Below are positions 1 to 64,000 of a stretch of DNA of 64,000 nt, one piece after another. Source of the stretch: Spirochaetaceae bacterium (lineage in GTDB: Bacteria > Spirochaetota > Spirochaetia > SZUA-6 > DRHE01); contig CP070696.1 of NCBI GenBank assembly GCA_020353535.1, forward strand, positions 2,761,086 to 2,825,085. The letters are read 5' to 3'. Numbering within the stretch: position 1 is the stretch's first letter; each line of letters starts with the position of its first letter. A program made the position numbers and the translations under genes. The notes beneath the pieces are model-generated. The model worked only from the letters and a program-made list of their open reading frames with translations, had not been told where the DNA came from and searched no databases.

Positions 1-75
1 CCGCTCGATGATGATCGTCAGAGAAATCAGGGAACAGGCGAGGAGCGGCCACATGATCGGACCGCCCCTCGACAT
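1..75 (-). CDS. exbB: ExbB/TolQ/MotA-family proton channel subunit, N-terminal fragment
   Basis: Only the first 25 codons lie in the window. They read as a short polar start, then GGPIMWPLLACS, a hydrophobic stretch and an IIIER ending. This is the typical first membrane segment of ExbB-type subunits, which with ExbD use the proton gradient to energise TonB. The ATG at 75 has a GGAGG about 13 bases upstream. The gene lies just downstream of the TonB-dependent receptor on the same strand, so it is probably in the same B12-regulated operon. The fragment is short, but the GGP-MWPLL pattern is characteristic. TolQ or MotA assignment cannot be excluded. Confidence 0.7.
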   Translation of the reverse strand, partial: MSRGGPIMWPLLACSLISLTIIIER

Positions 76-146
76 GATCGCACTAAAAGCCTCCGTGTTG
101 CACTCCTTTCATCGATTTCTTATGCAGTTTCCTACTACCGTACATT

Positions 147-2138
147 TTAGTACCCATACGAACCGCCAATCTTCCACGAACGTCCGGCCCCAGGATAGTA
201 ATAGACATCGGGATCGAAGCCGTACCCGGTCGAGGCGTAAACCGCGTCCAGGACATTGTCCACACCAAAATAGATCTCAAAATTTCCCGGTAGGTATTCG
301 GGATTGTAACGTATAAAGAGATCCAGGAGCCAATAGGCATCGAGCTTTGCCAGTTTGTTCTCGTAGTCGCCGCCGGAATACACATCCCCCACGTAGCGAC
401 CGGATGCCCCGAAGCTTAGGTCCAGCGGCAGGTGCAGAACAGCTTCAGCAGACCCCCGGTGAACCGGTACCAAGGGGATACGCTTACCGGAGTTTGGCCC
501 AGCGCGGAAGGTGGCGGCCGTGTAGGAATAGCTGGCTGCCAGCTCCAGCATGCGGGCGAACTGCAGGCCAAGTCCTGACTCGACGCCGAGATGACGGGTC
601 TCATCGAGATTGACGTTCAGCAAAGCAACTCCATCATATGCTATCTCGTCCTGCATCTCCAACCAGAACAGATTTGTGGACAGCTTGAGCAAGCGGAATA
701 ACTCCACCTCTCCGCCCAACTCCAAATTGTAGCCTTTTTCGGGCTGAAGATCCGTGTTGAATGGAGAGGAGATGAATGGGGAATCGTACAAATTGGCGAT
801 CTCGTCGACAGCCGGGTAACGGAACACTGTTCCGTACTTCGTCCAGAAGCGGGAGCCTGCCCCTGGGCTCACAAACAATCCGATCTGGTAGGCAAGATTC
901 TGAAGGAGGTCGGCTTCGTCGATCGGAGTTCCGGTGATCGTCCGGACCGCGATCCGGGCGAGCTCGTAACGCAGTCCCCCGCTCAGCGTGAACATAGGCA
1001 GTATCGACAGCTCATCGGTTAAATAGGCCCCCAGGGTTGCCTTGGTAACCACGTTTTCCAAATCCAGGCTGCTTCGAGCCACGTCTGAATAGGTTTTGAG
1101 GTTGAGACGATCGAGGTACCCGTCGATCCCTAGGATCAACCGATTGCCCGCCAGCAGATCCATGTCAGCTCGCAGCTTCGGGGTCACCGCCATCGTGTTT
1201 AACAACAGATCCGAGAAGCTACTCCAGCTGGTTACATCGCTTTCGATGAACTTCATTCCGTAGCTAAGATTCCCGTCCATGAGCCAGCGATCGCCAGGTC
1301 CCAGTGCCAGGGCCAGATCGGCATTCAGGTATTGATTGTTCGACTCATCGGCCGGATAGAGCGACTGGGTTGGATCGGCTTCGAACTGGGAGAGCGTCAG
1401 TTCACCGGGAAGCTGGTAGTAGAGCCGGCTGTATGAAAGGGCCAGGGAGGAGCTGAAGGCATCGAGATCCAGGCCTGCACGGACACCCCCGCCCATCGAG
1501 CGATAGGCGGAACGCTCCCGGAATCCGTCTGTGGCGCTGTGCTCGGCATTGGCGGTGATGCTGACCGGGCCTACCGAACCGCTGACCTCTGCGCGCTCTT
1601 GGTTCTGGTTGAAGCTGCCGTATTGGGCGGAAACTTGAAATCCGAAGCCGTCGGCTGCCTGTTTGCGGGTGATGATATTGATGACTCCCGCCACGGCGTT
1701 GTCTCCAAACAGAACGCTCGCACCTCCCCTCACGATTTCGACCCGCTCGATGCTCTCCACCGGGATTTCCAGCCAGTTGATGCTGGCCATATCGGGACGG
1801 TTGAGCCGCCGTCCGTCCAGGAGAACGAGCACGCGGCTATGGGAGTTGTCCCCGAAGCCGCGCATGGTGATCTCAGCCTGGGCGGCATTGCCTGAAAAAC
1901 TACGAAAATGGATGCCCGCCAAGTTCTCCAGAGCGTCGACCAATGTGGTTTGACCGGAAGCAGAAAGTTCTGCGGCCGTAATCACCGAAACGTAGGCCGG
2001 GGTTTCTTCTGCCGGTTCTTCTACCCGGCTGGCCGTGACTATGACCTCGATGTCGGATTTTTCTTCTTGAGTCTGCGCCGTCAGGCTGACGGCGACGATG
2101 CACACCAGAATCAGCGTACATGGAATGATCTTTTTCAT
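147..2138 (-). CDS. btuB: TonB-dependent outer-membrane receptor, probable cobalamin receptor
   Basis: 663 residues. A signal peptide (about residues 1-21) is followed by a TonB-box-like DIEVIVTASR at 29-38, a plug domain (VSVITAAEL, then RGGASVLFGDNAVAGVINIITR) and a beta-barrel region ending in an aromatic residue. I use the ATG at 2138, which has GGAGGTTCC before it, not the upstream in-frame ATG at 2153. A cobalamin riboswitch with its own terminator lies in the leader, so the likely ligand is B12 or another corrinoid. exbB follows directly. The receptor family is clear. The ligand rests on the riboswitch, because cobalamin and siderophore receptors cannot be separated by plug motifs alone. 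Confidence 0.88.
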   Translation of the reverse strand: MKKIIPCTLILVCIVAVSLTAQTQEEKSDIEVIVTASRVEEPAEETPAYVSVITAAELSASGQTTLVDALENLAGIHFRSFSGNAAQAEITMRGFGDNSHSRVLVLLDGRRLNRPDMASINWLEIPVESIERVEIVRGGASVLFGDNAVAGVINIITRKQAADGFGFQVSAQYGSFNQNQERAEVSGSVGPVSITANAEHSATDGFRERSAYRSMGGGVRAGLDLDAFSSSLALSYSRLYYQLPGELTLSQFEADPTQSLYPADESNNQYLNADLALALGPGDRWLMDGNLSYGMKFIESDVTSWSSFSDLLLNTMAVTPKLRADMDLLAGNRLILGIDGYLDRLNLKTYSDVARSSLDLENVVTKATLGAYLTDELSILPMFTLSGGLRYELARIAVRTITGTPIDEADLLQNLAYQIGLFVSPGAGSRFWTKYGTVFRYPAVDEIANLYDSPFISSPFNTDLQPEKGYNLELGGEVELFRLLKLSTNLFWLEMQDEIAYDGVALLNVNLDETRHLGVESGLGLQFARMLELAASYSYTAATFRAGPNSGKRIPLVPVHRGSAEAVLHLPLDLSFGASGRYVGDVYSGGDYENKLAKLDAYWLLDLFIRYNPEYLPGNFEIYFGVDNVLDAVYASTGYGFDPDVYYYPGAGRSWKIGGSYGY

Positions 2139-2207
2139 GGAACCTCCCTGCACTTGTTGTGCCTGTGTTGATGCGTAAACACGGGCGGTTAATCCTGGGA
2201 GGGCAAC

Positions 2208-2237
2208 AAAAAAAGCCTTCGCCGGCTAAAGGAAGCT
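2208..2237 (-). terminator. Intrinsic terminator of the riboswitch expression platform
   Basis: On the minus strand an AGCTTC arm pairs with GAAGGCT (one wobble or bulge), followed by seven T. It lies between the riboswitch aptamer and the receptor start. A competing hairpin at 2240-2262 (AACC-AGACT / AGTCT-GGTT) sits just upstream and could act as antiterminator or P13-like element. Confidence 0.6.
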
Positions 2238-2328
2238 CGAACCGAAGACTTCTAGTCTGGTTGCCTCATCTTCATAACCGCGAACGAATGGAGCTGCTTG
2301 CCGCGACGCGGAATCACTCCAGATGAGC

Positions 2329-2492
2329 TTGAACGGAACCGTCTTCTGGCTGCCGGATCTACCTAATCTCCCAGCCTTCCCATCCGCCTTGTTGAATTGT
2401 GCCTGCGGACAGTGGCGACCCATGGGATTTCGTCCCCGGATACAGCGGCGCGACCGCGTCTGAATCTCACAGACTTCCGGGATCCCGTTCAA
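2329..2492 (-). ncRNA. Cobalamin (B12) riboswitch
   Basis: Read on the minus strand, a perfect P1 helix (TTGAACGG at 2492-2485 with CCGTTCAA at 2336-2329) encloses the expected blocks in order. These are a GTGAGATTC element, GCGGTCGCGCCGCTGT, GTCGCCACTG, GGGAAGGCTGGGAG and a B12-box-like AGCCAGAAGACGG. The length of 164 bases fits the class. The terminator at 2208-2237 follows, so the likely mode is transcription termination when B12 is bound, turning off the TonB receptor and exbB. Confidence 0.88.
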
Positions 2493-2563
2493 ATATGATA
2501 GCTGTGGAGTCTTTTAAGCCTATAACCTCCTTGTTCTCGGACAGTAGAGATTGGAATGCGGGT

Positions 2564-2593
2564 ATTCTCACACGTTTTTTTTGATCTTGTCAA
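2564..2593 (-). promoter_or_regulatory. Sigma-70-type promoter of the riboswitch/receptor operon
   Basis: TTGACA (2593-2588), 18-base spacer, GAGAAT (2569-2564) on the minus strand. Predicted transcription begins about 65 bases before the riboswitch P1 helix. The direct repeat GTCAACAAG at 2589-2597 and 2610-2618 overlaps the -35 region. Confidence 0.5.
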
Positions 2594-2698
2594 CAAGCAT
2601 TGAAAGGCAGTCAACAAGGGTGTTCACACCCGGCAAATTTTATATAAGATTCTATCAGAAGAACTGGTTTGAGTGAATCCGCAGAGACGGAGTGAATT

Positions 2699-3181
2699 GT
2701 GAAGAAGTTGCTGTTTTTATTCCTGCTGCTGATCGGCGGCGCAATGACGCTGCAGGCGGTGGAGATCCCCGTGAGTATCGCCATGGATGAATCCCTGCCC
2801 TATCGGAAAGAGTTTCGCTACTACCTGGTCAGGGCAATCACCGACATCGAGAATGTGAAGATCGTGGAATCGGGTCAGGGGGATTGGTTCCGCATTCACG
2901 TTCTGTTGGTTGAGATGAAGTTGGCAAATGAAGTTTCGCTTGGTTATGCCATCAGCTTTTCGATCGTCGAGATCCCTTTTTATCTGCACTCCTACATCTT
3001 CGAGAACATCGATGCCGGTAAGAGGCAGGAAGTTACGGATAAACTGATTAAAAGCACAGTCTTCTATCGTGGTTCAGATATGATCGTTGTGGACAAAGCA
3101 AGCCTGGAGTCAGGAACAACGCGGATCCATACTTCCTTGAAGAAACTCATAGAAGAGCGGATCCGAAGCCAGTCTGAGTAA
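2699..3181 (+). CDS. Small secreted protein of unknown function
   Basis: 160 residues beginning with GTG; GGAG lies about 8 bases upstream. The N-terminus MKKLLFLFLLLIGGAMTLQAVE is a clear type I signal peptide with predicted cleavage after LQA, so the product should be periplasmic or surface-exposed. The mature part is mixed alpha/beta with no cysteines and no motif I can name; the C-terminal third is charged. It stands alone on the plus strand, convergent with the cyclase-fusion gene 13 bases downstream and divergent from the B12-receptor operon. I do not recognise the family. Confidence 0.75.
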   Translation: MKKLLFLFLLLIGGAMTLQAVEIPVSIAMDESLPYRKEFRYYLVRAITDIENVKIVESGQGDWFRIHVLLVEMKLANEVSLGYAISFSIVEIPFYLHSYIFENIDAGKRQEVTDKLIKSTVFYRGSDMIVVDKASLESGTTRIHTSLKKLIEERIRSQSE

Positions 3182-3194
3182 TGCGCGGACACCT

Positions 3195-4541
3195 TCAACC
3201 ACTCGGCCTTTCCAACATCAGCATGGTCTTCCCTGCTCTAAACAGGCTCACCCGCCCGGTGGATTGAGAGATCACGACAGCGAGTGCATCGGTTACCGCG
3301 GTGATCCCTGCAGCAGCTGCATGGCGGGCTCCCAGACCCGAAGGGAGAACCTCCAAGGCGACCTCGGGACGAAGGTAGGTTCCCGCCGCCTGCACAACTC
3401 CGTCGCCGCTGATCAGGAAGGCTCCGTCGATGGTGGCAAACTCCTTCAGCGTTTCCTCCAGGCTGGGATCCAGGACACTCTTTTCCTCCTCCGTGTATCC
3501 CTTAAACGGATTGATCACCAGCTGCCGGCTCATGGTTCGAACCTGTTCGAAATCACCGACTACGAATATCGTCCCGATTGCCTTTCCCTCCCTGCCCTCC
3601 CGTGCGATTGATGTGGCGATTTGCAGAATCCGTTCCAACACTGCCGGGGCAACATCTCCGAGCAGATCGGCGGGGTAGGTAGGCAGGAAGGTCGGTAACT
3701 CCTGGGACAGGTCGATGACCATCAGGGAGTCGAGGACACCGGAATCGGGATGCCCGAAAAGGCTGACAATACGGTCCTTCCGGGAAAGAAATCCATGACT
3801 CAGGGAAAGAAGCAGGGCAAGGTCGATCTGGTTGGCGCGATTCAAGCCGGAGAAAGGGAGGTGGATGATTTTGTGCGGGAAGGACAGCTGGTTCGTATCG
3901 ATAGGCCTTCGACTGGTGACGAGTAGAAAGGTCGTCTCCGATTTCAGCGATCGAAGGGGATCGAGATTTTGGAGTGCATCCGTGTTGAGAAGAATCGCTT
4001 CGGCCCGGACCTCCCTTGCCAAATCGAGGGCATGAGACAGGATAATCGTATTGATACCGGTGGTTCGAGACGGTGCGATCATTCGGGTGAGCGCTTCGGG
4101 TTTGTGGAGGATTTCGTAGATTTCGGCCACGGAGGTTGCGGAAAGTATGGCCCGGCGGCTGGATTCGGAACGGAACGTTCGAGCCACTTCGGCCAGAAGC
4201 AGAATATGCTGGTCCGCTCGTCTAGCATCACCGAGGATGAGAATGAGCAGATGAACGGGATGCCCGTCCGCTGACTCGTATTCGATTCCCGCCGGGCTCA
4301 CCCCTATGGATACGATGAAGCGATCCAGATCGGGCAGGCGGGCGTGAGGGATGGCAATACCTGGAGCCACCCAGGAGCTGACTACACTTTCGCGGTCCTC
4401 TACCGCCTGGAGGGTTTTTCGGAGGTTCAGGGAGGTCACCTCCGCACAGGTGCGTTCAACCAATTCCCGGATTGCGGGAACTTTTTTTTTCTGTTCTATG
4501 TAAAATACTCGATCTTGACTGAGATAGTCCTGCAGATTCAT
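3195..4541 (-). CDS. PTS EIIA - PK_C-like - diadenylate cyclase (DAC) fusion protein
   Basis: 448 residues. Residues 1-150 are a PTS EIIA domain of the fructose/nitrogen class with the phospho-acceptor His66 in IAIPHAR. Residues about 155-300 (ALDLAREVRAEAILLNTDAL and following) resemble the pyruvate-kinase C-terminal-type domain seen in archaeal DacZ. Residues about 310-440 are a DisA_N/DAC domain with DGA at 372-374 and GARHAAAAG at 404-412. The family catalyses c-di-AMP synthesis from two ATP. The usual RHR motif reads RHA here (406-408), so activity is uncertain. MNLQDYL is a typical EIIA start, but no good Shine-Dalgarno precedes it; a four-codon ORF overlaps the start instead. It is the last gene of an apparent three-gene operon. 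It could be a phospho-relay-controlled cyclase or a non-catalytic sensor. Confidence 0.82.
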   Translation of the reverse strand: MNLQDYLSQDRVFYIEQKKKVPAIRELVERTCAEVTSLNLRKTLQAVEDRESVVSSWVAPGIAIPHARLPDLDRFIVSIGVSPAGIEYESADGHPVHLLILILGDARRADQHILLLAEVARTFRSESSRRAILSATSVAEIYEILHKPEALTRMIAPSRTTGINTIILSHALDLAREVRAEAILLNTDALQNLDPLRSLKSETTFLLVTSRRPIDTNQLSFPHKIIHLPFSGLNRANQIDLALLLSLSHGFLSRKDRIVSLFGHPDSGVLDSLMVIDLSQELPTFLPTYPADLLGDVAPAVLERILQIATSIAREGREGKAIGTIFVVGDFEQVRTMSRQLVINPFKGYTEEEKSVLDPSLEETLKEFATIDGAFLISGDGVVQAAGTYLRPEVALEVLPSGLGARHAAAAGITAVTDALAVVISQSTGRVSLFRAGKTMLMLERPSG

Positions 4542-4552
4542 TCACTGCCCAT
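4538..4552 (-). other. Four-codon ORF overlapping the start of the EIIA-DAC gene
   Basis: ATG GGC AGT GAA TGA on the minus strand; its TGA overlaps the ATG of the cyclase fusion (AATGA). The main gene lacks a convincing ribosome-binding site, so re-initiation is conceivable. It could also be chance. Confidence 0.2.
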
Positions 4553-4601
4553 GGTAACCGTTTTGGCCTGTCTTCGGCAATTGAGGTGAGGGTATCAACC
4601 T

Positions 4602-4991
4602 TCAGGTGTGGACAGTGTGGGTGGAGCTCAGAACACGGATTGCTTTGGAGAGGTATGTGTCTTTGACAAGGAGGTAATCTGTATTAAAGGTGGAGATGAC
4701 GAACGTGGGAATGCCCGCTTGCGCCAACGGAGCGGTAAGGCTGGCTATTATTCCGATTTCCTCAAAAGGTAGAGGACCCTGCACCTGCAGTGCCCGCCAT
4801 CCCGATTCGGTTTCCGTCTCGGCGGGGGGGTGGCCGTCCGGGCAGACGATCGAAAGCTCCTCCGCAGTTCGCGTCACTGCGTAGAAGCTGCCGGCCAGCG
4901 CCCATCGGGGAATCGGAGTGTCTTTGGGGAGCCGGCAAATCGCCAATCTGTCAGGAAGAAGGATCAGTTCCATTGACTTTACCCCTGTCAT
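4602..4991 (-). CDS. ACT-domain protein (amino-acid-binding type)
   Basis: 129 residues. The pattern (LPDRLAICRLP, then GSFYAVTRTAEELSIVCP, then WRALQVQGPLPFEEIGIIASLTAPLAQAGIPTFVISTFNTDYLLV) is that of stand-alone tandem ACT proteins of the CASTOR-like/ACT_7 kind, which usually bind amino acids. The start overlaps the stop of the upstream zinc-ribbon gene (ATGA at 4991-4988), so translation is probably coupled. A second ATG lies six codons in. The EIIA-DAC fusion follows after 60 bases. An amino-acid sensor next to a putative c-di-AMP synthase suggests linked nutrient signalling (inference). Confidence 0.8.
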   Translation of the reverse strand: MTGVKSMELILLPDRLAICRLPKDTPIPRWALAGSFYAVTRTAEELSIVCPDGHPPAETETESGWRALQVQGPLPFEEIGIIASLTAPLAQAGIPTFVISTFNTDYLLVKDTYLSKAIRVLSSTHTVHT

Positions 4992-6886
4992 ACGGCTACG
5001 AAACCGAAGATCAGAATGGCTGCTACGATCAGGGAGAAGACCACCATCACGATTCCGAGGCTCGGCTCCCAGCGAAACTTCCGGACTTGGTCGGCGATCG
5101 ATCTTCTGAAATAGAGCTCTTCAGGAGGAGTTTGTTTTCCGCTCGTTCCCAGGAATACAGCCAGAAGTACAGCCGCTGCAAGCAGGACAATCGTAGCGAT
5201 GACCCCTTGGATGTTCTGCCAGGAAATCGGCACCCGCCTGATGGGAATCGGCAGTTCCGAAGCTGCCGTGAAACCGGCCAGCAGAAACAGGGGGGAGTAG
5301 ATGCTTGTGCCGGCGGCGAACAGAACCGCGGCGACGAAACCCATGGGGAGTTTCCAGAGGATGTCGGGAAATGCCGGGGGGAGCAGGGTAAAAAGTAAGG
5401 TGGGCATCAACACCTGCAGCCTGCCGCGGCGCAGCACCCAGAGATTCTCCGCCGCCCCAAACACGAAAAGACCCACAATCCCAATCCCGCCAAGCTCGAA
5501 CAGGCGACCCGGACTTCCCGGTGCCGCCGAGAGTATGGAGGAGGGCAGAGGTATGGGAAGCACGAGCGAACCAAGCGTCAGGAGCAGGCTCCGATAAAAC
5601 ATGCCTACCAGAGCCCCGATCGCAAGCGGCAGGAGAACCGTACGCACGGAGAAATGGCGAAAGCGAAAAAAAACGAGTGGGTTTGTCTTTTTGGGGATTA
5701 TGAACCAGAGGATGGGCAGCAAACCCGCGAGCAGAGCCGGAATTACTCTGGACATAAAATCGGGTTGGAAGCGGAACAGACTTGCGCCTAGACTCAGGCC
5801 GGCGGCCAGGACAACGAAAGCCAGGACCATCCAGCCGAGGGGTTGTCCGTTCAAGGTTTGGGTTCGCCTGCGAGGCACAATCCCCTTATTGCTATCCACG
5901 CCTCTCTTGAAGGCGAGCAGCCGATTGGCGACCGCGCTACCTCGAAACCAGGCCGCCCAGGCGCCGCCTTTTTCCACCGAATCCTCGTCAACAGCAGGCA
6001 GGGTGGCTTGGAGAAAGAAGCTGTCTTGACGTGACGAATCACTGCCGTCCCGGGAATGAAGAATCAGAGTCGGGGTCTTTTGACGGCTCAGCATTGCGTA
6101 GCGCAAACTTCTACGCGATTGAATCAGATCATGATTCAACGCTTCTGGTCGGAAACCGGTAGCGAGGATCTTTGCCAATCCTAGAGCATGGGGCTGGGGA
6201 AGCTTAGAACTCCAGAGGTCTTGAAGCATCGATACCAGCAGCTTTTCCCGATCTCCGTTGTGATCCGCCTCGTTGATGATCGTGGCAAGTTTACGGGTGG
6301 TTGACCGGCTCGAAGATGGATCCCCCAGACGGAGATCCGGCTCAATGAGAACTAAGGAGGTGATGGAGTCCTGTCGACGAGCCGCGACATCCAGGGCAAG
6401 CGGAGCCGATCCCAGATGAGCCAGCAGGTGAAAGCTCGAGGCGCCCACATGCCGCTTTAATGGATCGATGTGATCGCTTAAAAGGGAAGCGTAGGATCGG
6501 TTTTCAAGAGGCTGGGGATTTCTGGACGTCCCAGGAAACTCGAGGTAACACACGCGAAAGTACTCCTCGAAAGTGTCCATCAAGCCGTGCATCACGTCGT
6601 GGGGAAGCGATGGGTGGGCGGGGAGGACGATGACCGGTGCCCGATCTTCCCGGGGACCGACGCACTCTACCCACAGCTGTCCTACCTTGATTCCCCGACA
6701 ACCTAGAGAGTCCTCTACCAGGGCCTGGTATGCCGCCGGGTACTCCTGGGGGAAGAGCCTTCCCAAGCTCAGGGGAAAGGATTTTTGACAACGGCTGCAG
6801 CGGATCCGCACCGTTTTTCCTTTTGGAAGATGGTCCGGTATGCGCACGCCTCCGCTGAAGCTGCAGGAGGGACATCGAAATCGCAT
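4988..6886 (-). CDS. Zinc-ribbon, alpha/beta-hydrolase-like, polytopic membrane protein
   Basis: 632 residues. The start MRFRCPSC is an MJ0042-type zinc ribbon with CxxC at 5-8 and a second CxxC about 25 residues later. Residues about 50-330 look like an alpha/beta-hydrolase fold (APVIVLPAHPSLPHD, then HLLAHLGSAPLALDVA, then TSLVLIEPDLRLGD and TPTLILHSRDGS). The usual nucleophile elbow G-x-S-x-G is replaced by AHLGS. The C-terminal half holds about eight to ten membrane segments. The frame stays open upstream to 7339, but that extension overlaps the divergent maturase gene and reads like antisense, so I start at 6886. It heads the operon with the ACT protein and EIIA-DAC fusion. Function unknown; the missing elbow suggests a non-enzymatic or altered role. 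Confidence 0.68.
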   Translation of the reverse strand: MRFRCPSCSFSGGVRIPDHLPKGKTVRIRCSRCQKSFPLSLGRLFPQEYPAAYQALVEDSLGCRGIKVGQLWVECVGPREDRAPVIVLPAHPSLPHDVMHGLMDTFEEYFRVCYLEFPGTSRNPQPLENRSYASLLSDHIDPLKRHVGASSFHLLAHLGSAPLALDVAARRQDSITSLVLIEPDLRLGDPSSSRSTTRKLATIINEADHNGDREKLLVSMLQDLWSSKLPQPHALGLAKILATGFRPEALNHDLIQSRRSLRYAMLSRQKTPTLILHSRDGSDSSRQDSFFLQATLPAVDEDSVEKGGAWAAWFRGSAVANRLLAFKRGVDSNKGIVPRRRTQTLNGQPLGWMVLAFVVLAAGLSLGASLFRFQPDFMSRVIPALLAGLLPILWFIIPKKTNPLVFFRFRHFSVRTVLLPLAIGALVGMFYRSLLLTLGSLVLPIPLPSSILSAAPGSPGRLFELGGIGIVGLFVFGAAENLWVLRRGRLQVLMPTLLFTLLPPAFPDILWKLPMGFVAAVLFAAGTSIYSPLFLLAGFTAASELPIPIRRVPISWQNIQGVIATIVLLAAAVLLAVFLGTSGKQTPPEELYFRRSIADQVRKFRWEPSLGIVMVVFSLIVAAILIFGFVAV

Positions 6887-6931
6887 CGCCCCCACATTGA
6901 TGATTTTCCTTGTTTTTGTCAAACTCCGTAT

Positions 6932-8131
6932 ATGGCTGGAGATCAGAGGCCGACGCGATTCTCCCTGTTGATAAAACCGACCTCCGCGGACTGTAATCTG
7001 GCTTGTACGTACTGCTTCTACCTGCCAAAAGCCGGTCTCTATCCCCAGAGCTCGCGGCATCGCATGTCCGATAGCACGCTGAAGCATATCATCTCCAAAT
7101 ACATGGCGACGGATCAGGACACCTACTCCTTTGGCTGGCAGGGTGGAGAGCCCACGCTGATGGGAGTGGATTTTTTTCGAAATGTCGTGGACCTGCAGAG
7201 CCGCTGCGGCCGTCCCGGTTCGATAGTAGCAAATGGTCTGCAGACCAATGCCACGCTGATCACAGACGAGTTGGCCCGTCTGCTGGCGGAGTATCACTTT
7301 CTCCTGGGTGTCAGTCTGGATGGTCCGGAAGAAATCCACAACACCTACAGAAAAAATCTAAAAGGAACGGGTTCATATAAGCGGGTCATCGAGGGGATCG
7401 GGCTGCTCAAAAAGCATCACGTGGAGTTCAACATCCTCATCGCCGTGAATGCCGCAAACGTGGAAAAGGCTCGCGAGATCTACAATTTTCTTCTGGATCT
7501 GGACATCCGCTTTCACCAGTACATCCCCATCGTGGAGTTCGATGACCAGGGCGGCCCATTACCCTTTTCCGTCGACGGATCGAGGTGGGGTGCCTTTCTA
7601 AAAGAGCTCTTCGAAATATGGTATCCCGATTCAGGGCGGGTATCGGTTCGTCTCTTCGATGCCATCCTCACCTATCTGGTGGAAGGTTCGCCGATTCTCT
7701 GCACCATGGGAGAAGATTGCCGGCAGTACTTCCTGGTCGAGTACAACGGGGACATCTATCCCTGCGATTTTTTTGCAAGCCCCGAACTGCGGCTGGGTAA
7801 TGTGCTGGATACGGACTGGAATGCGCTGTTGGAATCACCCGGCTACCGGGTCTTTGGGGAGCAAAAATCCGATTGGAACGAGATCTGCGCTTCCTGTGCC
7901 TTTCTCAAGCTCTGTATGGGGGATTGCCTGAAGCATCGTTTCTACGGTGCTCCCGGGCTTCAATCTGATCCCCGACGGTTGAGCTGGCTGTGCTCCGGGT
8001 GGAAGGATTTCTACCAGACCTGCCTTCCCGCTTTCCAGCGCATCGCCCGCCGCATCCAGCGGCAGCGCAGCCGGGAGCTGAATACGAGGCTGGCGTCCTC
8101 GGCCATTCGATCCTCCGAAAACAAAAGATGA
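6932..8131 (+). CDS. Anaerobic sulfatase-maturating enzyme (radical SAM, SPASM)
   Basis: 399 residues. The radical-SAM motif CNLACTYC gives C21, C25 and C28; GWQGGEPTLMG and VSLDGPEEIHNTYR follow. The C-terminal cysteine-rich SPASM region includes CTMGEDCRQYFLVEYNGDIYPCDFF and CASCAFLKLCMGDC. This matches enzymes that oxidise a Cys or Ser in a sulfatase active site to formylglycine. A longer frame starts at 6785 but would overlap the divergent zinc-ribbon gene; ATG 6932 matches the usual family start. The start has no clear Shine-Dalgarno. The lipid kinase gene overlaps its stop (ATGA). A Cys-type sulfatase at 20177-21793 is a likely client. Confidence 0.88.
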   Translation: MAGDQRPTRFSLLIKPTSADCNLACTYCFYLPKAGLYPQSSRHRMSDSTLKHIISKYMATDQDTYSFGWQGGEPTLMGVDFFRNVVDLQSRCGRPGSIVANGLQTNATLITDELARLLAEYHFLLGVSLDGPEEIHNTYRKNLKGTGSYKRVIEGIGLLKKHHVEFNILIAVNAANVEKAREIYNFLLDLDIRFHQYIPIVEFDDQGGPLPFSVDGSRWGAFLKELFEIWYPDSGRVSVRLFDAILTYLVEGSPILCTMGEDCRQYFLVEYNGDIYPCDFFASPELRLGNVLDTDWNALLESPGYRVFGEQKSDWNEICASCAFLKLCMGDCLKHRFYGAPGLQSDPRRLSWLCSGWKDFYQTCLPAFQRIARRIQRQRSRELNTRLASSAIRSSENKR

Positions 8132-9090
8132 AGACGATCCTGATCGTCAATCCCCAGGCGGGAAGACGCTTTTTTCTCAATCTCCATCTCCCGCAGGTCA
8201 TCAAGCTGTTGGAACGCCACGGTGTATCCTTCCGTGTGTTCTTTACCCGCCATTCCGGACATGCGGCAAATCTGGTACGGCGCTTTCGGGACCAGATCGA
8301 TTGCGTGCTGGTGTTTGGTGGAGACGGTACGATTCGCGAAGTTGTAAAGGGTCTGGAGGATAGGCCGCTTCCGATCGGAATCATACCCTTCGGCACGGTA
8401 AACGTCCTGGCCCTCGATCTGGGAATCTCCCTCAATCCGATCATCGCCACGACAAGCATCCTGGCCGGACACACCCGCCGGATTGATGTGGGCTACGTGA
8501 ACTCTGAGCCATTTCTGCTCATGGTATCCACCGGTCTGGATGCCATGGCTGTCCACACGGTGGGTCTGCGCTTCAAACGCTATCTGGGGCAGATGGCCTA
8601 TGTGCTGGGAATGATCTGGTCGGCGCTGACGGATCGGGTCCGGAGAATCCAGATATCCGTGGAAGGGCAGAACATCACCGACAGGGGATATCTGGCCATC
8701 GTCTCCAACTCGCGTTACTATGCCGGACCCTACACGCTTGACGAAGATGTCCGTATCGACGACGGCATTCTCAACGTCATCCTTTTCAAGAAAAGCGGCA
8801 TCCTCGACACCCTCCGCCTGCTTATAAACATCCTTGCCAACAGGCATCGCATGATGCCGGATGTGTCATTTTATTCGGGCAAGGTCATTCACATACGCTC
8901 CCGAGGGCGAATCAAGATGCAGATGGACGGCGATAAGGCGCCTTCGCCGCCGGCTCGTATTTCAATACGTGAGCGCTTCCTGCCCGTCTTTGTGCATGGA
9001 GAGGAGAAGAGGCCTGAAGGATTGGAGGCGGTGAAGACAGTATTGGCCAATGTGTTCACCCCATCGACGACAAAGTTCATTCGCCGATGA
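8128..9090 (+). CDS. Diacylglycerol/lipid kinase family protein (YegS/BmrU-like)
   Basis: 320 residues. [13 protein letters not shown] is the usual start. The ATP-binding GGDGTIREV, the [18 protein letters not shown] segment and a C-terminal beta domain identify the DAGK catalytic family (ATP-dependent phosphorylation of diacylglycerol, sphingoid bases or related lipids at the membrane face). The classic GTxNDFA motif reads GTVNVLA, as in several bacterial members. ATG at 8128 overlaps the maturase stop by four bases, giving translational coupling. Its 3' end overlaps the convergent yjbQ gene by 14 bases. The substrate cannot be set from sequence. Confidence 0.85.
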
Positions 9091-9493
9091 TTTTCACCAA
9101 AACCCGCTTCCTACGCTTTCCGTCGAACTCGCCGTAGAAGATCTGCTCCCAGGGGCCGAAATCCAGCTTACCGTCGCTGATCGCCACCACCACTTCCCGT
9201 CCCATGACGCTGCGCTTGAGGTGGGCATCGGCATTGTCTTCGAAACCGTTGTGACGATAACGGGAGTAGGGCTTCTCCGGGGCCAGCCCCTCCAACCATT
9301 CCTCGAAATCCTGGTGAAGCCCCGATTCGTCATCGTTTATGAAAACGCTTGCGGTAATGTGCATGGCGTTGCAGAGGAGCAGTCCTTCCCGAATACCGCT
9401 CTCATTCAGAGCCTTCTGTACCTCTGGAGTGATATTGATCAATTCCCGTCGTCCGGACGTGCTGAACCACAACTCTTTTCTGTAACTTTTCAT
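9077..9493 (-). CDS. yjbQ: YjbQ/UPF0047 family protein
   Basis: 138 residues. Family hallmarks are visible: [23 protein letters not shown] at the start, [24 protein letters not shown] in the middle, and [28 protein letters not shown] towards the end. The conserved His in NAMHITAS and the LDFGPWEQI signature fit the YjbQ group, reported to have weak thiamine-phosphate-synthase activity; the physiological role is unsettled. I use ATG 9493, since the longer frame to 9610 adds an arginine- and cysteine-rich tail unlike the family. It is divergent from the pseudouridine synthase and convergent with the lipid kinase. Confidence 0.85.
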
Positions 9494-9593
9494 AATTTTA
9501 CCTTGCTCTATTCCGACCATCTTGTCAAAGAGCCGCGGGCTGGAGTCGCGGCAGCACCGCCGCCGCTGGAGACGGACTGTACTGAAGAGATGG

Positions 9594-9622
9594 TTGTGAA
9601 ACAGGCGCAATTTCAGGATACT
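9594..9622 (+). promoter_or_regulatory. Candidate promoter of the pseudouridine synthase
   Basis: TTGTGA (9594-9599), 17-base spacer, GATACT (9617-9622). The predicted start of transcription near 9629 favours translation from ATG 9646 rather than GTG 9631. Confidence 0.4.
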
Positions 9623-9645
9623 GATCTCAGGTGGGCGTTTTCACC

Positions 9646-10461
9646 ATGGACCTGCAGGTGCTATACGAAGATAATCACATTATCGCCGTGAACAAGAAAG
9701 TCGGAGAGCTGGTTCAGGGCGACCGAAGCGGCGATCCCTGCCTGATCGATGCGCTGAAGCGCTACCTCAAGGAAACCTACCACAAGCCGGGGAACGTTTT
9801 CCTGGGTGTCGTACATCGTTTGGATCGACCTACCAGCGGTGTGGTCCTCTTTGCCCGTACGAGCAAAGCTCTTCAGCGGTTGAACACGCAGTTTCGTGAA
9901 AACCGGGTCCACAAGCTATACTGGGCCATGGTCAAGGTTGCTCCACCGAAACCCTCGGATACCCTGATTCACTATCTCCGGCGCAATACGACCCAAAACA
10001 AATCCTACGCAGAGGATAATCCCGTGGAGGGGCACAAGGAAGCTCGTATGAGCTACCGGTGGGTCCTGAGCCTTGATCGATATCATCTTCTGGAAGTTGA
10101 GCTTCACACGGGCCGTCACCACCAGATACGCGCTCAACTCGCTAAAATCGGTTGCCCGGTCAAAGGGGACCTGAAATACGGTTTTCCCCGCTCCAATCCG
10201 GATGGTGGGATTCATCTTCACGCGCGGGCAGTGTGCTTGGATCATCCGGTTCGGAAGATCCCCCTTCAGATCACGGCCGATCCTCCTGCCGATCCGATCT
10301 GGGATGCGGTGCTCCAGCGGTTGGCAGAGAGCAATATATCGGTAGCCGAACAATTGCCGGACCTTCGACAGCCCGACGCTTCGGGAATGTCGGTACCCCG
10401 AACCATTGTCGGGTCTCCGACAGTCCGACGTTTCGGCCTTGCGCCGGGGGAGAAGGGGTAG
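9646..10461 (+). CDS. RluA-family 23S rRNA/tRNA pseudouridine synthase
   Basis: 271 residues. Catalytic motif HRLDRPTSGVVLFA with the active Asp, then RENRVHKLYWAMV and LHTGRHHQIRAQLAKIGCPVKGDLKYG, all standard for RluA-type synthases that isomerise uridine in rRNA or tRNA. There is no S4 domain in front, so it is a short RluA/RluC-like form. The last ~45 residues after LQRLAESN do not look like the family; they are encoded by a duplicated 40-base element (see repeats), so the tail may be an insertion. The molybdenum hydroxylase genes begin 26 bases downstream on the same strand. The target nucleotide cannot be assigned. Confidence 0.87.
   Translation: MDLQVLYEDNHIIAVNKKVGELVQGDRSGDPCLIDALKRYLKETYHKPGNVFLGVVHRLDRPTSGVVLFARTSKALQRLNTQFRENRVHKLYWAMVKVAPPKPSDTLIHYLRRNTTQNKSYAEDNPVEGHKEARMSYRWVLSLDRYHLLEVELHTGRHHQIRAQLAKIGCPVKGDLKYGFPRSNPDGGIHLHARAVCLDHPVRKIPLQITADPPADPIWDAVLQRLAESNISVAEQLPDLRQPDASGMSVPRTIVGSPTVRRFGLAPGEKG
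10346..10385 (+). repeat. 40-base imperfect repeat, copy A
   Basis: Begins CCGAACAATTGCCGG and ends CGACGCTTCGGG. It is about 80 percent identical to copy B, 52 bases downstream. It lies inside the 3' end of the pseudouridine synthase gene. Internal CCGAA and TTCGG ends make it an inverted-repeat-like unit. Confidence 0.6.
10398..10437 (+). repeat. 40-base imperfect repeat, copy B
   Basis: Begins CCGAACCATTGTCGG and ends CGACGTTTCGGC. It is the partner of copy A. The 52-base period is not a multiple of three, so the two copies are read in different frames. Confidence 0.6.
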
Positions 10462-10486
10462 GTATACTCTCCAAAGGAGTGATTGC

Positions 10487-11962
10487 TTGGAGCAACCGAT
10501 TCGTTTCATTCTGAATGATGAGTCCATCGAAACCGATTTGCATGGCGGCACGGTGGTTTTGGATTTTCTGCGCAGGCATCGGCGGCTGACCGGTACCAAG
10601 GAGAGCTGCCGGGAGGGGGACTGCGGTGCCTGTGCGGTTTTGCTGGGCGAGTTAGCGGTTGACGGACAAGCGATTGTCCAGTACAGGGTGGTGAACTCCT
10701 GCCTGCTTCCTCTGGGAGACATCCAGGGTAAACACCTCGTGAGCATCGAGGGAATCAATCCCCCTCGCGGGGGCGAGGATGCGGTGGATACGGTTGCTCT
10801 GACGCCGGTCCAGAGCCAACTGGTAGTCCATGGCGCCATTCAATGTGGATTCTGTACGCCCGGATTCGTCGTCTCTCTTACAGGCTATTTGCTGGGCCAG
10901 CGACAATGGAGTTTCGAGGGAGCGGTGGATGCCGTGGCGGGGAACATCTGCCGCTGTACGGGCTATGCGTCCATCAAGAGAGCGATCGTCGATCTGTTGG
11001 AACAAGTGACGGGGAGTTCCCGTTCGGGGAGCTCTGCGGATGCGGCGGACCGCGGGCGGCTGGAGACCCTGGTAGCCTGTGGGGTGGTACCCGCCTACTT
11101 CCTGACCATTGGCGAGCGGCTGCGGACGCTGGAAGCGCCGCAGCGGCAGAGGCGGCGTCCTGCGGACTACACGGTGGTAGCCGGGGGTACGGATCTGTTC
11201 GTGCAGAAAGCCGAACAGCTGATGGAGGAAAGCTTGAGCTTTGTTTCCGGCGTTTCGGAGCTCCGGCAGGTTCGCGAGGAGAGCGATCGGCTGTACCTGG
11301 GCGCCGGCATCTCGATGGCGGAGGTGAAGGAGCTCCCCGAGCTGAGGAAGCGGCTGCCCCAACTTGCCGATGCCCTGCCCCTGATTGCCTCCGCACCGAT
11401 TCGCAATCGGGCCACCCTGGGCGGTAACATCGTAAATGCCTCACCGATCGCTGATTTCACGGTGATGCTACTGGCCCTGGGTGCTGTTCTAGGGCTGAAA
11501 AACGAAAAGACTGTCCGAGAGCTTTCGCTGCAGCGCTTCTTCCGGGGATACAAGCAGTTGGATATGGAGCCGGGAGAACGTCTGGAGTGGATTGCCCTGC
11601 CCCTGGAGGAGGGGAATTTCAGCTTCGAAAAGGTATCCAGGCGCCGCTATCTGGATATCGCCAGTGTCAACTCCGCCGCTTGGATCTGCCATCGGCACGG
11701 CCGCATCGAAAAGCTGCGCCTGGCAGCAGGAGGGGTTGCGCCCATTCCCCTTTATTTGGCTCAGGGCTCCGCCTGTCTGGAGGGTCAGGAGCTCGGGGAT
11801 GAGCTCCTGGAACAGGCTTTGGATCGGGTGCAGGAGGAGATCTCCCCCATCAGCGATGTGCGGGGAAGCGAACGGTACAAACGCCTGCTGCTCCGACAGC
11901 TGCTGCTGGCCCACTTCATCAAGTTCTTCCCGAAACGTATCCATGCCGAGGTGTGGGCATGA
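10487..11962 (+). CDS. Molybdenum hydroxylase (xanthine-dehydrogenase family), fused FeS and FAD subunit
   Basis: 491 residues from a TTG start with AAAGGAG 8 bases upstream. Residues 1-165 carry two [2Fe-2S] sites: CREGDCGAC with a later Cys, then CGFCTPG and CRCTGY. Residues about 200-480 are the FAD-binding part with VVAGGTDLFV and APIRNRATLGGNIVNASPIADF, plus a C-terminal CO-dehydrogenase-flavoprotein domain. This layout equals the XdhA-type small subunit, passing electrons from the molybdopterin subunit encoded next (ATGA overlap). Given the linked ssnA-, hyuA- and mocA-like genes, purine or another N-heterocycle is the likely substrate (inference). Confidence 0.9.
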   Translation: MEQPIRFILNDESIETDLHGGTVVLDFLRRHRRLTGTKESCREGDCGACAVLLGELAVDGQAIVQYRVVNSCLLPLGDIQGKHLVSIEGINPPRGGEDAVDTVALTPVQSQLVVHGAIQCGFCTPGFVVSLTGYLLGQRQWSFEGAVDAVAGNICRCTGYASIKRAIVDLLEQVTGSSRSGSSADAADRGRLETLVACGVVPAYFLTIGERLRTLEAPQRQRRRPADYTVVAGGTDLFVQKAEQLMEESLSFVSGVSELRQVREESDRLYLGAGISMAEVKELPELRKRLPQLADALPLIASAPIRNRATLGGNIVNASPIADFTVMLLALGAVLGLKNEKTVRELSLQRFFRGYKQLDMEPGERLEWIALPLEEGNFSFEKVSRRRYLDIASVNSAAWICHRHGRIEKLRLAAGGVAPIPLYLAQGSACLEGQELGDELLEQALDRVQEEISPISDVRGSERYKRLLLRQLLLAHFIKFFPKRIHAEVWA

Positions 11963-14268
11963 AACACAGCGATCTGGATCTTCACGCCCGCGGCCAGGCC
12001 CGCTTTGTCGACGATCTGTCCGAACCTGAGGGGATGCTCTACGCCGCCGTGTTTCCCTCTCCGGTGGCCCACGGCAGGGTTACCCGGCTGGACACCGAAG
12101 AAGCCGGGAAGAGCAGCGGCGTGCGTGCCGTGCTCACCTCCTCCGACATACCCGGGACCAATCAGATCGGAACCCTGGTCGCTGATGAACCGCTGCTGGC
12201 CGAAGAGGTGGTCCATTATGTCGGGCAGCCCGTAGCCCTGGTGTTGGCCGAATCCGAAGCTGCAGCCAGGGCGGCGCTGGCGAAGATCGGACTGGAGATC
12301 GAAGAGCTGCCGGCCGTATTCGATCCCAGAGAGGCTCAGGAACGGGGCGAGTTGATCGTTGCCCCCCGCACCTTTTGCCTGGGAGACGTGGAGGCAGCCT
12401 GGAAACGATGCGACCGGATCATCGAGGGGAGGGTGGACACCGGCAGCCAGGAGCACCTGTATCTGGAAACCCAAGGGTCTCTGGCTCTGCCGGCGGAGCG
12501 CGGGGGCGTCAGGGTCATCTCCTCCACTCAGAGTCCCACTGGGGTCCAGCGGGTAGTCGCCCGCATCCTGGGATTGTCCATGCACCAGGTGGAGGTGGAG
12601 GTGATGCGTTTGGGGGGCGCCTTCGGCGGCAAGGAGGATCAGGCCACGGCCTGGGCGGCTCTGGCCGCGCTGGGCGCCGTGCTCTGCGGGAAGCCGGTGA
12701 AGCTGGTTCTGCACCGCCACGAAGACATGGTCTACACCGGCAAGAGACATCCCTATTCGTCGGACTACTGCATCGGCCTGAGCTCCAGCGGCAAGATCCT
12801 GGCCTATGAGGTGGAATTCTTTCAGAACGCCGGCGCGGCCGCCGACCTGTCCCCGGCGATCCTGGAGCGCACCCTTTTCCACTGCACGGGCAGCTACTTC
12901 GTACCCAATGTGAAAGCTACCGCCTACTGCTGCCGCACAAATCTGCTGCCCAACACCGCTTTCCGCGGCTTCGGAGGTCCCCAGGGAATGTTCGTGATGG
13001 AGGCCGCCCTGTTCAAGGCCGCCGCCGCCCTGGGTGTCAGGCGAGAAGAGCTCCAGGAGAAGAACCTGCTCAAGGACGGAGACACCTTTCCCTACGGAAT
13101 GACCGCCAGAGGCTGCAGCGCTCCGGCCTGCTGGCGGGAGGTGAAGTCCCGTTACGACTATGGGAAAGCGGTAGAGCGGGTCGAGGCGTTCAACAACAGC
13201 CATACCCTTTCGAAAAAGGGGCTGGCCCTCATGCCGGTCTGCTTCGGGATTTCCTTCACGAACACGGTGTTGAACCAGGGAGGAGCCCTGGTGCACGTGT
13301 ACACCGACGGCAGCGTCAGCGTCAGCACCGGGGCAGTGGAGATGGGTCAGGGGGTCAAGTACAAGATTCTCGAAGTGGCTGGGAGGGTGTTCTCCATAGA
13401 CAGGCGGCGCGTCAGGGTGGAGAGCACCAGCACCCTGCGGGTGGCAAACACCTCCCCCACCGCCGCTTCCACAGGCACGGACCTCAACGGCAAGGCAACG
13501 GAAATCGCCTGCCGGACGATCCTGGCCCGTATCAAAGAGGTGGCGGCCCGGGAGCTGGAGCGGGAGGATTCCGCCAAGGTGGAGATCCGGGAGGAGCAAA
13601 TTTACTACGATGGAGAAAAAACGGATCTCAACTGGGACCGCCTCATTCCCCGGGTCTACACGCGACGGATCAATCTCTCCGCCCAGGCTCACTATGCTAC
13701 ACCCGGGATTCATTTCGACAAGACCCGGGAAAAAGGAGAACCCTTTTCCTATCACGCCTACGGAACGGCGCTGTGTGAGGTAACCGTGGACTGCCTGCGG
13801 GGGATCTATGAAATCGATGCTGTCAGAGTGGTGCACGATCTGGGGCCAAGCCTGGCTCCCCAGGTCGACCTGGGGCAGGCCGAAGGGGGGATCGTCCAGG
13901 GCATCGGCTGGCTGACCCTGGAGGAGGTGTCGTACTCGGAAGAGGGCAGGTTGCTTACAGGTACACTGAGCACCTACAAGGTGCCGGATATCTATCACAC
14001 TCCGCGAGAGCTGGACGTTCATTTCCTCGAAGACAGGGAAAATCCATTGGGTGTATTCAACTCCAAGGCGATCGGAGAGCCTCCTCTGATGTATGGAATC
14101 GGTGTGTACTACGCTCTGCTGGCGGCGATCCAGGCCTTCCGCCCGGACCGGGATATTCCTATAGTCGCCCCCCTGACACCGGAGCGGGTTCTCATGAATC
14201 TGTACGAGGATCGTTTCGCCGAGCTCAAGGGCTTCGCGGCAAAAGCGAAGAAGACCGTATCACGGTGA
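11959..14268 (+). CDS. Molybdenum hydroxylase (xanthine-dehydrogenase family), molybdopterin-binding subunit
   Basis: 769 residues. ARGQARFVDDL and an ald_Xan_dh_C domain open the protein, followed by RLGGAFGGKE, NTAFRGFGGPQG, GAVEMGQGVKYK and KAIGEPPLMYGIG. E707 in KAIGEPP is the conserved catalytic base. The fold binds Mo-pterin and hydroxylates N-heterocycles or aldehydes using water. ATG 11959 overlaps the previous stop; an upstream in-frame GTG at 11953 is less likely. The two-gene arrangement is complete without an XdhC-type chaperone in the window, though a MocA-like protein (38743) and modABC (40767-43246) are present. Whether it uses selenium cannot be told. Confidence 0.9.
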   Translation: MKHSDLDLHARGQARFVDDLSEPEGMLYAAVFPSPVAHGRVTRLDTEEAGKSSGVRAVLTSSDIPGTNQIGTLVADEPLLAEEVVHYVGQPVALVLAESEAAARAALAKIGLEIEELPAVFDPREAQERGELIVAPRTFCLGDVEAAWKRCDRIIEGRVDTGSQEHLYLETQGSLALPAERGGVRVISSTQSPTGVQRVVARILGLSMHQVEVEVMRLGGAFGGKEDQATAWAALAALGAVLCGKPVKLVLHRHEDMVYTGKRHPYSSDYCIGLSSSGKILAYEVEFFQNAGAAADLSPAILERTLFHCTGSYFVPNVKATAYCCRTNLLPNTAFRGFGGPQGMFVMEAALFKAAAALGVRREELQEKNLLKDGDTFPYGMTARGCSAPACWREVKSRYDYGKAVERVEAFNNSHTLSKKGLALMPVCFGISFTNTVLNQGGALVHVYTDGSVSVSTGAVEMGQGVKYKILEVAGRVFSIDRRRVRVESTSTLRVANTSPTAASTGTDLNGKATEIACRTILARIKEVAARELEREDSAKVEIREEQIYYDGEKTDLNWDRLIPRVYTRRINLSAQAHYATPGIHFDKTREKGEPFSYHAYGTALCEVTVDCLRGIYEIDAVRVVHDLGPSLAPQVDLGQAEGGIVQGIGWLTLEEVSYSEEGRLLTGTLSTYKVPDIYHTPRELDVHFLEDRENPLGVFNSKAIGEPPLMYGIGVYYALLAAIQAFRPDRDIPIVAPLTPERVLMNLYEDRFAELKGFAAKAKKTVSR

Positions 14269-14290
14269 TGGCATGGGATATATATTACTA

Positions 14291-14319
14291 TTGCAATAAT
14301 ATTTAAGATCTGGTAGACT
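14291..14319 (+). promoter_or_regulatory. Candidate promoter upstream of the alpha/beta hydrolase
   Basis: TTGCAA (14291-14296), 17-base spacer, TAGACT (14314-14319), in an AT-rich gap directly after the molybdenum hydroxylase. It would leave an untranslated leader of about 190 bases before ATG 14517; nothing else is recognisable in that leader. Confidence 0.4.
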
Positions 14320-14516
14320 ATTTCCCCGGATCTGATACATCATCGCAGGATAATTCTTTCGATTCATGATTGACGGTTTTAAACTCGGTTATATGTGAGC
14401 GGAGGTACGTGGGCTGGTTGCAGCATCGATTTATCCGACGAATGCAGGAATACGCTGCAATCGTATCTCTGGCCGCTTTTCCCTGTCTTTTGTCGTTCTG
14501 CGCAGGGGATGAGGTC

Positions 14517-15365
14517 ATGGTGGAACCGAAGAAAGCAACTATCACACCTTGGTCGCAGTGGTGTACGTTCGAGGACAAGCGGATTCATTATATAGATACC
14601 GCTGCTCCCCGAAACGGGGACACTCTTCTAATCATCCATGGCTACCTGGGGTCAACCGTTTCCTTTCTGGATCTGATCGACACCCTATCCGGAGATTTCC
14701 GGGTGGTGATGCCCGATTTTCCAGCCTTCGGAGCCTCAGAGGCGCCGCATAGTACCTACACTATGGAGTTCTACCTCGATTTTCTCGAAGCGTTCTCGCA
14801 AGCGGTCGGTCTCGATCATTATTTTCTGATGGGTGCCTCCATGGGTGCAAACATAGCGGTTCATTACACCGTACTACATCCGCAGCAGGTTCAGAGATTG
14901 ATCTTCCTCAGCCCCTTCGGTTTGAAAGACCAGGCAGGGAGGATGGCCCAGATCAAGCGCTGGGATCCGCTGTTGCCGCTGGCTGCCTCTCTGATCACAA
15001 AGAGGAATATAGAAAGGTGGCTGCTGCGCTCGATCTACAACGACGATCGGGTTACCCCGGAGCTGGTCGACGCCTACTGGAGACCCTTGACCACTCCTGA
15101 AGGCCGCCGGATTACCGTGGAGATCACCCGGAAGATCGTGGGCCGTTGTTCGATGGATGAGCTTCTGCCGCAGATCGGGCAGCCGGTATTGATTCTGGTC
15201 GGTTCAGAGGATACACTGATTAGTCTCAAGGATCGTGAAAAGTACTCCGAACTGCTCGCTGATGAGCAGCTGGAGATAGTAGAACGAAGCGGGCATTTTG
15301 TATATCTTGACTCGCCCGATGTTGTTTCCAACAAAACAGTAAGATTCACCAGGGGAGGCATGTAG
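14517..15365 (+). CDS. Alpha/beta-fold hydrolase
   Basis: 282 residues. LLIIHGYLGSTVSFLDLID supplies the oxyanion-hole HG, MGASMGANIAVHY the nucleophile elbow (Ser in GASMG), GSEDTLIS the acid region and SGHFVYLDSPD the catalytic His. It is therefore a complete serine hydrolase, probably cytoplasmic. I chose ATG 14517 (AGGGGATGAGG upstream); the frame is open to 14370 and an upstream ATG would add a hydrophobic stretch, so an exported form cannot be ruled out. It is two bases from the dehydratase activase gene and probably co-transcribed. An ester- or thioester-cleaving role would fit acyl-CoA chemistry, but this is inference. Confidence 0.82.
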   Translation: MVEPKKATITPWSQWCTFEDKRIHYIDTAAPRNGDTLLIIHGYLGSTVSFLDLIDTLSGDFRVVMPDFPAFGASEAPHSTYTMEFYLDFLEAFSQAVGLDHYFLMGASMGANIAVHYTVLHPQQVQRLIFLSPFGLKDQAGRMAQIKRWDPLLPLAASLITKRNIERWLLRSIYNDDRVTPELVDAYWRPLTTPEGRRITVEITRKIVGRCSMDELLPQIGQPVLILVGSEDTLISLKDREKYSELLADEQLEIVERSGHFVYLDSPDVVSNKTVRFTRGGM

Positions 15366-15367
15366 CA

Positions 15368-18300
15368 ATGCAAGGTTTTTCTCTCGGATTAGATATCGGT
15401 TCGATTTCCGTCAACACGGTGCTCATCGATGATGAGAGAAATGTTGTTGAGAACCACTATACCCTTTGTCATGGGCGTCCCTTTCATGCCCTGCATGAGG
15501 TTCTAAAGGACCTTTTAAAACGTCATCCGGTGGAGGCATTTGAACGCATAGCAATTACAGGTACAGGGGGCAAGCTGGGCAGCGAGTTGATCGGAGGCTA
15601 CTTTGTCAATGAAATCGTGGCCCAGTCCAGCTCGGTCGCGGTATTTCATCCCGAAGCCAAGACCGTCATCGAGATGGGCGGGGAGGACTCGAAGCTGATT
15701 ATTATGAATGCCGAAACTGGGAATGAAGTATCCCAGCTGGCGGATTTCGGCATGAATACGGTGTGCGCCGCTGGTACCGGAAGCTTCCTCGACCAGCAGG
15801 CAAAACGAATCGGCGTTTCCATAGAGAACGAGTTCGGTGAGCTGGCCCTGAAAAGCGAAAATCCGCCTCATATTGCCGGACGCTGCAGCGTATTCGCAAA
15901 GAGCGACATGATCCACCTGCAGCAAATCGCCACACCGGTTCATGATATCGTAGCCGGTCTCTGTTTCGCCGTAGCCCGAAATGTCCGCAGCAATCTGGCC
16001 AGAGGCCGGGACCTGGAAACGCCGGTTGTTTTTCAGGGCGGGGTGGCGGCGAACGCAGGTGTCGCCAGGGCGTTCCGGGAAGTGCTGAAACTCAGAGACG
16101 GCGAGCTGATTATCCCGAAGTTCTACGCCTCTATGGGTGCCATCGGGGCGGTGTTCCACGTGCTGGACAGTCCTCCGGAGGCGGATCTTTCCTTTCATGG
16201 ACTAATCGCTTTGGAAAAGTACATCGAAGACCCGACCGTGAATCTACCGCATTGGCAGCAGCTGGAGCCTTCCACAGCCAAAGGGCTCAAAGAGGTGGTA
16301 TTCAATCCCCAGCCGGGGAAGCAAATCGATGTATACCTCGGCGTGGACGTCGGATCATTAAGCACCAACGTGGTTCTGATCGACGACCAGACAAACGTGG
16401 TTGCTCGACGCTACCTGCCCACAGCCTCCAAGCCCCTGGAGGCCATTCGTAGGGGACTTTCTGAGATCTACGAAGAGGTGGGGAAAGCGGTGGTGGTGAG
16501 GGCAGCCGGAACCACCGGCTCCGGCCGCTATCTGACCGGTCATTTCATCGGTGCTGACACGATCAAGAACGAGATTACAGCTCAGGCTACGGCGGCGATC
16601 TTCTATCATCCGGAGGTGGACACGGTGTTCGAGATCGGCGGTCAGGACTCGAAGTACATCAGCATCGACAACGGGGTGGTCGTGGATTTCGAGATGAACA
16701 AGGTCTGCGCTGCCGGTACCGGAAGCTTCCTGGAAGAGCAGGCGGAGAAGCTCGGGATCAAGATCGTCGATGAGTTCGGCCAATTAGCCCTGGGTGCGAA
16801 GAGACCCTCCCGCCTCGGCGACCGCTGTACGGTGTTCATGGAAAGCGACCTGAATTCCCACCAGCAGAAGGGAGCCAACAAGGAAGATCTAATCGGCGGA
16901 CTGGCCTATTCCATTGTGCAGAACTACATCCAGAAAGTTGTGGGAGCCAAGCGCATCGGGGATCACATTCTCTTTCAGGGCGGCGTGACCAACAATCCCG
17001 CGGTCGTGGCCGCCTTTGAGGCGGTGACGGGCAAGAAGATCACCGTTCCGCCGCATTTCGACGTTACCGGCGCGATCGGAGCGGCTATGCTGGCCAAGGA
17101 TGAGGTTCGCAAGAACGGCAACAAGACGAACTACAAAGGTTTTGAGGTCAGCAGGATCCCCTACACTATGAGCCGTTTTACCTGCCAGAGCTGTGAGAAT
17201 CATTGTGATGTTCACAAGGTGGTGATCGAAGGGGAAAAGCGGGCGCTGTTCTACGGAGACCGCTGTGACAAGTACCAACCCCAGGGTGTCAAGGATGAGA
17301 AGGAGAGGCGAAGGAGGGAAATCCCCAATCTCTTCGAGCTGAGGGAACAGTTGCTCCTTGGCGATTTCAAGGATGAGCCGATTGATCAGGAGGTGGAGAC
17401 GAAGACCACCATCGGCATTCCAAGGGGGCTGATGATCTACTATCAGCGCTTTCCATACTGGCGCACCTTCTTCGAGCAATTGGGTTTCCGGGTGGTGTTG
17501 TCCCGTCCATCGGACCGTCCCCTGGTCACTCAGTCGTTGAGCATGTTGGTGGCGGAAACCTGTTTCCCCGTGGAGGTGATGCACGGACACATCCACGATC
17601 TGCTGGAAAAGGATCCGGACTACATCTTCATGCCCTTCGTGGTGGATAATCCGGCGGATGATCAAAACCCCACCATCAACTACAACTGCCCCTGGATCCA
17701 GTCCTACCCGTTCATGATCCGGGGGGCAATGAAGGGAGAGAAGGCGGCGGAGAAATTTCTGGTGCCCACCCTCCACTTCCGCTATTCCCGCAAGAAGCTG
17801 GTTCGCGATCTTGCGGAGTTTATGCATAAAACCTTCGCTATCGATACTAAAGCTGTCGACCGGGCCATGAAGGCGGCGGAAAAGGCCCAGGCGACCTTTG
17901 AACGAGCCCTTCTTGAAGAGGGTCGGAAGATACTGTCGGACCTTCCCAAAAACAGGACCTCCGTGGTTGTGCTCGGCCGGCCGTACAACACGGGAGATCC
18001 GGAGCTGAACTTGAGCCTGATCGAGAAGCTGATCGATCTGGACGTGCTTCCCATTCCCCTTGACTTTCTACCCCTGAAAGAGACAATCGAGGAGATCTAC
18101 AACGATTACGACATGATGTACTGGCCTAACGGGCAGAAGATCCTGGCCGGTGCGCGGATGGTGGCCGGGGAGGAACTGCTGCACGCCGTGTACATCACCA
18201 ACTTCCGCTGCGGTCCCGACAGCTTTCTTTCCCATTACGTCCGGGAGGAGATGCGGGGCAAACCCTATCTGCAGCTGGAGGTGGACGAGCACAGCGCCGA

Positions 18301-19633
18301 TGCCGGTATGATCACCCGTTGCGAGGCCTTTCTGGATAGCCTGAAGGGCGAAGCCAAGGCGGAAGCCCTTTCCAAGGAGTTCGCCCCCGTATCGCTATAC
18401 AGGGCCTCTCCATCCAAAGGACGGACGATCTACTTCCCCTACATGTGCGATAGCGCCTACGTGCTTGCCGCCGCCTCCCGGGCCTGCGGCCTTGACGCGG
18501 AGGTCCTGCCCATGCAGAACGAAGTAGACCTGGAGTGGGGCCGGAAGTACACCTCCTCCCGGGAGTGTTTCCCCATGATCTGCACAACCGGCAGTTTCCT
18601 GAAGAAGCTTCACGAGCCGGGGATTGACCCGAGCAAGATCAGTTTCTTCATGCCCGCTCACGGCGGCCCCTGCCGTTTCGGGCAGTACCACAAATTTCAG
18701 CGCATCATCATGGAGAATCTGGGCTTCAAGGATGTGGAGATCGTCTCCCCGACCAACAAGAACTCCTACGCCGATTACTCCCAGGGGCAGGGAGTGAAGT
18801 TCCGTCTGATCGTCTGGAGGGGCCTGGTGGCAGCGGAAATCCTGGGCAAACTGCGGCAGGAGCGCAAGCCCTACGAGGCGGTGCCCGGGCAGGTCGAGGA
18901 GGTCTACAAGAAGTACCTGGACAGACTGGTTCGTTCCGTGGAAAGCGGAGCCAAAGACACCCTGGATGTGCTTAAAGAGGCGGGGGAGGCCTTCAGGAAA
19001 ATCGAGATGCTCAATATCCCGCGAAAACCGGTAATAGCTATCGTCGGGGAGATCTTCATGCGGGACAATGCCTTCTGCAGCGGTTTTCTGCGGCAGCGCC
19101 TGGAGAATCTGGGCGCGGAAACCATGATGGCACCGGTCCGCGAGTGGATCGAACTGTCCACTGTACGCTATCGCGAAGAAAGCACCTGGCGAGGAGAGAT
19201 CCTTAACGTGGTCAAGGCCCGGATCCAGGGGTACTTCCAGAACCAGATCAGTATGAAGTACGAGCACACCCTGGCCGATGCCATCGATTCGGATCGGGTT
19301 CTTCCGGTGGAGGAGGTACTGGAGCTCGGTGCTCCCTATATCCACAGGGACTACGTGGGCGATCCGCCCCTGGCGCTCGGTACCGCCGTCGGTTTGGCCA
19401 GAACGGGGATCTCCGGAGTGGCTGCCATCCTGCCCTTCACCTGTCTGCCGGGAACGATCGTGGCTTCCCTGTCCAGCGCCTTCCGCAGGGATCACGACGA
19501 CATGCCCTGGGTGGATATCGCCTATGACGGTCAGGAGGATACGGGGATCGAAACCCGACTGCAGGCTTTCGTGCACCAGGCCAAGGAGTATGCCAAAACC
19601 AAGGGCTTGAACAAGCCCAAGGTGTGGAACTAG
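15368..19633 (+). CDS. Large acyl-CoA dehydratase activase-type protein (double BcrA/BadF/HgdC, DUF2229 region)
   Basis: 1421 residues; AGGGGAGGC precedes the ATG. Two ASKHA ATPase modules occur in tandem: LGLDIGSISVNTVLIDDE (about 6-270) and LGVDVGSLSTNVVLIDDQ (about 325-590). Each carries a CAAGTGSF cluster-ligand motif (C133 and about C447). A cysteine-rich linker near residue 607 (CQSCENHCDV) leads to a long C-terminal region of the COG3580/3581 type. Activases of this group use ATP to drive electrons into 2-hydroxyacyl-CoA dehydratases or benzoyl-CoA reductases; these long single-chain forms are common in anaerobes but poorly characterised. No separate dehydratase genes lie nearby, so the C-terminal part may itself be the electron acceptor. 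Confidence 0.88.
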   Translation: MQGFSLGLDIGSISVNTVLIDDERNVVENHYTLCHGRPFHALHEVLKDLLKRHPVEAFERIAITGTGGKLGSELIGGYFVNEIVAQSSSVAVFHPEAKTVIEMGGEDSKLIIMNAETGNEVSQLADFGMNTVCAAGTGSFLDQQAKRIGVSIENEFGELALKSENPPHIAGRCSVFAKSDMIHLQQIATPVHDIVAGLCFAVARNVRSNLARGRDLETPVVFQGGVAANAGVARAFREVLKLRDGELIIPKFYASMGAIGAVFHVLDSPPEADLSFHGLIALEKYIEDPTVNLPHWQQLEPSTAKGLKEVVFNPQPGKQIDVYLGVDVGSLSTNVVLIDDQTNVVARRYLPTASKPLEAIRRGLSEIYEEVGKAVVVRAAGTTGSGRYLTGHFIGADTIKNEITAQATAAIFYHPEVDTVFEIGGQDSKYISIDNGVVVDFEMNKVCAAGTGSFLEEQAEKLGIKIVDEFGQLALGAKRPSRLGDRCTVFMESDLNSHQQKGANKEDLIGGLAYSIVQNYIQKVVGAKRIGDHILFQGGVTNNPAVVAAFEAVTGKKITVPPHFDVTGAIGAAMLAKDEVRKNGNKTNYKGFEVSRIPYTMSRFTCQSCENHCDVHKVVIEGEKRALFYGDRCDKYQPQGVKDEKERRRREIPNLFELREQLLLGDFKDEPIDQEVETKTTIGIPRGLMIYYQRFPYWRTFFEQLGFRVVLSRPSDRPLVTQSLSMLVAETCFPVEVMHGHIHDLLEKDPDYIFMPFVVDNPADDQNPTINYNCPWIQSYPFMIRGAMKGEKAAEKFLVPTLHFRYSRKKLVRDLAEFMHKTFAIDTKAVDRAMKAAEKAQATFERALLEEGRKILSDLPKNRTSVVVLGRPYNTGDPELNLSLIEKLIDLDVLPIPLDFLPLKETIEEIYNDYDMMYWPNGQKILAGARMVAGEELLHAVYITNFRCGPDSFLSHYVREEMRGKPYLQLEVDEHSADAGMITRCEAFLDSLKGEAKAEALSKEFAPVSLYRASPSKGRTIYFPYMCDSAYVLAAASRACGLDAEVLPMQNEVDLEWGRKYTSSRECFPMICTTGSFLKKLHEPGIDPSKISFFMPAHGGPCRFGQYHKFQRIIMENLGFKDVEIVSPTNKNSYADYSQGQGVKFRLIVWRGLVAAEILGKLRQERKPYEAVPGQVEEVYKKYLDRLVRSVESGAKDTLDVLKEAGEAFRKIEMLNIPRKPVIAIVGEIFMRDNAFCSGFLRQRLENLGAETMMAPVREWIELSTVRYREESTWRGEILNVVKARIQGYFQNQISMKYEHTLADAIDSDRVLPVEEVLELGAPYIHRDYVGDPPLALGTAVGLARTGISGVAAILPFTCLPGTIVASLSSAFRRDHDDMPWVDIAYDGQEDTGIETRLQAFVHQAKEYAKTKGLNKPKVWN

Positions 19634-19710
19634 CCTCGAGCTTCGCGGAATCCCGGTTGACCCACTGGCTGGGCCGTTTCTATATTCAGGGTAGGGGGTA
19701 TCAGCGTTCG

Positions 19711-20124
19711 ATGGTCAATACGGAGCAGATAGCGGAGCAATCTGGGGGCCAGTTTGCCAGGCGTGGCGTCTCAGGCAGCAGGACGACTCCCTTCCCGGGC
19801 TCATTGCGCTACACAAACTTCTACCCTCTCTACAACGGCGCCAACGATCAGGTTGACCCGGTGCTGAGGGTCCAGCCGGTGCAGTTCCAGCGGATTCTGC
19901 CCCGCTACAGCCTTTCCACCAGCGAAACCCGCGACCTGGGCGTCGGCCCGATGTTCGACGAAGTACCTTCGATCTCCCTGCTCAGGGATGAGGCGTTCGG
20001 GCCTCCTGAGCGTGGAGCGGATGCGGTAAGGATTGACGCTGCGCCTGCCGGCCAGGTTCCGGTTCAAAACCGTGGAAACGGGCTTGAGCCTTGGAAGGGC
20101 AGGCAGGTCGACTTGTTCGCCTGA
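19711..20124 (+). CDS. Hypothetical protein, possibly a gene remnant
   Basis: 137 residues from ATG 19711; the frame is open to a GTG at 19624 that overlaps the activase stop. I recognise no family. The reason to list it is codon structure: from about 19800 onward third positions are almost all G or C (roughly nine in ten by eye), like the real genes around it and unlike the opposite strand. The protein is proline- and arginine-rich without membrane segments or cysteines. An AGGGGG lies about 12 bases before the ATG. It could be a small lineage-specific gene or the preserved 3' end of a degraded one. Confidence 0.4.
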   Translation: MVNTEQIAEQSGGQFARRGVSGSRTTPFPGSLRYTNFYPLYNGANDQVDPVLRVQPVQFQRILPRYSLSTSETRDLGVGPMFDEVPSISLLRDEAFGPPERGADAVRIDAAPAGQVPVQNRGNGLEPWKGRQVDLFA

Positions 20125-20176
20125 TTGGCTTGACGATATCGGTATTGATCCAAGCAGCGACGACAGCCCGTCGTCA

Positions 20177-21793
20177 TTACTGTTCTTCCTTGCCCACGAA
20201 CAGTTGCCGATCCCCGGTTGGGGCAGGCAACAACTCCGCGTATTCCAGGCGAAGGTACTGGTTGTAGACAAACCAGCGGGGATCCGCCTCGGTTCTGGCC
20301 GTCAGGGTCCGGATCCCTTCGACCCGTATTTTATCCACAGCCGGATCGTCGATGCAGTTGAGACCGTCCCCCGCACCGCCCAGGCGATACAGCTCGTCCC
20401 GGTCGTCCGTCGCGTTGTATACGTAGCTGTACAGCTGTCCGTCAGATGCGGCGAAGATCGTACCAACGCACGGATTAGGAATGACGTGGTGCCAGACCTC
20501 GAAGATCAGTGCTTTCTCTTCGGGCCGTTTCGCTCCGGCCGCCGTATCGAACAAACTGCAGCCATCCAGCCGTTCCGGCGTCTCGATACCGCAGATTTGC
20601 AGGATCGTCGGGGCCAGGTCCAGCAGGGAGCATACGTCGTCGACCTCCCGGCCGCGCTGGGGAAATGCCACATCTGCCGGCGGTTTGATCAGCAGGGGAG
20701 CCCGCAGGACCCGCGGATTCAAATAGGCCCCCTTGTCGATCAGGCCGAGCTCTCCGTTCATCTCACCGTGGTCGGCAAGAAAAACGATCCAGGTGGAGTC
20801 GTATAGACCATGATCCTTGAGGCAGGTGAAGAGTTGCCCCAGCAGTTCGTCCACCAGCTCGAACTGAAGCTGATTGGCCACCCGATAATCGATTACGGTC
20901 TGCTGCTCCCTTAATCCCCAGTTCTTGCGGTACAGACGATAGACCCGCGGCTCCGGGCCGGTCGGCCGGAAGCCATTCTCGGCGAGGGTCGTGTAGGAAA
21001 GCGGGAGTTTCAGCTTTCGCCGAAGCTCCTCCTCTCTCTGCTCCATCCCGCCCGGTATGGCGAAGGGCTGATGGGGAGCAAAGAAATCGAGCTGCAGATA
21101 AAGAGGTTTGTCCGTATTCAGGGCCGGAAGGGCCCGCTCGATCAGAAAAGCCGGGTAGGTTGCCTGCTTCGGAAAAGACCGACCGTTTTGGGCCGCGATC
21201 CAGCCGCCGTAGAAGTTGCCTCGTTGGCCGGGAGATGCACCTTGTCCGTAGATGGACCGCTCGAAGCTGAAGGGTTCGAGATGCTGTTTTTTGAGAAAGG
21301 CGATGTACTGTTCGTCATCGTACCACGGCGGGGACCAGCGGTCCCAGGGTGAGTCGTTCTCACCGAACAGCTTGAGAAACTTCCGCGCCCCCACGTGGCA
21401 CTTGCCGGAATGCCTGGTCTGGTAACCTGCCGCTTTCAAATACTCGGGGAAGAGAATATCCCGGTCCCGGAGATGAACCGCATGACCATCATGCCCCCGC
21501 TCGGCATTTGAAGTGATGTAGGAATAGCGGCCGGTAAGGTAGGCGGCGCGGGAGGGTGAGCACAGCGGGGAGGTCGAGAAGGCGTTTCGAAAAAACACTC
21601 CCTGCTTCCTCAAGGCATCCAGGTTCGGTGTATGGACCGGAACCATGGCTCGATCTTTGAGGAGAAACTCCTGGGGAACCATGTCGGCGGAGATCAGGAG
21701 GATGTTGGGCTTCGGCATGGACTCATCCCTGTAAAAAGGTCCGTGCCCGGTTTTCCCGTCCAGGTACATCTTATGCATGGAGCTCGCGTTCAT
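20177..21793 (-). CDS. Cys-type sulfatase (arylsulfatase family)
   Basis: 538 residues from 21793, or 513 from ATG 21718, which has AGGGATGAG before it and the family-typical start MPKPNILLISAD. C78-S-P-S-R is the formylglycine signature, followed by AAYLTGRY; HSGKCHVG and LADHGEMNGELG are further alkaline-phosphatase-superfamily metal and substrate elements. No signal peptide is evident, so it is probably cytoplasmic. It hydrolyses sulfate esters after conversion of Cys78 by a maturase such as the one at 6932-8131. The gene follows the sialidase-like gene by 8 bases, so the pair likely acts on one sulfated glycan or glycoside. Confidence 0.9.
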   Translation of the reverse strand: MNASSMHKMYLDGKTGHGPFYRDESMPKPNILLISADMVPQEFLLKDRAMVPVHTPNLDALRKQGVFFRNAFSTSPLCSPSRAAYLTGRYSYITSNAERGHDGHAVHLRDRDILFPEYLKAAGYQTRHSGKCHVGARKFLKLFGENDSPWDRWSPPWYDDEQYIAFLKKQHLEPFSFERSIYGQGASPGQRGNFYGGWIAAQNGRSFPKQATYPAFLIERALPALNTDKPLYLQLDFFAPHQPFAIPGGMEQREEELRRKLKLPLSYTTLAENGFRPTGPEPRVYRLYRKNWGLREQQTVIDYRVANQLQFELVDELLGQLFTCLKDHGLYDSTWIVFLADHGEMNGELGLIDKGAYLNPRVLRAPLLIKPPADVAFPQRGREVDDVCSLLDLAPTILQICGIETPERLDGCSLFDTAAGAKRPEEKALIFEVWHHVIPNPCVGTIFAASDGQLYSYVYNATDDRDELYRLGGAGDGLNCIDDPAVDKIRVEGIRTLTARTEADPRWFVYNQYLRLEYAELLPAPTGDRQLFVGKEEQ

Positions 21794-21801
21794 GGGTATG
21801 C

Positions 21802-22917
21802 CTAAGCCTCAAGAATGCCTTCGATCTGCGACCGGCTGGTGAAACACAGTACCAGAGGTTGAGAGCGGTCCGGTTGGGACTGCTGCCAGGTCGTATATAC
21901 GCCCTCTTCTGTCTGCAGCGACGTCGTGTAGCGGCTGCAGCCTGTTCCATGGGGGGATGTGAAGTAGGGCAGGGTGGTGGACAGCCGCTCGATGCGGGGA
22001 AAGATGTCGGCGGTACAGTAGGCTGCTCCCCCGAGCTCCTCGCAGGAGTAGCCCCGCGGACGCTTCACCGCCTTGCCGTGCTCCTCCATATTCCTCATCC
22101 CCTCCGCTCCGTCGTAGAAGTAGAGATAGGTCGTTGGCACCGTTTTGAAGATCCCGGTCCGCGGTACCTGCAGGATGCCGCAGATCCGGCTGACCGCCAC
22201 GTCCCAGGTGAACCCGCGGGGAAAGAACGTATAGTCGATCGAACCGAACTCCTGCTCCCCTGCGCGTCGGACGGCCAGAGCCGTGTTGGAGCTGGACCAA
22301 TTGAACGGATGGGTGCTGAACATCAGCACCGTATTTCCCCGCTCATCCACGTAGGCCAGGGGGTCCTTGAGGTGGCAGTACTGCGGGTCTGTTCCCGTCA
22401 ACAGTGGCCGGATGTCAACGGGATCGAGAGCATCGATCGAAGAGGCGCTGATGCGGTCGATGCTCCAGACCCCGGTCCCCGGTTTTTGAAACTCCTCGTA
22501 TCCTTTTGGGTAGGGAAGCCCTGTTTTTTCTGTCGACACGTAAAGCTCCACGCCCTCGGCCGTGGGCAGCAGCCAGCAGCGCTCGATCGACAGCACCTCT
22601 TTTACGGAGTAGCTCAGGTCCGCTTTGGAGAAGGAGAGGACCTTCTCGAAGCTCTTCCCCCGATCACGGGAGCGAAACACCGCCAACTCCGCGCCTCGTG
22701 CCCCAGCCTGCAGTCCCGTTCTGGAGTCCCCCGAGTTTCGATACCGGCCACACAGATAGAAACCGCCGTCCGGGCTCTCCACCATGTTCCCCGCCCCGAA
22801 CCAGAAACCGGGGGCGCTTTTCAGGGGCGGGACCGCAATCTTCGCACTGTTCTGGTCAACGAGCGTTTTGGCCAGCTGCTCCAGTTTCAGCTCGTGCACC
22901 TTTGAAAGGCTCCCCAT
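21802..22917 (-). CDS. Sialidase/BNR-like beta-propeller protein
   Basis: 371 residues. Repeating short motifs of the Asp-box type are visible, clearest at ELAVFRSRDRGKSFEKVL, together with ESPDGGFYLCGRYRN and DPLAYVDERGNTVLMFSTHP. This suggests a five- or six-bladed propeller such as in glycosidases or sialidase-like proteins. There is no signal peptide. I use ATG 22917, with GAGAGG seven bases away, instead of in-frame ATGs at 22923 and 22962. It is the first gene of a two-gene unit with the sulfatase. The Arg triad of true sialidases cannot be confirmed by eye; a glycoside hydrolase or lyase of another family is possible. Confidence 0.6.
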   Translation of the reverse strand: MGSLSKVHELKLEQLAKTLVDQNSAKIAVPPLKSAPGFWFGAGNMVESPDGGFYLCGRYRNSGDSRTGLQAGARGAELAVFRSRDRGKSFEKVLSFSKADLSYSVKEVLSIERCWLLPTAEGVELYVSTEKTGLPYPKGYEEFQKPGTGVWSIDRISASSIDALDPVDIRPLLTGTDPQYCHLKDPLAYVDERGNTVLMFSTHPFNWSSSNTALAVRRAGEQEFGSIDYTFFPRGFTWDVAVSRICGILQVPRTGIFKTVPTTYLYFYDGAEGMRNMEEHGKAVKRPRGYSCEELGGAAYCTADIFPRIERLSTTLPYFTSPHGTGCSRYTTSLQTEEGVYTTWQQSQPDRSQPLVLCFTSRSQIEGILEA

Positions 22918-22956
22918 GACCATCCTCTCTTCGTTTGAGGTTTCGTTACCAAAATG

Positions 22957-22985
22957 ATTCAACCTGTTTCCCCGCCGGCTGTCAA
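22957..22985 (-). promoter_or_regulatory. Candidate promoter of the sialidase-like/sulfatase operon
   Basis: TTGACA (22985-22980), 17-base spacer, TTGAAT (22962-22957) on the minus strand, about 40 bases before ATG 22917. Confidence 0.45.
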
Positions 22986-23016
22986 TCCTGCGGTTTTCTG
23001 GGATGGGTTTTCACCA

Positions 23017-23035
23017 CGCCGAGGTTGCCTCGGCG
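23017..23035. other. GC-rich hairpin between the M20 hydrolase and the sulfatase operon
   Basis: CGCCGAGG and CCTCGGCG form an 8-bp stem with a 3-base loop, 22 bases after the M20 hydrolase stop. No T run follows on the minus strand, so it is not a standard intrinsic terminator; it may stabilise or end the upstream transcript. Confidence 0.45.
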
Positions 23036-23057
23036 AGATAGGGGTACAAAAAAACCG

Positions 23058-24263
23058 CTAAGTCAACACAAAGGGAAAGAGGGCGTAGAACTCTGTCGCC
23101 TTGATCAGGTCCGAAAGTACGATCTCCTCCCGGGAGGAATGAGCCAGCTCCTCCTTACCTGGGGCAAAACCGATGGTGGGCAGGTCGTGCCGGCCGGCTG
23201 TGGCCACTCCGTTCGTCGAAAAACTCCAGAAGCCGCTTCTGGCTTTCCTGCCCAGGACCATCCGGGCTGTTTCCAGGCCGGCCTGAACCAGGGGATGCTC
23301 CTCCTCCATGATCCAGGTGGGAAAGTAGGCTTCCTGGCTGAACTTCGTGGTCTTCCAGCTGGTGCCGGCGAACTCGGGGACGGTGATCATCGCATCACCG
23401 CCGTTTTTCTGAACGATCTCCTCCAGTTGGGCCAGGGCGATTTCCCGAGTCTCGCCCACGGTGAGGCGTCTGTCGATGTGGATGCGGCAGTGATCCGGAA
23501 CCGAGCAGAGGGAGGGACCGCGGCTGCGGATGTCGGAGACCGTGATCGAGCCCCGGCCGAGGGGTTGTACCGCCGCTAGGCAGCGGTCCAGCTTCTCGAT
23601 GGCCCGCACCAGCGGATTCATTTTGTAGATGGCGTTGATCCCTTGGCGGTTGTGGGCTCCGTGGGCGGACTTCCCGGTCGTGATGATCTCCATCTCCATA
23701 CGGCCCCGCTGTCCCCGAAAAACCCTTAGATCCGTGGGTTCGCCCAGGAGCACGTAGTCGGGCCGCAGACCCTCCTGCTCGATGAGATGCCGGAGGGGAT
23801 AGCCGTCGCAGTCCTCCTCCATGACCGATCCGACCATGTAGATGCTGAAAGGCAGTCCGCCTTCAGGGTGAAGTGCCTTGAGTACTTTGCCGGCCATAAG
23901 GAAGCCCGCCATGGCGGATTTCTCGTCCACTGCACCCCGGCCATAGATAGTTCCGTCCACAATGCGCCCCTCGAAGGGGGGATAGACCCAGCTTTCCTCA
24001 TCGGTAACCTGGACCGTGTCGATGTGAGCATCGTAGAGTATGGTCACCGGTCCGTCACCTATTCGTCCCACCGCGTTGCCCAGACCATCGGAGTATTGTT
24101 CGTCAAAGCCGTAATACTGCATCGTGTCGAGGATGTGTTCGACGATCTCCTTTTCCTCACCGCTGTAGCTGCGAATGCGGATCAGACGCTGGAGCAGATT
24201 GGCCAGCTCCTCCTTTGAACTTTCGACAGTGGACTGAATGCTTTTCAGCAGGTTGGGTTCCAT
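23058..24263 (-). CDS. ygeY: M20-family metallohydrolase, YgeY-like
   Basis: 401 residues; GGAGGGAGC precedes ATG 24263 (the longer frame to 24365 is not family-like). Two-zinc ligands can be read: H80 and D82 in DAHIDTV, D113 in GRGAVDEKSA and the E149-E150 pair in MEEDCDG, with a lid domain from GKSAHGAHNRQGINAIYKM. The family removes acyl or carbamoyl groups or cleaves dipeptides; YgeY members accompany selenium-linked molybdenum hydroxylases and anaerobic purine breakdown. It lies downstream of the SsnA-like and PreA-like genes on the same strand with short gaps, giving a three-gene unit. The YgeY assignment rests on length, motifs and neighbours. Confidence 0.78.
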   Translation of the reverse strand: MEPNLLKSIQSTVESSKEELANLLQRLIRIRSYSGEEKEIVEHILDTMQYYGFDEQYSDGLGNAVGRIGDGPVTILYDAHIDTVQVTDEESWVYPPFEGRIVDGTIYGRGAVDEKSAMAGFLMAGKVLKALHPEGGLPFSIYMVGSVMEEDCDGYPLRHLIEQEGLRPDYVLLGEPTDLRVFRGQRGRMEMEIITTGKSAHGAHNRQGINAIYKMNPLVRAIEKLDRCLAAVQPLGRGSITVSDIRSRGPSLCSVPDHCRIHIDRRLTVGETREIALAQLEEIVQKNGGDAMITVPEFAGTSWKTTKFSQEAYFPTWIMEEEHPLVQAGLETARMVLGRKARSGFWSFSTNGVATAGRHDLPTIGFAPGKEELAHSSREEIVLSDLIKATEFYALFPFVLT

Positions 24264-24292
24264 GCTCCCTCCTCCATCGTGAACAAATCGGA

Positions 24293-25399
24293 TTACGGGG
24301 CCTCCGTTCCCAGGCTCAGGGCGGATTTTGGGCACAGGGAACAGCACAATCCGCAGCGTACGCAAAGGCTTCTGTCCAGGAAAAACTCCTTGTCTTCGAA
24401 ATGGATAGCCTGGTGAATGCAGGAACGCTCGCAGAGCAGGCAGAGGTTACAAAGATCGTAGTCGATTTCCGGAAAATCAGCCTCCCGCATATGCTCGGCT
24501 TCCGGCCGCTCCCGCCGATACAATCCGATGATCTGACCGACGTTGTCGAAGCCGTGGCTGTCCAGCCAACCCGAAAGATCCGCTGCCAGCTTTCCGTACA
24601 CCTCCTGCCCTTTGAGCACGGCCAGGCTGCAGAGCTGAACCGCCGAAGCGCCGGCCATGATGTGTTTCACAGCATCTTCGACCCTGCGAATCCCTCCGGC
24701 TCCGATCACCGGCTTGTCGGTCAGGGATGCGATGGTCTCTACGTAGTGCAGGGCGATGGGTAGGATGGCAGCCCCGGACAACCAACCGCGGCCGTCCCGG
24801 CTCCCCAAAAGGGGCTGTCGGGTTTCGATGTCGAAATCCAGAGCCGGACCTACACTGTTGATGGCTACAAAACCGTCGACGATACCGCCGAGAACGTCAA
24901 CCACTCCTTCCAGATCACTCATCCCGGGACTGAGCTTGGCCAGGATAGGAACGCTTAGATTGTCCTTCAAGGCCGAGGCCAGCCTTTCAAGATTTTCGGG
25001 ATCTTTGCCTACGTAGTGAATGGAGAACTCCACTGCATCCGCCACTCCAGATCTTTCCAGCTCTTTTCCCAGCACGGCCAGTTCCTCGGCGCTGTAGCCG
25101 ATAGAAGCGATAACGGGTACTCCGCTTTCGCGCACCCTGGGCAGTTCGCGATCGATGAAGTGACGATAGTTATGCTCGGACCAGAGCTCGGCGTTGAGCA
25201 GGCTTCCGGACAGGGGCGTAATGATGTTCGGGGTGGGAACCCGGGCCGCCTTCACGCTGATAGTTTTGGCCACCAGTCCACCCGCGCCTCCTCGCGCCGC
25301 CCGCAGCAGCATCTCAGCATCCGCACCTCCGGGTCCGGCAGCGGTCCAGATGGGATTGGGAAACTCGATGCCGCAGATCGTGGTTTTCAGATCAGCCAT
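24293..25399 (-). CDS. PreA-like dihydropyrimidine/dihydroorotate dehydrogenase family protein with 2x[4Fe-4S]
   Basis: 368 residues. Residues 1-300 form an FMN TIM barrel (FPNPIWTAAGPGG, VPILAKLSPGMSD, KPVIGAGGIRRVEDAVKHIMAGASAVQLCS). A C-terminal ferredoxin domain has C317/C320/C323/C327 and C346/C349/C352/C356. This matches PreA or the C-terminal half of dihydropyrimidine dehydrogenase. Oddly, the active-site loop N-x-S-C-P is absent; residues 124-130 read EFSIHYV, so the catalytic Cys and its Asn partner are missing. No PreT partner is adjacent. Its start overlaps the SsnA-like stop by eight bases. The reaction may therefore differ from pyrimidine reduction, perhaps redox work on a purine-derived intermediate. 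Confidence 0.8.
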   Translation of the reverse strand: MADLKTTICGIEFPNPIWTAAGPGGADAEMLLRAARGGAGGLVAKTISVKAARVPTPNIITPLSGSLLNAELWSEHNYRHFIDRELPRVRESGVPVIASIGYSAEELAVLGKELERSGVADAVEFSIHYVGKDPENLERLASALKDNLSVPILAKLSPGMSDLEGVVDVLGGIVDGFVAINSVGPALDFDIETRQPLLGSRDGRGWLSGAAILPIALHYVETIASLTDKPVIGAGGIRRVEDAVKHIMAGASAVQLCSLAVLKGQEVYGKLAADLSGWLDSHGFDNVGQIIGLYRRERPEAEHMREADFPEIDYDLCNLCLLCERSCIHQAIHFEDKEFFLDRSLCVRCGLCCSLCPKSALSLGTEAP

Positions 25400-26795
25400 G
25401 ATGATGGACTCCTAGTTTTTCGAACAATCGCGCGCCCTGCCTGGCCGCCAATCGTGCGGTCGATTCGCAATCGAGGCTGCGAAGACCGTAACCTGCCAGT
25501 AAGGCTCTGCCCTGCATGCATACAGTCCAAGCCGTGGTCTCCAGGATCCCGTAGATCAGATGTCCCCAGAAAGTCTCTCCCGTAAAGGGGGAGGGTGGTC
25601 GATAGTCCCAGATCACCAGGTCCGCTCGATCCCCAGGTTTCAGATCGGGATAGTCGGGGAAGAACGTCCGCAAGAAACGAACCTGGTCGAGGTACAGTTT
25701 TCGGATGAATGCAAAGCTCTCCGCGATCTCCCCGCCCTGGTGCCGATGTAGCAGGAACAGCTGTTTGATGGACCGGGAAGGGCTGGCGTGCATACCGTCC
25801 GTGCCGGCCAACAGGACGATGGGATTCGGAATTTCCGTATATCGACCCAGCCCCACGGCGTTATTCAGGTTCGAATCCGGATTCATGACCAGAGCGCAAC
25901 GCCCCTTGCCAAGGGCTTTCCAGTCTTCCCCCTGCAGGTGAACCCCGTGGGCGAGAATCCCAGGATATTCGAGCAGACCCGCTCTCTGCAGCCGTACCGC
26001 CGCGGTACAGCCAAAGGTATTCCGGCTGTAGCGTTGTTCATGGCGATCTTCAGCCAAATGGATGTGTATTCCCACTTCCAATTCACGGCAGAGGGCGGCA
26101 GCCCGTTCCAGAGTCTGATCGGAGAGGGTGAAGGGAGCGTGGAGCCCCACCAACCCGCGGAGGTTCCCAGTGGCAGAGCGACGTATGAACCTACGCTGTT
26201 CTTCAAGGCATGCATCCGTCACCGCTCGACTGTGCCGGTCCGATGTCTCCAAGCAAAGTACGGCGCGCAATCCGGCCTCCGAGAGGATTCCGCCAAGCGC
26301 ATCCAGGCTTCCCTCTATAAAATTCGGCGAGCTGTGGTGATCGAAGAGGTAGCCCACGCCGCTGCGAAGGGCTTCCATGGCCCCGAGGCGTGCGCAGGCG
26401 TCGACCATCTCCGCATCCAGAGCCTCATCGAGCTGCCACCACAGGTTCTTGAGAATATTCCGGAAATCCTGCATAGGGCCAGGCAGAGCCAGACCCTTGG
26501 CCAGCCGGGAGTAGAGGTGCTCGTGAAAATTGACCATCGGGGGTGTAGCTACTCGGCCTGCCGCATCGACATATTCAGCGTACCGCCTGCCCGGATCGGC
26601 AGCGAAACGGGAAGAGTCGCTTCCGGGGTCGTGATTTTGAAGGTAGCGGCGGTAGTCGGAGGGACGGATTTCAGCGATTTTGCCGTCGGCTATAAATAAA
26701 TCACAGAACTCAGGCCGGACGGCCTCCTCATGCAGAGGACACAGCCAGATGTTACGGAGCTCATGGATGGAGGAGGGTCGATTTGCGCTACTCAC
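25392..26795 (-). CDS. ssnA: SsnA-like amidohydrolase (guanine-deaminase/chlorohydrolase family)
   Basis: 467 residues. Metal ligands H91 and H93 appear in NFHEHLYS; later GIHIHLAEDRHEQ, ILAHGVHL and LLAGTDGMHASPSRSIKQLF supply the remaining His and Asp of a mononuclear amidohydrolase. The KPGDRADLVIWDYRPP end is typical of the ATZ/TRZ group. SsnA proteins are linked by genome context to selenium-dependent molybdenum hydroxylases and to anaerobic urate catabolism. It is the first gene of the minus-strand unit SsnA - PreA-like - M20 hydrolase and is divergent from the flavin-reductase gene. The deaminating or ring-opening substrate is not fixed by the sequence. Confidence 0.8.
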   Translation of the reverse strand: MSSANRPSSIHELRNIWLCPLHEEAVRPEFCDLFIADGKIAEIRPSDYRRYLQNHDPGSDSSRFAADPGRRYAEYVDAAGRVATPPMVNFHEHLYSRLAKGLALPGPMQDFRNILKNLWWQLDEALDAEMVDACARLGAMEALRSGVGYLFDHHSSPNFIEGSLDALGGILSEAGLRAVLCLETSDRHSRAVTDACLEEQRRFIRRSATGNLRGLVGLHAPFTLSDQTLERAAALCRELEVGIHIHLAEDRHEQRYSRNTFGCTAAVRLQRAGLLEYPGILAHGVHLQGEDWKALGKGRCALVMNPDSNLNNAVGLGRYTEIPNPIVLLAGTDGMHASPSRSIKQLFLLHRHQGGEIAESFAFIRKLYLDQVRFLRTFFPDYPDLKPGDRADLVIWDYRPPSPFTGETFWGHLIYGILETTAWTVCMQGRALLAGYGLRSLDCESTARLAARQGARLFEKLGVHHHG

Positions 26796-26976
26796 GATAG
26801 AATCCTTCTCACAATCATCAATCGAACCTTAAAAGGACGACTACCTGCACTTCCGTCGCCGCAATACCAACGATAGATTGGAACCATCCAAGGCGTCAAG
26901 GAAGTGATGCCAGCAGAGGTCGGCCAGGCAGGGGAGGAGAAATCGGAGTTCGGCGGAAACGTACAGGAGCAGCCGG

Positions 26977-27006
26977 TTGGCTTCACAAATCGGAATATAC
27001 TATACT
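26977..27006 (+). promoter_or_regulatory. Candidate promoter of the flavin-reductase/threonine-synthase-like unit
   Basis: TTGGCT (26977-26982), 18-base spacer, TATACT (27001-27006), 40 bases before GTG 27046. It lies in the 250-base gap shared with the divergent SsnA-like gene; I see no other element there. Confidence 0.45.
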
Positions 27007-27045
27007 GCCAAGCAGAGAAAATTGAGGCAAAATGAGGAGTTGGCC

Positions 27046-27588
27046 GTGAAAAGAGAGGAAATAGCTCCGTCTCAGCTTCGGCTCCCCGTGTATCGAAGCT
27101 GGTGTGACGAGGGATTCTTGTTGACCTGTGGTGACCACTCCACCGGCAGGTTCAATACGATGACCGCAGGTTGGGGCAGCGTGGGATGTATGTGGAAACG
27201 ACCCATGGCTATGGTTGTGGTAAGACCGCAACGCTATACAAGGAAGTTCATGGAAGAATACCCGGATTTCACGATCTGCCATTTTCCACCGGAACACAGC
27301 GAAGCCCTGGTGTACTGCGGTAGCCATTCGGGAAGAGATGTCAACAAGATCGTCGAATGCGGGCTCACCCCCATCGCTTCGAAAACCATCGGCTCGCCGG
27401 CCTTCGATGAGGCGGACCTGATTATGGAGTGCGGCAAGATGTACTTCGACGATTTAGAGCCCCAACATTTTTTAGCGGAGTTCATCGAGGAGAACTACCC
27501 GAACAAAGACTACCACCGCCTGTATTTCGGGGAGATCAAGGCCGCGTTCGGTACCAAAGAATACGGCAGCTGGCAGACTACCGGATAA
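27046..27588 (+). CDS. Flavin-reductase-like (FMN-binding split-barrel) protein
   Basis: 180 residues starting with GTG, with GAGGAG six bases upstream. FNTMTAGWGSVGCMWKRPMAMVVVRPQRYT is the usual FMN-binding segment of the flavin reductase-like domain, followed by FTICHFPPEHSEALVYCGSHSGRD. Such proteins bind FMN and either reduce flavins or act on unknown substrates; those next to catabolic genes often have unassigned redox roles. It is 24 bases upstream of the threonine-synthase-like gene, so probably the same transcript. The in-frame ATG-type start at 26977 is within the promoter and is rejected. Confidence 0.8.
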   Translation: MKREEIAPSQLRLPVYRSWCDEGFLLTCGDHSTGRFNTMTAGWGSVGCMWKRPMAMVVVRPQRYTRKFMEEYPDFTICHFPPEHSEALVYCGSHSGRDVNKIVECGLTPIASKTIGSPAFDEADLIMECGKMYFDDLEPQHFLAEFIEENYPNKDYHRLYFGEIKAAFGTKEYGSWQTTG

Positions 27589-27612
27589 GGGAAAAGGATC
27601 AGGGGAGCGAGT

Positions 27613-28866
27613 ATGAGGTTTTCGGGCTATCGCTGCAGCGTATGCGGCAGGGAATACGAAGAGTCCGAGGAGCTGTACCTCTGCCCAAACGATCAGGGCT
27701 GCCTCGATGTGGTTCTCGACAACGCCGTAATCCTAAAAACCACCACTCCTGAGCAGCTGGTTGATCCGGATCGCGAACCCTCGCAGTGGCGCTACCTGCC
27801 CCTGCTTCCGGTGGACGATCCCGGAGCTCGCGGCACGCCGCTGCGTCGTGTGGGCTGGACGCCGCTGTACAGCCTGCCGGTCCTTCGGGAACGGTGCGGG
27901 CTGACAGCGTTGTGGCTCAAAGATGAAGGCACCAATCCGACCGCCTCCCTCAAGGATCGGGCCAGCTCCCTGGTTGCGGTCAGGGCCGGGCAAATTGGTG
28001 CTGAAACCCTGGTAACCGCTTCCACGGGGAACGCGGGGGCGGCTCTGGCGGGAATGGCCGCCGCTCTGCAGCTGCAAGCGGTGGTTTTTGCCCCGCGCAG
28101 CGCCCCGGTGGCCAAACTCGCCCAGATGCTGGCTTACGGCGCTCGAGTCATACTGGTCGAAGGAACCTACGACCAGGCGAGCGCATTGAGCCGCGAAGTC
28201 TCTCAAAGCTTGGGCTGGTACTGCCGCAACACCGGATACAACCCCTTTACGGCGGAGGGAAAAAAAACGGCGGCGTTCGAAATCTGGGAAGCGGTCCGAC
28301 AGGGACAGATCGAGCTTGCGCCGGGTAACTCGCTGACCATCTTCGTTTCGGTGGGTGACGGAAACATCATTTCCGGACTGCACAAGGGATTTAGGGATCT
28401 GAGCGATCTCGGCTGGCTGGACTTTCAATTCCGTATCTTCGGTGTGCAGGCAGAAGGATCGGCAGCAGTAGCCCGGGCATTTCGCAGCGGGGGAGAGCGG
28501 ATCGAAGCGGTCCAAGCCTCAACTGTGGCTGACAGCATCTGCGTCGATATGCCAGCCGATGGTCTGCGCGCCCTGCGGGCGGTACGGCAAAGCGGAGGAA
28601 GCTATATCACGGTTCAGGACGAGCAGATCGTACAGGCGGTGGCAGAGCTGGGACGAGTCGGAGTTTTTGCCGAACCGGCTGCCGCCGCCGCGTATGCCGG
28701 TTGCCTGCTGGCTAAAGCTACGGGACAAATCGCCGCCGAGGAACCTGTGCTTGTTTTTTCTACCGGCAGCGGTCTCAAAGATGTCACTGTAGTACAAAGA
28801 GCAGTTCCACAGGCGCCGGTGATCGAACCCACCCTAGAAGCGGTGAAGCGGTTGTTGAAACTGTGA
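27613..28866 (+). CDS. Threonine-synthase-like PLP enzyme with N-terminal zinc ribbon
   Basis: 417 residues. A zinc ribbon at the start has C8, C11, C24 and C30. The PLP lysine is K114 in NPTASLKDRASS, and VTASTGNAGAALAGMAAAL is the phosphate-binding turn of fold-type-II enzymes. FVSVGDGNIISGLHKGFRDL is close to threonine synthase, which makes threonine from O-phosphohomoserine. The neighbourhood (flavin reductase, SsnA-like, M20 hydrolase) is catabolic rather than a thr operon, so a different elimination such as a diaminopropionate-lyase-type reaction is possible. The family call is firm; the reaction is not. Confidence 0.82.
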   Translation: MRFSGYRCSVCGREYEESEELYLCPNDQGCLDVVLDNAVILKTTTPEQLVDPDREPSQWRYLPLLPVDDPGARGTPLRRVGWTPLYSLPVLRERCGLTALWLKDEGTNPTASLKDRASSLVAVRAGQIGAETLVTASTGNAGAALAGMAAALQLQAVVFAPRSAPVAKLAQMLAYGARVILVEGTYDQASALSREVSQSLGWYCRNTGYNPFTAEGKKTAAFEIWEAVRQGQIELAPGNSLTIFVSVGDGNIISGLHKGFRDLSDLGWLDFQFRIFGVQAEGSAAVARAFRSGGERIEAVQASTVADSICVDMPADGLRALRAVRQSGGSYITVQDEQIVQAVAELGRVGVFAEPAAAAAYAGCLLAKATGQIAAEEPVLVFSTGSGLKDVTVVQRAVPQAPVIEPTLEAVKRLLKL

Positions 28867-28933
28867 TCACGATCTTTGATCACTCCGCCTGGGCGCGATA
28901 ACCCAGAAGAGTTTGGAGCAAGGAGGAGAGACT

Positions 28934-29317
28934 ATGGGCAGGGCCATAAAACGGGAGGACAACTCCTTCATCAAAGCGCTGTTGAAGCTCATTCCCAGTG
29001 AGATCATTGCGGTGTTCATCTTCCTGCAGGGAGTATTGCCTGATCGCCTGGTACCCCATTTGGTGATAAGCCTGCTCCTGGTAGGGATCACGCCGTTGTA
29101 TCTATACACGGCCATGGGAGTCCGCTCAAGCGGGCAGCTGGCAGTCTCTACGCTGTCCATGGTGGTCTGGATATACGCACTCGGTCAGGGTCCTGTGCGT
29201 TTCCTCGAAGCTCCGATCTACGAGCCCTGGTACGGATCGGTCATCCTGGCGATCTGGACGCTTATCCCGCCGATGCTTTTATACCGCAGTAGGGGCGCGC
29301 CGTTAGATCCCGAGTAG
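28934..29317 (+). CDS. Small integral membrane protein of unknown function
   Basis: 127 residues; AGGAGGAGAG precedes ATG 28934. A charged N-terminus (MGRAIKREDNSFIKALLKLI) is followed by about four hydrophobic segments: IIAVFIFLQGVLP, LVPHLVISLLLVGITPLYLYTAMG, LAVSTLSMVVWIYAL and YGSVILAIWTLIPPMLLY. I do not recognise a family. It lies between the threonine-synthase-like gene and the cNMP/HD-GYP gene, on the same strand with gaps of 67 and 48 bases. Confidence 0.72.
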   Translation: MGRAIKREDNSFIKALLKLIPSEIIAVFIFLQGVLPDRLVPHLVISLLLVGITPLYLYTAMGVRSSGQLAVSTLSMVVWIYALGQGPVRFLEAPIYEPWYGSVILAIWTLIPPMLLYRSRGAPLDPE

Positions 29318-29365
29318 TGAGAAAGGGTAGAGGAGCCGAAAATTCCAATAGGAATCGATGGAACT

Positions 29366-30463
29366 GTGAACAGACCAAATTTCGACGAGCTTAGAAGCAT
29401 TCAGTTTTTCTCAGAAATGTCCAACCGGGATCTACGCATGGTGGCGCGCTTCGCTAATACCAAGAAGCACAGCAAGGGCGAGATCATCATCAGGGAAGAT
29501 ACGGTCGCCGACACCTTCTATATCATCCAGAAGGGCAAGGTGGCCATAACCAAAAAATTCGAGGATGGGGAGGAAATGGTTCTGGCAGTTCAGCACGACG
29601 GAGAGTTCTTCGGAGAAATGGCCCTCTTGGATCAGGGTCCCCGTTCGGCGAGTGCGGTTGCTTTAGAGTCTACGGTGCTGTTGGAAATCTCCCGAAATGA
29701 TTTCGCCGTCCTGCTGAAGAAGGCTCCTCTGTTGGCCTATTCCATGATGCGGGAACTGAGCGCGCGGCTGCGGGGAACCGGGGCGCTTCTGATCAGCGAG
29801 CTGCAGCGCAAGAACCGTGAGTTAAGACATGCCTACAGGGAAACGGTGAACGCGGTGGTGAACACCCTGGAGGCACGGGATCCCTACACCCACGGACATA
29901 CGGAGAGGGTTACGGCGATCGCTAAAAGTATCGCCTCGAGCATTGCTCTTGAGAAAGAGCTGGATGAGGACGATCTGTTCACCATCGAGATCGGCGCTCT
30001 GCTTCACGACGTGGGGAAGATCGGCGTGCCCGACGCGGTTCTGCGTAAACCCGGACCTCTGGAGATTCGTGAGATTCTGCAAATTCAGGAGCATCCGGCC
30101 AAAGGGAAACACATCCTCGACAATATCGGGTACCTCGAACAGGCGCTTCCCTGCATTTTGCATCATCACGAACGTTTCGACGGCCAGGGCTACCCCGAAC
30201 AAATCGCCGGCGAAATGATCCCACTTCCGGGCAGGATCATCTCCGTGGCCGACGCCTTTGATGCCATGACCAGCGATCGTCCCTATCGAAAGAAGATGGA
30301 CTACCAGAGTGCTTTTCGGGAAATCGAGGAAAATGCCGGTAGACAATTCGATCCGGAGATCGTAGAAGCGTTCGGCAAACTCCTGAAAAGCGGAATGATC
30401 GAGCAGCTGATCAAGGCAAAGAAAGCACGATCGGATATTGATTCCACCGCCGGCATAGCCTGA
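29366..30463 (+). CDS. Cyclic-nucleotide-binding HD-GYP phosphodiesterase
   Basis: 365 residues from a GTG start. Residues 10-130 are a CRP-type cNMP-binding domain with FFGEMALLDQGPRSASAV; E84 and R93 are in the places that hold the cyclic phosphate. A short helix leads to an HD-GYP domain with H214-D215 in LLHDVGKIGVPD and HHERFDGQGYP at about 267-277. Complete HD and GYP motifs predict c-di-GMP hydrolysis, so cAMP or cGMP could gate c-di-GMP breakdown. It is convergent with the DHH gene 15 bases away, with no terminator visible between them. Confidence 0.9.
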   Translation: MNRPNFDELRSIQFFSEMSNRDLRMVARFANTKKHSKGEIIIREDTVADTFYIIQKGKVAITKKFEDGEEMVLAVQHDGEFFGEMALLDQGPRSASAVALESTVLLEISRNDFAVLLKKAPLLAYSMMRELSARLRGTGALLISELQRKNRELRHAYRETVNAVVNTLEARDPYTHGHTERVTAIAKSIASSIALEKELDEDDLFTIEIGALLHDVGKIGVPDAVLRKPGPLEIREILQIQEHPAKGKHILDNIGYLEQALPCILHHHERFDGQGYPEQIAGEMIPLPGRIISVADAFDAMTSDRPYRKKMDYQSAFREIEENAGRQFDPEIVEAFGKLLKSGMIEQLIKAKKARSDIDSTAGIA

Positions 30464-30478
30464 TCCGGCAGCCCTGCC

Positions 30479-31639
30479 TCAGGTCTCTATTAACGCCTCG
30501 ATTCCCTGAATAAGAGTGGCGACGTAGTTTCCAAGGTCGTCTACTTCGGATTTGGGAATACGAAAGCCGATGGCTCCCTCGTGTCCGCCGCCGTTTGAAA
30601 TGGAGAAGATCTTCAGAACTGTTCGCAGATCGAGCGTTTTAAACAGATGGCTGCGGCGCAGGCGAAATTGAATCAGGTCGGATTGCTCCGGGGGATCGAA
30701 GTAGCAGACCAACCCCAACCATTTGCTCTCCTCCGCCAGGATATCAGCCACGCCCCGAGCCACCGAGACGATGGTGTCGTTATCGAACTCCCCGCTCAAG
30801 CTGTTTATGTCCCGCTCATCCAACACGACATAGCCGATTTTCTCGCTGAACCGCTTTCTCTCAATAAAGTAGTTGAAGCTCTTCTCCTCGTTTTTCGACA
30901 GCCTTTGGATCTCCTGAAACACCTGCTGCATGTCCGAGAAGTTGGTCCGGCGGGTCGTCTTTTGAGCGAGCAGTTCGTTGAACATGGCACTGAAGACCCT
31001 GTAGTACTCCTTCTCCCGCTCGCTTTTCAGATACATTCCCATCTTGGAATCCCCGATGATACCGGTCAATATGGCCAGAACGATATTCCTCGAGATGAGG
31101 TCGTTGATCTGGAAGCGCTTCAGAAGTCTTTTGTTTTCCTTGAGCCTGAGCAGAATATGGCCCACCAGCTCGCCGGAGGAGGAAGCCTCGGTAACCAAGC
31201 AGTACTCCTCCTGGCCGAAATAGGCGCTGTCGGAGCCGAGATGATGATCGATCTCTACCTTCAATATATTCTCGCCTTCGATGATCTTTCGGACCAGGGC
31301 GTCCGCTTCGATCATGGAAGGTTTTGCCGTGTCGAACACCACCACCGTATCGACGGGTGCGGACAGGGTATCCCCCTGATAGAGGATGGGGATGGAGTTG
31401 TAGGTGCAGATATTGAGCAGGTACTGGAAGTGTTCGTGTATCGGTTTTCCCAGATAAATACAGATATGCCTCGAGAATTTCGCTGCCAGCAGAGCAAAGG
31501 CGACCATGGAGGCGATGCAATCATCATCCGGGGTTTTATGGCCGAGCAGGAGAAATCCCTGACGACCAACAATTGCATTGATGATATTGTCGATAACGCG
31601 GTTCTTCTGCCGGCTGCCGGTGATCGTTGTTTTTCCCAT
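30479..31639 (-). CDS. DHH/DHHA1 phosphoesterase
   Basis: 386 residues. H34 with the DDD at 38-40 (GHKTPDDDCIAS), VVFDTAKPS, KVEIDHHLGS and the C-terminal SNGGGHEGAIGF form the complete set of DHH-DHHA1 motifs. The family includes NrnA/DhhP/GdpP enzymes that hydrolyse nanoRNA, pAp or c-di-AMP. There is an unusually long segment between the two halves. A putative c-di-AMP synthase is encoded at 3195-4541, so c-di-AMP or pApA is a candidate substrate, but this cannot be separated from oligonucleotide degradation by sequence alone. Monocistronic on the minus strand. Confidence 0.83.
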   Translation of the reverse strand: MGKTTITGSRQKNRVIDNIINAIVGRQGFLLLGHKTPDDDCIASMVAFALLAAKFSRHICIYLGKPIHEHFQYLLNICTYNSIPILYQGDTLSAPVDTVVVFDTAKPSMIEADALVRKIIEGENILKVEIDHHLGSDSAYFGQEEYCLVTEASSSGELVGHILLRLKENKRLLKRFQINDLISRNIVLAILTGIIGDSKMGMYLKSEREKEYYRVFSAMFNELLAQKTTRRTNFSDMQQVFQEIQRLSKNEEKSFNYFIERKRFSEKIGYVVLDERDINSLSGEFDNDTIVSVARGVADILAEESKWLGLVCYFDPPEQSDLIQFRLRRSHLFKTLDLRTVLKIFSISNGGGHEGAIGFRIPKSEVDDLGNYVATLIQGIEALIET

Positions 31640-31760
31640 CTCCAGGGAATACTATTATCGCTTCTCGGTAATTGCGCAAGGCTACGGGAGGAAAAGTTCG
31701 CTCGGTTTTCGAATACGCGTGTAAACGCTTGAAATACCGGGCCGTCGCGCTGCCAGCCGC

Positions 31761-32228
31761 TTATTCAGGTATAGGTTTTGATATCAATATTTCGTTAATG
31801 TTTACAGGAGAAGAACTGCATGTGGCGGAGTAACTCGCCAATACCTGCTCTTGGAAATCTGTTTTGTAGTCTTTCCATGAAATCGTTGCGGTCAACGATT
31901 CGCCGACCTCATCCAGAGTCTCTTGAACTGTCAGTTCAGGTACGAATTGATTGTCGTATCCGTCGGTTGTATATGAAAAATTGAACTCTTCGGAGTACGT
32001 GGAGGTTACGGGGATGGCGGGGGGATTTATTCCCGTGCTATCCTTTCGGGTTACGTTCGGATTCAGTGCAGTTGTAGGCGTGGCCGGCTCCGTATAACTG
32101 ATCGAATATTTCACCGTGTAAGTAAACCGGCCCGGAACAGCTGCTATATTGCAGCTCAGCAGCGAAACTGCGAGCAGGCAACCGGCGGCCAGTAGAATGA
32201 CTGCTGTGACACCGCTTCGTGAACTCAT
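31761..32228 (-). CDS. Putative lipoprotein of unknown function
   Basis: 155 residues. MSSRSGVTAVILLAAGCLL then AVSLLSC gives a signal peptide with a lipobox-like SLLSC, so Cys26 would be lipidated. The mature part is rich in Thr, Ser, Tyr and Pro with alternating beta pattern (FTYTVKYSISYTEP and EEFNFSYTTDGYDN), suggesting a small beta-sandwich facing the periplasm or outside. I recognise no domain. It stands alone between the DHH gene and the divergent PLP enzyme. Confidence 0.7.
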   Translation of the reverse strand: MSSRSGVTAVILLAAGCLLAVSLLSCNIAAVPGRFTYTVKYSISYTEPATPTTALNPNVTRKDSTGINPPAIPVTSTYSEEFNFSYTTDGYDNQFVPELTVQETLDEVGESLTATISWKDYKTDFQEQVLASYSATCSSSPVNINEILISKPIPE

Positions 32229-32423
32229 TTCCTACATAAATGTATCGTAAACCGGCGGGTTTTTCAAAACATCACGGAGTTTTTTTATCCGTGGCCGCCG
32301 CTGTAAGCGCCCGACCGTTTTGCCCCAGCGGCCCCGCTCACCCCCGGAGGCTTGCGAAAATCGAGCAATCGGTTTAACAATATCGAGACCCCCCATGCCG
32401 GTTGAGAAAGGAAGGTCCGTGCA

Positions 32424-33884
32424 ATGATCGATCTCGAGGTTTTTCAGGATAAGCTGGAGCGCACCGTGGAGCGCGCTCGGGAGCGGAATATCATCATTCC
32501 GACCTTCGGGCAGATGAAAAATCCGGATCTCATCCCCCAGACCATAAAGCAGGAGCTGGAGGGAATCGGTCTCTGGGACCTGCATCCCCGCAATCTGTTT
32601 CGCATAACCTGGAAAAACGAACCGGTGGCCAATGGCGGAGGATTCGGATCTGTCAACTATATCGAGTTTCCTGAATCGTTGACCGGGGTACCGGCACGGA
32701 TCATCGGGCTGGTGGGGAAGTGGTTTCCGACCGGGGCCCACAAAGTGGGAGCGGCCTTCGGATGTCTGGTCCCGCGCTTGATTACAGGCCAGTTCGATCC
32801 AACCTCCCAGAAGGCGGTCTGGCCCTCCACCGGCAACTACTGCCGCGGCGGGGCTTACGACTCAGCCCTGCTGTCCTGTGAATCGGTGGCCATTCTCCCG
32901 GAACAGATGAGCCGGGAACGCTTCGAATGGTTGTCTAAGGTTGCCGGGGAGGTGATCGCCACGCCTGGAAGCGAATCCAACGTCAAGGAGATCTTCGATA
33001 AGTGCTGGGAACTAAGGGAGTCCGGAGAGGATCTGGTCATTTTCAACCAGTTCGACGAGTTCGGCAACTATCTCTGGCACTACGACGTTACCGGCCAGGC
33101 AATGGCGGAAGTGCTGCAGCGGGAGCTCAATGAAGGCCAGAGCTACCATGGGATGGCGATCGCTACGGGTTCCGCCGGCACGATCGGCTGCGGGGATTAT
33201 ATTAAAGCACGCTATCCGGGCAGCCGTATCGCGGCCAGTGAAGCCCTCCAGTGTCCGACCCTGCTGGAAAACGGCTTCGGTGCTCACAGGATCGAGGGCA
33301 TCGGGGATAAGCACGTGCCCTGGATTCACAACGTGAAAAACACAGACATGATCATGGCCATCGACGATAACGCCGTGGTGGGCCTGGCCCGGTTATTCAA
33401 CGAGGATGCGGGGCGAAAGATTCTGCTCCGGCAGGGAGTTCCGGGCTCGCTGGTGGAAAAACTCGACCTCCTCGGTTTCTCCGGCATCGGCAATCTTCTC
33501 TCATCGATCAAATACGCCAAATACTACGAGTTGACCGGCAACGAGGCGGTTCTTACCGTGCTCACCGATTCGATGGAGCTGTACGCAAGCCGGCTCGGGG
33601 AGATGAGGGATAGCTTTGGAGCCTACGGTGAACTGAACGCGGCGGCGGATTTCGCCCGCTACCTCCTAGGGATTAGCACAGACAATCTGCAGGAGCTGAG
33701 CTACCGGGATCGGCGGCGGGTTCACAATCTCAAGTACTTTACGTGGGTTGAGCAGCAGGGCAAAACATACGAACAGATTATGGAGCAGTGGTATGATCCC
33801 GAATACTGGTCGGGCATCCAGAAACAGATCGACTCCATCGACGCGTTGATCGAAGAGTTCAACAGCAAGACAGGACTTCTATAG
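32424..33884 (+). CDS. Fold-type-II PLP-dependent lyase of unknown reaction
   Basis: 486 residues; GAAAGGAAGG precedes the ATG. K107 in FPTGAHKVGAAFG is the likely PLP lysine. STGNYCRGGAYDSALL resembles the Ser/Thr-Gly-Asn substrate loop of cysteine-synthase/threonine-dehydratase enzymes, and AIATGSAGTIGCGDYIKARYP resembles the glycine-rich phosphate loop. Homologues are usually called cysteine-synthase-like or PLP beta-subunit proteins. An MFS transporter gene follows directly. Given nearby hydantoinase, amidohydrolase and M20 genes, it could eliminate ammonia or another group from a ring-opened purine or pyrimidine product, the task of YgeX elsewhere (inference). Confidence 0.75.
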   Translation: MIDLEVFQDKLERTVERARERNIIIPTFGQMKNPDLIPQTIKQELEGIGLWDLHPRNLFRITWKNEPVANGGGFGSVNYIEFPESLTGVPARIIGLVGKWFPTGAHKVGAAFGCLVPRLITGQFDPTSQKAVWPSTGNYCRGGAYDSALLSCESVAILPEQMSRERFEWLSKVAGEVIATPGSESNVKEIFDKCWELRESGEDLVIFNQFDEFGNYLWHYDVTGQAMAEVLQRELNEGQSYHGMAIATGSAGTIGCGDYIKARYPGSRIAASEALQCPTLLENGFGAHRIEGIGDKHVPWIHNVKNTDMIMAIDDNAVVGLARLFNEDAGRKILLRQGVPGSLVEKLDLLGFSGIGNLLSSIKYAKYYELTGNEAVLTVLTDSMELYASRLGEMRDSFGAYGELNAAADFARYLLGISTDNLQELSYRDRRRVHNLKYFTWVEQQGKTYEQIMEQWYDPEYWSGIQKQIDSIDALIEEFNSKTGLL

Positions 33885-33920
33885 TTGTGTTCGAACCACT
33901 CTCCCTCAGCAGCAGCCAAG

Positions 33921-35141
33921 ATGAACGCTGACACAAACCCCGGAGAAGTCGGGATCCGCTCTCTGATTCTACCCCTCTATGCACCCACGTTGTGCGTCAT
34001 GTTCGGGTACGGGATGATTATCCCCGTGTTGCCGCTCTTTGCCCGTTTCCTGGGTGCGGGGCTTGGCCTCACCGGTGTGATCGTCTCCCTGCGGGGGGTA
34101 GGCTCGCTGCTCTTCGACCTGCCTGCCGGAGCGATCATCTCTCGCGCAGGACGACTGCCAGTTCTGCTGCTTTCCGCTGCGGCAACTGCTCTGACGGCGG
34201 CGGTCACCGGTTCTATAGAAAGGCTGCTGCCATTGGCCATTCTGACAATCGCCATGGGGGCCGCACACGTTGTGTGGGTGCTTTCGATACAAACCCACAT
34301 CCGACAAAATTTTCCAGCCTACCGACGGGGCCGAGCCATGGCCCTCGTGGGCGGGACCACACGGATAGGCTGGGTGCTCGGACCGATTGTAGGCGGTTAC
34401 CTGGGCAGACGCTTCGGGCTGCAGGCCGTGTACTTCGGCCAGGCTCTGGTATGCTCGATTGCGGTGATTCTGCTGCTCATCGGATCCTCGCACTATCGCT
34501 CTGGACTGCGGACCCAGAGGGGGGTGCCTTTCCGGACTGCGGGATTTCCTTTTGTGCGTACCGTGCAGGGACGCTGGCGTTCCTTCCTGCTGTTGGGAAT
34601 GGTGGTGATCACGCTGCAGATTCTCCGCATGGGACGGCAAACGATTCTTCCACTGTGGGGCGAGCGCGTAGCGCTGGATGTCGCCGCCATCGGCCTGATA
34701 TTCGGTATCTCGAGGGCTGTGGAGCTGCTTCTGTTCTATCCCGCCGGTGTCCTTATGGATCGGCTGGGAAGAAAATGGACGGCTGTACCCTGCATCATCC
34801 TGCAGTCCCTCAGCCTGGCTATGATTCCCCTTACCCGCGGTTTCCCCGGCTTGCTGCTTGTGAGTATGATCGCCGGAATCGGCAACGGTTTGGGCGCCGG
34901 GATTGTTTTAACCCTGGGTGCGGACCTGTCACCTCGGACCGCCACCGGTGAGTTTCTCGGAATATGGCATCTGATGGGTGATATCGGAGCGGTTTCAGGA
35001 CCTCTGCTGATCGGAGCGGTTGCACAAAGTCTCGGCCTTCTGGCGGCACCCCTGATTATTGCCGGTATCGGTATTGCGGGAGCCTGGCTGATGATCTACA
35101 GGGTTACGGAGACCTTGGCAACGAAGGGCCCGGAATCTTAG
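33921..35141 (+). CDS. MFS transporter, 12-TM type
   Basis: 406 residues. About twelve hydrophobic segments, with the loop GAIISRAGRLPVLLLSA between TM2 and TM3 and the repeat GVLMDRLGRKWTAVPC in the second half, are typical of drug/sugar-type major-facilitator permeases. ATG 33921 is taken; an in-frame GTG at 33885 begins right after the PLP lyase stop and is possible. Short spacing suggests co-expression with that enzyme, so it may import or export its substrate or product. Its end overlaps the convergent pyrD-pyrK fusion by four bases. The substrate is unknown. Confidence 0.82.
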   Translation: MNADTNPGEVGIRSLILPLYAPTLCVMFGYGMIIPVLPLFARFLGAGLGLTGVIVSLRGVGSLLFDLPAGAIISRAGRLPVLLLSAAATALTAAVTGSIERLLPLAILTIAMGAAHVVWVLSIQTHIRQNFPAYRRGRAMALVGGTTRIGWVLGPIVGGYLGRRFGLQAVYFGQALVCSIAVILLLIGSSHYRSGLRTQRGVPFRTAGFPFVRTVQGRWRSFLLLGMVVITLQILRMGRQTILPLWGERVALDVAAIGLIFGISRAVELLLFYPAGVLMDRLGRKWTAVPCIILQSLSLAMIPLTRGFPGLLLVSMIAGIGNGLGAGIVLTLGADLSPRTATGEFLGIWHLMGDIGAVSGPLLIGAVAQSLGLLAAPLIIAGIGIAGAWLMIYRVTETLATKGPES

Positions 35142-36898
35142 CTATTCAGAACCGTGGCCTTTGGTTGTTCGGCGACTGTAGTTACCGTGTCCGACACCTG
35201 ATCCGGAAAGGTTTCCGGGCTCAGGCCATGATTGCTCAGGTACTGCAGGCTCACGAAGGTGCCCTCCTTGCAGAGCAGCCGCCCGCCGCACTCGCAGGAT
35301 CCGCACAGGCCTACCCCGCATAGGGAGGGCGTCTCCAGGGATAGATAGATCTCAGTAGCGGCGGCACCCAGGGCTCGCTCCCGGCGGCAGCTGCGTGCCA
35401 AAAATCCCTGGGGGCCGACGTTGTAGAAGCAACATTCCCGTACGCTATGCTGATCCAGGTGATCCGGCAGGCAGGTCAGAATGCGAGCCGGCTGCCCCTG
35501 GTCAGGAACGGCGATCAGGCGGCAGGGCAGGTTTAATGTGGAGAGGATCCCCAGATCGTCTTCGCGAGAGGATCCGAACAGCAGGGTGACTTCCTTGCCC
35601 TGGCTTAGAAACTTCTCTACAAGCAGCGGAGCCAGCGCGATCCCGGTCCCTCCGGCCAGGATGATGGCATTCGGCTTGTCGCTTTCCGGTATCTGTGCAC
35701 CGTAGGGGCCGCGCACTAGGATCGGATCACCCACCCGCATTCGAAACAGGGCCTCCGTGAACGGTCCCCGTCTTCGTACCAGAAATGTCGCCGGTTCGCA
35801 GCTGGCTAGGGAAAAGGGTTTTTCCCCGGTACCCGGGAGGAAGAGGAAGGCGTACTGACTGGTTGCGGCTGACAGGTTGCCCTCCAGGGTAATCATGCGG
35901 AGTGTTTCGCCGAACCCGCGGATCTCCCGTATCCATGAGGTCCGATAGGCCATCAGTCTCTCGGTGGCCAGAAAGGTGGAGGCGGTGTTGCCGCCCTCCA
36001 CCAGGTCCTTTTTCAAAGCTCCGACGTACAGGGGAATCAGATCCTGCCTGGGAACACGGGCGAACACACTTCCCAGTCCGACCATATTCGCCCCTGCTTT
36101 TTTCATGCGGCGGATATCCTCGCCTGAGGATACGCCTCCGATGCCGAGAATGGGTATATCCGGGCCGATAGCTCCGCGGATTTCCGCCACGCTTTGTAGG
36201 GCCCTCTCCTTGATCCACTCTCCCGATTTTCCTCCCTTCCCCCCGTTGGGATTGGAGAGGATCGGTTTCCCGCTGCCGGGATCGCGGAACAGCTCAGGCC
36301 CAACCGTGTTGATTGCGCTCAGACCATCCGCCCCGGCGGAAACGGCGGCGCGGGCGATGTCGCCGATATTCGGTACATTGGGTGTGAGCTTCGCAAAGAG
36401 CGGGGCCGAGGTAACCTGCCGAATGGCGCATACGTATTCATGGACGAGGCGAGGATCAGTGCCGATACTGGAGCCATACCCGCTGGCCGCATGGGGGCAG
36501 GAGAAGTTCAGTTCGAGGATATCGGCTACGGGGGCAAAACATCGGGCCAGTTGGCTGAAGTCCTCCACGCTGTTGGCGGATAGGGAGACATTGAGCAGGC
36601 TGCGGAGACTGTGCCTGCGCCGCAGAGCGGAGAGCTCCTGGAATCCCGCAGCCATACCTGGATTGCGTAAACCCACGGCATTGGCAAAGCAGCCCGCCTC
36701 TTTTTCGAGGAGGATTGGCTCTCGGTATCCGGGATTGGGGCGTACCTGATAGCTCTTCGTGGTGATGATGTCGATTTCCGGAACCATGCGATCAACCCAT
36801 TCGATCATGCCGGGACGGGTGGTCAAAACACCTGAGACGGTAGCCAGATGGAGGCCCTCTGTTCGTAGCCTTTTGAGGATCTGTTCCTTGGTTCTCAT
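35138..36898 (-). CDS. Fused dihydroorotate dehydrogenase (PyrD-like) and electron-transfer subunit (PyrK-like)
   Basis: 586 residues. Residues 1-330 are a class-1 DHOD barrel: LELNFSCPHAASGYG supplies the active Cys, with FAKLTPNVPN, NTVGPELF and IPILGIGGVSSGEDI following. Residues 340-560 are a ferredoxin-reductase-like PyrK domain with ILAGGTGIALAPLLVEKF and a [2Fe-2S] motif CGVGLCGSCECGG with a later Cys. Type 1B enzymes normally use two chains to pass electrons from dihydroorotate to NAD; here both are in one polypeptide. The start overlaps the pyrF-pyrE stop by four bases (ATGA), so translation is coupled. The barrel also resembles PreA, but the pyr context favours orotate synthesis. 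Confidence 0.85.
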   Translation of the reverse strand: MRTKEQILKRLRTEGLHLATVSGVLTTRPGMIEWVDRMVPEIDIITTKSYQVRPNPGYREPILLEKEAGCFANAVGLRNPGMAAGFQELSALRRRHSLRSLLNVSLSANSVEDFSQLARCFAPVADILELNFSCPHAASGYGSSIGTDPRLVHEYVCAIRQVTSAPLFAKLTPNVPNIGDIARAAVSAGADGLSAINTVGPELFRDPGSGKPILSNPNGGKGGKSGEWIKERALQSVAEIRGAIGPDIPILGIGGVSSGEDIRRMKKAGANMVGLGSVFARVPRQDLIPLYVGALKKDLVEGGNTASTFLATERLMAYRTSWIREIRGFGETLRMITLEGNLSAATSQYAFLFLPGTGEKPFSLASCEPATFLVRRRGPFTEALFRMRVGDPILVRGPYGAQIPESDKPNAIILAGGTGIALAPLLVEKFLSQGKEVTLLFGSSREDDLGILSTLNLPCRLIAVPDQGQPARILTCLPDHLDQHSVRECCFYNVGPQGFLARSCRRERALGAAATEIYLSLETPSLCGVGLCGSCECGGRLLCKEGTFVSLQYLSNHGLSPETFPDQVSDTVTTVAEQPKATVLNS

Positions 36899-38328
36899 AT
36901 GGTAACCTCTTCTTTCTGCGGTTCCGCGATCAGGCCCCGAGATCGAGCCAACTCCAGCAGTTCCGAAATGCCCGCAAAGGCGTGGAGACGAACGCCCCTG
37001 CGTTCGATCTCCTCCCGTCCGCCGCTCTCCCGGTCGACCAGGACTACGAGATCCGTCACCTTCAGACCGGCAGCTTCCAGGATGGCGATCGCTTCGAGCT
37101 TGCTACGGGCGGAGCTGATCACATCGTCGAGGAGAACGACTTGCTCCCCTCGCTCGAAGAAGCCTTCGATGGCGTTCCCGGTTCCGTGGTTCTTGGCCGT
37201 GAGCCTGGGGTAGATAAAAGGCTTGCCCAGCCGCAGGGATGCGGCGGCGGCCAGGGGAACTGCGGCCACCGGAATGGCTGCGATGCGGTCGAATACCAGA
37301 GGCTTCAGTAGTTGTTCGTAGGCCTCGGCGACTCCTGCCAGAAGCTCGGGGCTGGAGATGATCTGGCGCAAGTCCAGGTAGTGGGGCGAAATCTCCCCGG
37401 ATTTCAGCCGGAAGGATCCGAACTTGAGGCAGCCCTGCTCGATGATATGCTCCAGAAGGGCTACCCGGCGGATCTCCCTTTTCAAGACTCGGGCCTGATG
37501 TTGATTTCTCGTACCCGCAACTGCCCAGTTGATGCGCTCGCGAAACTGCCGTGCCCGCTGTCCGGGATTTGCATCCTGATAGATGCTTCTTCCCACCACC
37601 AGTAGCAGACCCAGGCCGTCTTCCCTCAGGCCGGCCCGGAGGGCGGCCTCGAGGCTGCCCCCTTGAGCACCGATTCCGGGACAGAGGATCCATACTTCGG
37701 AAAGCTGCTCCCGAACGGTCTCCAGAGCAGCCGGATCGGTAGCTCCGACTACCAATCCTATATTCTTGGACCAGCTGCAAGCCTCCCTGGCGACTTCGAG
37801 GTACAGGGGGCAGGTGCTGTGGCTGCTTGCCCCGCCGGGATTTTTGCGATAGATCTCCAGGCCCTGGAGATCACCGGACTGCGGATTGGAGGTGCGACAG
37901 AGCAGAAACAAGCCTTTGCCCTCGTATTCGAGGAAGGGGCGAATCGACTCCCGTCCTAAATAGGGATTCAGTGTGACCGAATCTACACCGAAGACCTCGA
38001 AGACGGCCCGGGCGTAGGCGGAAGCAGTTTGGCCGATATCGTTCCGCTTGGCATCGAGTATCACCGGCGTACCCTTGGGAATCAGCTCGAGGGTCGCGTG
38101 CAGTACTTCGAGCCCTTCAGAACCGTAGGCTTCGTAGAAGGCGATGTTCGGTTTGTAGCAGGCTGCGTAGGGCAGGGTTTGCTCGATGACCGTACGGTTT
38201 CGTTCCAGAGCACTTCGCGCCGCTTGTTTGGGATCCGCGGGATCGAAGCGCGGATCCAAGCCGATGCAGAGGAGGCTCTGCTTCTCCCTGCAGGTTGCTT
38301 CCAGGTTTTCAAAAAACCTCGTTTTCAT
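36895..38328 (-). CDS. Fused orotidine-5'-phosphate decarboxylase and orotate phosphoribosyltransferase
   Basis: 477 residues. Residues 1-270 are a type-2 OMP decarboxylase (LCIGLDPRFDP, then LDAKRNDIGQTASAYA with catalytic Lys/Asp, then PGIGAQGGSLE). Residues 285-477 are orotate phosphoribosyltransferase with LRQIISSPELL and the PRPP loop VVLLDDVISSARSK. The fusion joins the last two steps of UMP synthesis in PyrF-PyrE order. GGGAGGGAAGA precedes the ATG. A leader with three terminator hairpins lies upstream, so expression is probably attenuated. pyrD-pyrK follows with an ATGA overlap, giving a compact two-gene operon covering dihydroorotate to UMP. Confidence 0.92.
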   Translation of the reverse strand: MKTRFFENLEATCREKQSLLCIGLDPRFDPADPKQAARSALERNRTVIEQTLPYAACYKPNIAFYEAYGSEGLEVLHATLELIPKGTPVILDAKRNDIGQTASAYARAVFEVFGVDSVTLNPYLGRESIRPFLEYEGKGLFLLCRTSNPQSGDLQGLEIYRKNPGGASSHSTCPLYLEVAREACSWSKNIGLVVGATDPAALETVREQLSEVWILCPGIGAQGGSLEAALRAGLREDGLGLLLVVGRSIYQDANPGQRARQFRERINWAVAGTRNQHQARVLKREIRRVALLEHIIEQGCLKFGSFRLKSGEISPHYLDLRQIISSPELLAGVAEAYEQLLKPLVFDRIAAIPVAAVPLAAAASLRLGKPFIYPRLTAKNHGTGNAIEGFFERGEQVVLLDDVISSARSKLEAIAILEAAGLKVTDLVVLVDRESGGREEIERRGVRLHAFAGISELLELARSRGLIAEPQKEEVTI

Positions 38329-38425
38329 TCTTCCCTCCCATTGCTTGTATTGTTAACAGTTCCCAATTGGGTTTGCGGACGTTGGAGATGCGCCGCGCGC
38401 GGTCCACCAGACCCAAAACGGGTAT

Positions 38426-38460
38426 AAAAAAAGGGCTGTTCCCAATAAAAGGAACAGCCC
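38426..38460 (-). terminator. Terminator-like hairpin 3 in the pyr leader
   Basis: GGGCTGTTCC and GGAACAGCCC form a perfect 10-bp stem with an 8-base loop, followed by seven T on the minus strand. It is the last and strongest of three hairpins and lies about 100 bases before the pyrF-pyrE start. Confidence 0.75.
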
Positions 38461-38472
38461 CTTTCCGGCATT

Positions 38473-38496
38473 AAAAAGGAGAGCCACCGGCTCTCC
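38473..38496 (-). terminator. Terminator-like hairpin 2 in the pyr leader
   Basis: GGAGAGCC and GGCTCTCC form a perfect 8-bp stem with a GGT loop, followed by five T on the minus strand. Confidence 0.65.
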
Positions 38497-38515
38497 TCTC
38501 GACTCCTCAAAGATT

Positions 38516-38541
38516 AAAAAAAAACTCCGGAATTTCCGGAG
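38516..38541 (-). terminator. Terminator-like hairpin 1 in the pyr leader
   Basis: CTCCGG and CCGGAG arms around AAATT, followed by nine T on the minus strand, about 70 bases downstream of the predicted transcription start. It could end a small leader RNA. Confidence 0.65.
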
Positions 38542-38616
38542 CCTCAGCTTGCTGTCTGATTGTGTTGGTTTAGCCCGCACCTGTTTGCCAATCTTCCTCT
38601 TTCTTAAATTGCGGGG

Positions 38617-38645
38617 ACTATCGCATAGCCGAGGCGTTTTGTCAA
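38617..38645 (-). promoter_or_regulatory. Strong sigma-70-type promoter of the pyr leader
   Basis: TTGACA (38645-38640), 17-base spacer, GATAGT (38622-38617) on the minus strand. The whole 38329-38742 gap is explained by this promoter, the three hairpins and a further ~100-base stretch before pyrF-pyrE in which I see no second promoter. Confidence 0.6.
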
Positions 38646-38742
38646 GGCCCCTGTCTGTATTTTCATCAAAAATATGAAAAAAAATCCGATCCACCTCTGT
38701 GAATTGATGCAATCACCTCCCCTGGTCTATGATTGAGCCGTT

Positions 38743-39351
38743 ATGATGGAATGCGAGTGTCTGATGCTGGCGGCGGGGAGCTCTACACGAATGGATACCT
38801 GGAAGATGACCCTGCCGTGGGAACAATCGACCATCGTCGAGCACAGTGTACAGACCGCCCTGAGTGTCTGCAGCCGGGTTGTGCTGGTAGTCGGATTCCG
38901 CGCCGAGGAGCTGGAGGAACGTTTTCGGAATTGGCCGCGGATTAAGGTGGTGAGGAACCAAGACTACCAGGCGGGGATGTTCTCCTCGGTGCAGCGGGGG
39001 GCAGCTGCCGTGGGTGAAAACTGTTTTTTCCTCGCCCTGGCCGACATGCCAGGGGTTTCCGAGACGGTCTACAAGGTCCTGCTGGAGTGGAAGGGGAGAC
39101 TGGGCCCGGTTTTTGCTACCTCAGGTGTAGCTCACGCGCTGATTCCCCAATATAAAGGAAAAAAAGGACACCCCCTGCTTCTCTCTCCAAAGCTGCGGGG
39201 GAGAATCCTCACAACCGATTTCGATAAAACACTGCGAGATGTGTTGTCAGAGGTACCCACTGTGCTCCTACCGGTCGACGAGCCGGGGATCCTTCACGAT
39301 ATCGACACGCAGTCGGACTATTCTGCGTGGAGTCCCCAGGATCAACGTTGA
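38743..39351 (+). CDS. mocA: MocA/MobA-like nucleotidyltransferase for molybdenum cofactor
   Basis: 202 residues. LMLAAGSSTRMDTWKMTLPW is the nucleotide-binding start of MobA/MocA enzymes; VVRNQDYQAGMFSSVQRGAAAV and FFLALADMPGVSETVY with the metal-binding ADMP follow. MocA-type enzymes attach CTP to molybdopterin for xanthine-dehydrogenase-family proteins, while MobA attaches GTP. The hydantoinase and modABC genes follow on the same strand, so it likely supplies cofactor to the hydroxylase at 10487-14268. Two ATG codons are adjacent at the start. No good Shine-Dalgarno is visible. CTP preference is inferred. Confidence 0.78.
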   Translation: MMECECLMLAAGSSTRMDTWKMTLPWEQSTIVEHSVQTALSVCSRVVLVVGFRAEELEERFRNWPRIKVVRNQDYQAGMFSSVQRGAAAVGENCFFLALADMPGVSETVYKVLLEWKGRLGPVFATSGVAHALIPQYKGKKGHPLLLSPKLRGRILTTDFDKTLRDVLSEVPTVLLPVDEPGILHDIDTQSDYSAWSPQDQR

Positions 39352-39408
39352 CAGAGGCGGAATCGACCGGATATTCTACCGGCCTACACTTGAAAATGGA
39401 GGACAGCC

Positions 39409-40770
39409 ATGAGCCATGACTGCGTCATAAAGGGCGGACTGCTCGTATATCCTGAAAAAACCGTGCGGGCCGATCTGGCCATTTCGGGAGGTAAGATCTC
39501 TGCGGTTACGGAACCAGGGAAAGCGAAAGGTAAAGCTACCATCGATGCGGAGGGCTGCTACCTGCTTCCGGGGGCGATCGATCCTCACACCCACCCCGTG
39601 TATCTGGACTCCATCGCCAACACGGCTCGCAGCGCCGCTTTCGGCGGCGTGACCACGGTTATCCATTACGCCTACGCCCGGCCGGGAAACAGTCTGATAG
39701 CCAAGATCAAGGAGTTCAAGGAGGAGGGGGAGGCTACCTCCTGCATCGACTTCGCTCTTCACGGCGGGCTGTTCGAGACCTTGAAGCAGGCCGATGAAAT
39801 CCCCCAGGCCTTCAAGATGGGAGTCACCTCCTTCAAGGTGTTCATGGCCTACGCCAAGCTCGGCTGGATGACCGACGACTACGCCATGGCCAAGACCATG
39901 GATATCGTGAGCAAACACGGCGGTATGGTATGCGTACATGCAGAGACCGGGCTGGCCATCGACTACATCATGGACAGAATGCTTGCAGAGAAGGCCAACT
40001 TCGCCGAGCGTTTCCTGGAAACGAGCCCGGACATCGCGGAAGGGGAAGGGATCTTCCGGGCCGTATACATCGGCCGCTTGATGAACTGTCCCGTGTACAT
40101 TCCCCATATCTCTTCGGCCGAGGGCATCCAGGTGATCCGTTTTCTGAAGCGTATGGGTTATGCGGTGATCGCAGAAACCTGTCCCCAGTACCTGGGTCTT
40201 ACCTGGGAGGGGCTGAAGGAACGCGGACCGCTCGGCAAGGTCGGTCCATCGATAAAGACGGAGGGTGACCGCATGGCCCTGTGGATGGCCATGCAGGAAG
40301 GACTCTTTGATTCAATCGGCAGCGACCATGCGCCAAAGGACAAGAAAGTGGAGGATGAGTTCTTCGATGCGGCCTACGGATCACCGGAGGTGGAGACGAT
40401 GCTGCCCGTGGTCTGGCACTTCGGCGTTAACCGCGGGTTGATTACTCCGAACGAGGTTGCAGCCCTGATGGCGGAAAATACCGCCCGCATCATGGGTCTG
40501 TTTCCGAAGAAAGGCAGACTCGAACCGGGCTCCGATGCGGACGTCGTAGTTTTGGATCCCACTGAGCGCTGGACAGTCGCTGCCGCCAATCAACACAGCA
40601 ACGCCTCCTACACGCTATTCGACGGCCAGGAGCTGCTCGGCAGGGTCAAGAAAGTGCTGGCCCGCGGGCGGCTCATTGTTGAGGGGGAGAAGTTCCTGGG
40701 AGCCGAAGGCTATGGTGAGTTCCTTCCCTCCAAGACCGGGAACTGGGATTACCGCCAAAAGAGGAGATGA
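39409..40770 (+). CDS. hyuA: Dihydropyrimidinase/hydantoinase family amidohydrolase
   Basis: 453 residues; TGGAGGAC precedes the ATG. Binuclear-metal ligands are present: H60 and H62 in DPHTHPV, carboxylated K143 in TSFKVFMAY, His in VCVHAETG and HISSAEG, and Asp in GSDHAPKDKK. The family opens hydantoin, dihydropyrimidine or related cyclic amide rings. HyuA-type members accompany ssnA, ygeY and xdh in the anaerobic purine gene set. The stop overlaps the modA start (ATGA at 40767-40770). The exact ring substrate is not readable; a dihydropyrimidine would connect it to the PreA-like protein, a purine-derived hydantoin to the Mo hydroxylase. Confidence 0.87.
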   Translation: MSHDCVIKGGLLVYPEKTVRADLAISGGKISAVTEPGKAKGKATIDAEGCYLLPGAIDPHTHPVYLDSIANTARSAAFGGVTTVIHYAYARPGNSLIAKIKEFKEEGEATSCIDFALHGGLFETLKQADEIPQAFKMGVTSFKVFMAYAKLGWMTDDYAMAKTMDIVSKHGGMVCVHAETGLAIDYIMDRMLAEKANFAERFLETSPDIAEGEGIFRAVYIGRLMNCPVYIPHISSAEGIQVIRFLKRMGYAVIAETCPQYLGLTWEGLKERGPLGKVGPSIKTEGDRMALWMAMQEGLFDSIGSDHAPKDKKVEDEFFDAAYGSPEVETMLPVVWHFGVNRGLITPNEVAALMAENTARIMGLFPKKGRLEPGSDADVVVLDPTERWTVAAANQHSNASYTLFDGQELLGRVKKVLARGRLIVEGEKFLGAEGYGEFLPSKTGNWDYRQKRR

Positions 40771-41513
40771 AGCGATCTTGCCTTATTCCTGTGCTTGCAG
40801 CCCTGCTGTTCCTTGTGCGGATACCTGCACATGCCGATACGGTGGCCGTGGCAGCAGGGCTGTTTCCCTGCGTTCGGGAGCTGGCAGATCTGTACGGCGA
40901 GTGCAACGGGAAAGCCCCTAACCTTGTCGTAGGTTCATCCGGGAAGCTGGCCAGCCAAATTGCGGCGGGTGCTCCCTTTGGGTTGTTTCTTTCTGCAAAT
41001 CGAGAGTGGATAATCTTCCTGGAGAAAAAAGGGCTGGTTGTGGAATACACGGATTTCGCCACCAGTCCTCTTGTGCTGTGGTGGCCGCGAAAAGATCCGC
41101 CCGATCCGAGGGCCCTTGGTGGAGATCTCCGGATTGCGATCGTGGATCCCATTCTCGGTCCCTTCGGAGCAACGGCGCGGGCCTATCTTGAAGATGCGGG
41201 TCTCTACGACAGCCTGCTTCGGGAGAAGCGTCTCATTGTTGCCTCAACGGCTCTTCAGGCGGCCCTGGCAGCCCAGAGCGGGGCTGCGGACCTGGCTTTC
41301 ACCTCGATGTCTGTTGCCAGAAAGTTCAGTACGGATCTGCGTGCCCAGGGCTCGTCACTAGCGCTGTGCGGCTACGATCTGACTCATGCCGGTGCCTTGA
41401 TCCGGGGTCAGGCCACCGCCGGGGTCGAGGAGTTCTGGAGGTACCTGCGTTCCCGGGAGGCCGTAGCGGTCTGGCGGAAATGGGGTTTTAACGTAGATCG
41501 GGAAGAAGAATGA
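40767..41513 (+). CDS. modA: Molybdate ABC transporter, substrate-binding protein
   Basis: 248 residues. Signal peptide MKRSCLIPVLAALLFLVRIPAHA, then DTVAVAAGLFPCVRELADLYGE, VVGSSGKLASQIAAGAPFGLFLSANREW and IAIVDPILGPFGATARAYLEDAGL, the usual ModA path for oxyanion binding. It delivers molybdate or tungstate to ModB in the periplasm. Its start overlaps hyuA, and modB follows after 10 bases. Relatives preferring tungstate (WtpA or TupA) differ in these motifs, so ModA is favoured; the aldehyde:ferredoxin oxidoreductase encoded at 57396 would need tungsten, so dual use is possible. Confidence 0.87.
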   Translation: MKRSCLIPVLAALLFLVRIPAHADTVAVAAGLFPCVRELADLYGECNGKAPNLVVGSSGKLASQIAAGAPFGLFLSANREWIIFLEKKGLVVEYTDFATSPLVLWWPRKDPPDPRALGGDLRIAIVDPILGPFGATARAYLEDAGLYDSLLREKRLIVASTALQAALAAQSGAADLAFTSMSVARKFSTDLRAQGSSLALCGYDLTHAGALIRGQATAGVEEFWRYLRSREAVAVWRKWGFNVDREEE

Positions 41514-41523
41514 GGGTCAGGGC

Positions 41524-42168
41524 ATGAGCAGAGCCTTGCTGATTAGCCTGTACGTGCTGGCCGTGGACGTTCCCCTGCTCCTGGTTCTGGGGACTTCCTT
41601 GGGTTGGCTGTTTGCCCGGGGGAAGTTCTTCGGCAGGGAGATCCTGCTGATTCTCGTCCTGCTGCCCATAGCTCTGCCCCCCTCGGTTTTGGGATTGTAC
41701 CTGCTTCTTTTCTTCGGACAGCTTCCCTTCCTGAGACCGTTGAGGCTGTTGTTCTCCTTTCCAGGAGCCGCCCTGGCCGCGTTGATTTCCTCGCTTCCCA
41801 TCATGGTGCAATCTACCCGGGCGGGCTTCTCCGCGGTTCCCTGGCATTTGGAAGAGGCGGCCAGAACGCTTGGCGACGGCGATTGGCGGGTGTTTTGGCG
41901 CGTCAGCCTACCTCTGAGTCGCCGCAGCCTGGTGGCGGGAATCGCCTTGGCTGCGGCACGGGCACTGGGAGATTTTGGCCTGACCCTGATGATCGCCGGC
42001 AACATTCCGGGACGAACCCAGACCCTGCCGCTTTACATCTACAGCCAGATCGAGGCATTGGAGTTTGGTATGGCGAACCTGGCCGCCTTGCTGCTCGTTG
42101 CCGTCGGGATCGCCAGTCTCGCCCTTGTCAAACGGATGGAGAGAGGAAGACATGAGCGCTTTCTTTGA
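41524..42168 (+). CDS. modB: Molybdate ABC transporter, permease
   Basis: 214 residues with about five membrane segments. The binding-protein-dependent transport signature EEAARTLGDGDWRVFWRVSLPLSRRSLVAGIALAAARALGDFG fits the cytoplasmic EAA loop that docks to ModC. PIALPPSVLGLYLLLFFG is typical of ModB. ModC starts 17 bases before its stop (overlap 42152-42168), so the two are translationally coupled. Confidence 0.88.
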   Translation: MSRALLISLYVLAVDVPLLLVLGTSLGWLFARGKFFGREILLILVLLPIALPPSVLGLYLLLFFGQLPFLRPLRLLFSFPGAALAALISSLPIMVQSTRAGFSAVPWHLEEAARTLGDGDWRVFWRVSLPLSRRSLVAGIALAAARALGDFGLTLMIAGNIPGRTQTLPLYIYSQIEALEFGMANLAALLLVAVGIASLALVKRMERGRHERFL

Positions 42169-43246
42169 AGCTTCTCTGGAGCACAGGATCGGCGGATTCG
42201 CTTTGGAGGTAGAACTGGCCCTGGATCGGGGCATCGGCGTGCTTTTCGGGCCCAGCGCTGCCGGCAAGAGCCTGACCCTCCGCCTGATTGCAGGTTTGAT
42301 ACACCCTCAAAAGGGGACGATACGGCTGGGAACGAGGTTTCTCCTGAAAACTCCCGGGGGAGCGGTGCTCCCAGCCCATAAGCGAAAAATAGGCCTGGTT
42401 CACCAGGATCTGAGTCTCTTTCCTCATCTAACGGTATTGGAAAATGTAGCCTACGGGCTTCGGCGCAATGTACGAGCCGCCGGATATTGGCTGGAGAAGA
42501 TGCGTTTAACTGGAGTCGAGAACCGCTACCCCCGCCAGCTCTCCGGAGGACAGCAGCAGAGGGTTGCCCTGGCCCGGGCTTTAGCACCGCGACCGGAGCT
42601 GCTCCTGCTCGATGAGCCCTTCAGCGCTCTGGACGGACCTCTGAAGCGCAGCCTCCGAAGGGAATTAAAGGAGCTGCAGAGGGAAACCGACATCCCGGTT
42701 CTCTACGTAACCCATCAGATTGAGGATGTCTGCGCTCTGGGCAGCACCGTGTTTCTGCTTCGCAGCGGGCGGATCGTTCGGAGTTTTCCCGTGGAAGAAC
42801 TCTGGCAGGCCGGCTCTCAAGCCAGTACCTGGCCCGCGCTTGGTTGGGGCACGCTGATCCGGGGGAAAGTGGTACAGCGGGCGGGGGGAACCTGGCTCTC
42901 CTGGACCGGCGGTTCCCTCGAGCTTCCCGCCATGAGTGTCGAACAGGGAGCTGCCGTCGCCTTTGTCCCTCCCCGGGAGATCAAGATCCTCTATCCGGAC
43001 CTTCCCGTAGATCCCCAGCTTGCGGTTAACCTCATAGAGGGCCGAATCGTGGAGAGATACGTAGTCGGACATACCTGCACCCTCTATGTCGACGGAGCGG
43101 GCCTGCACTGGCATATCGAATATCCGGCCGACTCATATACGGATCTCCGGCTCGAAGAGGGAAGTTCAGTGCGAATTGGTGTGCGGCCCGCTGCTGTTTC
43201 GCTACTCACGCCGCAGGATACAGAAAAAACGGGCAGCTCAGATTAG
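42152..43246 (+). CDS. modC: Molybdate ABC transporter, ATP-binding protein
   Basis: 364 residues; GAGAGGAAGA precedes ATG 42152. Walker A GPSAAGKS, Q-loop VHQDLSLFPHL, signature LSGGQQQRVALARAL and Walker B LLLLDEPFSALD are all intact. Residues after about 240 form a MOP/TOBE-type domain as in ModC, where bound oxyanion can inhibit transport. The last gene of the hyuA-modABC unit; the TetR promoter begins about 50 bases after its stop. Confidence 0.9.
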   Translation: MSAFFEASLEHRIGGFALEVELALDRGIGVLFGPSAAGKSLTLRLIAGLIHPQKGTIRLGTRFLLKTPGGAVLPAHKRKIGLVHQDLSLFPHLTVLENVAYGLRRNVRAAGYWLEKMRLTGVENRYPRQLSGGQQQRVALARALAPRPELLLLDEPFSALDGPLKRSLRRELKELQRETDIPVLYVTHQIEDVCALGSTVFLLRSGRIVRSFPVEELWQAGSQASTWPALGWGTLIRGKVVQRAGGTWLSWTGGSLELPAMSVEQGAAVAFVPPREIKILYPDLPVDPQLAVNLIEGRIVERYVVGHTCTLYVDGAGLHWHIEYPADSYTDLRLEEGSSVRIGVRPAAVSLLTPQDTEKTGSSD

Positions 43247-43298
43247 CATCCGTAAGCAAACTGAACTCCCGGGGATAAAAACGAGATCAAAAAAGTTG

Positions 43299-43327
43299 TT
43301 GACAGAAATCAAAATCTCTCTTAAAAT
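43299..43327 (+). promoter_or_regulatory. Sigma-70-type promoter of the tetR gene
   Basis: TTGACA (43299-43304), 17-base spacer, TAAAAT (43322-43327). The palindromic operator starts at the last base of the -10 hexamer and covers the predicted transcription start, so it looks autoregulated. The leader would be only about 15 bases. Confidence 0.65.
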
Positions 43328-43347
43328 TGATTGATCATTCAAACAAA
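43327..43347 (+). promoter_or_regulatory. TetR operator, site 1 (autoregulatory)
   Basis: TTGATTGATCATTCAAACAAA. Its core is a near-perfect palindrome (TTGATTGA / TCATTCAA, one mismatch). The same 21-base sequence, with two changes, recurs at 43973-43993 before the aminotransferase gene. Confidence 0.6.
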
Positions 43348-43348
43348 T

Positions 43349-43954
43349 ATGGGACGAAAGAGCAAATCCACAGTCCGCCGTCAGGAGATCATGGAGAGCT
43401 GCTACCAGGTGGTTGCCAAGAAAGGGCTGGAAGGAGCGACTCTCAAGAGAATCGGCAAAGAGATGGGCGTAGCTCCCAGCCTTCTCATGCACTACTTCGC
43501 CAGCAAGGAGGAGATGATCCTCGCTCTTGTCGATTATATGGTCGAGAAGATGGACCGGGCCTACCTGCGGGCAAGTAAAGCGACGCTGAGCGCTGCCGAG
43601 CGGCTGGCCGTCTACATCGATAAGAACTTCGATTTCGAAATTCCTCAGAGTGTGGAAGACAAGGTCTTCTACGGCAGTTTCTACCTCGCTCTCAGCGATG
43701 AGCGCATCCGCGGAAGCTTCCGCAGGATGTACGACCACGACCACAGAATGATCGTTGCCCTGATTAAAGACTACATGGAAGAGACGGGAGTCAAAAATCT
43801 GGAACCGGATCTGCTGGCCATCCAGCTGATTTCCAGCATCGAAGGATTCTACCTGTACCGGGTTGTGCACGGAGATAGCCCTGAGCTCAATCAGGCTGCG
43901 AAGAGCTACAAGGATATGCTCTGGAGAATCCTCAGGGGAGGGCAGGATTCATGA
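43349..43954 (+). CDS. TetR-family transcriptional regulator
   Basis: 201 residues. The N-terminal helix-turn-helix (RRQEIMESCYQVVAKKGLEGATLKRIGKEMGVAPSLLMHYFASKEEMILALVDYM) is typical and BetI-like; the C-terminal ligand domain is variable. The frame is open slightly upstream, but ATG 43349 directly follows the operator. Two copies of one palindrome flank the gene: one over its promoter, one before the class-III aminotransferase. It therefore probably represses itself and that enzyme. The inducer is unknown; an amine or amino acid would suit the target. Confidence 0.88.
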   Translation: MGRKSKSTVRRQEIMESCYQVVAKKGLEGATLKRIGKEMGVAPSLLMHYFASKEEMILALVDYMVEKMDRAYLRASKATLSAAERLAVYIDKNFDFEIPQSVEDKVFYGSFYLALSDERIRGSFRRMYDHDHRMIVALIKDYMEETGVKNLEPDLLAIQLISSIEGFYLYRVVHGDSPELNQAAKSYKDMLWRILRGGQDS

Positions 43955-43972
43955 ACTTTTTGATTTTTTACT

Positions 43973-43993
43973 TTGATTGATTGTTCAAACAAA
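43973..43993 (+). promoter_or_regulatory. TetR operator, site 2 (aminotransferase gene)
   Basis: TTGATTGATTGTTCAAACAAA, 19 of 21 bases identical to site 1, 25 bases before the start of the class-III aminotransferase gene. Its location between promoter region and start codon fits repression. Confidence 0.6.
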
Positions 43994-44018
43994 ACTTTGC
44001 ATTGAAGGAGGAAAGAGC

Positions 44019-45356
44019 ATGAGTTTCTACGATGATTACGTTGCCAGGACACCGATGTCCGGAAAAGAGGCAAAACGGGCCCAGGCAATCATTCCCGGCG
44101 GGGTAGGCAGTGCCATACAGTTCTGGCCCCCCTATCCCATCATGATAAAAGACAGCCAGGGACCCTATGTCTGGGATCTGGACGGCAATAAGTACATCGA
44201 TTACTGCATGTGCTATGCAGCCATGGTGGCGGGCCACGCCGATCCGGTGATCGCCCAGGCGATCAAAGAGCAGGCCGATAAGGGCATCCTCTTCGGGCTG
44301 CCCGGAATCTCGGCCACGGATCTGGCGGAGGAGATCCAGCGCCGCTACCCGGTGATCGAGATGCTGCGTTTCACCCAGTCCGGTGTCGAAGCGACCATGT
44401 ACGCTGTGCGCCTGGCCCGGGCCGCCACCGGCAAGATGGGCGTGCTCAAAGTGGAGGGAGCCTACCACGGTGCCAGCGACATCCTGCTGGTCAGCACGGC
44501 GGTGCCGACAAATACCGCAGCCGGTCCGGAGTGGATGCCTTCCTCCGTAGCGGAGAGCGCGGGCATTCCCGAGGGGACCTGGAAGCACACCCACGTGGTG
44601 CAGTTCAACCACCTGGAGAGTCTTGAGTACCAGCTTTCGAAACACGAGGGGGAGATCGCCTGCTTCATCCTCGAGCCCTGTATGACCAACGGCGGGGTGA
44701 TTCCTCCGGATCCGGGTTATCTGGAAGAAGTGCGCAAGCTGACCCGCAAATACAATGTTCTGCTGATCTTCGACGAGGTCAAGGTGGGAGCCCGCATCGC
44801 TTACGGAGGTGCCTGTGAGAAGTACGGGATCGAGCCGGATCTGGTCTGTCTGGCCAAGGCCATAGGCGGCGGAACCCCGCTTGGGGCCTTCGGCGGCAGG
44901 CGGGATCTGATGGGACTGATCACCCCGATGGGTCCTGCGGTGCACTTCGGGACCTACAACGCCAATCCGCTGACCACTTCGGCGGGACTGGCCTGCCTTA
45001 CCAAGGTGCTTACAAAAGAGAAGTACAAGGAGATGGACAGGCTGGGAGAAAAGTACGCCAAGGGATTGAAGGACATCATCAAACGCCTCGGCCTGCCGGC
45101 CTGTGTCACCCACGAGGGTCCGCTGGGGGGAATCCAGTTCGTACCCGAGATCCCCCACACCTACCGACAGGCCAACCAGGGAAACAAGGGGATGTGGCGG
45201 GAGTACTGGTACGGAATGCTGAGTAAGGGGGTGATTCCGATGGGCAGCGGCTGGTTCGAGGAGTACTCGATTTCCGCCGCCCACAAGGATAAGGATATCG
45301 AGGAGACCCTCAACATCAGCGAGGATGTCTTGAAAGAGGTGAAAAAACTAGCTTAA
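44019..45356 (+). CDS. Class-III PLP aminotransferase (glutamate-1-semialdehyde-aminomutase-like), copy 1
   Basis: 445 residues; GAAGGAGGA precedes ATG 44019. IIPGGVGSAIQFWPPYP and WDLDGNKYIDY open the domain; FTQSGVEATMYAVRLARAATG, KVEGAYHGASD, LIFDEVKVG (cofactor Asp) and CLAKAIGGGTPLGAFGG with PLP lysine K280 follow. Members move amino groups of omega- or beta-amino compounds or act as GSA mutase; heme-gene context is absent here. It is the only gene after TetR site 2 and ends 57 bases from a convergent paralogue. Substrate may be an amine or amino acid left after demethylation by the adjacent MttB system (inference). Confidence 0.86.
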   Translation: MSFYDDYVARTPMSGKEAKRAQAIIPGGVGSAIQFWPPYPIMIKDSQGPYVWDLDGNKYIDYCMCYAAMVAGHADPVIAQAIKEQADKGILFGLPGISATDLAEEIQRRYPVIEMLRFTQSGVEATMYAVRLARAATGKMGVLKVEGAYHGASDILLVSTAVPTNTAAGPEWMPSSVAESAGIPEGTWKHTHVVQFNHLESLEYQLSKHEGEIACFILEPCMTNGGVIPPDPGYLEEVRKLTRKYNVLLIFDEVKVGARIAYGGACEKYGIEPDLVCLAKAIGGGTPLGAFGGRRDLMGLITPMGPAVHFGTYNANPLTTSAGLACLTKVLTKEKYKEMDRLGEKYAKGLKDIIKRLGLPACVTHEGPLGGIQFVPEIPHTYRQANQGNKGMWREYWYGMLSKGVIPMGSGWFEEYSISAAHKDKDIEETLNISEDVLKEVKKLA

Positions 45357-45413
45357 ACCACGGATTTGAGGTGTTCCGGGCCAGTTGCCCAGGATGCCAT
45401 ACACTTTGAAAAC

Positions 45414-46757
45414 CTAGATCAGCTCCTTGAAGGCATCGTCGATCTTGTTCAAGGCTTCGTCTATGTCTTTCTCCGTATGCCCGGCGCCGATGAAGGTTTC
45501 CTCGTAGGCCGAGGGCGCTGTGATGAACAGGCCTTTGGTCACCAGGCTCATCCACCACTTGCGCCACATCCCCTTGTCGATCCCGAGGGTTTCCCGGAAG
45601 TTCTTCGGATGCTTGTCTATGCCGAAGAACACGGTCCACATGCCCCCGATTCCGGGAACCACCGCCTTGATCCCGTGCCGGCGGAGGGACTCATCCACGC
45701 CCTTTTTGAACTTCTCTCCGAGCTTGTTGAGGTGCTTGTAGGCATCGTCGGTCATGACCTTGGTCAGGCAGGCGATGCTGGCGGCAACGGACACGGGGTT
45801 GGCATTGTAGGTACCGAAGTGGATCGTCTCTCCAAGGGGGTAGAACATGTCCCACAGAGCTTCGCTTCCTCCCAAAGCGGCGATGGGAAGGCCGCCGCCG
45901 AAGGCCTTTGACAGGCAGATGATGTCGGGTTTCACTCCGGTTATTTCCGTGCCTCCCCCGGCAGCCAGCCGGATGCCCACCTTGACCTCGTCGAAGATCA
46001 GCAGGATGTTGTGCCGCCGAGTGATTTCCCGCACCTGTTCCAAATACCCTTTCTCCGGAAGGCACATCCCGAAGTTGGCAACAATTGGCTCCACGATCAG
46101 AGCGGCTACCTGCCCGAGGTTGCGCTGCAAACACTGCTCTAGGGCGTCGGGATCGTTCCAGGGAACCACTAAGGTGTGCTTGGCCGTGTCGTAGAGAACC
46201 CCGGCGGACTCGATCGTGGGTGTCGGCGCCCAGGCAGGGCCCATATGGGAAGGCCGATGGGGTTTGTCGCTGATCAGAAGGGCGTCGTGGGCTCCGTGGT
46301 AGCAGCCCTCCACTTTTATGATCTTGTCCTTTCCCGTGAAGGCCCGGGCCAGACGAAGAGCGTACATGGTGGCCTCAGCCCCGGAGTTGGCGAAACGGAA
46401 GAAGCGCATAGAAGGGTAACGTCTGAGAAGCTCCTTCAGCAGCTTCTCCGTGATAGGACCGGGAATCCCGAACATGGTACCCTTTTCCGCCTGTTCCCCG
46501 ATCGCCTTGTTGATCTCCGGGTGGGCATGGCCGCCGATGATGGCGCCGTAGCACTGGTTCATGTCGATGTACTCGTTGCCGTCCACATCCCAGATCCGGC
46601 CCCCCTTGCCGTGGTCGACGAAGAAGGGGTAGGGTTCGTAGTAGCGAAAGGGGCTGCCCACCCCTCCCTGTATGAACTGCGATGCCGCTGCGTGCATCTC
46701 GGCAGATTTCGGTGTTTTCTTTTTGTATTCTTCGATAATATTCGACAGTTCCCGCAT
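45414..46757 (-). CDS. Class-III PLP aminotransferase (glutamate-1-semialdehyde-aminomutase-like), copy 2
   Basis: 447 residues; AAGGAGGACG precedes the ATG. The same motif set as copy 1 is present: FIQGGVGSPFRYYEPYP, WDVDGNEYIDMNQCYG, FANSGAEATMYALRLARAFTG, KVEGCYHGAHD, LIFDEVKVG and CLSKAFGGGLP with PLP lysine K284, then HFGTYNANP. The proteins are clearly paralogous but diverged, and lie tail to tail. Its promoter carries a CAAATTTGAC box that also occurs before the methyltransferase genes, while copy 1 has the TetR operator, so the two appear to be under different control. Confidence 0.86.
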   Translation of the reverse strand: MRELSNIIEEYKKKTPKSAEMHAAASQFIQGGVGSPFRYYEPYPFFVDHGKGGRIWDVDGNEYIDMNQCYGAIIGGHAHPEINKAIGEQAEKGTMFGIPGPITEKLLKELLRRYPSMRFFRFANSGAEATMYALRLARAFTGKDKIIKVEGCYHGAHDALLISDKPHRPSHMGPAWAPTPTIESAGVLYDTAKHTLVVPWNDPDALEQCLQRNLGQVAALIVEPIVANFGMCLPEKGYLEQVREITRRHNILLIFDEVKVGIRLAAGGGTEITGVKPDIICLSKAFGGGLPIAALGGSEALWDMFYPLGETIHFGTYNANPVSVAASIACLTKVMTDDAYKHLNKLGEKFKKGVDESLRRHGIKAVVPGIGGMWTVFFGIDKHPKNFRETLGIDKGMWRKWWMSLVTKGLFITAPSAYEETFIGAGHTEKDIDEALNKIDDAFKELI

Positions 46758-46795
46758 ATCGTCCTCCTTACCTGGATGGTGCTTTGTGGATAACC

Positions 46796-46825
46796 ATTAT
46801 CCTACAGGAATTCCTATCGAGTCAA
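46796..46825 (-). promoter_or_regulatory. Sigma-70-type promoter of aminotransferase copy 2
   Basis: TTGACT (46825-46820), 18-base spacer, GATAAT (46801-46796) on the minus strand. The -35 hexamer lies inside the CAAATTTGAC box at 46821-46830. Confidence 0.55.
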
Positions 46826-46830
46826 ATTTG
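46821..46830. promoter_or_regulatory. CAAATTTGAC box, site 1
   Basis: GTCAAATTTG on the plus strand, overlapping the -35 element of aminotransferase copy 2. It matches two further sites at 46939 and 47898. Confidence 0.45.
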
Positions 46831-46938
46831 TAGTTTAGATTCGATTCTTACTATTCGGAATCATGACAGTAGTGGCTCAAAGTGCTGCGGTCGTTTCCTC
46901 GGTAACGAAATTCCGTATATTGGTAATCCGAGGGCGGG

Positions 46939-46950
46939 GTCAAATTTGAC
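46939..46950. promoter_or_regulatory. CAAATTTGAC box, site 2 (perfect palindrome)
   Basis: GTCAAATTTGAC is a perfect 12-base palindrome 75 bases before the MtrH-like gene. Its right half forms a TTGACA -35 (46946-46951), although no good -10 follows at normal spacing. Confidence 0.45.
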
Positions 46951-47024
46951 AAAAGCCAGAGATTCAAGTGAAGTAGAATCTACAGGTGAGAGAATCTGCA
47001 ATTACAATAATCGGGAGAGTTGGC

Positions 47025-47867
47025 ATGGAAACGATACTGCGCAGCCAGACAAATGAAGTAAGAATCGATCCCCTGGGTCCGGTGGTCATGATCGGGGAAA
47101 AAATTAATCCTACGGGACACAAGAAGCTGGCTGAAGCTCTGAAAGAGGATAACTACGAGTACGTCAAAGGACTGGCGGAAATGCAGATAGAGCATGGCGC
47201 CCACGTGCTCGACGTCAACGTGGGCGTTCCCGGGCTCGACGAGGTGGCTCTGCTGCCGGGCATCGTCAAGCGACTGGCTGCCGATTTCGACGTGCCCCTG
47301 TGTTTGGACTCGGGCAATCCAAAAGCCCTGGCCGCAGGATTGCAGGAGGCTCCGGGCAAGGCGCTGGTGAACTCGGTAAACGGTGAGAAGGACCGTCTGG
47401 AATCGGTGTTGCCCCTGGTCAAAGACCGGCAAGCCGCGGTCATCGGACTGACCATGGACGAGCAGGGGATTCCCACGGATCCGGAACGCCGTCTGGCAAT
47501 CGCTGAGCACATCGTCAATCGTGCCGTTCAACTGGGTATACCCCAGCAGGACGTGATCATCGACACCCTCGTGCTTACGGTAGGGGCGGATCAGAGTGCC
47601 GCCAAAGTAACGCTGCGCACGATCGAGTTGGTGCGGGAACGACTCGGTGTAAACATCAATCTGGGAGCGAGCAATGTGTCCTTCGGGTTGCCAGATCGCC
47701 AGACCATCAATCAAGCCTTTATGGCTTTGGCGATCGGTGCCGGCGCAAATTGCATGATCACAGATCCGAGGAAGCTTGCCCCCACGATACTTGCCTGTGA
47801 TCTGCTTTTGGGCAGAGATCCTTACGGGAAAAGATACATCGTCTCCACCAGGAAACGGCTTGCCTGA
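47025..47867 (+). CDS. Tetrahydrofolate:corrinoid methyltransferase (MtrH/DHPS-like)
   Basis: 280 residues; GGGAGAG precedes ATG 47025. VVMIGEKINPTGHKKLAEAL is the pterin-binding start of the DHPS/methyltransferase barrel; HGAHVLDVNVGVPG, PLCLDSGNPKALAAGL and ALVNSVNGEKDR are the classic MetH/AcsE/MtrH segments that hold methyltetrahydrofolate. In such loci the protein moves the methyl group from the methylated corrinoid protein to tetrahydrofolate. It is the only such protein for two MttB/corrinoid pairs just downstream. The family is firm; the direction of transfer is inferred from context. Confidence 0.87.
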   Translation: METILRSQTNEVRIDPLGPVVMIGEKINPTGHKKLAEALKEDNYEYVKGLAEMQIEHGAHVLDVNVGVPGLDEVALLPGIVKRLAADFDVPLCLDSGNPKALAAGLQEAPGKALVNSVNGEKDRLESVLPLVKDRQAAVIGLTMDEQGIPTDPERRLAIAEHIVNRAVQLGIPQQDVIIDTLVLTVGADQSAAKVTLRTIELVRERLGVNINLGASNVSFGLPDRQTINQAFMALAIGAGANCMITDPRKLAPTILACDLLLGRDPYGKRYIVSTRKRLA

Positions 47868-47897
47868 TCGAGGCATATTCTTAAATAGTGAGAATCG

Positions 47898-47907
47898 CAA
47901 ATTTGAC
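47898..47907. promoter_or_regulatory. CAAATTTGAC box, site 3
   Basis: CAAATTTGAC in the gap between the MtrH-like gene and the first corrinoid protein gene; it overlaps a possible -35 (TTGACG). Confidence 0.45.
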
Positions 47908-47930
47908 GGCCTTGGAACCGGTCTGATAGC
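47903..47930 (+). promoter_or_regulatory. Candidate promoter of the corrinoid/MttB genes
   Basis: TTGACG (47903-47908), 16-base spacer, GATAGC (47925-47930), about 80 bases before the corrinoid protein start. The -10 is weak. Confidence 0.35.
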
Positions 47931-48012
47931 GTGAGCTTGTCGAGGTAGCTATACTCAAGCCGAATCAAACAGGCTGTTTTCATTTGCAGATTTCGAGAGG
48001 AGAAGCTTCAGG

Positions 48013-48657
48013 ATGGACAGTTTGAAACAGATGGCCGAAGCGGTGATTGCCGGAGATGTCGAGCAATGCGTATCCCTCGCCAGGCAGGCAATCCAGGACA
48101 ATCTTGATCCCGTAGAAGTCATACAACAGGGATTTTCCAATGGAATGGACACGGTCGGCAGGAAATTCGAGAGCGGAGAGATGTTCCTACCGGAGATGAT
48201 GCAGGCCGCGGAGGCCATGAACGCCGGTGTGGCTGTGTTGAAACCTGCCATCGAATCGTCCGGTTCCGGAAGCCTTCAGGAGTTCGGAAAGGTCGTGCTG
48301 GCGACCATTCAGGGGGACATGCACGATATCGGGAAGAACATCGTGAAGCTCCTCCTGGCCACCTCAGGCTTCGAAATCACCGATCTGGGAAAAGATGTAA
48401 AAGTCGCGGCCATTATCGACAGGGCGGAGGAGGTCCAGGCTAGTGTGATTGGAGTATCCGCGTTGATGACCACCACTATGGGTTACATGCCCGATTTGAT
48501 ACAAGAGCTGCAGGAGCTGGGGATCAAAGCGGAGTTCCCCGTTATGGTGGGCGGCGCGCCGGTGACCGAGGAGTGGGCTAAGGAGATCGGAGCCGACGGC
48601 TATGCCAAGGATGCAGTGGGTGCGGTTCGGGTCGCCAAAGGACTGGCGCAGAAATAG
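48013..48657 (+). CDS. Methyltransferase corrinoid protein, copy 1
   Basis: 214 residues; GAGAGGAGAAG precedes the ATG. An N-terminal helical cap (VIQQGFSNGMDTVGRKFESGEMFLPEMMQAAEAM) is followed by the B12-binding fold with GDMHDIGKN; H104 is the lower cobalt ligand. VIGVSALMTTTMGYMPDLIQEL and VMVGGAPVTEEWAKEIGADGYAKDA complete the MtbC/MttC type. It carries the methyl group between the MttB protein encoded 18 bases downstream and the MtrH-like enzyme. It is about as diverged from copy 2 as expected for different partners. Confidence 0.92.
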   Translation: MDSLKQMAEAVIAGDVEQCVSLARQAIQDNLDPVEVIQQGFSNGMDTVGRKFESGEMFLPEMMQAAEAMNAGVAVLKPAIESSGSGSLQEFGKVVLATIQGDMHDIGKNIVKLLLATSGFEITDLGKDVKVAAIIDRAEEVQASVIGVSALMTTTMGYMPDLIQELQELGIKAEFPVMVGGAPVTEEWAKEIGADGYAKDAVGAVRVAKGLAQK

Positions 48658-48675
48658 CGGGAAGGAGTTAGCGGC

Positions 48676-50058
48676 ATGGTGAGTTTTTGGGAGGTCCTCG
48701 AGCGATGCGGCAAAGGTCAGCGTATGCAGGAGGCCGACTATGACACCCTTCTGTACAAGTCGGTGTCGAGTCTGACCGAGAAGTATGATATCAAATTCAA
48801 TCCGCAAGCAATCGTTCCAGACGATGATTCCCTTGCCGACCGGGCTTATCAGGCGGGGATCGAGCTGTTCGAGCAAGTCGGTTTTTACTGTCTCGATACC
48901 AAGCGGGTGGTACGCTTCAGCCGCAGCGAGATTGAAGAACGGGTAGCCCTGGCTCCCGATACCTATACCTGGGGAGAGGGAAAGGATCGGGGTGTGACTT
49001 ATAATCGCGGGATCGAGGATTCCCGGGATCCTTCTTTCGTGGCCTCAGGATTGGGCGTTCCCGTGCCCCAGGATATGTTCGTCAAGGTCTGTCAGGCGAT
49101 CGCCAGTGTCCCCCTGGCCGATGCCTTTTGCGGCGTATCCCTGCAGGACACCTTTCGCGGCATACCGATCAGGGCCGGTCATCCGATCGAAGTTGCAGCT
49201 GCTATTTGGGATGTGACAAAAAGACGGGAGGCGGCACGGCTGGCCGGCAGACCCGGGTTGGGTTTGTATGCCATGATCTCCTGTGCCGAGAGCACCGCTG
49301 CAATAATAGCCGCTTCAAGTGAGAAGTTCGGAGCTCTGCCTGCGGATGTTACCCAGAACGGGGCGATCGCCGAGTTGAAGGTCGATTTCGCCCGTATGAA
49401 CAAGGTGCCTTGGCAGATGGAGAGCGGGGCAGGCATCGCCGGGCTGTATGGACCGTTGATGGGCGGGTACGCCGGAGGCCCGGAAGGAACCATGCTGACT
49501 CAAATAGCCCACTTTTTCCTGGGCCTTTTTGCCTTCAACGCCGACTATCATATTCCATTTCCGATCGATCTCCATCAGGTGTGCAATTCAACCTCCCCCA
49601 TGCTCTGGCTGGTGAGCGTGTACTCCCAGGCTCTGGCCAGAAACACCCATCTGCTCAACCAGTCGGTATCCATGGCAGCGGCCGGACCTGCCACCAGGAT
49701 GCTCTTCTACGAACTGGCTGCCCATGCCGTCACCGCAACGGTTTCCGGAGCAAATCTGGTAGCTGCGGGAATTGCCAGAGACAAATACCCCGAGCGGGTG
49801 TCCACGCTGGAAATTCAAACCGCCTCGGAGGTCGGTCACATTGTGGCACGGATGGGGATGACCCGAAAAGATGCAAATAAGCTTGTAAAAGTACTGCTGG
49901 GCAAATACGAGAAGCAGGTAGCGGATGCTCCTCTCGGGAAGAAGTTCAGCGAGATCTACGACATGGACAAGGTAACTGCTCAGCCGGAGTATCTGGAGCT
50001 CTATGAATCGATTCGTCGGGAGCTGGCAGAACTGGGATTGAACTACTCCCTGCTGTGA
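48676..50058 (+). CDS. MttB-superfamily corrinoid methyltransferase, non-pyrrolysine, copy 1
   Basis: 460 residues read through without an internal amber codon, so pyrrolysine is not encoded. The trimethylamine-methyltransferase barrel is seen in KVPWQMESGAGIAGLYGPLMGGYAGGPEGTMLTQIA, FPIDLHQVCNSTSPMLW and SVSMAAAGPATRMLFYELAAHA. Characterised members of the non-Pyl group demethylate quaternary amines such as glycine betaine, proline betaine or carnitine; the substrate here cannot be predicted from motifs. It sits between its likely corrinoid partner and a second, distant MttB copy. Confidence 0.87.
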   Translation: MVSFWEVLERCGKGQRMQEADYDTLLYKSVSSLTEKYDIKFNPQAIVPDDDSLADRAYQAGIELFEQVGFYCLDTKRVVRFSRSEIEERVALAPDTYTWGEGKDRGVTYNRGIEDSRDPSFVASGLGVPVPQDMFVKVCQAIASVPLADAFCGVSLQDTFRGIPIRAGHPIEVAAAIWDVTKRREAARLAGRPGLGLYAMISCAESTAAIIAASSEKFGALPADVTQNGAIAELKVDFARMNKVPWQMESGAGIAGLYGPLMGGYAGGPEGTMLTQIAHFFLGLFAFNADYHIPFPIDLHQVCNSTSPMLWLVSVYSQALARNTHLLNQSVSMAAAGPATRMLFYELAAHAVTATVSGANLVAAGIARDKYPERVSTLEIQTASEVGHIVARMGMTRKDANKLVKVLLGKYEKQVADAPLGKKFSEIYDMDKVTAQPEYLELYESIRRELAELGLNYSLL

Positions 50059-50144
50059 GTGGAGGCAGTCCCCGCGAGAAAGCGGCAAGATCGGATTCGG
50101 CGGCACGGAGTTCTACATAAAATGATGGATTGGAGGTATGGAGA

Positions 50145-51629
50145 ATGAAAGGATTCACTGGGAAGCTGGTAGGATCCCTCTTTCCGATCACGGAAGAGGA
50201 ATGCAAGAAAGTACACAAAGCGGCTGTGCGCGTTCTGGAACAGGGCGGCATGCGCTGCGACGATCCCCGGGCAGCCAAGATGTTCGAAAAGGCAGGCTGT
50301 AAGCTGGAGGACGGCGGCAAGCTGGTGAAGATCCCGGAGAAGGTGATCATGGACGCCTTCAAGAAGTGTCCGGACAGCTTCACCATATTCGGCCGTGATG
50401 CTGGGGGGGAGAATGATATTCGCATCGGAGCCGGGGAGGTTCACTTTGCTACGGTTACGGGCCGCTACCTGAGAGACATCCGAACCGGAGAGCGGCGCCA
50501 GGCAACAAGAGCGGATGCCGTGGACGGGACGCTGATGGCCGATGCTTTGGAGAATGTGCACAGTCTGTACAAGGCGGTGATGTGGCTGTACGACGAGCCG
50601 AAGATCTGCAATTCCCAGATGCTTGTCGGCGAGATGATGAAGTACACGGATAAGAGCATGACCTGGGTGTACAACACCGGAGCCGAGCACGAGGTATCCG
50701 ATCTCATTAAAATTTGGCAGATCGCGGCCGGAGGGGAGGAAGCGCTGAAGAAAAAACCCCATGTTCTCGGTCACGTGATCGCCAATCCACCCAGGGTCAT
50801 CGACGTGAACTACACGGATTGGTTGATCGGCTTTTGTGATGCCGGCCTGCCGATTACGGTGTACAGCGCACTGATGGGCGGCGCCACCGGACCGGCAACC
50901 CTGGCAGGGATGCTGGTACAGGCAATAGCCGAAACCCTGGCCCTGGTGGTCCAAACCCAAAGCTACAAACCCGCTCATCCCCTCTGCTTCTGCAGCTTCA
51001 ATCCGGCTATGGATATGCGGACCGGTCTGTGGCAGTTCGGGAATCCGGAGTACGGAACCGTGGGTGCCGGCATTTCTGCCATGGCTAATTACTACGGCGT
51101 TCCCTGCGTCGGGTTCACGATCAACGATGCCTGCGACACCGACGAGCAAGCCGCCTACGAGAGCGCCTTGAAGAACTACACCTACGCCTTAAGCGGCATG
51201 AGCCTGATTTGGGATATCGGCGGAATGGCCGGCTTCAACTACGTGGATTGGGCCCACATGTGCATCGAGAACGAGGTTGCCGGCTTTATCGGTCACTACC
51301 TCAAAGGAATCCGAGTCGATGAGGAGAGACTCTCGGTGGACGAGATTCTCAAGGTCGGTCCGCTTCCTGGAAGCTATCTCAAGGAGCCGCATACCAGGAA
51401 ATGGTACCGGGAGGAATTTTTTATTCCCAAGTTGAGCAATCGCGACTTTTTTGAAAGTTGGGAACGGGGACACACGGAGTTGTTGGAGAAGGGTAAGCAG
51501 CAAGCCCTCAAGATACTGGATTCTCAACAATCCCCCGTGCCGACGGAGGTGCAGAAACAGATCGATGAGTACCTCAACCATGTGAAGAAACGGGATGTGG
51601 GAGAGGCGGACAAACCGCCCAAGCGATAA
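50145..51629 (+). CDS. MttB-superfamily corrinoid methyltransferase, non-pyrrolysine, copy 2
   Basis: 494 residues; TGGAGG lies about nine bases before ATG 50145 (an ATG at 50130 is also in frame). ITEEECKKVHKAAVRVLEQGGMRCDDPRAAKMFEKAGCKL is the typical N-terminus, which copy 1 shares only weakly. ITVYSALMGGATGPATLAGMLVQAIAETLALVVQTQ and GNPEYGTVGAGISAMANYYGVPCVGFTINDACDTDEQAAYES define the barrel. No internal amber codon exists. The corrinoid protein gene 30 bases downstream is its probable partner. The MttB copies share only the fold-level pattern, so two substrates are more likely than redundancy. Confidence 0.87.
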   Translation: MKGFTGKLVGSLFPITEEECKKVHKAAVRVLEQGGMRCDDPRAAKMFEKAGCKLEDGGKLVKIPEKVIMDAFKKCPDSFTIFGRDAGGENDIRIGAGEVHFATVTGRYLRDIRTGERRQATRADAVDGTLMADALENVHSLYKAVMWLYDEPKICNSQMLVGEMMKYTDKSMTWVYNTGAEHEVSDLIKIWQIAAGGEEALKKKPHVLGHVIANPPRVIDVNYTDWLIGFCDAGLPITVYSALMGGATGPATLAGMLVQAIAETLALVVQTQSYKPAHPLCFCSFNPAMDMRTGLWQFGNPEYGTVGAGISAMANYYGVPCVGFTINDACDTDEQAAYESALKNYTYALSGMSLIWDIGGMAGFNYVDWAHMCIENEVAGFIGHYLKGIRVDEERLSVDEILKVGPLPGSYLKEPHTRKWYREEFFIPKLSNRDFFESWERGHTELLEKGKQQALKILDSQQSPVPTEVQKQIDEYLNHVKKRDVGEADKPPKR

Positions 51630-51659
51630 ACATGATTTCGATTGACACAGGAGGACGAT

Positions 51660-52310
51660 ATGGACCAGGAATATTTTGATAAGCTCGCTCAGGCAGTCAT
51701 CGACGGTGAGGCGGATGTGGCCGTTCAGTTGGTGAACGAGGGGCTGGGCAAGGGGGTCGATCCGATCGAAGCCATCGAAAAGGGATTGGCCAGAGGGATC
51801 ATGAAAGTAGGGGATGACTTCGGAGCCGGGGAGGTATTCCTTCCGGAGTTGATCATGGCCGCCGATGTAATGAAGCAGGCTACATCGATTCTGGATGAAA
51901 AAATCAAATCCTCGGGATCGACGCGTACAAGTCTCGGCCAGCTGGTAATAGGAACCGTGAAGGGGGATATACACGACATCGGTAAATCGGTGGTCGCCTC
52001 GGTGCTGCAGGCCAACGGCTACAACGTGGAGGACATCGGCATCGATGTGGCGGTCGAGGGCTTCATCGAATCGGTGAAACAGAACAGTGCCGATGTCCTC
52101 GGGATGTCTACCCTGCTGACCCTTCCCCTTCAGGTTATGGGGGAGGTCATCGCCTCGATGAAGGAAGCGGGGCTCAAGGACAAAGTCAAGGTGATCGTAG
52201 GGGGATGTCCGGTCACCCAGGAGTTTGCCGATGAGATCGGGGCCGATGCGGTGGGATTTGATGCCGCCGACGCTGTGAAAAAAGTGGGCAAGCTTCTCGG
52301 TCACTCCTGA
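51660..52310 (+). CDS. Methyltransferase corrinoid protein, copy 2
   Basis: 216 residues; CAGGAGGACG precedes ATG 51660. The helical cap (GLARGIMKVGDDFGAGEVFLPELIMAADVMKQA) and the B12 motif GDIHDIGKS with lower ligand H105 are complete, followed by VIVGGCPVTQEFADEIGADAVGFDAADAV. It is the last gene of the methyl-transfer unit, closed by a strong terminator 27 bases later. Confidence 0.92.
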   Translation: MDQEYFDKLAQAVIDGEADVAVQLVNEGLGKGVDPIEAIEKGLARGIMKVGDDFGAGEVFLPELIMAADVMKQATSILDEKIKSSGSTRTSLGQLVIGTVKGDIHDIGKSVVASVLQANGYNVEDIGIDVAVEGFIESVKQNSADVLGMSTLLTLPLQVMGEVIASMKEAGLKDKVKVIVGGCPVTQEFADEIGADAVGFDAADAVKKVGKLLGHS

Positions 52311-52336
52311 GCGACGACAAGGACTATCCTGCGACG

Positions 52337-52370
52337 GTGGGTGGAAGTTATATCCGCCCACTTTTTTTTT
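52337..52370 (+). terminator. Intrinsic terminator of the methyl-transfer locus
   Basis: GTGGGTGGA and TCCGCCCAC form a 9-bp stem with one G-T wobble and a 7-base loop, followed by nine T. Confidence 0.88.
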
Positions 52371-52432
52371 CTGTTCTTTGGTTCCGTTATGTGGAATAAA
52401 AATTTCAATAACAGGTATTTACCATATTCAAT

Positions 52433-53242
52433 ATGAGTGCTCTTGTATGGTATAACCAGTCTCCAATGACATCGATAGAGAAGGTCTACAGGATTCTCGA
52501 GCTGCTGCGCAGGCATTACAATACCGGACTGACGAACAAGGAGCTGAGCAATCGACTGAAGATACCCTCCTCCACCTGCTATCGGATTATGAAATCCTTA
52601 AAGAAATTTGATTTTGTATCCCAGCGAAAGGTGGACAAGAGGTTTTTCTTGGGCTTTTCCCATCTTCGCTTCGCCGATGCCCTGGTTGGGGGAATGGACG
52701 TGCCGGCCATCTGCCTTCCCCATCTGGAGAGGCTGCACGATTCGACGAAAGATACGACCTTTCTCACCGTATTCAGCGGACAGCACTCGATAGTTGTTGA
52801 CATCTGTGGAAACATAAATGTCCTGATGTCGATCGCACGGGGCGAGGTGATGCCCATGCATTGCGCGGCCTCCGGGAAAGCGATTTTGGCTTTCCTGCCG
52901 GAAGCGGAGAAATCGGCTCTTCTGGAGACTCTGGACTATCATGTCTTTACCGATAGAACCATTACGGACCCGGCGGAGCTCAAGAAACAGCTCGGGAAGA
53001 TCCACGAATCCGGTGTGGCTTTCAATTTCCGGGAATTCCATCCTGATACCGTCGCCATCTCCTCTCCCATTTTTTCGAGGCAGGGAAATGTAATAGGTGC
53101 AATTGGAATAGTAGGACGTGCCGACGGCTTCGATGCCGCCACGACCGAAACCTATACAGGATTAATGTTGGCTACGAGTAGAGAGATAACAGAAGAGCTG
53201 GGGGGAACGTATCCAGCCTGGTTGAAACAGTGGCCCACTTGA
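52433..53242 (+). CDS. IclR-family transcriptional regulator
   Basis: 269 residues from ATG 52433, or 258 from ATG 52466; neither has a clear Shine-Dalgarno. The winged helix (SIEKVYRILELLRRHYNTGLTNKELSNRLKIPSSTCYRIMKSLKKFDFV) and effector domain with MHCAASGKAILAFLPEAEK and AISSPIFSRQGNVIGAIGIVGRADGF are standard. IclR proteins sense small catabolites. Its place between the MttB unit and the ABC importer makes either one its likely target. No palindrome could be fixed in its own upstream region. Confidence 0.87.
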   Translation: MSALVWYNQSPMTSIEKVYRILELLRRHYNTGLTNKELSNRLKIPSSTCYRIMKSLKKFDFVSQRKVDKRFFLGFSHLRFADALVGGMDVPAICLPHLERLHDSTKDTTFLTVFSGQHSIVVDICGNINVLMSIARGEVMPMHCAASGKAILAFLPEAEKSALLETLDYHVFTDRTITDPAELKKQLGKIHESGVAFNFREFHPDTVAISSPIFSRQGNVIGAIGIVGRADGFDAATTETYTGLMLATSREITEELGGTYPAWLKQWPT

Positions 53243-53286
53243 TCCCGCATGATTCCGCATAGTGATAATTTCATAAAAACTTTTTT

Positions 53287-53316
53287 TTGCATTCCTTAGC
53301 GCAGATGTAATATAAT
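53287..53316 (+). promoter_or_regulatory. Sigma-70-type promoter of the ABC importer operon
   Basis: TTGCAT (53287-53292), 18-base spacer, TATAAT (53311-53316), placing transcription start near 53323 and only about 17 bases before the ATP-binding-protein ATG. Confidence 0.65.
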
Positions 53317-53328
53317 ACCGCTTTGCCT

Positions 53329-53343
53329 ATGGCAGCGCAATGA
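53329..53343 (+). other. Four-codon ORF overlapping the start of the ABC ATPase gene
   Basis: ATG GCA GCG CAA TGA; its TGA overlaps the ATG at 53340 (AATGA). With transcription starting near 53323 this ATG is nearly leaderless. The main gene has no Shine-Dalgarno. The arrangement mirrors the one at 4538-4552. Confidence 0.22.
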
Positions 53344-54455
53344 CCGAAAAGTTCATCTCTACCGGAACAGCCTCTGGGATTCGTATTATCAATCTGGTGA
53401 AACAGTACGGGTCTGTCACCGCTGTGGACAATATCAGTCTGGAAATCAATCGAGGGGAGTTCGTGACCTTACTGGGTCCCAGTGGATCGGGCAAGACCAC
53501 AACATTGATGATGATAGCCGGCTTTGTTGTTCCGACCACCGGGGATATCCTTGTCGGCGGCCAATCGATTGTATCCCAACCCGTCAACAAGCGGAATATT
53601 GGGATCGTATTTCAGCACTATTCCCTCTTTCCCCACATGACTGTGTTCGAGAACGTCGCCTTTCCTCTGAAAATGAGAAAGCTGAATATGCAGGAGATCC
53701 GGCAGAAGGTACAGGCAATCCTCGATCTTGTAGAACTTGCGGAGATGGCGCATCGCTATCCCCGGCAGCTCAGCGGAGGCCAGCAGCAGAGAGTGGCCTT
53801 AGCCAGAGCCCTGGTCTTCGATCCGCCGATTCTGCTGATGGACGAGCCCCTGGGCGCACTGGACAAAAAACTCAGGGAGAGCATGCAGCTGGAAATCATG
53901 CGCATCCAGAAGAAGCTGCAAATTACCACGGTCTACGTCACCCATGACCAGAGCGAAGCGCTTACCATGTCCGATCGGATAGCAGTGATGGACCACGGCG
54001 GGATACTGCAACTTGGTTCGCCGGAACAGCTGTACGAACATCCGGCCAGCCGCTTTGTCGCAGATTTCATTGGGAAATCTAATTTCCTCACCGGTGAGGT
54101 CACCGAACGCAGAGAGGATGGTTACTCGGTAAAATGCGAGGGAGGAGTGGGATTTATCGCGCCCAGTTCCTTGGATATGCAGATCGGAGAAAAAGCAACC
54201 TTCGCCATTCGCCCTGAAAAACTGGTTTTTTACGAGGATTACTTTGAACCTGAGCAGAAACCGCAGGGCTGGAACGTCGTGGCTGGAGTCGTGGAATCCT
54301 TTATCTACCTGGGAGATCTCAGGCACTACGAAATAAAACTGCCCAGCGGTGATGTATTCCTCGTTCAGATTCCGAGCCGGCCCGGTGTCGAGAGTTGGAA
54401 ACCCGGGCGAAAAGTCGAAATCTGCTGGAAGCAGGAGGACGCCCGGCTTGTGTAA
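53340..54455 (+). CDS. Polyamine-type ABC importer, ATP-binding protein (PotA-like)
   Basis: 371 residues. Walker A GPSGSGKTTT, Q-loop FQHYSLFPHMTVFENVAFPL, signature LSGGQQQRVALARAL, Walker B ILLMDEPLGALD and H-loop VTHDQSEAL are intact. The C-terminal TOBE_2 region (ATFAIRPEKLVFYEDYF and following) matches the spermidine/putrescine and related importer class. Binding protein and two permease genes follow in order. In this class substrates include polyamines, opines, betaines and 2-aminoethylphosphonate, so specificity is open; a methylated amine would suit the neighbourhood. Confidence 0.88.
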   Translation: MTEKFISTGTASGIRIINLVKQYGSVTAVDNISLEINRGEFVTLLGPSGSGKTTTLMMIAGFVVPTTGDILVGGQSIVSQPVNKRNIGIVFQHYSLFPHMTVFENVAFPLKMRKLNMQEIRQKVQAILDLVELAEMAHRYPRQLSGGQQQRVALARALVFDPPILLMDEPLGALDKKLRESMQLEIMRIQKKLQITTVYVTHDQSEALTMSDRIAVMDHGGILQLGSPEQLYEHPASRFVADFIGKSNFLTGEVTERREDGYSVKCEGGVGFIAPSSLDMQIGEKATFAIRPEKLVFYEDYFEPEQKPQGWNVVAGVVESFIYLGDLRHYEIKLPSGDVFLVQIPSRPGVESWKPGRKVEICWKQEDARLV

Positions 54456-54516
54456 CCAGGTATCGAATCAGCCCATGACGAAAAGGCTGGTTAAATTTTT
54501 TCTAAGGAGGCGTTTT

Positions 54517-55563
54517 ATGAATAAAACGTTGTGCTTCGTAATGGTCCTTGCAGTGATTGTCTGCACGATTTTAACTGCCGGAGGGCAGCAGGAAGGAGCG
54601 ACGGCCAAAGAAATTGTGGTTTCCTCGTGGGGAGGCGCCTATGAGGAGAACTTCATAAAGGCCATGGTCGAGCCCTTTGAAGCCCAGACCGGGATCAGGG
54701 TCGTGGTTACCTCATATCCGGACTTCGCTAAGATGAAGGCGATGGTGGATACTGGCAATATCGAATGGGATGTGGTGGATGTAGAAGACCGCATGTTCAG
54801 GCGTGGTTTGAAAGAGGGGATGTTCGAAAAGCTAGATTATTCGGTAATCGACAAGACAAATATCCTTCCTGGGGCGAGCCATGATTATGCGGTAGGGATC
54901 GAGTTTTGGGGCGGTGCTCTTGCCTACAGCACCGAAAAGTATCCCGGCGATAATCATCCCGAAACATGGGCGGATTTCTGGAACGTAGCGAAATTTCCGG
55001 GGGACCGCGCCTTGTTCAATGGTCCGTATGACATGCTCGAAATCGCCCTTATCGCTGATGGGGTCCCAATGGATGATCTGTATCCCCTGGATGTGGACAG
55101 AGCCTTTAGGAGCCTGGACAAGATTAAACCACACGTAACGGTCTGGTGGGAGAAGGGGGCCCAGCCCGCCCAGCTCATGACTGACCGCGAAGTGGATATG
55201 ACATACGCATACTCCGGGCGGATTGCCAACATCATCAAGGACGGCGTGCCTGCGGCGATCAGCTTCGATGGCGGCAGCGTGAATATCGAGTGGCTGGTCA
55301 TCACCAAGGGAACGAAAAAGGTAAAGGAAGCGATGCAGTTCATTGCTTTCTGCGCTCAACCAAAGCCTCAGGCGGAGTTCAATGCCGCCTTACAGTACGG
55401 CCCCATCAACAGTAAAGCCTTCGACTATATAGATCCCGAGATCGCCCGAAATCTGCCCACGGCACCCCAATACATCGATCAGGTGTGGATACCCGATGCG
55501 GAATGGTGGGCGGATCATGACGAGCAAATCACCGAGCGCTGGAATGCATGGGTGCTCGAGTGA
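54517..55563 (+). CDS. Polyamine-type ABC importer, substrate-binding protein (PotD-like)
   Basis: 348 residues; TAAGGAGGCG precedes ATG 54517. The signal peptide is MNKTLCFVMVLAVIVCTILTA, followed by mature GGQQEGATAKEIVVSSWGG. There is no lipobox cysteine, so a soluble periplasmic form is expected. VVSSWGGAYEENFIKAMVEPFEAQTGI and WDVVDVEDRMFRRG fit the cluster of PotD-like proteins; the pocket has several aromatics (EFWGGALAYS, TVWWEKGAQP), as in proteins that bind quaternary or primary amines by cation-pi contacts. The ligand is not known. The GGQQE-type N-terminus supports a spirochaete source. Confidence 0.86.
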   Translation: MNKTLCFVMVLAVIVCTILTAGGQQEGATAKEIVVSSWGGAYEENFIKAMVEPFEAQTGIRVVVTSYPDFAKMKAMVDTGNIEWDVVDVEDRMFRRGLKEGMFEKLDYSVIDKTNILPGASHDYAVGIEFWGGALAYSTEKYPGDNHPETWADFWNVAKFPGDRALFNGPYDMLEIALIADGVPMDDLYPLDVDRAFRSLDKIKPHVTVWWEKGAQPAQLMTDREVDMTYAYSGRIANIIKDGVPAAISFDGGSVNIEWLVITKGTKKVKEAMQFIAFCAQPKPQAEFNAALQYGPINSKAFDYIDPEIARNLPTAPQYIDQVWIPDAEWWADHDEQITERWNAWVLE

Positions 55564-55660
55564 GAACCTACCAGAGGTAGGCAATATAGAATCTGGACAA
55601 GAAGGGGGGCTTCCGGATTCCTTCGGGAGCTCCCCTATCAACCTGAATGAGTGAACGCAT

Positions 55661-56491
55661 ATGACGGGCAAGGACCCCACCCGCTACGGATTTACATATC
55701 TTCTCCCGGGTACAATCCTGCTGCTTCTCGTATTCGTTATCCCCATTGCTCTGTTCCTGTCGAGAAGTGTTCTGGATCCCCGGCCTACCTCCGAGCATTT
55801 CCTGCATATATTCGAAAATCCCGTGTATCTTCGGGTTCTGTGGGTCACCTTTCGCATCAGTTTTACCGTAACGGTGGTTTGTATCCTGCTGGGTTACCCC
55901 ATCGCATATCTTCTATCCACGGTTTCCGACCGAGCTCGAAATCTGCTGATGATCCTGGTGCTCATCCCGTTTTGGACGAGCCTTTTGGTCCGCAACTATG
56001 CCTGGATGGTGCTTCTCGGGCGGCAGGGGGTGATCAACAATATTCTCGTTGGAATCCGTTTTTCGGGGGAACCGCTGAAGTTGCTGCATACCGCCTTTGC
56101 CGTAAACGTCGGAATGATCCAAATGATGATGCCCTTCATGATACTGTCGATGTTCAGTGTCATGAAAGGAATTGACAGGCGTCTGGTTTCAGCCGCACTG
56201 AGTCTGGGGGCCAACCGCATCAAGGCGTTCTTCAAGGTCTATTTCCCTCTGAGCCTGCCGGGGGTCGGAGCGGGGTCCCTTCTGGTATTCATCTATTCTC
56301 TTGGCTTCTTCATAACTCCCGCTCTGCTTGGGGGTAGGAAAGACGTAATGATATCGATGCTGATCGAGGAACAGGTGAGTACGATGCTCAACTGGGGTTT
56401 CGCCTCGGCGCTGGCTCTGCTGCTTTTAGCTTGTACATTTTTGTTTTTCTTTATATATACGCGTTTCTTCAAGATCGAACAGATTTTTTAA
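55661..56491 (+). CDS. Polyamine-type ABC importer, permease 1 (PotB-like)
   Basis: 276 residues with six membrane segments. The docking loop LVSAALSLGANRIKAFFKVYFPLSLPGVGAGSLLVF is the EAA signature of the PotB/HisMQ class, and LIPFWTSLLVRNYAWMVLLG is typical of PotB. The start at 55661 has only a poor Shine-Dalgarno. A 97-base gap from the binding-protein gene carries no terminator I can identify, so it is probably co-transcribed. Confidence 0.88.
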   Translation: MTGKDPTRYGFTYLLPGTILLLLVFVIPIALFLSRSVLDPRPTSEHFLHIFENPVYLRVLWVTFRISFTVTVVCILLGYPIAYLLSTVSDRARNLLMILVLIPFWTSLLVRNYAWMVLLGRQGVINNILVGIRFSGEPLKLLHTAFAVNVGMIQMMMPFMILSMFSVMKGIDRRLVSAALSLGANRIKAFFKVYFPLSLPGVGAGSLLVFIYSLGFFITPALLGGRKDVMISMLIEEQVSTMLNWGFASALALLLLACTFLFFFIYTRFFKIEQIF

Positions 56492-56511
56492 GGGAGGTTT
56501 AGGATCGGGCG

Positions 56512-57342
56512 ATGGAATTGGAAGAGAGGAAAGGCATAATCCTCGGCAGATTCGTACTGTATATCGTCTGCGGCCTCATTTTCATCTATCTCATCATGCC
56601 GATCTTCGTCATTCTGCCGATCTCTTTCAGCTCCAGCAGATTCCTGCAATTTCCCCCGACCGGATTCTCCCTTCAATGGTATGAGAAGTTCTTTAGCGGC
56701 AGAAACTGGATTTCTGCTACCATACGCAGTTTTCAAGTGGCGGTATTGACTACGGTGTTTGCTACCATTTTAGGTACCTTGGCCTCCTTCGCATTCGTAC
56801 GCGGACAGTTTCCGGGAAAGAAACTGCTGTACGGCATGGTTCTTTCTCCTTTGATCATCCCGGTCATCATCACCGCAGTCGCCACCTATTATATCTTCGC
56901 CAGGGTGCGATTGATTGGAACCATCTGGGCACTCGTTTTTGCTCACACCGCGCTTGCCCTTCCCTTCGTGGTCGTCAATGTTACTTCCACGCTTCAGGGT
57001 TTTGACATCACTCTGGAACGGGCTGCATTGAGTCTCGGGGCCAGCAGACTGGTTACCTTTTTACGAGTCACCTTTCCTCTGATCTGGCCGGGTGTGGTAA
57101 GCGGGGCGTTGTTCGCCTTCATCACTTCCTTTGATGAGGTTGTCATCGCTATATTCCTTACCGGGAGCCGTCCAACATTGCCGAAGCAGATGTGGGATGG
57201 AATTCGAATTGCCATTAATCCCACGATTTCGGCTGTCTCATCGTTGTTGATTGTCTTCTCCATCATTTTGCTATTGAGCCTGCAGCTTTTTACGGGTAGG
57301 TCAATGCGTATGCGTGGTCGATCTGTGAGCGACCAGGAATAA
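56512..57342 (+). CDS. Polyamine-type ABC importer, permease 2 (PotC-like)
   Basis: 276 residues; GGGAGG lies about 14 bases before the ATG. Six membrane segments are present, with VILPISFSSSRFLQFPPTGFSLQWYEKFF, typical of PotC, and the EAA loop LERAALSLGASRLVTFLRVTFPLIWPGVVSGALFAF. It completes a four-gene importer (ATPase, binding protein, two permeases). The aldehyde:ferredoxin oxidoreductase gene follows after 53 bases on the same strand, which suggests that enzyme uses a product of the imported compound. Confidence 0.88.
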   Translation: MELEERKGIILGRFVLYIVCGLIFIYLIMPIFVILPISFSSSRFLQFPPTGFSLQWYEKFFSGRNWISATIRSFQVAVLTTVFATILGTLASFAFVRGQFPGKKLLYGMVLSPLIIPVIITAVATYYIFARVRLIGTIWALVFAHTALALPFVVVNVTSTLQGFDITLERAALSLGASRLVTFLRVTFPLIWPGVVSGALFAFITSFDEVVIAIFLTGSRPTLPKQMWDGIRIAINPTISAVSSLLIVFSIILLLSLQLFTGRSMRMRGRSVSDQE

Positions 57343-57395
57343 CGAAGATTCGAGGATATCTTGATGAAATCGGACGATAGTACGGGAGGTGTTTG

Positions 57396-59243
57396 ATGCG
57401 TGCAGTAACCGGAAGGATACTCAGCGTAGACTTGAAATCCGGACGTTGTGACAAGGAAACCATTCCGCAGAGCATGTACCGGCAGTATTTGGGGGGCTAT
57501 GGCCTGGGAGCGGCCCTGCTGCTGGAACGAATGAATCCGGCCTGCGATCCCCTGGGACCGGAGAACATCCTGGGTTTTGCGGCGGGGTATCTAACCGGTA
57601 CCGGCGCCTACATCGCCTCCCGTTTCATGGTCTTCGGCAAGTCCCCTTCCACCGGGGGATGGGGGGATGCCAACTGCGGCGGTTATTTCGGCCCCAAGCT
57701 CAAGGCCGCGGGAGTGGACGGAATCTTGTTCAGTGAGATATCCGATGCACCTGTGTATCTCTTTGTCGAAGCGGATTCTGAAGGGTCCCCACAGGCGCAG
57801 CTGCTGCCTGCTGAACAGTTGTGGGGAAGGGATTGCTACGATACCGAAGACCTTCTCAAGGAGCGGCATGGCTCCGACTGCCAAGTGGCTTGTATCGGAC
57901 CGGCAGGAGAGAATTTATCCATGGTTGCGGGCATCTCCACCGACAAGGGTCGCTTTGCCGCCAGGTCGGCCCTCGGGACTGTCATGGGTTCGAAGCGTCT
58001 TAAAGCTGTGGTCCTCAGAGGAAAGCTGCGGCCGGAGCTGGCCGACCCCGAGGAGATGCGCCAGGTTCGAAAAAAGCATATTTCGGCATTCCGCGATGAG
58101 GTGGCAGAAGGATTGAGGGATTTCGGTACTCCCTGGTTCTACAAAGCGGCATTGGAGGAGGGGGACGTACCCGTCAAGAACTGGGCGAGCTCTATGGAGG
58201 AACTCAAGAATCCAGACAGTCTGGGAGATGTGCAGGTTCTGAAATACCAGATCAAGCGCTATGCCTGCAGCGGCTGCCCGATCGGTTGCGGAGGCCATCT
58301 GAACGTCGAATCCGGTCCTTTCAAAACAGAAAGCTCCGTTCACAAGCTCGAGTACGAATCCATGAGCCTCTTGGGACCGAATCTTCTCATCGAGGATGTG
58401 GAAGCTCTCATCCGCTTGAATGATCTGTGCAACCGCTACGGATTGGATACCATCGGCACTGGAGGTCTGGTAGCTTTCGCTATTGAGTGTTTCGAACAAG
58501 GAGTGCTGAAGCCGGAGCAGACCGGCGGGCTGGAGCTGCGATGGGGCAACACCCGGGCCGTTGTAACTCTTGTCGAAAGCATGGGGCGGGGCGAGGGTTT
58601 TGGAGCGCTGCTGTCGAAAGGATTCGATCATCTCATATCGGTTCTCGGGGAGGAGAGCCGCCAGTACGCCATGGCCGTGCGAAATGAAGCGCTCCCGGCG
58701 CACGATCCCCGCTGGTCTGCGGGATTGGCCTTGACCTACTACTCCGACCCAACGCCAGCCAGGCATACGCAAGGCTCGACGACATTTCCAGTGGCCGGCT
58801 ACGACATGCCGGACATTCCCAGTCATCAGGCTAAAGGACGTTCCAAGGCGCACTGGGATAACGTGGCCTGGACGCACACCCTAAACGCCGCCGGTCTCTG
58901 TTTGTTCGGTTACATCGTTCTCGACTACAAGAGTTTGCCGGAGTTCATGAAAGCGGCGGACGGTACCGCCTGGGGCCTGGAGGAGCTGAAGCACTGCGGC
59001 CTGCGAATTGCCCTGCTGCGGCAGATCTTCAATCACAAAGCTGGGATCGACTTCAGGAAGTATCCTTTCCCCGCAAGAGCCTTGGGGGATCCTCCGCTGA
59101 AACAGGGCGCCACCAAAGATGTTCGCGTGGATCTGGATACGATGGTGAAGGATTACTTCGAAGAGTCGAATCTGGACAGAAGCACAGCACTTCCTCCCCG
59201 GGAACTTGCCGAAGAGCTGGGGATAGCGTCCCACCTGGGGTAA
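57396..59243 (+). CDS. Aldehyde:ferredoxin oxidoreductase (tungsten-pterin family)
   Basis: 615 residues; GGGAGGTG precedes ATG 57396 (an adjacent TTG is in frame). The N-terminal domain reads GRILSVDLKSGRCDKE, then GGYGLGAALLLERM and KSPSTGGWGDANCGGYFGPKLKAAG. The [4Fe-4S] ligands are C291, C294, C298 and C502 (CSGCPIGCGGH and GLCLFG). The family oxidises aldehydes to acids with ferredoxin, using W- or Mo-bispterin, in the cytoplasm of anaerobes. It sits directly after the ABC importer genes. An aldehyde formed by a class-III aminotransferase acting on an imported amine would be a natural substrate (inference). Confidence 0.9.
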   Translation: MRAVTGRILSVDLKSGRCDKETIPQSMYRQYLGGYGLGAALLLERMNPACDPLGPENILGFAAGYLTGTGAYIASRFMVFGKSPSTGGWGDANCGGYFGPKLKAAGVDGILFSEISDAPVYLFVEADSEGSPQAQLLPAEQLWGRDCYDTEDLLKERHGSDCQVACIGPAGENLSMVAGISTDKGRFAARSALGTVMGSKRLKAVVLRGKLRPELADPEEMRQVRKKHISAFRDEVAEGLRDFGTPWFYKAALEEGDVPVKNWASSMEELKNPDSLGDVQVLKYQIKRYACSGCPIGCGGHLNVESGPFKTESSVHKLEYESMSLLGPNLLIEDVEALIRLNDLCNRYGLDTIGTGGLVAFAIECFEQGVLKPEQTGGLELRWGNTRAVVTLVESMGRGEGFGALLSKGFDHLISVLGEESRQYAMAVRNEALPAHDPRWSAGLALTYYSDPTPARHTQGSTTFPVAGYDMPDIPSHQAKGRSKAHWDNVAWTHTLNAAGLCLFGYIVLDYKSLPEFMKAADGTAWGLEELKHCGLRIALLRQIFNHKAGIDFRKYPFPARALGDPPLKQGATKDVRVDLDTMVKDYFEESNLDRSTALPPRELAEELGIASHLG

Positions 59244-59456
59244 TGTCCGTGCCAGGCGCGTTCTGCGGTCCAGGTGAGTTTCTCAATATACGGAACCCTG
59301 CCGGTAAAAAAAAGTTGCGGGAAAACATGCACCTGTTTTATAATCATGCATTCCGGTTTGGTTATTTCCCCAGCGTTGCTGCGGGATAAATAAAGCGACT
59401 GTGCACAGTGCAAGACCCTGGTGTGCGTCGCTCAACTACGGTTACAGGAGGGATAG

Positions 59457-60986
59457 ATGAATGCGTCTTCAATTGAATTGGTGGTACTCGTCCTGTACTT
59501 CATCGGCATGATCACTGTCGGTGTGGTTGTAGCCAGACGGGTTAAAGGCAGCCAGGATTTCCTTGCGGGGGGCAGGAGCATGCCCGCCTGGCTTGTAACC
59601 GCCACCCTGTTCGCCACCTGGTGGGGTGGCGGCACCGTACTGGGGGGTTCCGGTGCGGCCTTTCACGACGGATTCCACGGCGTAATGTGGGATCCCTACG
59701 GTGCGGGATTGACATTGGTTTTGGCGGGGTTCCTGTTCATGAAGATCATCCACGACGCCAAAGTCAACACCGTTGCCCAGTTCTTCTCCTGCCGCTACGG
59801 CAAGTGGGCGGCCTCCTGGTCCGGTCTGCTGATGGTGCCGACCTACTGCCTTTGGGGTGCCGTGCAGCTGGTAGCCATCGGCAAGATCTTCCAAAACGTG
59901 TTTGGCTGGCCGTATGCGGTAACGATTCTGGTAGGAACGGGGATCATCCTGATCTACACCCTGCTGGGCGGTATTCTGGCCGTGGCCTGGACGGACTTCT
60001 TCCAGGTGCTGATCGTCATTGTCGGACTGATCATCATCCTGCCGCTGGGCATCAGGATGGCCGGAGGCTGGAGCGAGGTGGTCAGCGAAACACCCAAATC
60101 GTTTTTCGCATTCTTTCCGGCCAAGGACGCACTGATGACTCCGGATATCGGAGGGTGGCTGTGGTACCTGAGCGCCTGGCTGGGGGTCGGTCTGGGATCC
60201 CTCGCCTGTCCGGATCTGTATCAGAGGGCGATCATTGCCAAGACCGGCAAAGGAGCCCAGGTTGCTTCGGTGACCAGCGGTGTCGGCTACTGGATCCTCG
60301 GGGTCGTGCCCGTGTATCTGGCCTTCATCGGCATCACTTTCATCAACAAGGGAATCTTCAGCGCTGAAATCGCCACCGCCATTTCAGAGGACAGCGAGCA
60401 GGTCATCCTCTTCCTGACCAGACAGGTACTGCCCCCGGCTCTGGCGGCGGTCTTCATCGCCTCCCTGCTGGCGGCGGTCATGTCCTCCGGCGACTCGGCG
60501 ATCTTCGCCCCGGCCGCTATCCTGGCCCACGACCTGTACAAACCGATTTACGAGCGGTCCGGGAGAAATACCTTGAGCGATCGCGGCCTGGTTATTTCGA
60601 CCCGGGTTTCGGTGGCCATCATAGCGGGGATCTCGCTAATCATCGGCTTTTTCTACGCCAACATGTACGATCTGCTGATCGTCGCCTTCGAGCTGCTGTT
60701 CCACGTGCTGTTCTTCCCGCTGATCCTCGGAGTCTACTGGAAGAAGGCCAACGCCCCCGGAGCGGTGGCTGGCATGGTCACGGGATTTGTGGTCGCGGTT
60801 GGTTGGTTCATCATCGCCGGCACGCTCTTCCCCGAGCCGGAATGGCTTTCCGTGCTCGGCCCCGGCAGCCTCGCCGGTCTCGTCATGGTCATTGTCTCGC
60901 TGATAACTCAGAAAAGCCGTCCGCCTCAGCCCCTGTTTACCTCTGAGGGCAATGTTCTCAAGTGGCCGGAGCTGGCCAAGAAGTAG
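59457..60986 (+). CDS. Sodium:solute symporter (SSS family)
   Basis: 509 residues with about 13 membrane segments. YFIGMITVGVVVARRVKGSQDFLAGGRSMPAW is the first-helix signature; ATLFATWWGGGTVLGGSGAAFHDG and AAVMSSGDSAIFAPAAILAHDLYKP are typical of this fold. It is probably Na+-driven import of a small acid, amino acid or betaine across the inner membrane. TACAGGAGGG precedes the ATG. The 213 bases before it hold no other gene I can support. A terminator hairpin follows its stop, so it is a separate unit from the peptidase. Confidence 0.88.
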   Translation: MNASSIELVVLVLYFIGMITVGVVVARRVKGSQDFLAGGRSMPAWLVTATLFATWWGGGTVLGGSGAAFHDGFHGVMWDPYGAGLTLVLAGFLFMKIIHDAKVNTVAQFFSCRYGKWAASWSGLLMVPTYCLWGAVQLVAIGKIFQNVFGWPYAVTILVGTGIILIYTLLGGILAVAWTDFFQVLIVIVGLIIILPLGIRMAGGWSEVVSETPKSFFAFFPAKDALMTPDIGGWLWYLSAWLGVGLGSLACPDLYQRAIIAKTGKGAQVASVTSGVGYWILGVVPVYLAFIGITFINKGIFSAEIATAISEDSEQVILFLTRQVLPPALAAVFIASLLAAVMSSGDSAIFAPAAILAHDLYKPIYERSGRNTLSDRGLVISTRVSVAIIAGISLIIGFFYANMYDLLIVAFELLFHVLFFPLILGVYWKKANAPGAVAGMVTGFVVAVGWFIIAGTLFPEPEWLSVLGPGSLAGLVMVIVSLITQKSRPPQPLFTSEGNVLKWPELAKK

Positions 60987-61010
60987 AGCCGCTGCTCTTC
61001 AAAAACTCAG

Positions 61011-61050
61011 ATGGCGCCGTTTTCCTGCCAAGGTGAATGGCGCCATTTTT
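61011..61050 (+). terminator. Intrinsic terminator after the symporter gene
   Basis: ATGGCGCC (61011-61018) pairs with GGCGCCAT (61039-61046), 8 bp with a 20-base loop, followed by five T. Confidence 0.7.
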
Positions 61051-61089
61051 ATAGTAGAGGCTCCCCCGATAACGGCGAAAGGAAGCATC

Positions 61090-62670
61090 ATGGACCCAGT
61101 ACAATTTATCCGGAAAACCACAGAGCAGGTCCGTCCCCTGGAGAAGGCCTTCTATCTGGCCGAGTGGGAATCCGCCGTCAGCGGCAGTGAGGAGGCGATC
61201 ACACGTGTAAAAGATGCCCAGGCGGCTCATATGCGTTTCTGGTCCGATCCGGCGCTGTTTGAAACAGCGAAGCGGCTGTACGCGGATGAACGGATCGACG
61301 ATCCGCTGGGCGCCCGCCAGCTCAAGCTGATCTACCTGGCCGCTGCTCGGAACCAACAGGACGAAGAGACCACCCGGCGGCTGACCGAGCTGGAGAGCCG
61401 TGTACGCCAACGTTACTACAACTACCGTGCCCGGATCGGCGGCAAGAGCCTAAGTGACAATCAAATCGACCAGATCTTGAGGCACTCCAAGGACTCCCGT
61501 GAGGTCGAGCAGGTATGGGAGGCGAGCAAGCAGGTGGGACAGCAGGTGGCCGAGGATGTCCGGGAGCTGGCACGCCTGCGTAATTCAGCGGCCCGCTCTC
61601 AGGGTTACAGGGATCACTTCCATCGTTCCCTGCTGCTCGACGAGATTGATGAACAGGAGCTGCTGGTCCTGTTTGAGGATCTGGAAATGCAGTCGCAAGA
61701 ACCCTTCATGCGACTCAAAGCGGGGATCGACGGAATCCAGAGCGAGCGTTTTGGTATCGTGAAGAAGGAGCTTCGGCCGTGGCACTACGGCGACCGTTTC
61801 TTCCAGGATGGTCCGCAGCTCGGTGAGCTGGATCTGGATTCCCTGGTGGCGGATCGGAAAATCGAGAGGCTAGCCGTTGCTACCTACGAGGGCATGGGCA
61901 TGGAGGTCGATTCCATCCTCTCCCGCTCGGATCTGTACCCGCGATCCGGCAAGAACCAGCACGCCTTCTGTATCCACGTGGATCGGGAGGGGGATATCCG
62001 CACGCTCAACAACCTGCAAGCCAGCCACCGCTGGGCGGAGACCCTTCTCCATGAGCTGGGCCACGGTGTCTACGAGCAGTATCTGGATTCAGGGCTCCCC
62101 TGGCTGCTGCGCGCCCCGGCCCATACCTTCACCACGGAGGCGGTTGCCATCCTGATGGGTTCCCTGACTTTCGATCCTCAGTGGTATATTGAGGTGCTCG
62201 GGACTGCGAAGGATCGGGCCCAGGCTCTGAGGGTTTCGGCACTTCATGAAGATCGGGCCAAGAAGCTCATCTTTACTCGCTGGTGCCTGACCATGACTCA
62301 TTTCGAAAGGATGTTCTACGCGGACCCGGAGGCGGACCTGGACAGGATCTGGTGGGACTGTGTGGAACGCTACCAGCTACTGCGTCGGCCGGAAGGGCGC
62401 AAAGCACCCGATTGGGCGGCCAAGATCCATGTTGCCCTGGTTCCCGTATACTATCACAACTACGAGCTTGGGCAGTTGTTGGCCGCCCAGCTGCGCGGGA
62501 AGCTGGAGGCGGCAACCGGCGGGATCGTTGGCAGACCCGCCGCCGGTCGCTGGTTGATCGAGCGGATTTTCGTCCCCGGGGCCAGCCTGGACTGGCGTAC
62601 TCTGATCGAGCGGGCCACCGGAGAGCCTTTGAATCCCCGCTACTTCGTTGAAAGTGCGGTGGGCTCCTAA
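61090..62670 (+). CDS. M2/M3-type zinc metallopeptidase (gluzincin)
   Basis: 526 residues; GAAAGGAAGC precedes ATG 61090. LLHELGHGVYEQYL places the zinc motif at H321, E322 and H325; the downstream FTTEAVAILMGSLTFD provides the expected Glu ligand. The mostly helical N-terminal half and HVDREGDIRTLNN fit the oligopeptidase (M3)/ACE-like (M2) superfamily of cytoplasmic peptidases that trim short peptides. There is no signal peptide. It begins about 40 bases after a terminator and is convergent with the phosphatase gene (10 bases). Confidence 0.83.
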   Translation: MDPVQFIRKTTEQVRPLEKAFYLAEWESAVSGSEEAITRVKDAQAAHMRFWSDPALFETAKRLYADERIDDPLGARQLKLIYLAAARNQQDEETTRRLTELESRVRQRYYNYRARIGGKSLSDNQIDQILRHSKDSREVEQVWEASKQVGQQVAEDVRELARLRNSAARSQGYRDHFHRSLLLDEIDEQELLVLFEDLEMQSQEPFMRLKAGIDGIQSERFGIVKKELRPWHYGDRFFQDGPQLGELDLDSLVADRKIERLAVATYEGMGMEVDSILSRSDLYPRSGKNQHAFCIHVDREGDIRTLNNLQASHRWAETLLHELGHGVYEQYLDSGLPWLLRAPAHTFTTEAVAILMGSLTFDPQWYIEVLGTAKDRAQALRVSALHEDRAKKLIFTRWCLTMTHFERMFYADPEADLDRIWWDCVERYQLLRRPEGRKAPDWAAKIHVALVPVYYHNYELGQLLAAQLRGKLEAATGGIVGRPAAGRWLIERIFVPGASLDWRTLIERATGEPLNPRYFVESAVGS

Positions 62671-62680
62671 ACTCCCCAAC

Positions 62681-63640
62681 TTACTTCAGAATCGTGTAGA
62701 CAAAATCGACTCCCCGATCCGCGAGCACGACGTAGGTGGTCAGCTGCGTGCGCGCTATCTCGAAGGCCAGGAATCCGGGGAGTCCCGCTGCGTACACTGT
62801 GTTCTCGCCGCAGCCCGCCTTCCTGGGTCGGGAGCCGGCACCGCTAGTCATGTAGCTGATGCCGAATTCGGATTTCAAGATCTGCAGTTGATGCTCATGG
62901 CCGGAGAGATACAGGTCGACACCGCCGCGGATGAGACTGTTCTCCAGCCCATTGATGAGCTTCTGATCATTGCCGTAGTGCCCGTAGTTGTAAAGGACAT
63001 GATGGGTGAAGACGATCTTCCACTCCGCGCTTGAGGATTCCAGGGCGGACTCCAACCAGGTCAACTGTGAAGGATCATCTTCGAGTGTATTCGAGTCGAT
63101 TCCAAAAAAGTCGATCCCCGTACCGTCGGACAGACGATGGGAAAAGGAGTAGTAACGAGCGGGCATCTTCCAGCGGGATTGCGGATTTATGCGGGAATAC
63201 TCGATCTGGGCCTTTTCGTTTCTGCGGTAGTCATGATTGCCGAGTACCGCATAAAAGGGAAGGAGGAGCCGGGAGGAATCGTACATCTGTTCGAACTTGC
63301 TTTTCCACTGGGGATCGCCGCTCGAGCGTACACCCCGAGGGTAGAAGTTGTCGCCCAACAGCAGAACAAACGCGGCGGCGAAATCTGTTTGGAATCGGGC
63401 CATGGTTTCAGCCACGGCCGCCTGCCCGGCATCTGCCCGTCCCGTGTCACCCAGGGCGTAGAAGCGCAAAGTCTGTCCCTCCGGGGCCGGGATCGGAACC
63501 GTAGCCTGTACCGCATCCGATTTCGGTGGGCATTCGGATGACTCACCGGAACCGAGAGCGAACGCCGGCGCTGAGATCAAGAGCAGGAGAACGACGATCT
63601 CAAAGCATTTGCTGATTATTGGCCTCATTCCTCTGATCAT
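62681..63640 (-). CDS. Secreted purple-acid-phosphatase-like metallophosphoesterase
   Basis: 319 residues from 63640, or 315 from ATG 63628. Signal peptide MRPIISKCFEIVVLLLLISAPAFA. All five metallophosphoesterase blocks are present: YALGDTG, LLGDNFYPRGV, AVLGNHDYRR, VFTHHVLYN and YLSGHEHQLQIL. The small size and block spacing fit tartrate-resistant (type 5) acid phosphatase-like enzymes with an Fe/Fe or Fe/Zn centre, releasing phosphate from esters in the periplasm. It is a single-gene unit; the 150-base gap upstream has an extended -10-like TGGTATACT at 63696 on the plus strand, pointing to the right-edge gene. Confidence 0.87.
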   Translation of the reverse strand: MIRGMRPIISKCFEIVVLLLLISAPAFALGSGESSECPPKSDAVQATVPIPAPEGQTLRFYALGDTGRADAGQAAVAETMARFQTDFAAAFVLLLGDNFYPRGVRSSGDPQWKSKFEQMYDSSRLLLPFYAVLGNHDYRRNEKAQIEYSRINPQSRWKMPARYYSFSHRLSDGTGIDFFGIDSNTLEDDPSQLTWLESALESSSAEWKIVFTHHVLYNYGHYGNDQKLINGLENSLIRGGVDLYLSGHEHQLQILKSEFGISYMTSGAGSRPRKAGCGENTVYAAGLPGFLAFEIARTQLTTYVVLADRGVDFVYTILK

Positions 63641-63791
63641 ACATTTACTGTTAGTTCGAAAGATCGCTAGTCGTCATAATTCTTGATTTTTTGGTGGTAT
63701 ACTATCTATGTCAATAGAGCATACCGTATTCCCGTCTGGACATTTTTGGAAAATCCTGTAAAGTGCCTGTAAATACTAAAAGGCCTGCGAA

Positions 63792-64000
63792 TTGAGTCCT
63801 CCGAAAAGAACAACAAGTCGAGCCCTCAGCACGGGCATCCGCGCCAACATTTCCACGATCCTGCTGCTTGTGGCGGTGCTCTTTTTCGTATTTGTCGCCC
63901 GGGTGATCTACTCCCCTCTTCTCCCGGCGATTGAGCGGGACCTGCATCTCAATCACACTCAAGCGGCATCGTTTTTCCTCTTCATTACTCTGGGCTATAC
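63792..64000 (+). CDS. MFS transporter, N-terminal fragment
   Basis: Runs off the right edge. From a TTG at 63792 the frame reads a basic N-terminus, a first membrane segment (STILLLVAVLFFVFVARVIYSPLLPAIERDLHLNHTQAASFFLFITLGY) and the start of a second. The R-x-x-x-SPLLPAIERDL pattern is the usual TM1-TM2 region of major-facilitator permeases. No ATG lies in frame within the visible start region and the Shine-Dalgarno is weak, so the start is uncertain. Confidence 0.7.
   Translation, partial: MSPPKRTTSRALSTGIRANISTILLLVAVLFFVFVARVIYSPLLPAIERDLHLNHTQAASFFLFITLGY

Follow-up and report, generated by a model that had tools for sequence, protein, structure and literature searches.

PTSNtr controls K+ transport in proteobacteria, and PTSNtr and c-di-AMP each regulate K+ balance. 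To our knowledge, the control of diadenylate cyclases is poorly understood outside of CdaA (CdaR and GlmM) and DisA (DNA). Two kinds of cyclase are close to the protein described here. DacZ, such as HVO_1660 from Haloferax volcanii, is soluble and joins an N-terminal sensor-like domain to a C-terminal diadenylate cyclase (DAC) domain with NPF, DGA, and G-x-G-x-RH motifs. The third residue of the RHx motif is not arginine in the haloarchaeal members that we read (Haladaptatus). CdaA (or DacA) has the same DAC fold with DGA, RH, and S motifs, but it also has a transmembrane domain (CdaA_N) and a histidine before DGA. On the PTS side, EIIA-Ntr (PtsN) of PTSNtr has the fold of 1a6j and a phospho-histidine, in a regulatory-only setting. 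EIIA also occurs as a plug-in regulatory domain in HTH_17-EIIA regulators and in an EIIA-CBS-CitMHS transporter, whose outputs are transcription or transport.

We analyzed a 64,000-nucleotide stretch of the genome of a Spirochaetaceae bacterium (the window), which contains a gene that shares features with all of these. It encodes a DacZ-type protein with an extra EIIA domain at the N-terminus. Its middle domain is DacZ_P, whereas the haloarchaeal proteins have DACZ_N; unlike CdaA, it lacks CdaA_N and the histidine before DGA; and unlike PtsN, its EIIA is joined to an enzyme, with a second messenger as the predicted output. The features of the gene and its surroundings are:

3195..4541, minus strand: EIIA-DacZ fusion gene, an ATG-start ORF of 448 amino acids (76% identity in a same-genus genome)
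4107..4526, minus strand: PTS_EIIA_2 domain, residues 6-145 (Pfam; top structural match is EIIA-Ntr 1a6j)
4344..4346, minus strand: codon CAC for H66, the putative phospho-acceptor (histidine in 66/73 fusions and 13/13 further relatives)
3699..4046, minus strand: DacZ_P middle domain, residues 166-281, PK_C-like, a probable sensor or linker (Pfam)
3231..3608, minus strand: DAC (diadenylate cyclase) domain, residues 312-437 (Pfam, structural match)
3420..3428, minus strand: D372-G-A catalytic motif (D and G invariant, 89/89)
3318..3326, minus strand: R406-H-A motif, codons CGC-CAT-GCA (3326-3318; R and H invariant, 89/89; several residues occur at the third position in the family)
4602..4991, minus strand: ACT-domain protein of 129 amino acids (A9CJY8-like_N and ACT_7, E = 7e-22), upstream of the fusion and likely in the same operon
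4988..7339, minus strand: ORF of 783 amino acids (true start uncertain) with zinc-ribbon, alpha/beta-hydrolase, and membrane parts; first gene of the likely operon
2699-3181, plus strand: protein of 160 amino acids with a signal-peptide-like start and without a Pfam family, convergent to EIIA-DacZ

An earlier note on this DNA had proposed an EIIA domain fused to a DacZ-like DAC domain, and all three domains score above Pfam's gathering cut-offs (PTS_EIIA_2 or PF00359, E = 3e-21, 76.3 bits versus 27; DacZ_P, E = 4.7e-11, 42.9 bits versus 27.4; DAC or PF02457, E = 7e-22, 77.7 bits versus 27). H66, D372-G-A, and R406-H-A are where the note had placed them, and its description of the middle domain as PK_C-like was fair: the Pfam family is DacZ_P, and one homologue has a weak match to PK_C (E = 6e-4, below the cut-off). 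The 448-residue protein has no matches to Pfam's transmembrane families, so it appears to be without a membrane anchor. The best matches in NCBIfam are to haloarchaeal DacZ over residues 180-443 (NF041371, 120.6 bits) and to PtsN over residues 20-145 (TIGR01419, 53.0 bits), and both are below the equivalog cut-offs (430 and 138.7 bits, respectively). Judged by its DacZ_P and DAC domains, the protein is DacZ-type, but it lies outside the haloarchaeal DacZ equivalog. It has the DAC domain and fold, the DGA and RH motifs, the DacZ-type layout, and an EIIA with its active-site histidine. The region is not new to everyone: the three domains have Pfam families, and DacZ_P was named as a probable sensor domain.

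EIIA-DacZ is a conserved fusion family that is found across several bacterial phyla. Among 296 genomes sampled across the phylum, six encode the full fusion (our own and G130, G253, G293, G021, and G008). We found a strong match in 15 of 41 nearer relatives, and in 14 of these it spans the EIIA part. A scan of contigs from genomes gave 80 loci, and we gathered over 80 homologous fusions in total. Judging from record titles, they are from Spirochaetes, Verrucomicrobia (mostly Opitutales), Fibrobacteres/Chitinispirillia, and Planctomycetes, and also from Kiritimatiellae, Hydrogenedentes, Brocadiaceae, and Wallbacteria. We aligned 89 DacZ-type sequences (loci from the contig scan plus matches from the phylum), of which 73 have an EIIA domain. 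An unrooted tree of the DacZ part, from a quick method that left many forks open, requires three switches between the fused and the stand-alone state, and hence only a few fusion events. One of these switches (L087) is probably due to a contig that is cut at its edge.

The same-genus homologue is 76% identical overall (EIIA, 69%; middle domain, 75%; DAC, 86%). Comparing the two genes by NG86, dN/dS is about 0.14 for the whole gene and near 0.1-0.2 for each part (EIIA, 0.11; DAC, 0.08). This homologue, the purifying selection in each domain, and the spread across several phyla rule out a chance or mis-assembled fusion. We also noticed that the EIIA-DacZ of genome G253 (L009) has two long low-complexity inserts that are rich in proline and serine. 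One separates EIIA from the middle domain, and the other is inside the middle domain.

The predicted fold agrees with the domain assignments. An AlphaFold model, built from an alignment of 74 homologues, has a mean pLDDT of 92.1 and a pTM of 0.74; in line with the pTM, the model suggests that the orientation of the domains relative to each other is less certain. When we compared the model to the PDB with Foldseek, the top hit was EIIA-Ntr (1a6j), matched by the EIIA part (TM by target 0.92, 1.6 Å); other EIIA structures and many CdaA structures came next. The DAC part resembles CdaA structures, with TM by target of up to about 0.67, and no PDB chain matched the DacZ-specific part of the protein. 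With its matches to EIIA-Ntr and CdaA, the predicted fold backs up the sequence evidence for both the EIIA and the DAC domain. The earlier note had named a DAC fold in residues 310-440 as a test for structure prediction, and this fold is predicted with confidence.

The note had also asked whether this protein, with RHA in place of RHR, still cyclises ATP. The family alignment speaks against a doubtful active site. Position 408, the third residue of the motif, is A in 47 of the 89 sequences, T in 13, E in seven, R in just six, V in five, and Q in four. In contrast, all 89 have G316-R-E-G, N344-P-F, E367, D372, G373, G402, G404, R406, and H407, and 88 have S425 (the exception is a row with a gap). 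Since the third residue varies while D, G, R, and H are invariant, RHA is not an alteration relative to the protein's own family. Non-arginine residues at this position also occur in other kinds of DAC proteins: two Haladaptatus plasmid DacZ proteins have GTRHHAAAA (RHH), and the one that we scanned passes NCBI's cut-off for DacZ (441.8 versus 430), while the CdaA-like proteins of two carrier genomes have RHT and RHH. The strongest argument is that EIIA-DacZ is the only DAC protein that we found in 16 of the 30 genomes searched for DAC, many of these 16 being MAGs of unstated completeness but with the isolates Puniceicoccaceae K14 and 5H among them; none of the 16 has arginine at position 408. 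From the alignment and these genomes, we reject RHA as a motif defect.

If the missing arginine did block the use of ATP, then the DAC domain might be catalytically dead and merely bind nucleotide or c-di-AMP. Changing RHR to AAA does inactivate the enzyme from M. tuberculosis (PMC3328451), but all three residues were changed together in that mutant, and R406 and H407 are intact here. In the CdaA of Leptospira, activity is lost with D172A and likewise with R203A, which changes the motif's first R (PMC12974146), and EIIA-DacZ retains the equivalents of both residues. The residue after S425 is Q instead of E, which could also be taken as a sign of inactivity, but Q426 is present in 15 of the 89 homologues. 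The third residue is not arginine in 83 of 89 homologues, including those that are their genome's sole DAC. Finally, DacZ from H. volcanii is active with Mn2+ (PMC6741144); the RHH was read in Haladaptatus DacZ, not in the H. volcanii protein. Overall, a dead enzyme is very unlikely, and EIIA-DacZ very probably makes c-di-AMP from ATP.

The phospho-site of the EIIA part is also conserved in most of the family. The position of H66 is histidine in 66 of the 73 fusions, and the 13 additional relatives among the spirochaetes have histidine without exception. In the other seven fusions it is Gln (five), Lys (one), or lost along with its loop (one), and the DAC motifs of these proteins are intact. 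The six substitutions are all in one Fibrobacterota/Chitinivibrionia clade, and the deletion is in a MAG from Wallbacteria. As judged from the alignment, the constraint on H66 is strong, not absolute. The usual second active-site histidine of EIIA (H112 here) is histidine in only 30 of 73.

We considered that the cyclase might be active but that its EIIA might be a structural or docking module, sensing a ligand or a partner, rather than being controlled by phosphorylation of H66. There is precedent for this: when it is not phosphorylated, EIIA-Ntr acts on partners that it binds, KdpD among them (PMC9239096). We tested Fibrobacterota-type genomes that carry a Gln or Lys version, and they still encode EI and HPr; the phospho-site was thus lost with the PTS in place, and an EIIA part can be retained without being phosphorylated. 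Chitinispirillaceae genome G308 encodes two paralogues, one with Gln (L146, PQA) and one with His (L147, PHA), which by these motifs are a natural phospho-blind pair. However, histidine is retained in most of the fusions and in every one of the further spirochaete relatives; the losses are confined to one Fibrobacterota clade and to Wallbacteria; and among 22 fusion-encoding genomes tested, EI is present in 21 and HPr in 19. In the Wallbacteria genome (G307) whose fusion (L058) lost the H66 loop, we found no match for either EI or HPr, but this co-loss is a single case in a MAG that may be incomplete. We consider a docking role to be the main rival to phospho-control and doubtful, perhaps a one-in-four prospect. 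The likeliest reading of these patterns is that phosphorylation was the ancestral control of EIIA-DacZ and that some copies have dropped it.

The host genome has what phosphorylation of H66 would require. It encodes EI twice and HPr twice, in a canonical EI, an EIIA-man-HPr-EI protein, and a free HPr. It also has eight EIIA_2 domains; among these are single-domain proteins, two HTH_17-EIIA regulators, the EIIA-CBS-CitMHS transporter, and EIIA-DacZ. We did not find any EIIC of family PF02378, which is the EIIC family that our search covered and which was detected in seven control genomes. Given EI, HPr, and this many EIIA_2 domains in a genome where PF02378 was not found, the PTS branch of the fusion is likely to be purely regulatory, and it most likely reports the state of PEP/pyruvate or of nitrogen. 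Alternatively, phosphoryl groups might flow to sugar uptake via an unrecognised EIIB/EIIC that the EIIA serves, in which case the cyclase would read sugar flux only. The presence of EI, HPr, and several EIIA_2 domains would fit with this, as would the fructose-like sequences of two of the single-domain EIIAs. But besides the missing PF02378, there is no EIIB or EIIC beside the fusion gene, and other EIIA domains of this genome sit on HTH regulators and on the CBS-transporter protein. We view sugar uptake as a highly improbable role. The EIIA-CBS-CitMHS fusion (L124, in the C1:1629385 region) is another example of EIIA as a plug-in regulator, in this case of a transporter.

The same genome encodes a separate CdaA-type cyclase, a PgpH-type protein (7TM-7TMR_HD, in a 769-amino-acid frame), and proteins with TrkA_C domains, which between them provide for the synthesis of c-di-AMP, its removal, and its likely receptors. 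These may be targets of EIIA-DacZ.

We propose that EIIA-DacZ is a cytosolic DacZ-type cyclase that makes c-di-AMP from ATP and whose N-terminal EIIA is of the regulatory (Ntr-like) type. EI would phosphorylate HPr, which would hand the phosphate to H66. The state of H66, acting via the DacZ_P domain, would alter the assembly or the geometry of the DAC domains and hence the rate of c-di-AMP synthesis. c-di-AMP would then carry the PEP/pyruvate or nitrogen state to the transport of K+ or osmolytes, alongside the separate CdaA. The link from phosphorelay state to c-di-AMP that the earlier note had suggested fits with the evidence: EIIA is intact with H66, DAC is intact, EI and HPr are present, and PF02378 was not found. 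We think that phospho-dependent control of the cyclase is probable. The proposal as a whole, of an active DacZ-type cyclase whose c-di-AMP synthesis is set by the regulatory PTS through EIIA, has a somewhat better than even chance of being right, and for K+ as the output the chances are roughly even.

If this is true, then a single polypeptide joins PTSNtr and c-di-AMP directly. More broadly, c-di-AMP could be a direct output of the regulatory PTS in several phyla, with EIIA-DacZ converting the PEP or nitrogen state, as the sole c-di-AMP synthase in some lineages, with phospho-blind copies in a Fibrobacterota branch and both kinds in one genome; we would put this broader view at even odds. The phospho-blind paralogues, and the genomes with EIIA-DacZ as the sole DAC found, are ready natural controls. 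Galperin 2023 is reportedly a catalogue of DAC architectures, and it may list an EIIA fusion. In the other literature, as far as we searched it, we found no experimental description of an EIIA-DacZ fusion, no pairing of "c-di-AMP" with "EIIA domain," and no mention of EIIA in two papers that cite the catalogue. Nor did this literature include a report of inactive EIIA-DAC fusions, which the earlier note had named as grounds for refutation.

As the earlier note had pointed out, an ACT-domain gene lies just upstream of EIIA-DacZ. The gap between the two is 60 bp, and the 783-amino-acid ORF overlaps the start of the ACT gene by 4 bp; the three genes are apparently co-transcribed. The one same-genus relative that we examined retains all three, with the ACT protein (70% identical) also upstream, as well as the convergent 160-amino-acid gene (47% identical). 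We did not find an ACT homologue beside the fusions at the other fetched loci. As it is near the fusion only in this genus among the loci examined, ACT seems to be a lineage-specific companion. Across the fetched loci, there was no operon partner that is conserved across phyla, and no PTS gene and no K+ transporter is a conserved neighbor of the fusion. We also considered a role in defence, but PADLOC matched only its generic diadenylate cyclase model, and the two upstream genes had no PADLOC match, so we rejected this. Other lineages have neighbors of their own. NuoA is upstream of the fusion at 11 loci from Verrucomicrobiota. A GPAT-like acyltransferase is upstream at eight Fibrobacterota-type loci, and at four of these (L035, L043, L046, and L047) glucose-6-phosphate isomerase is downstream, so that EIIA-DacZ sits between the two.
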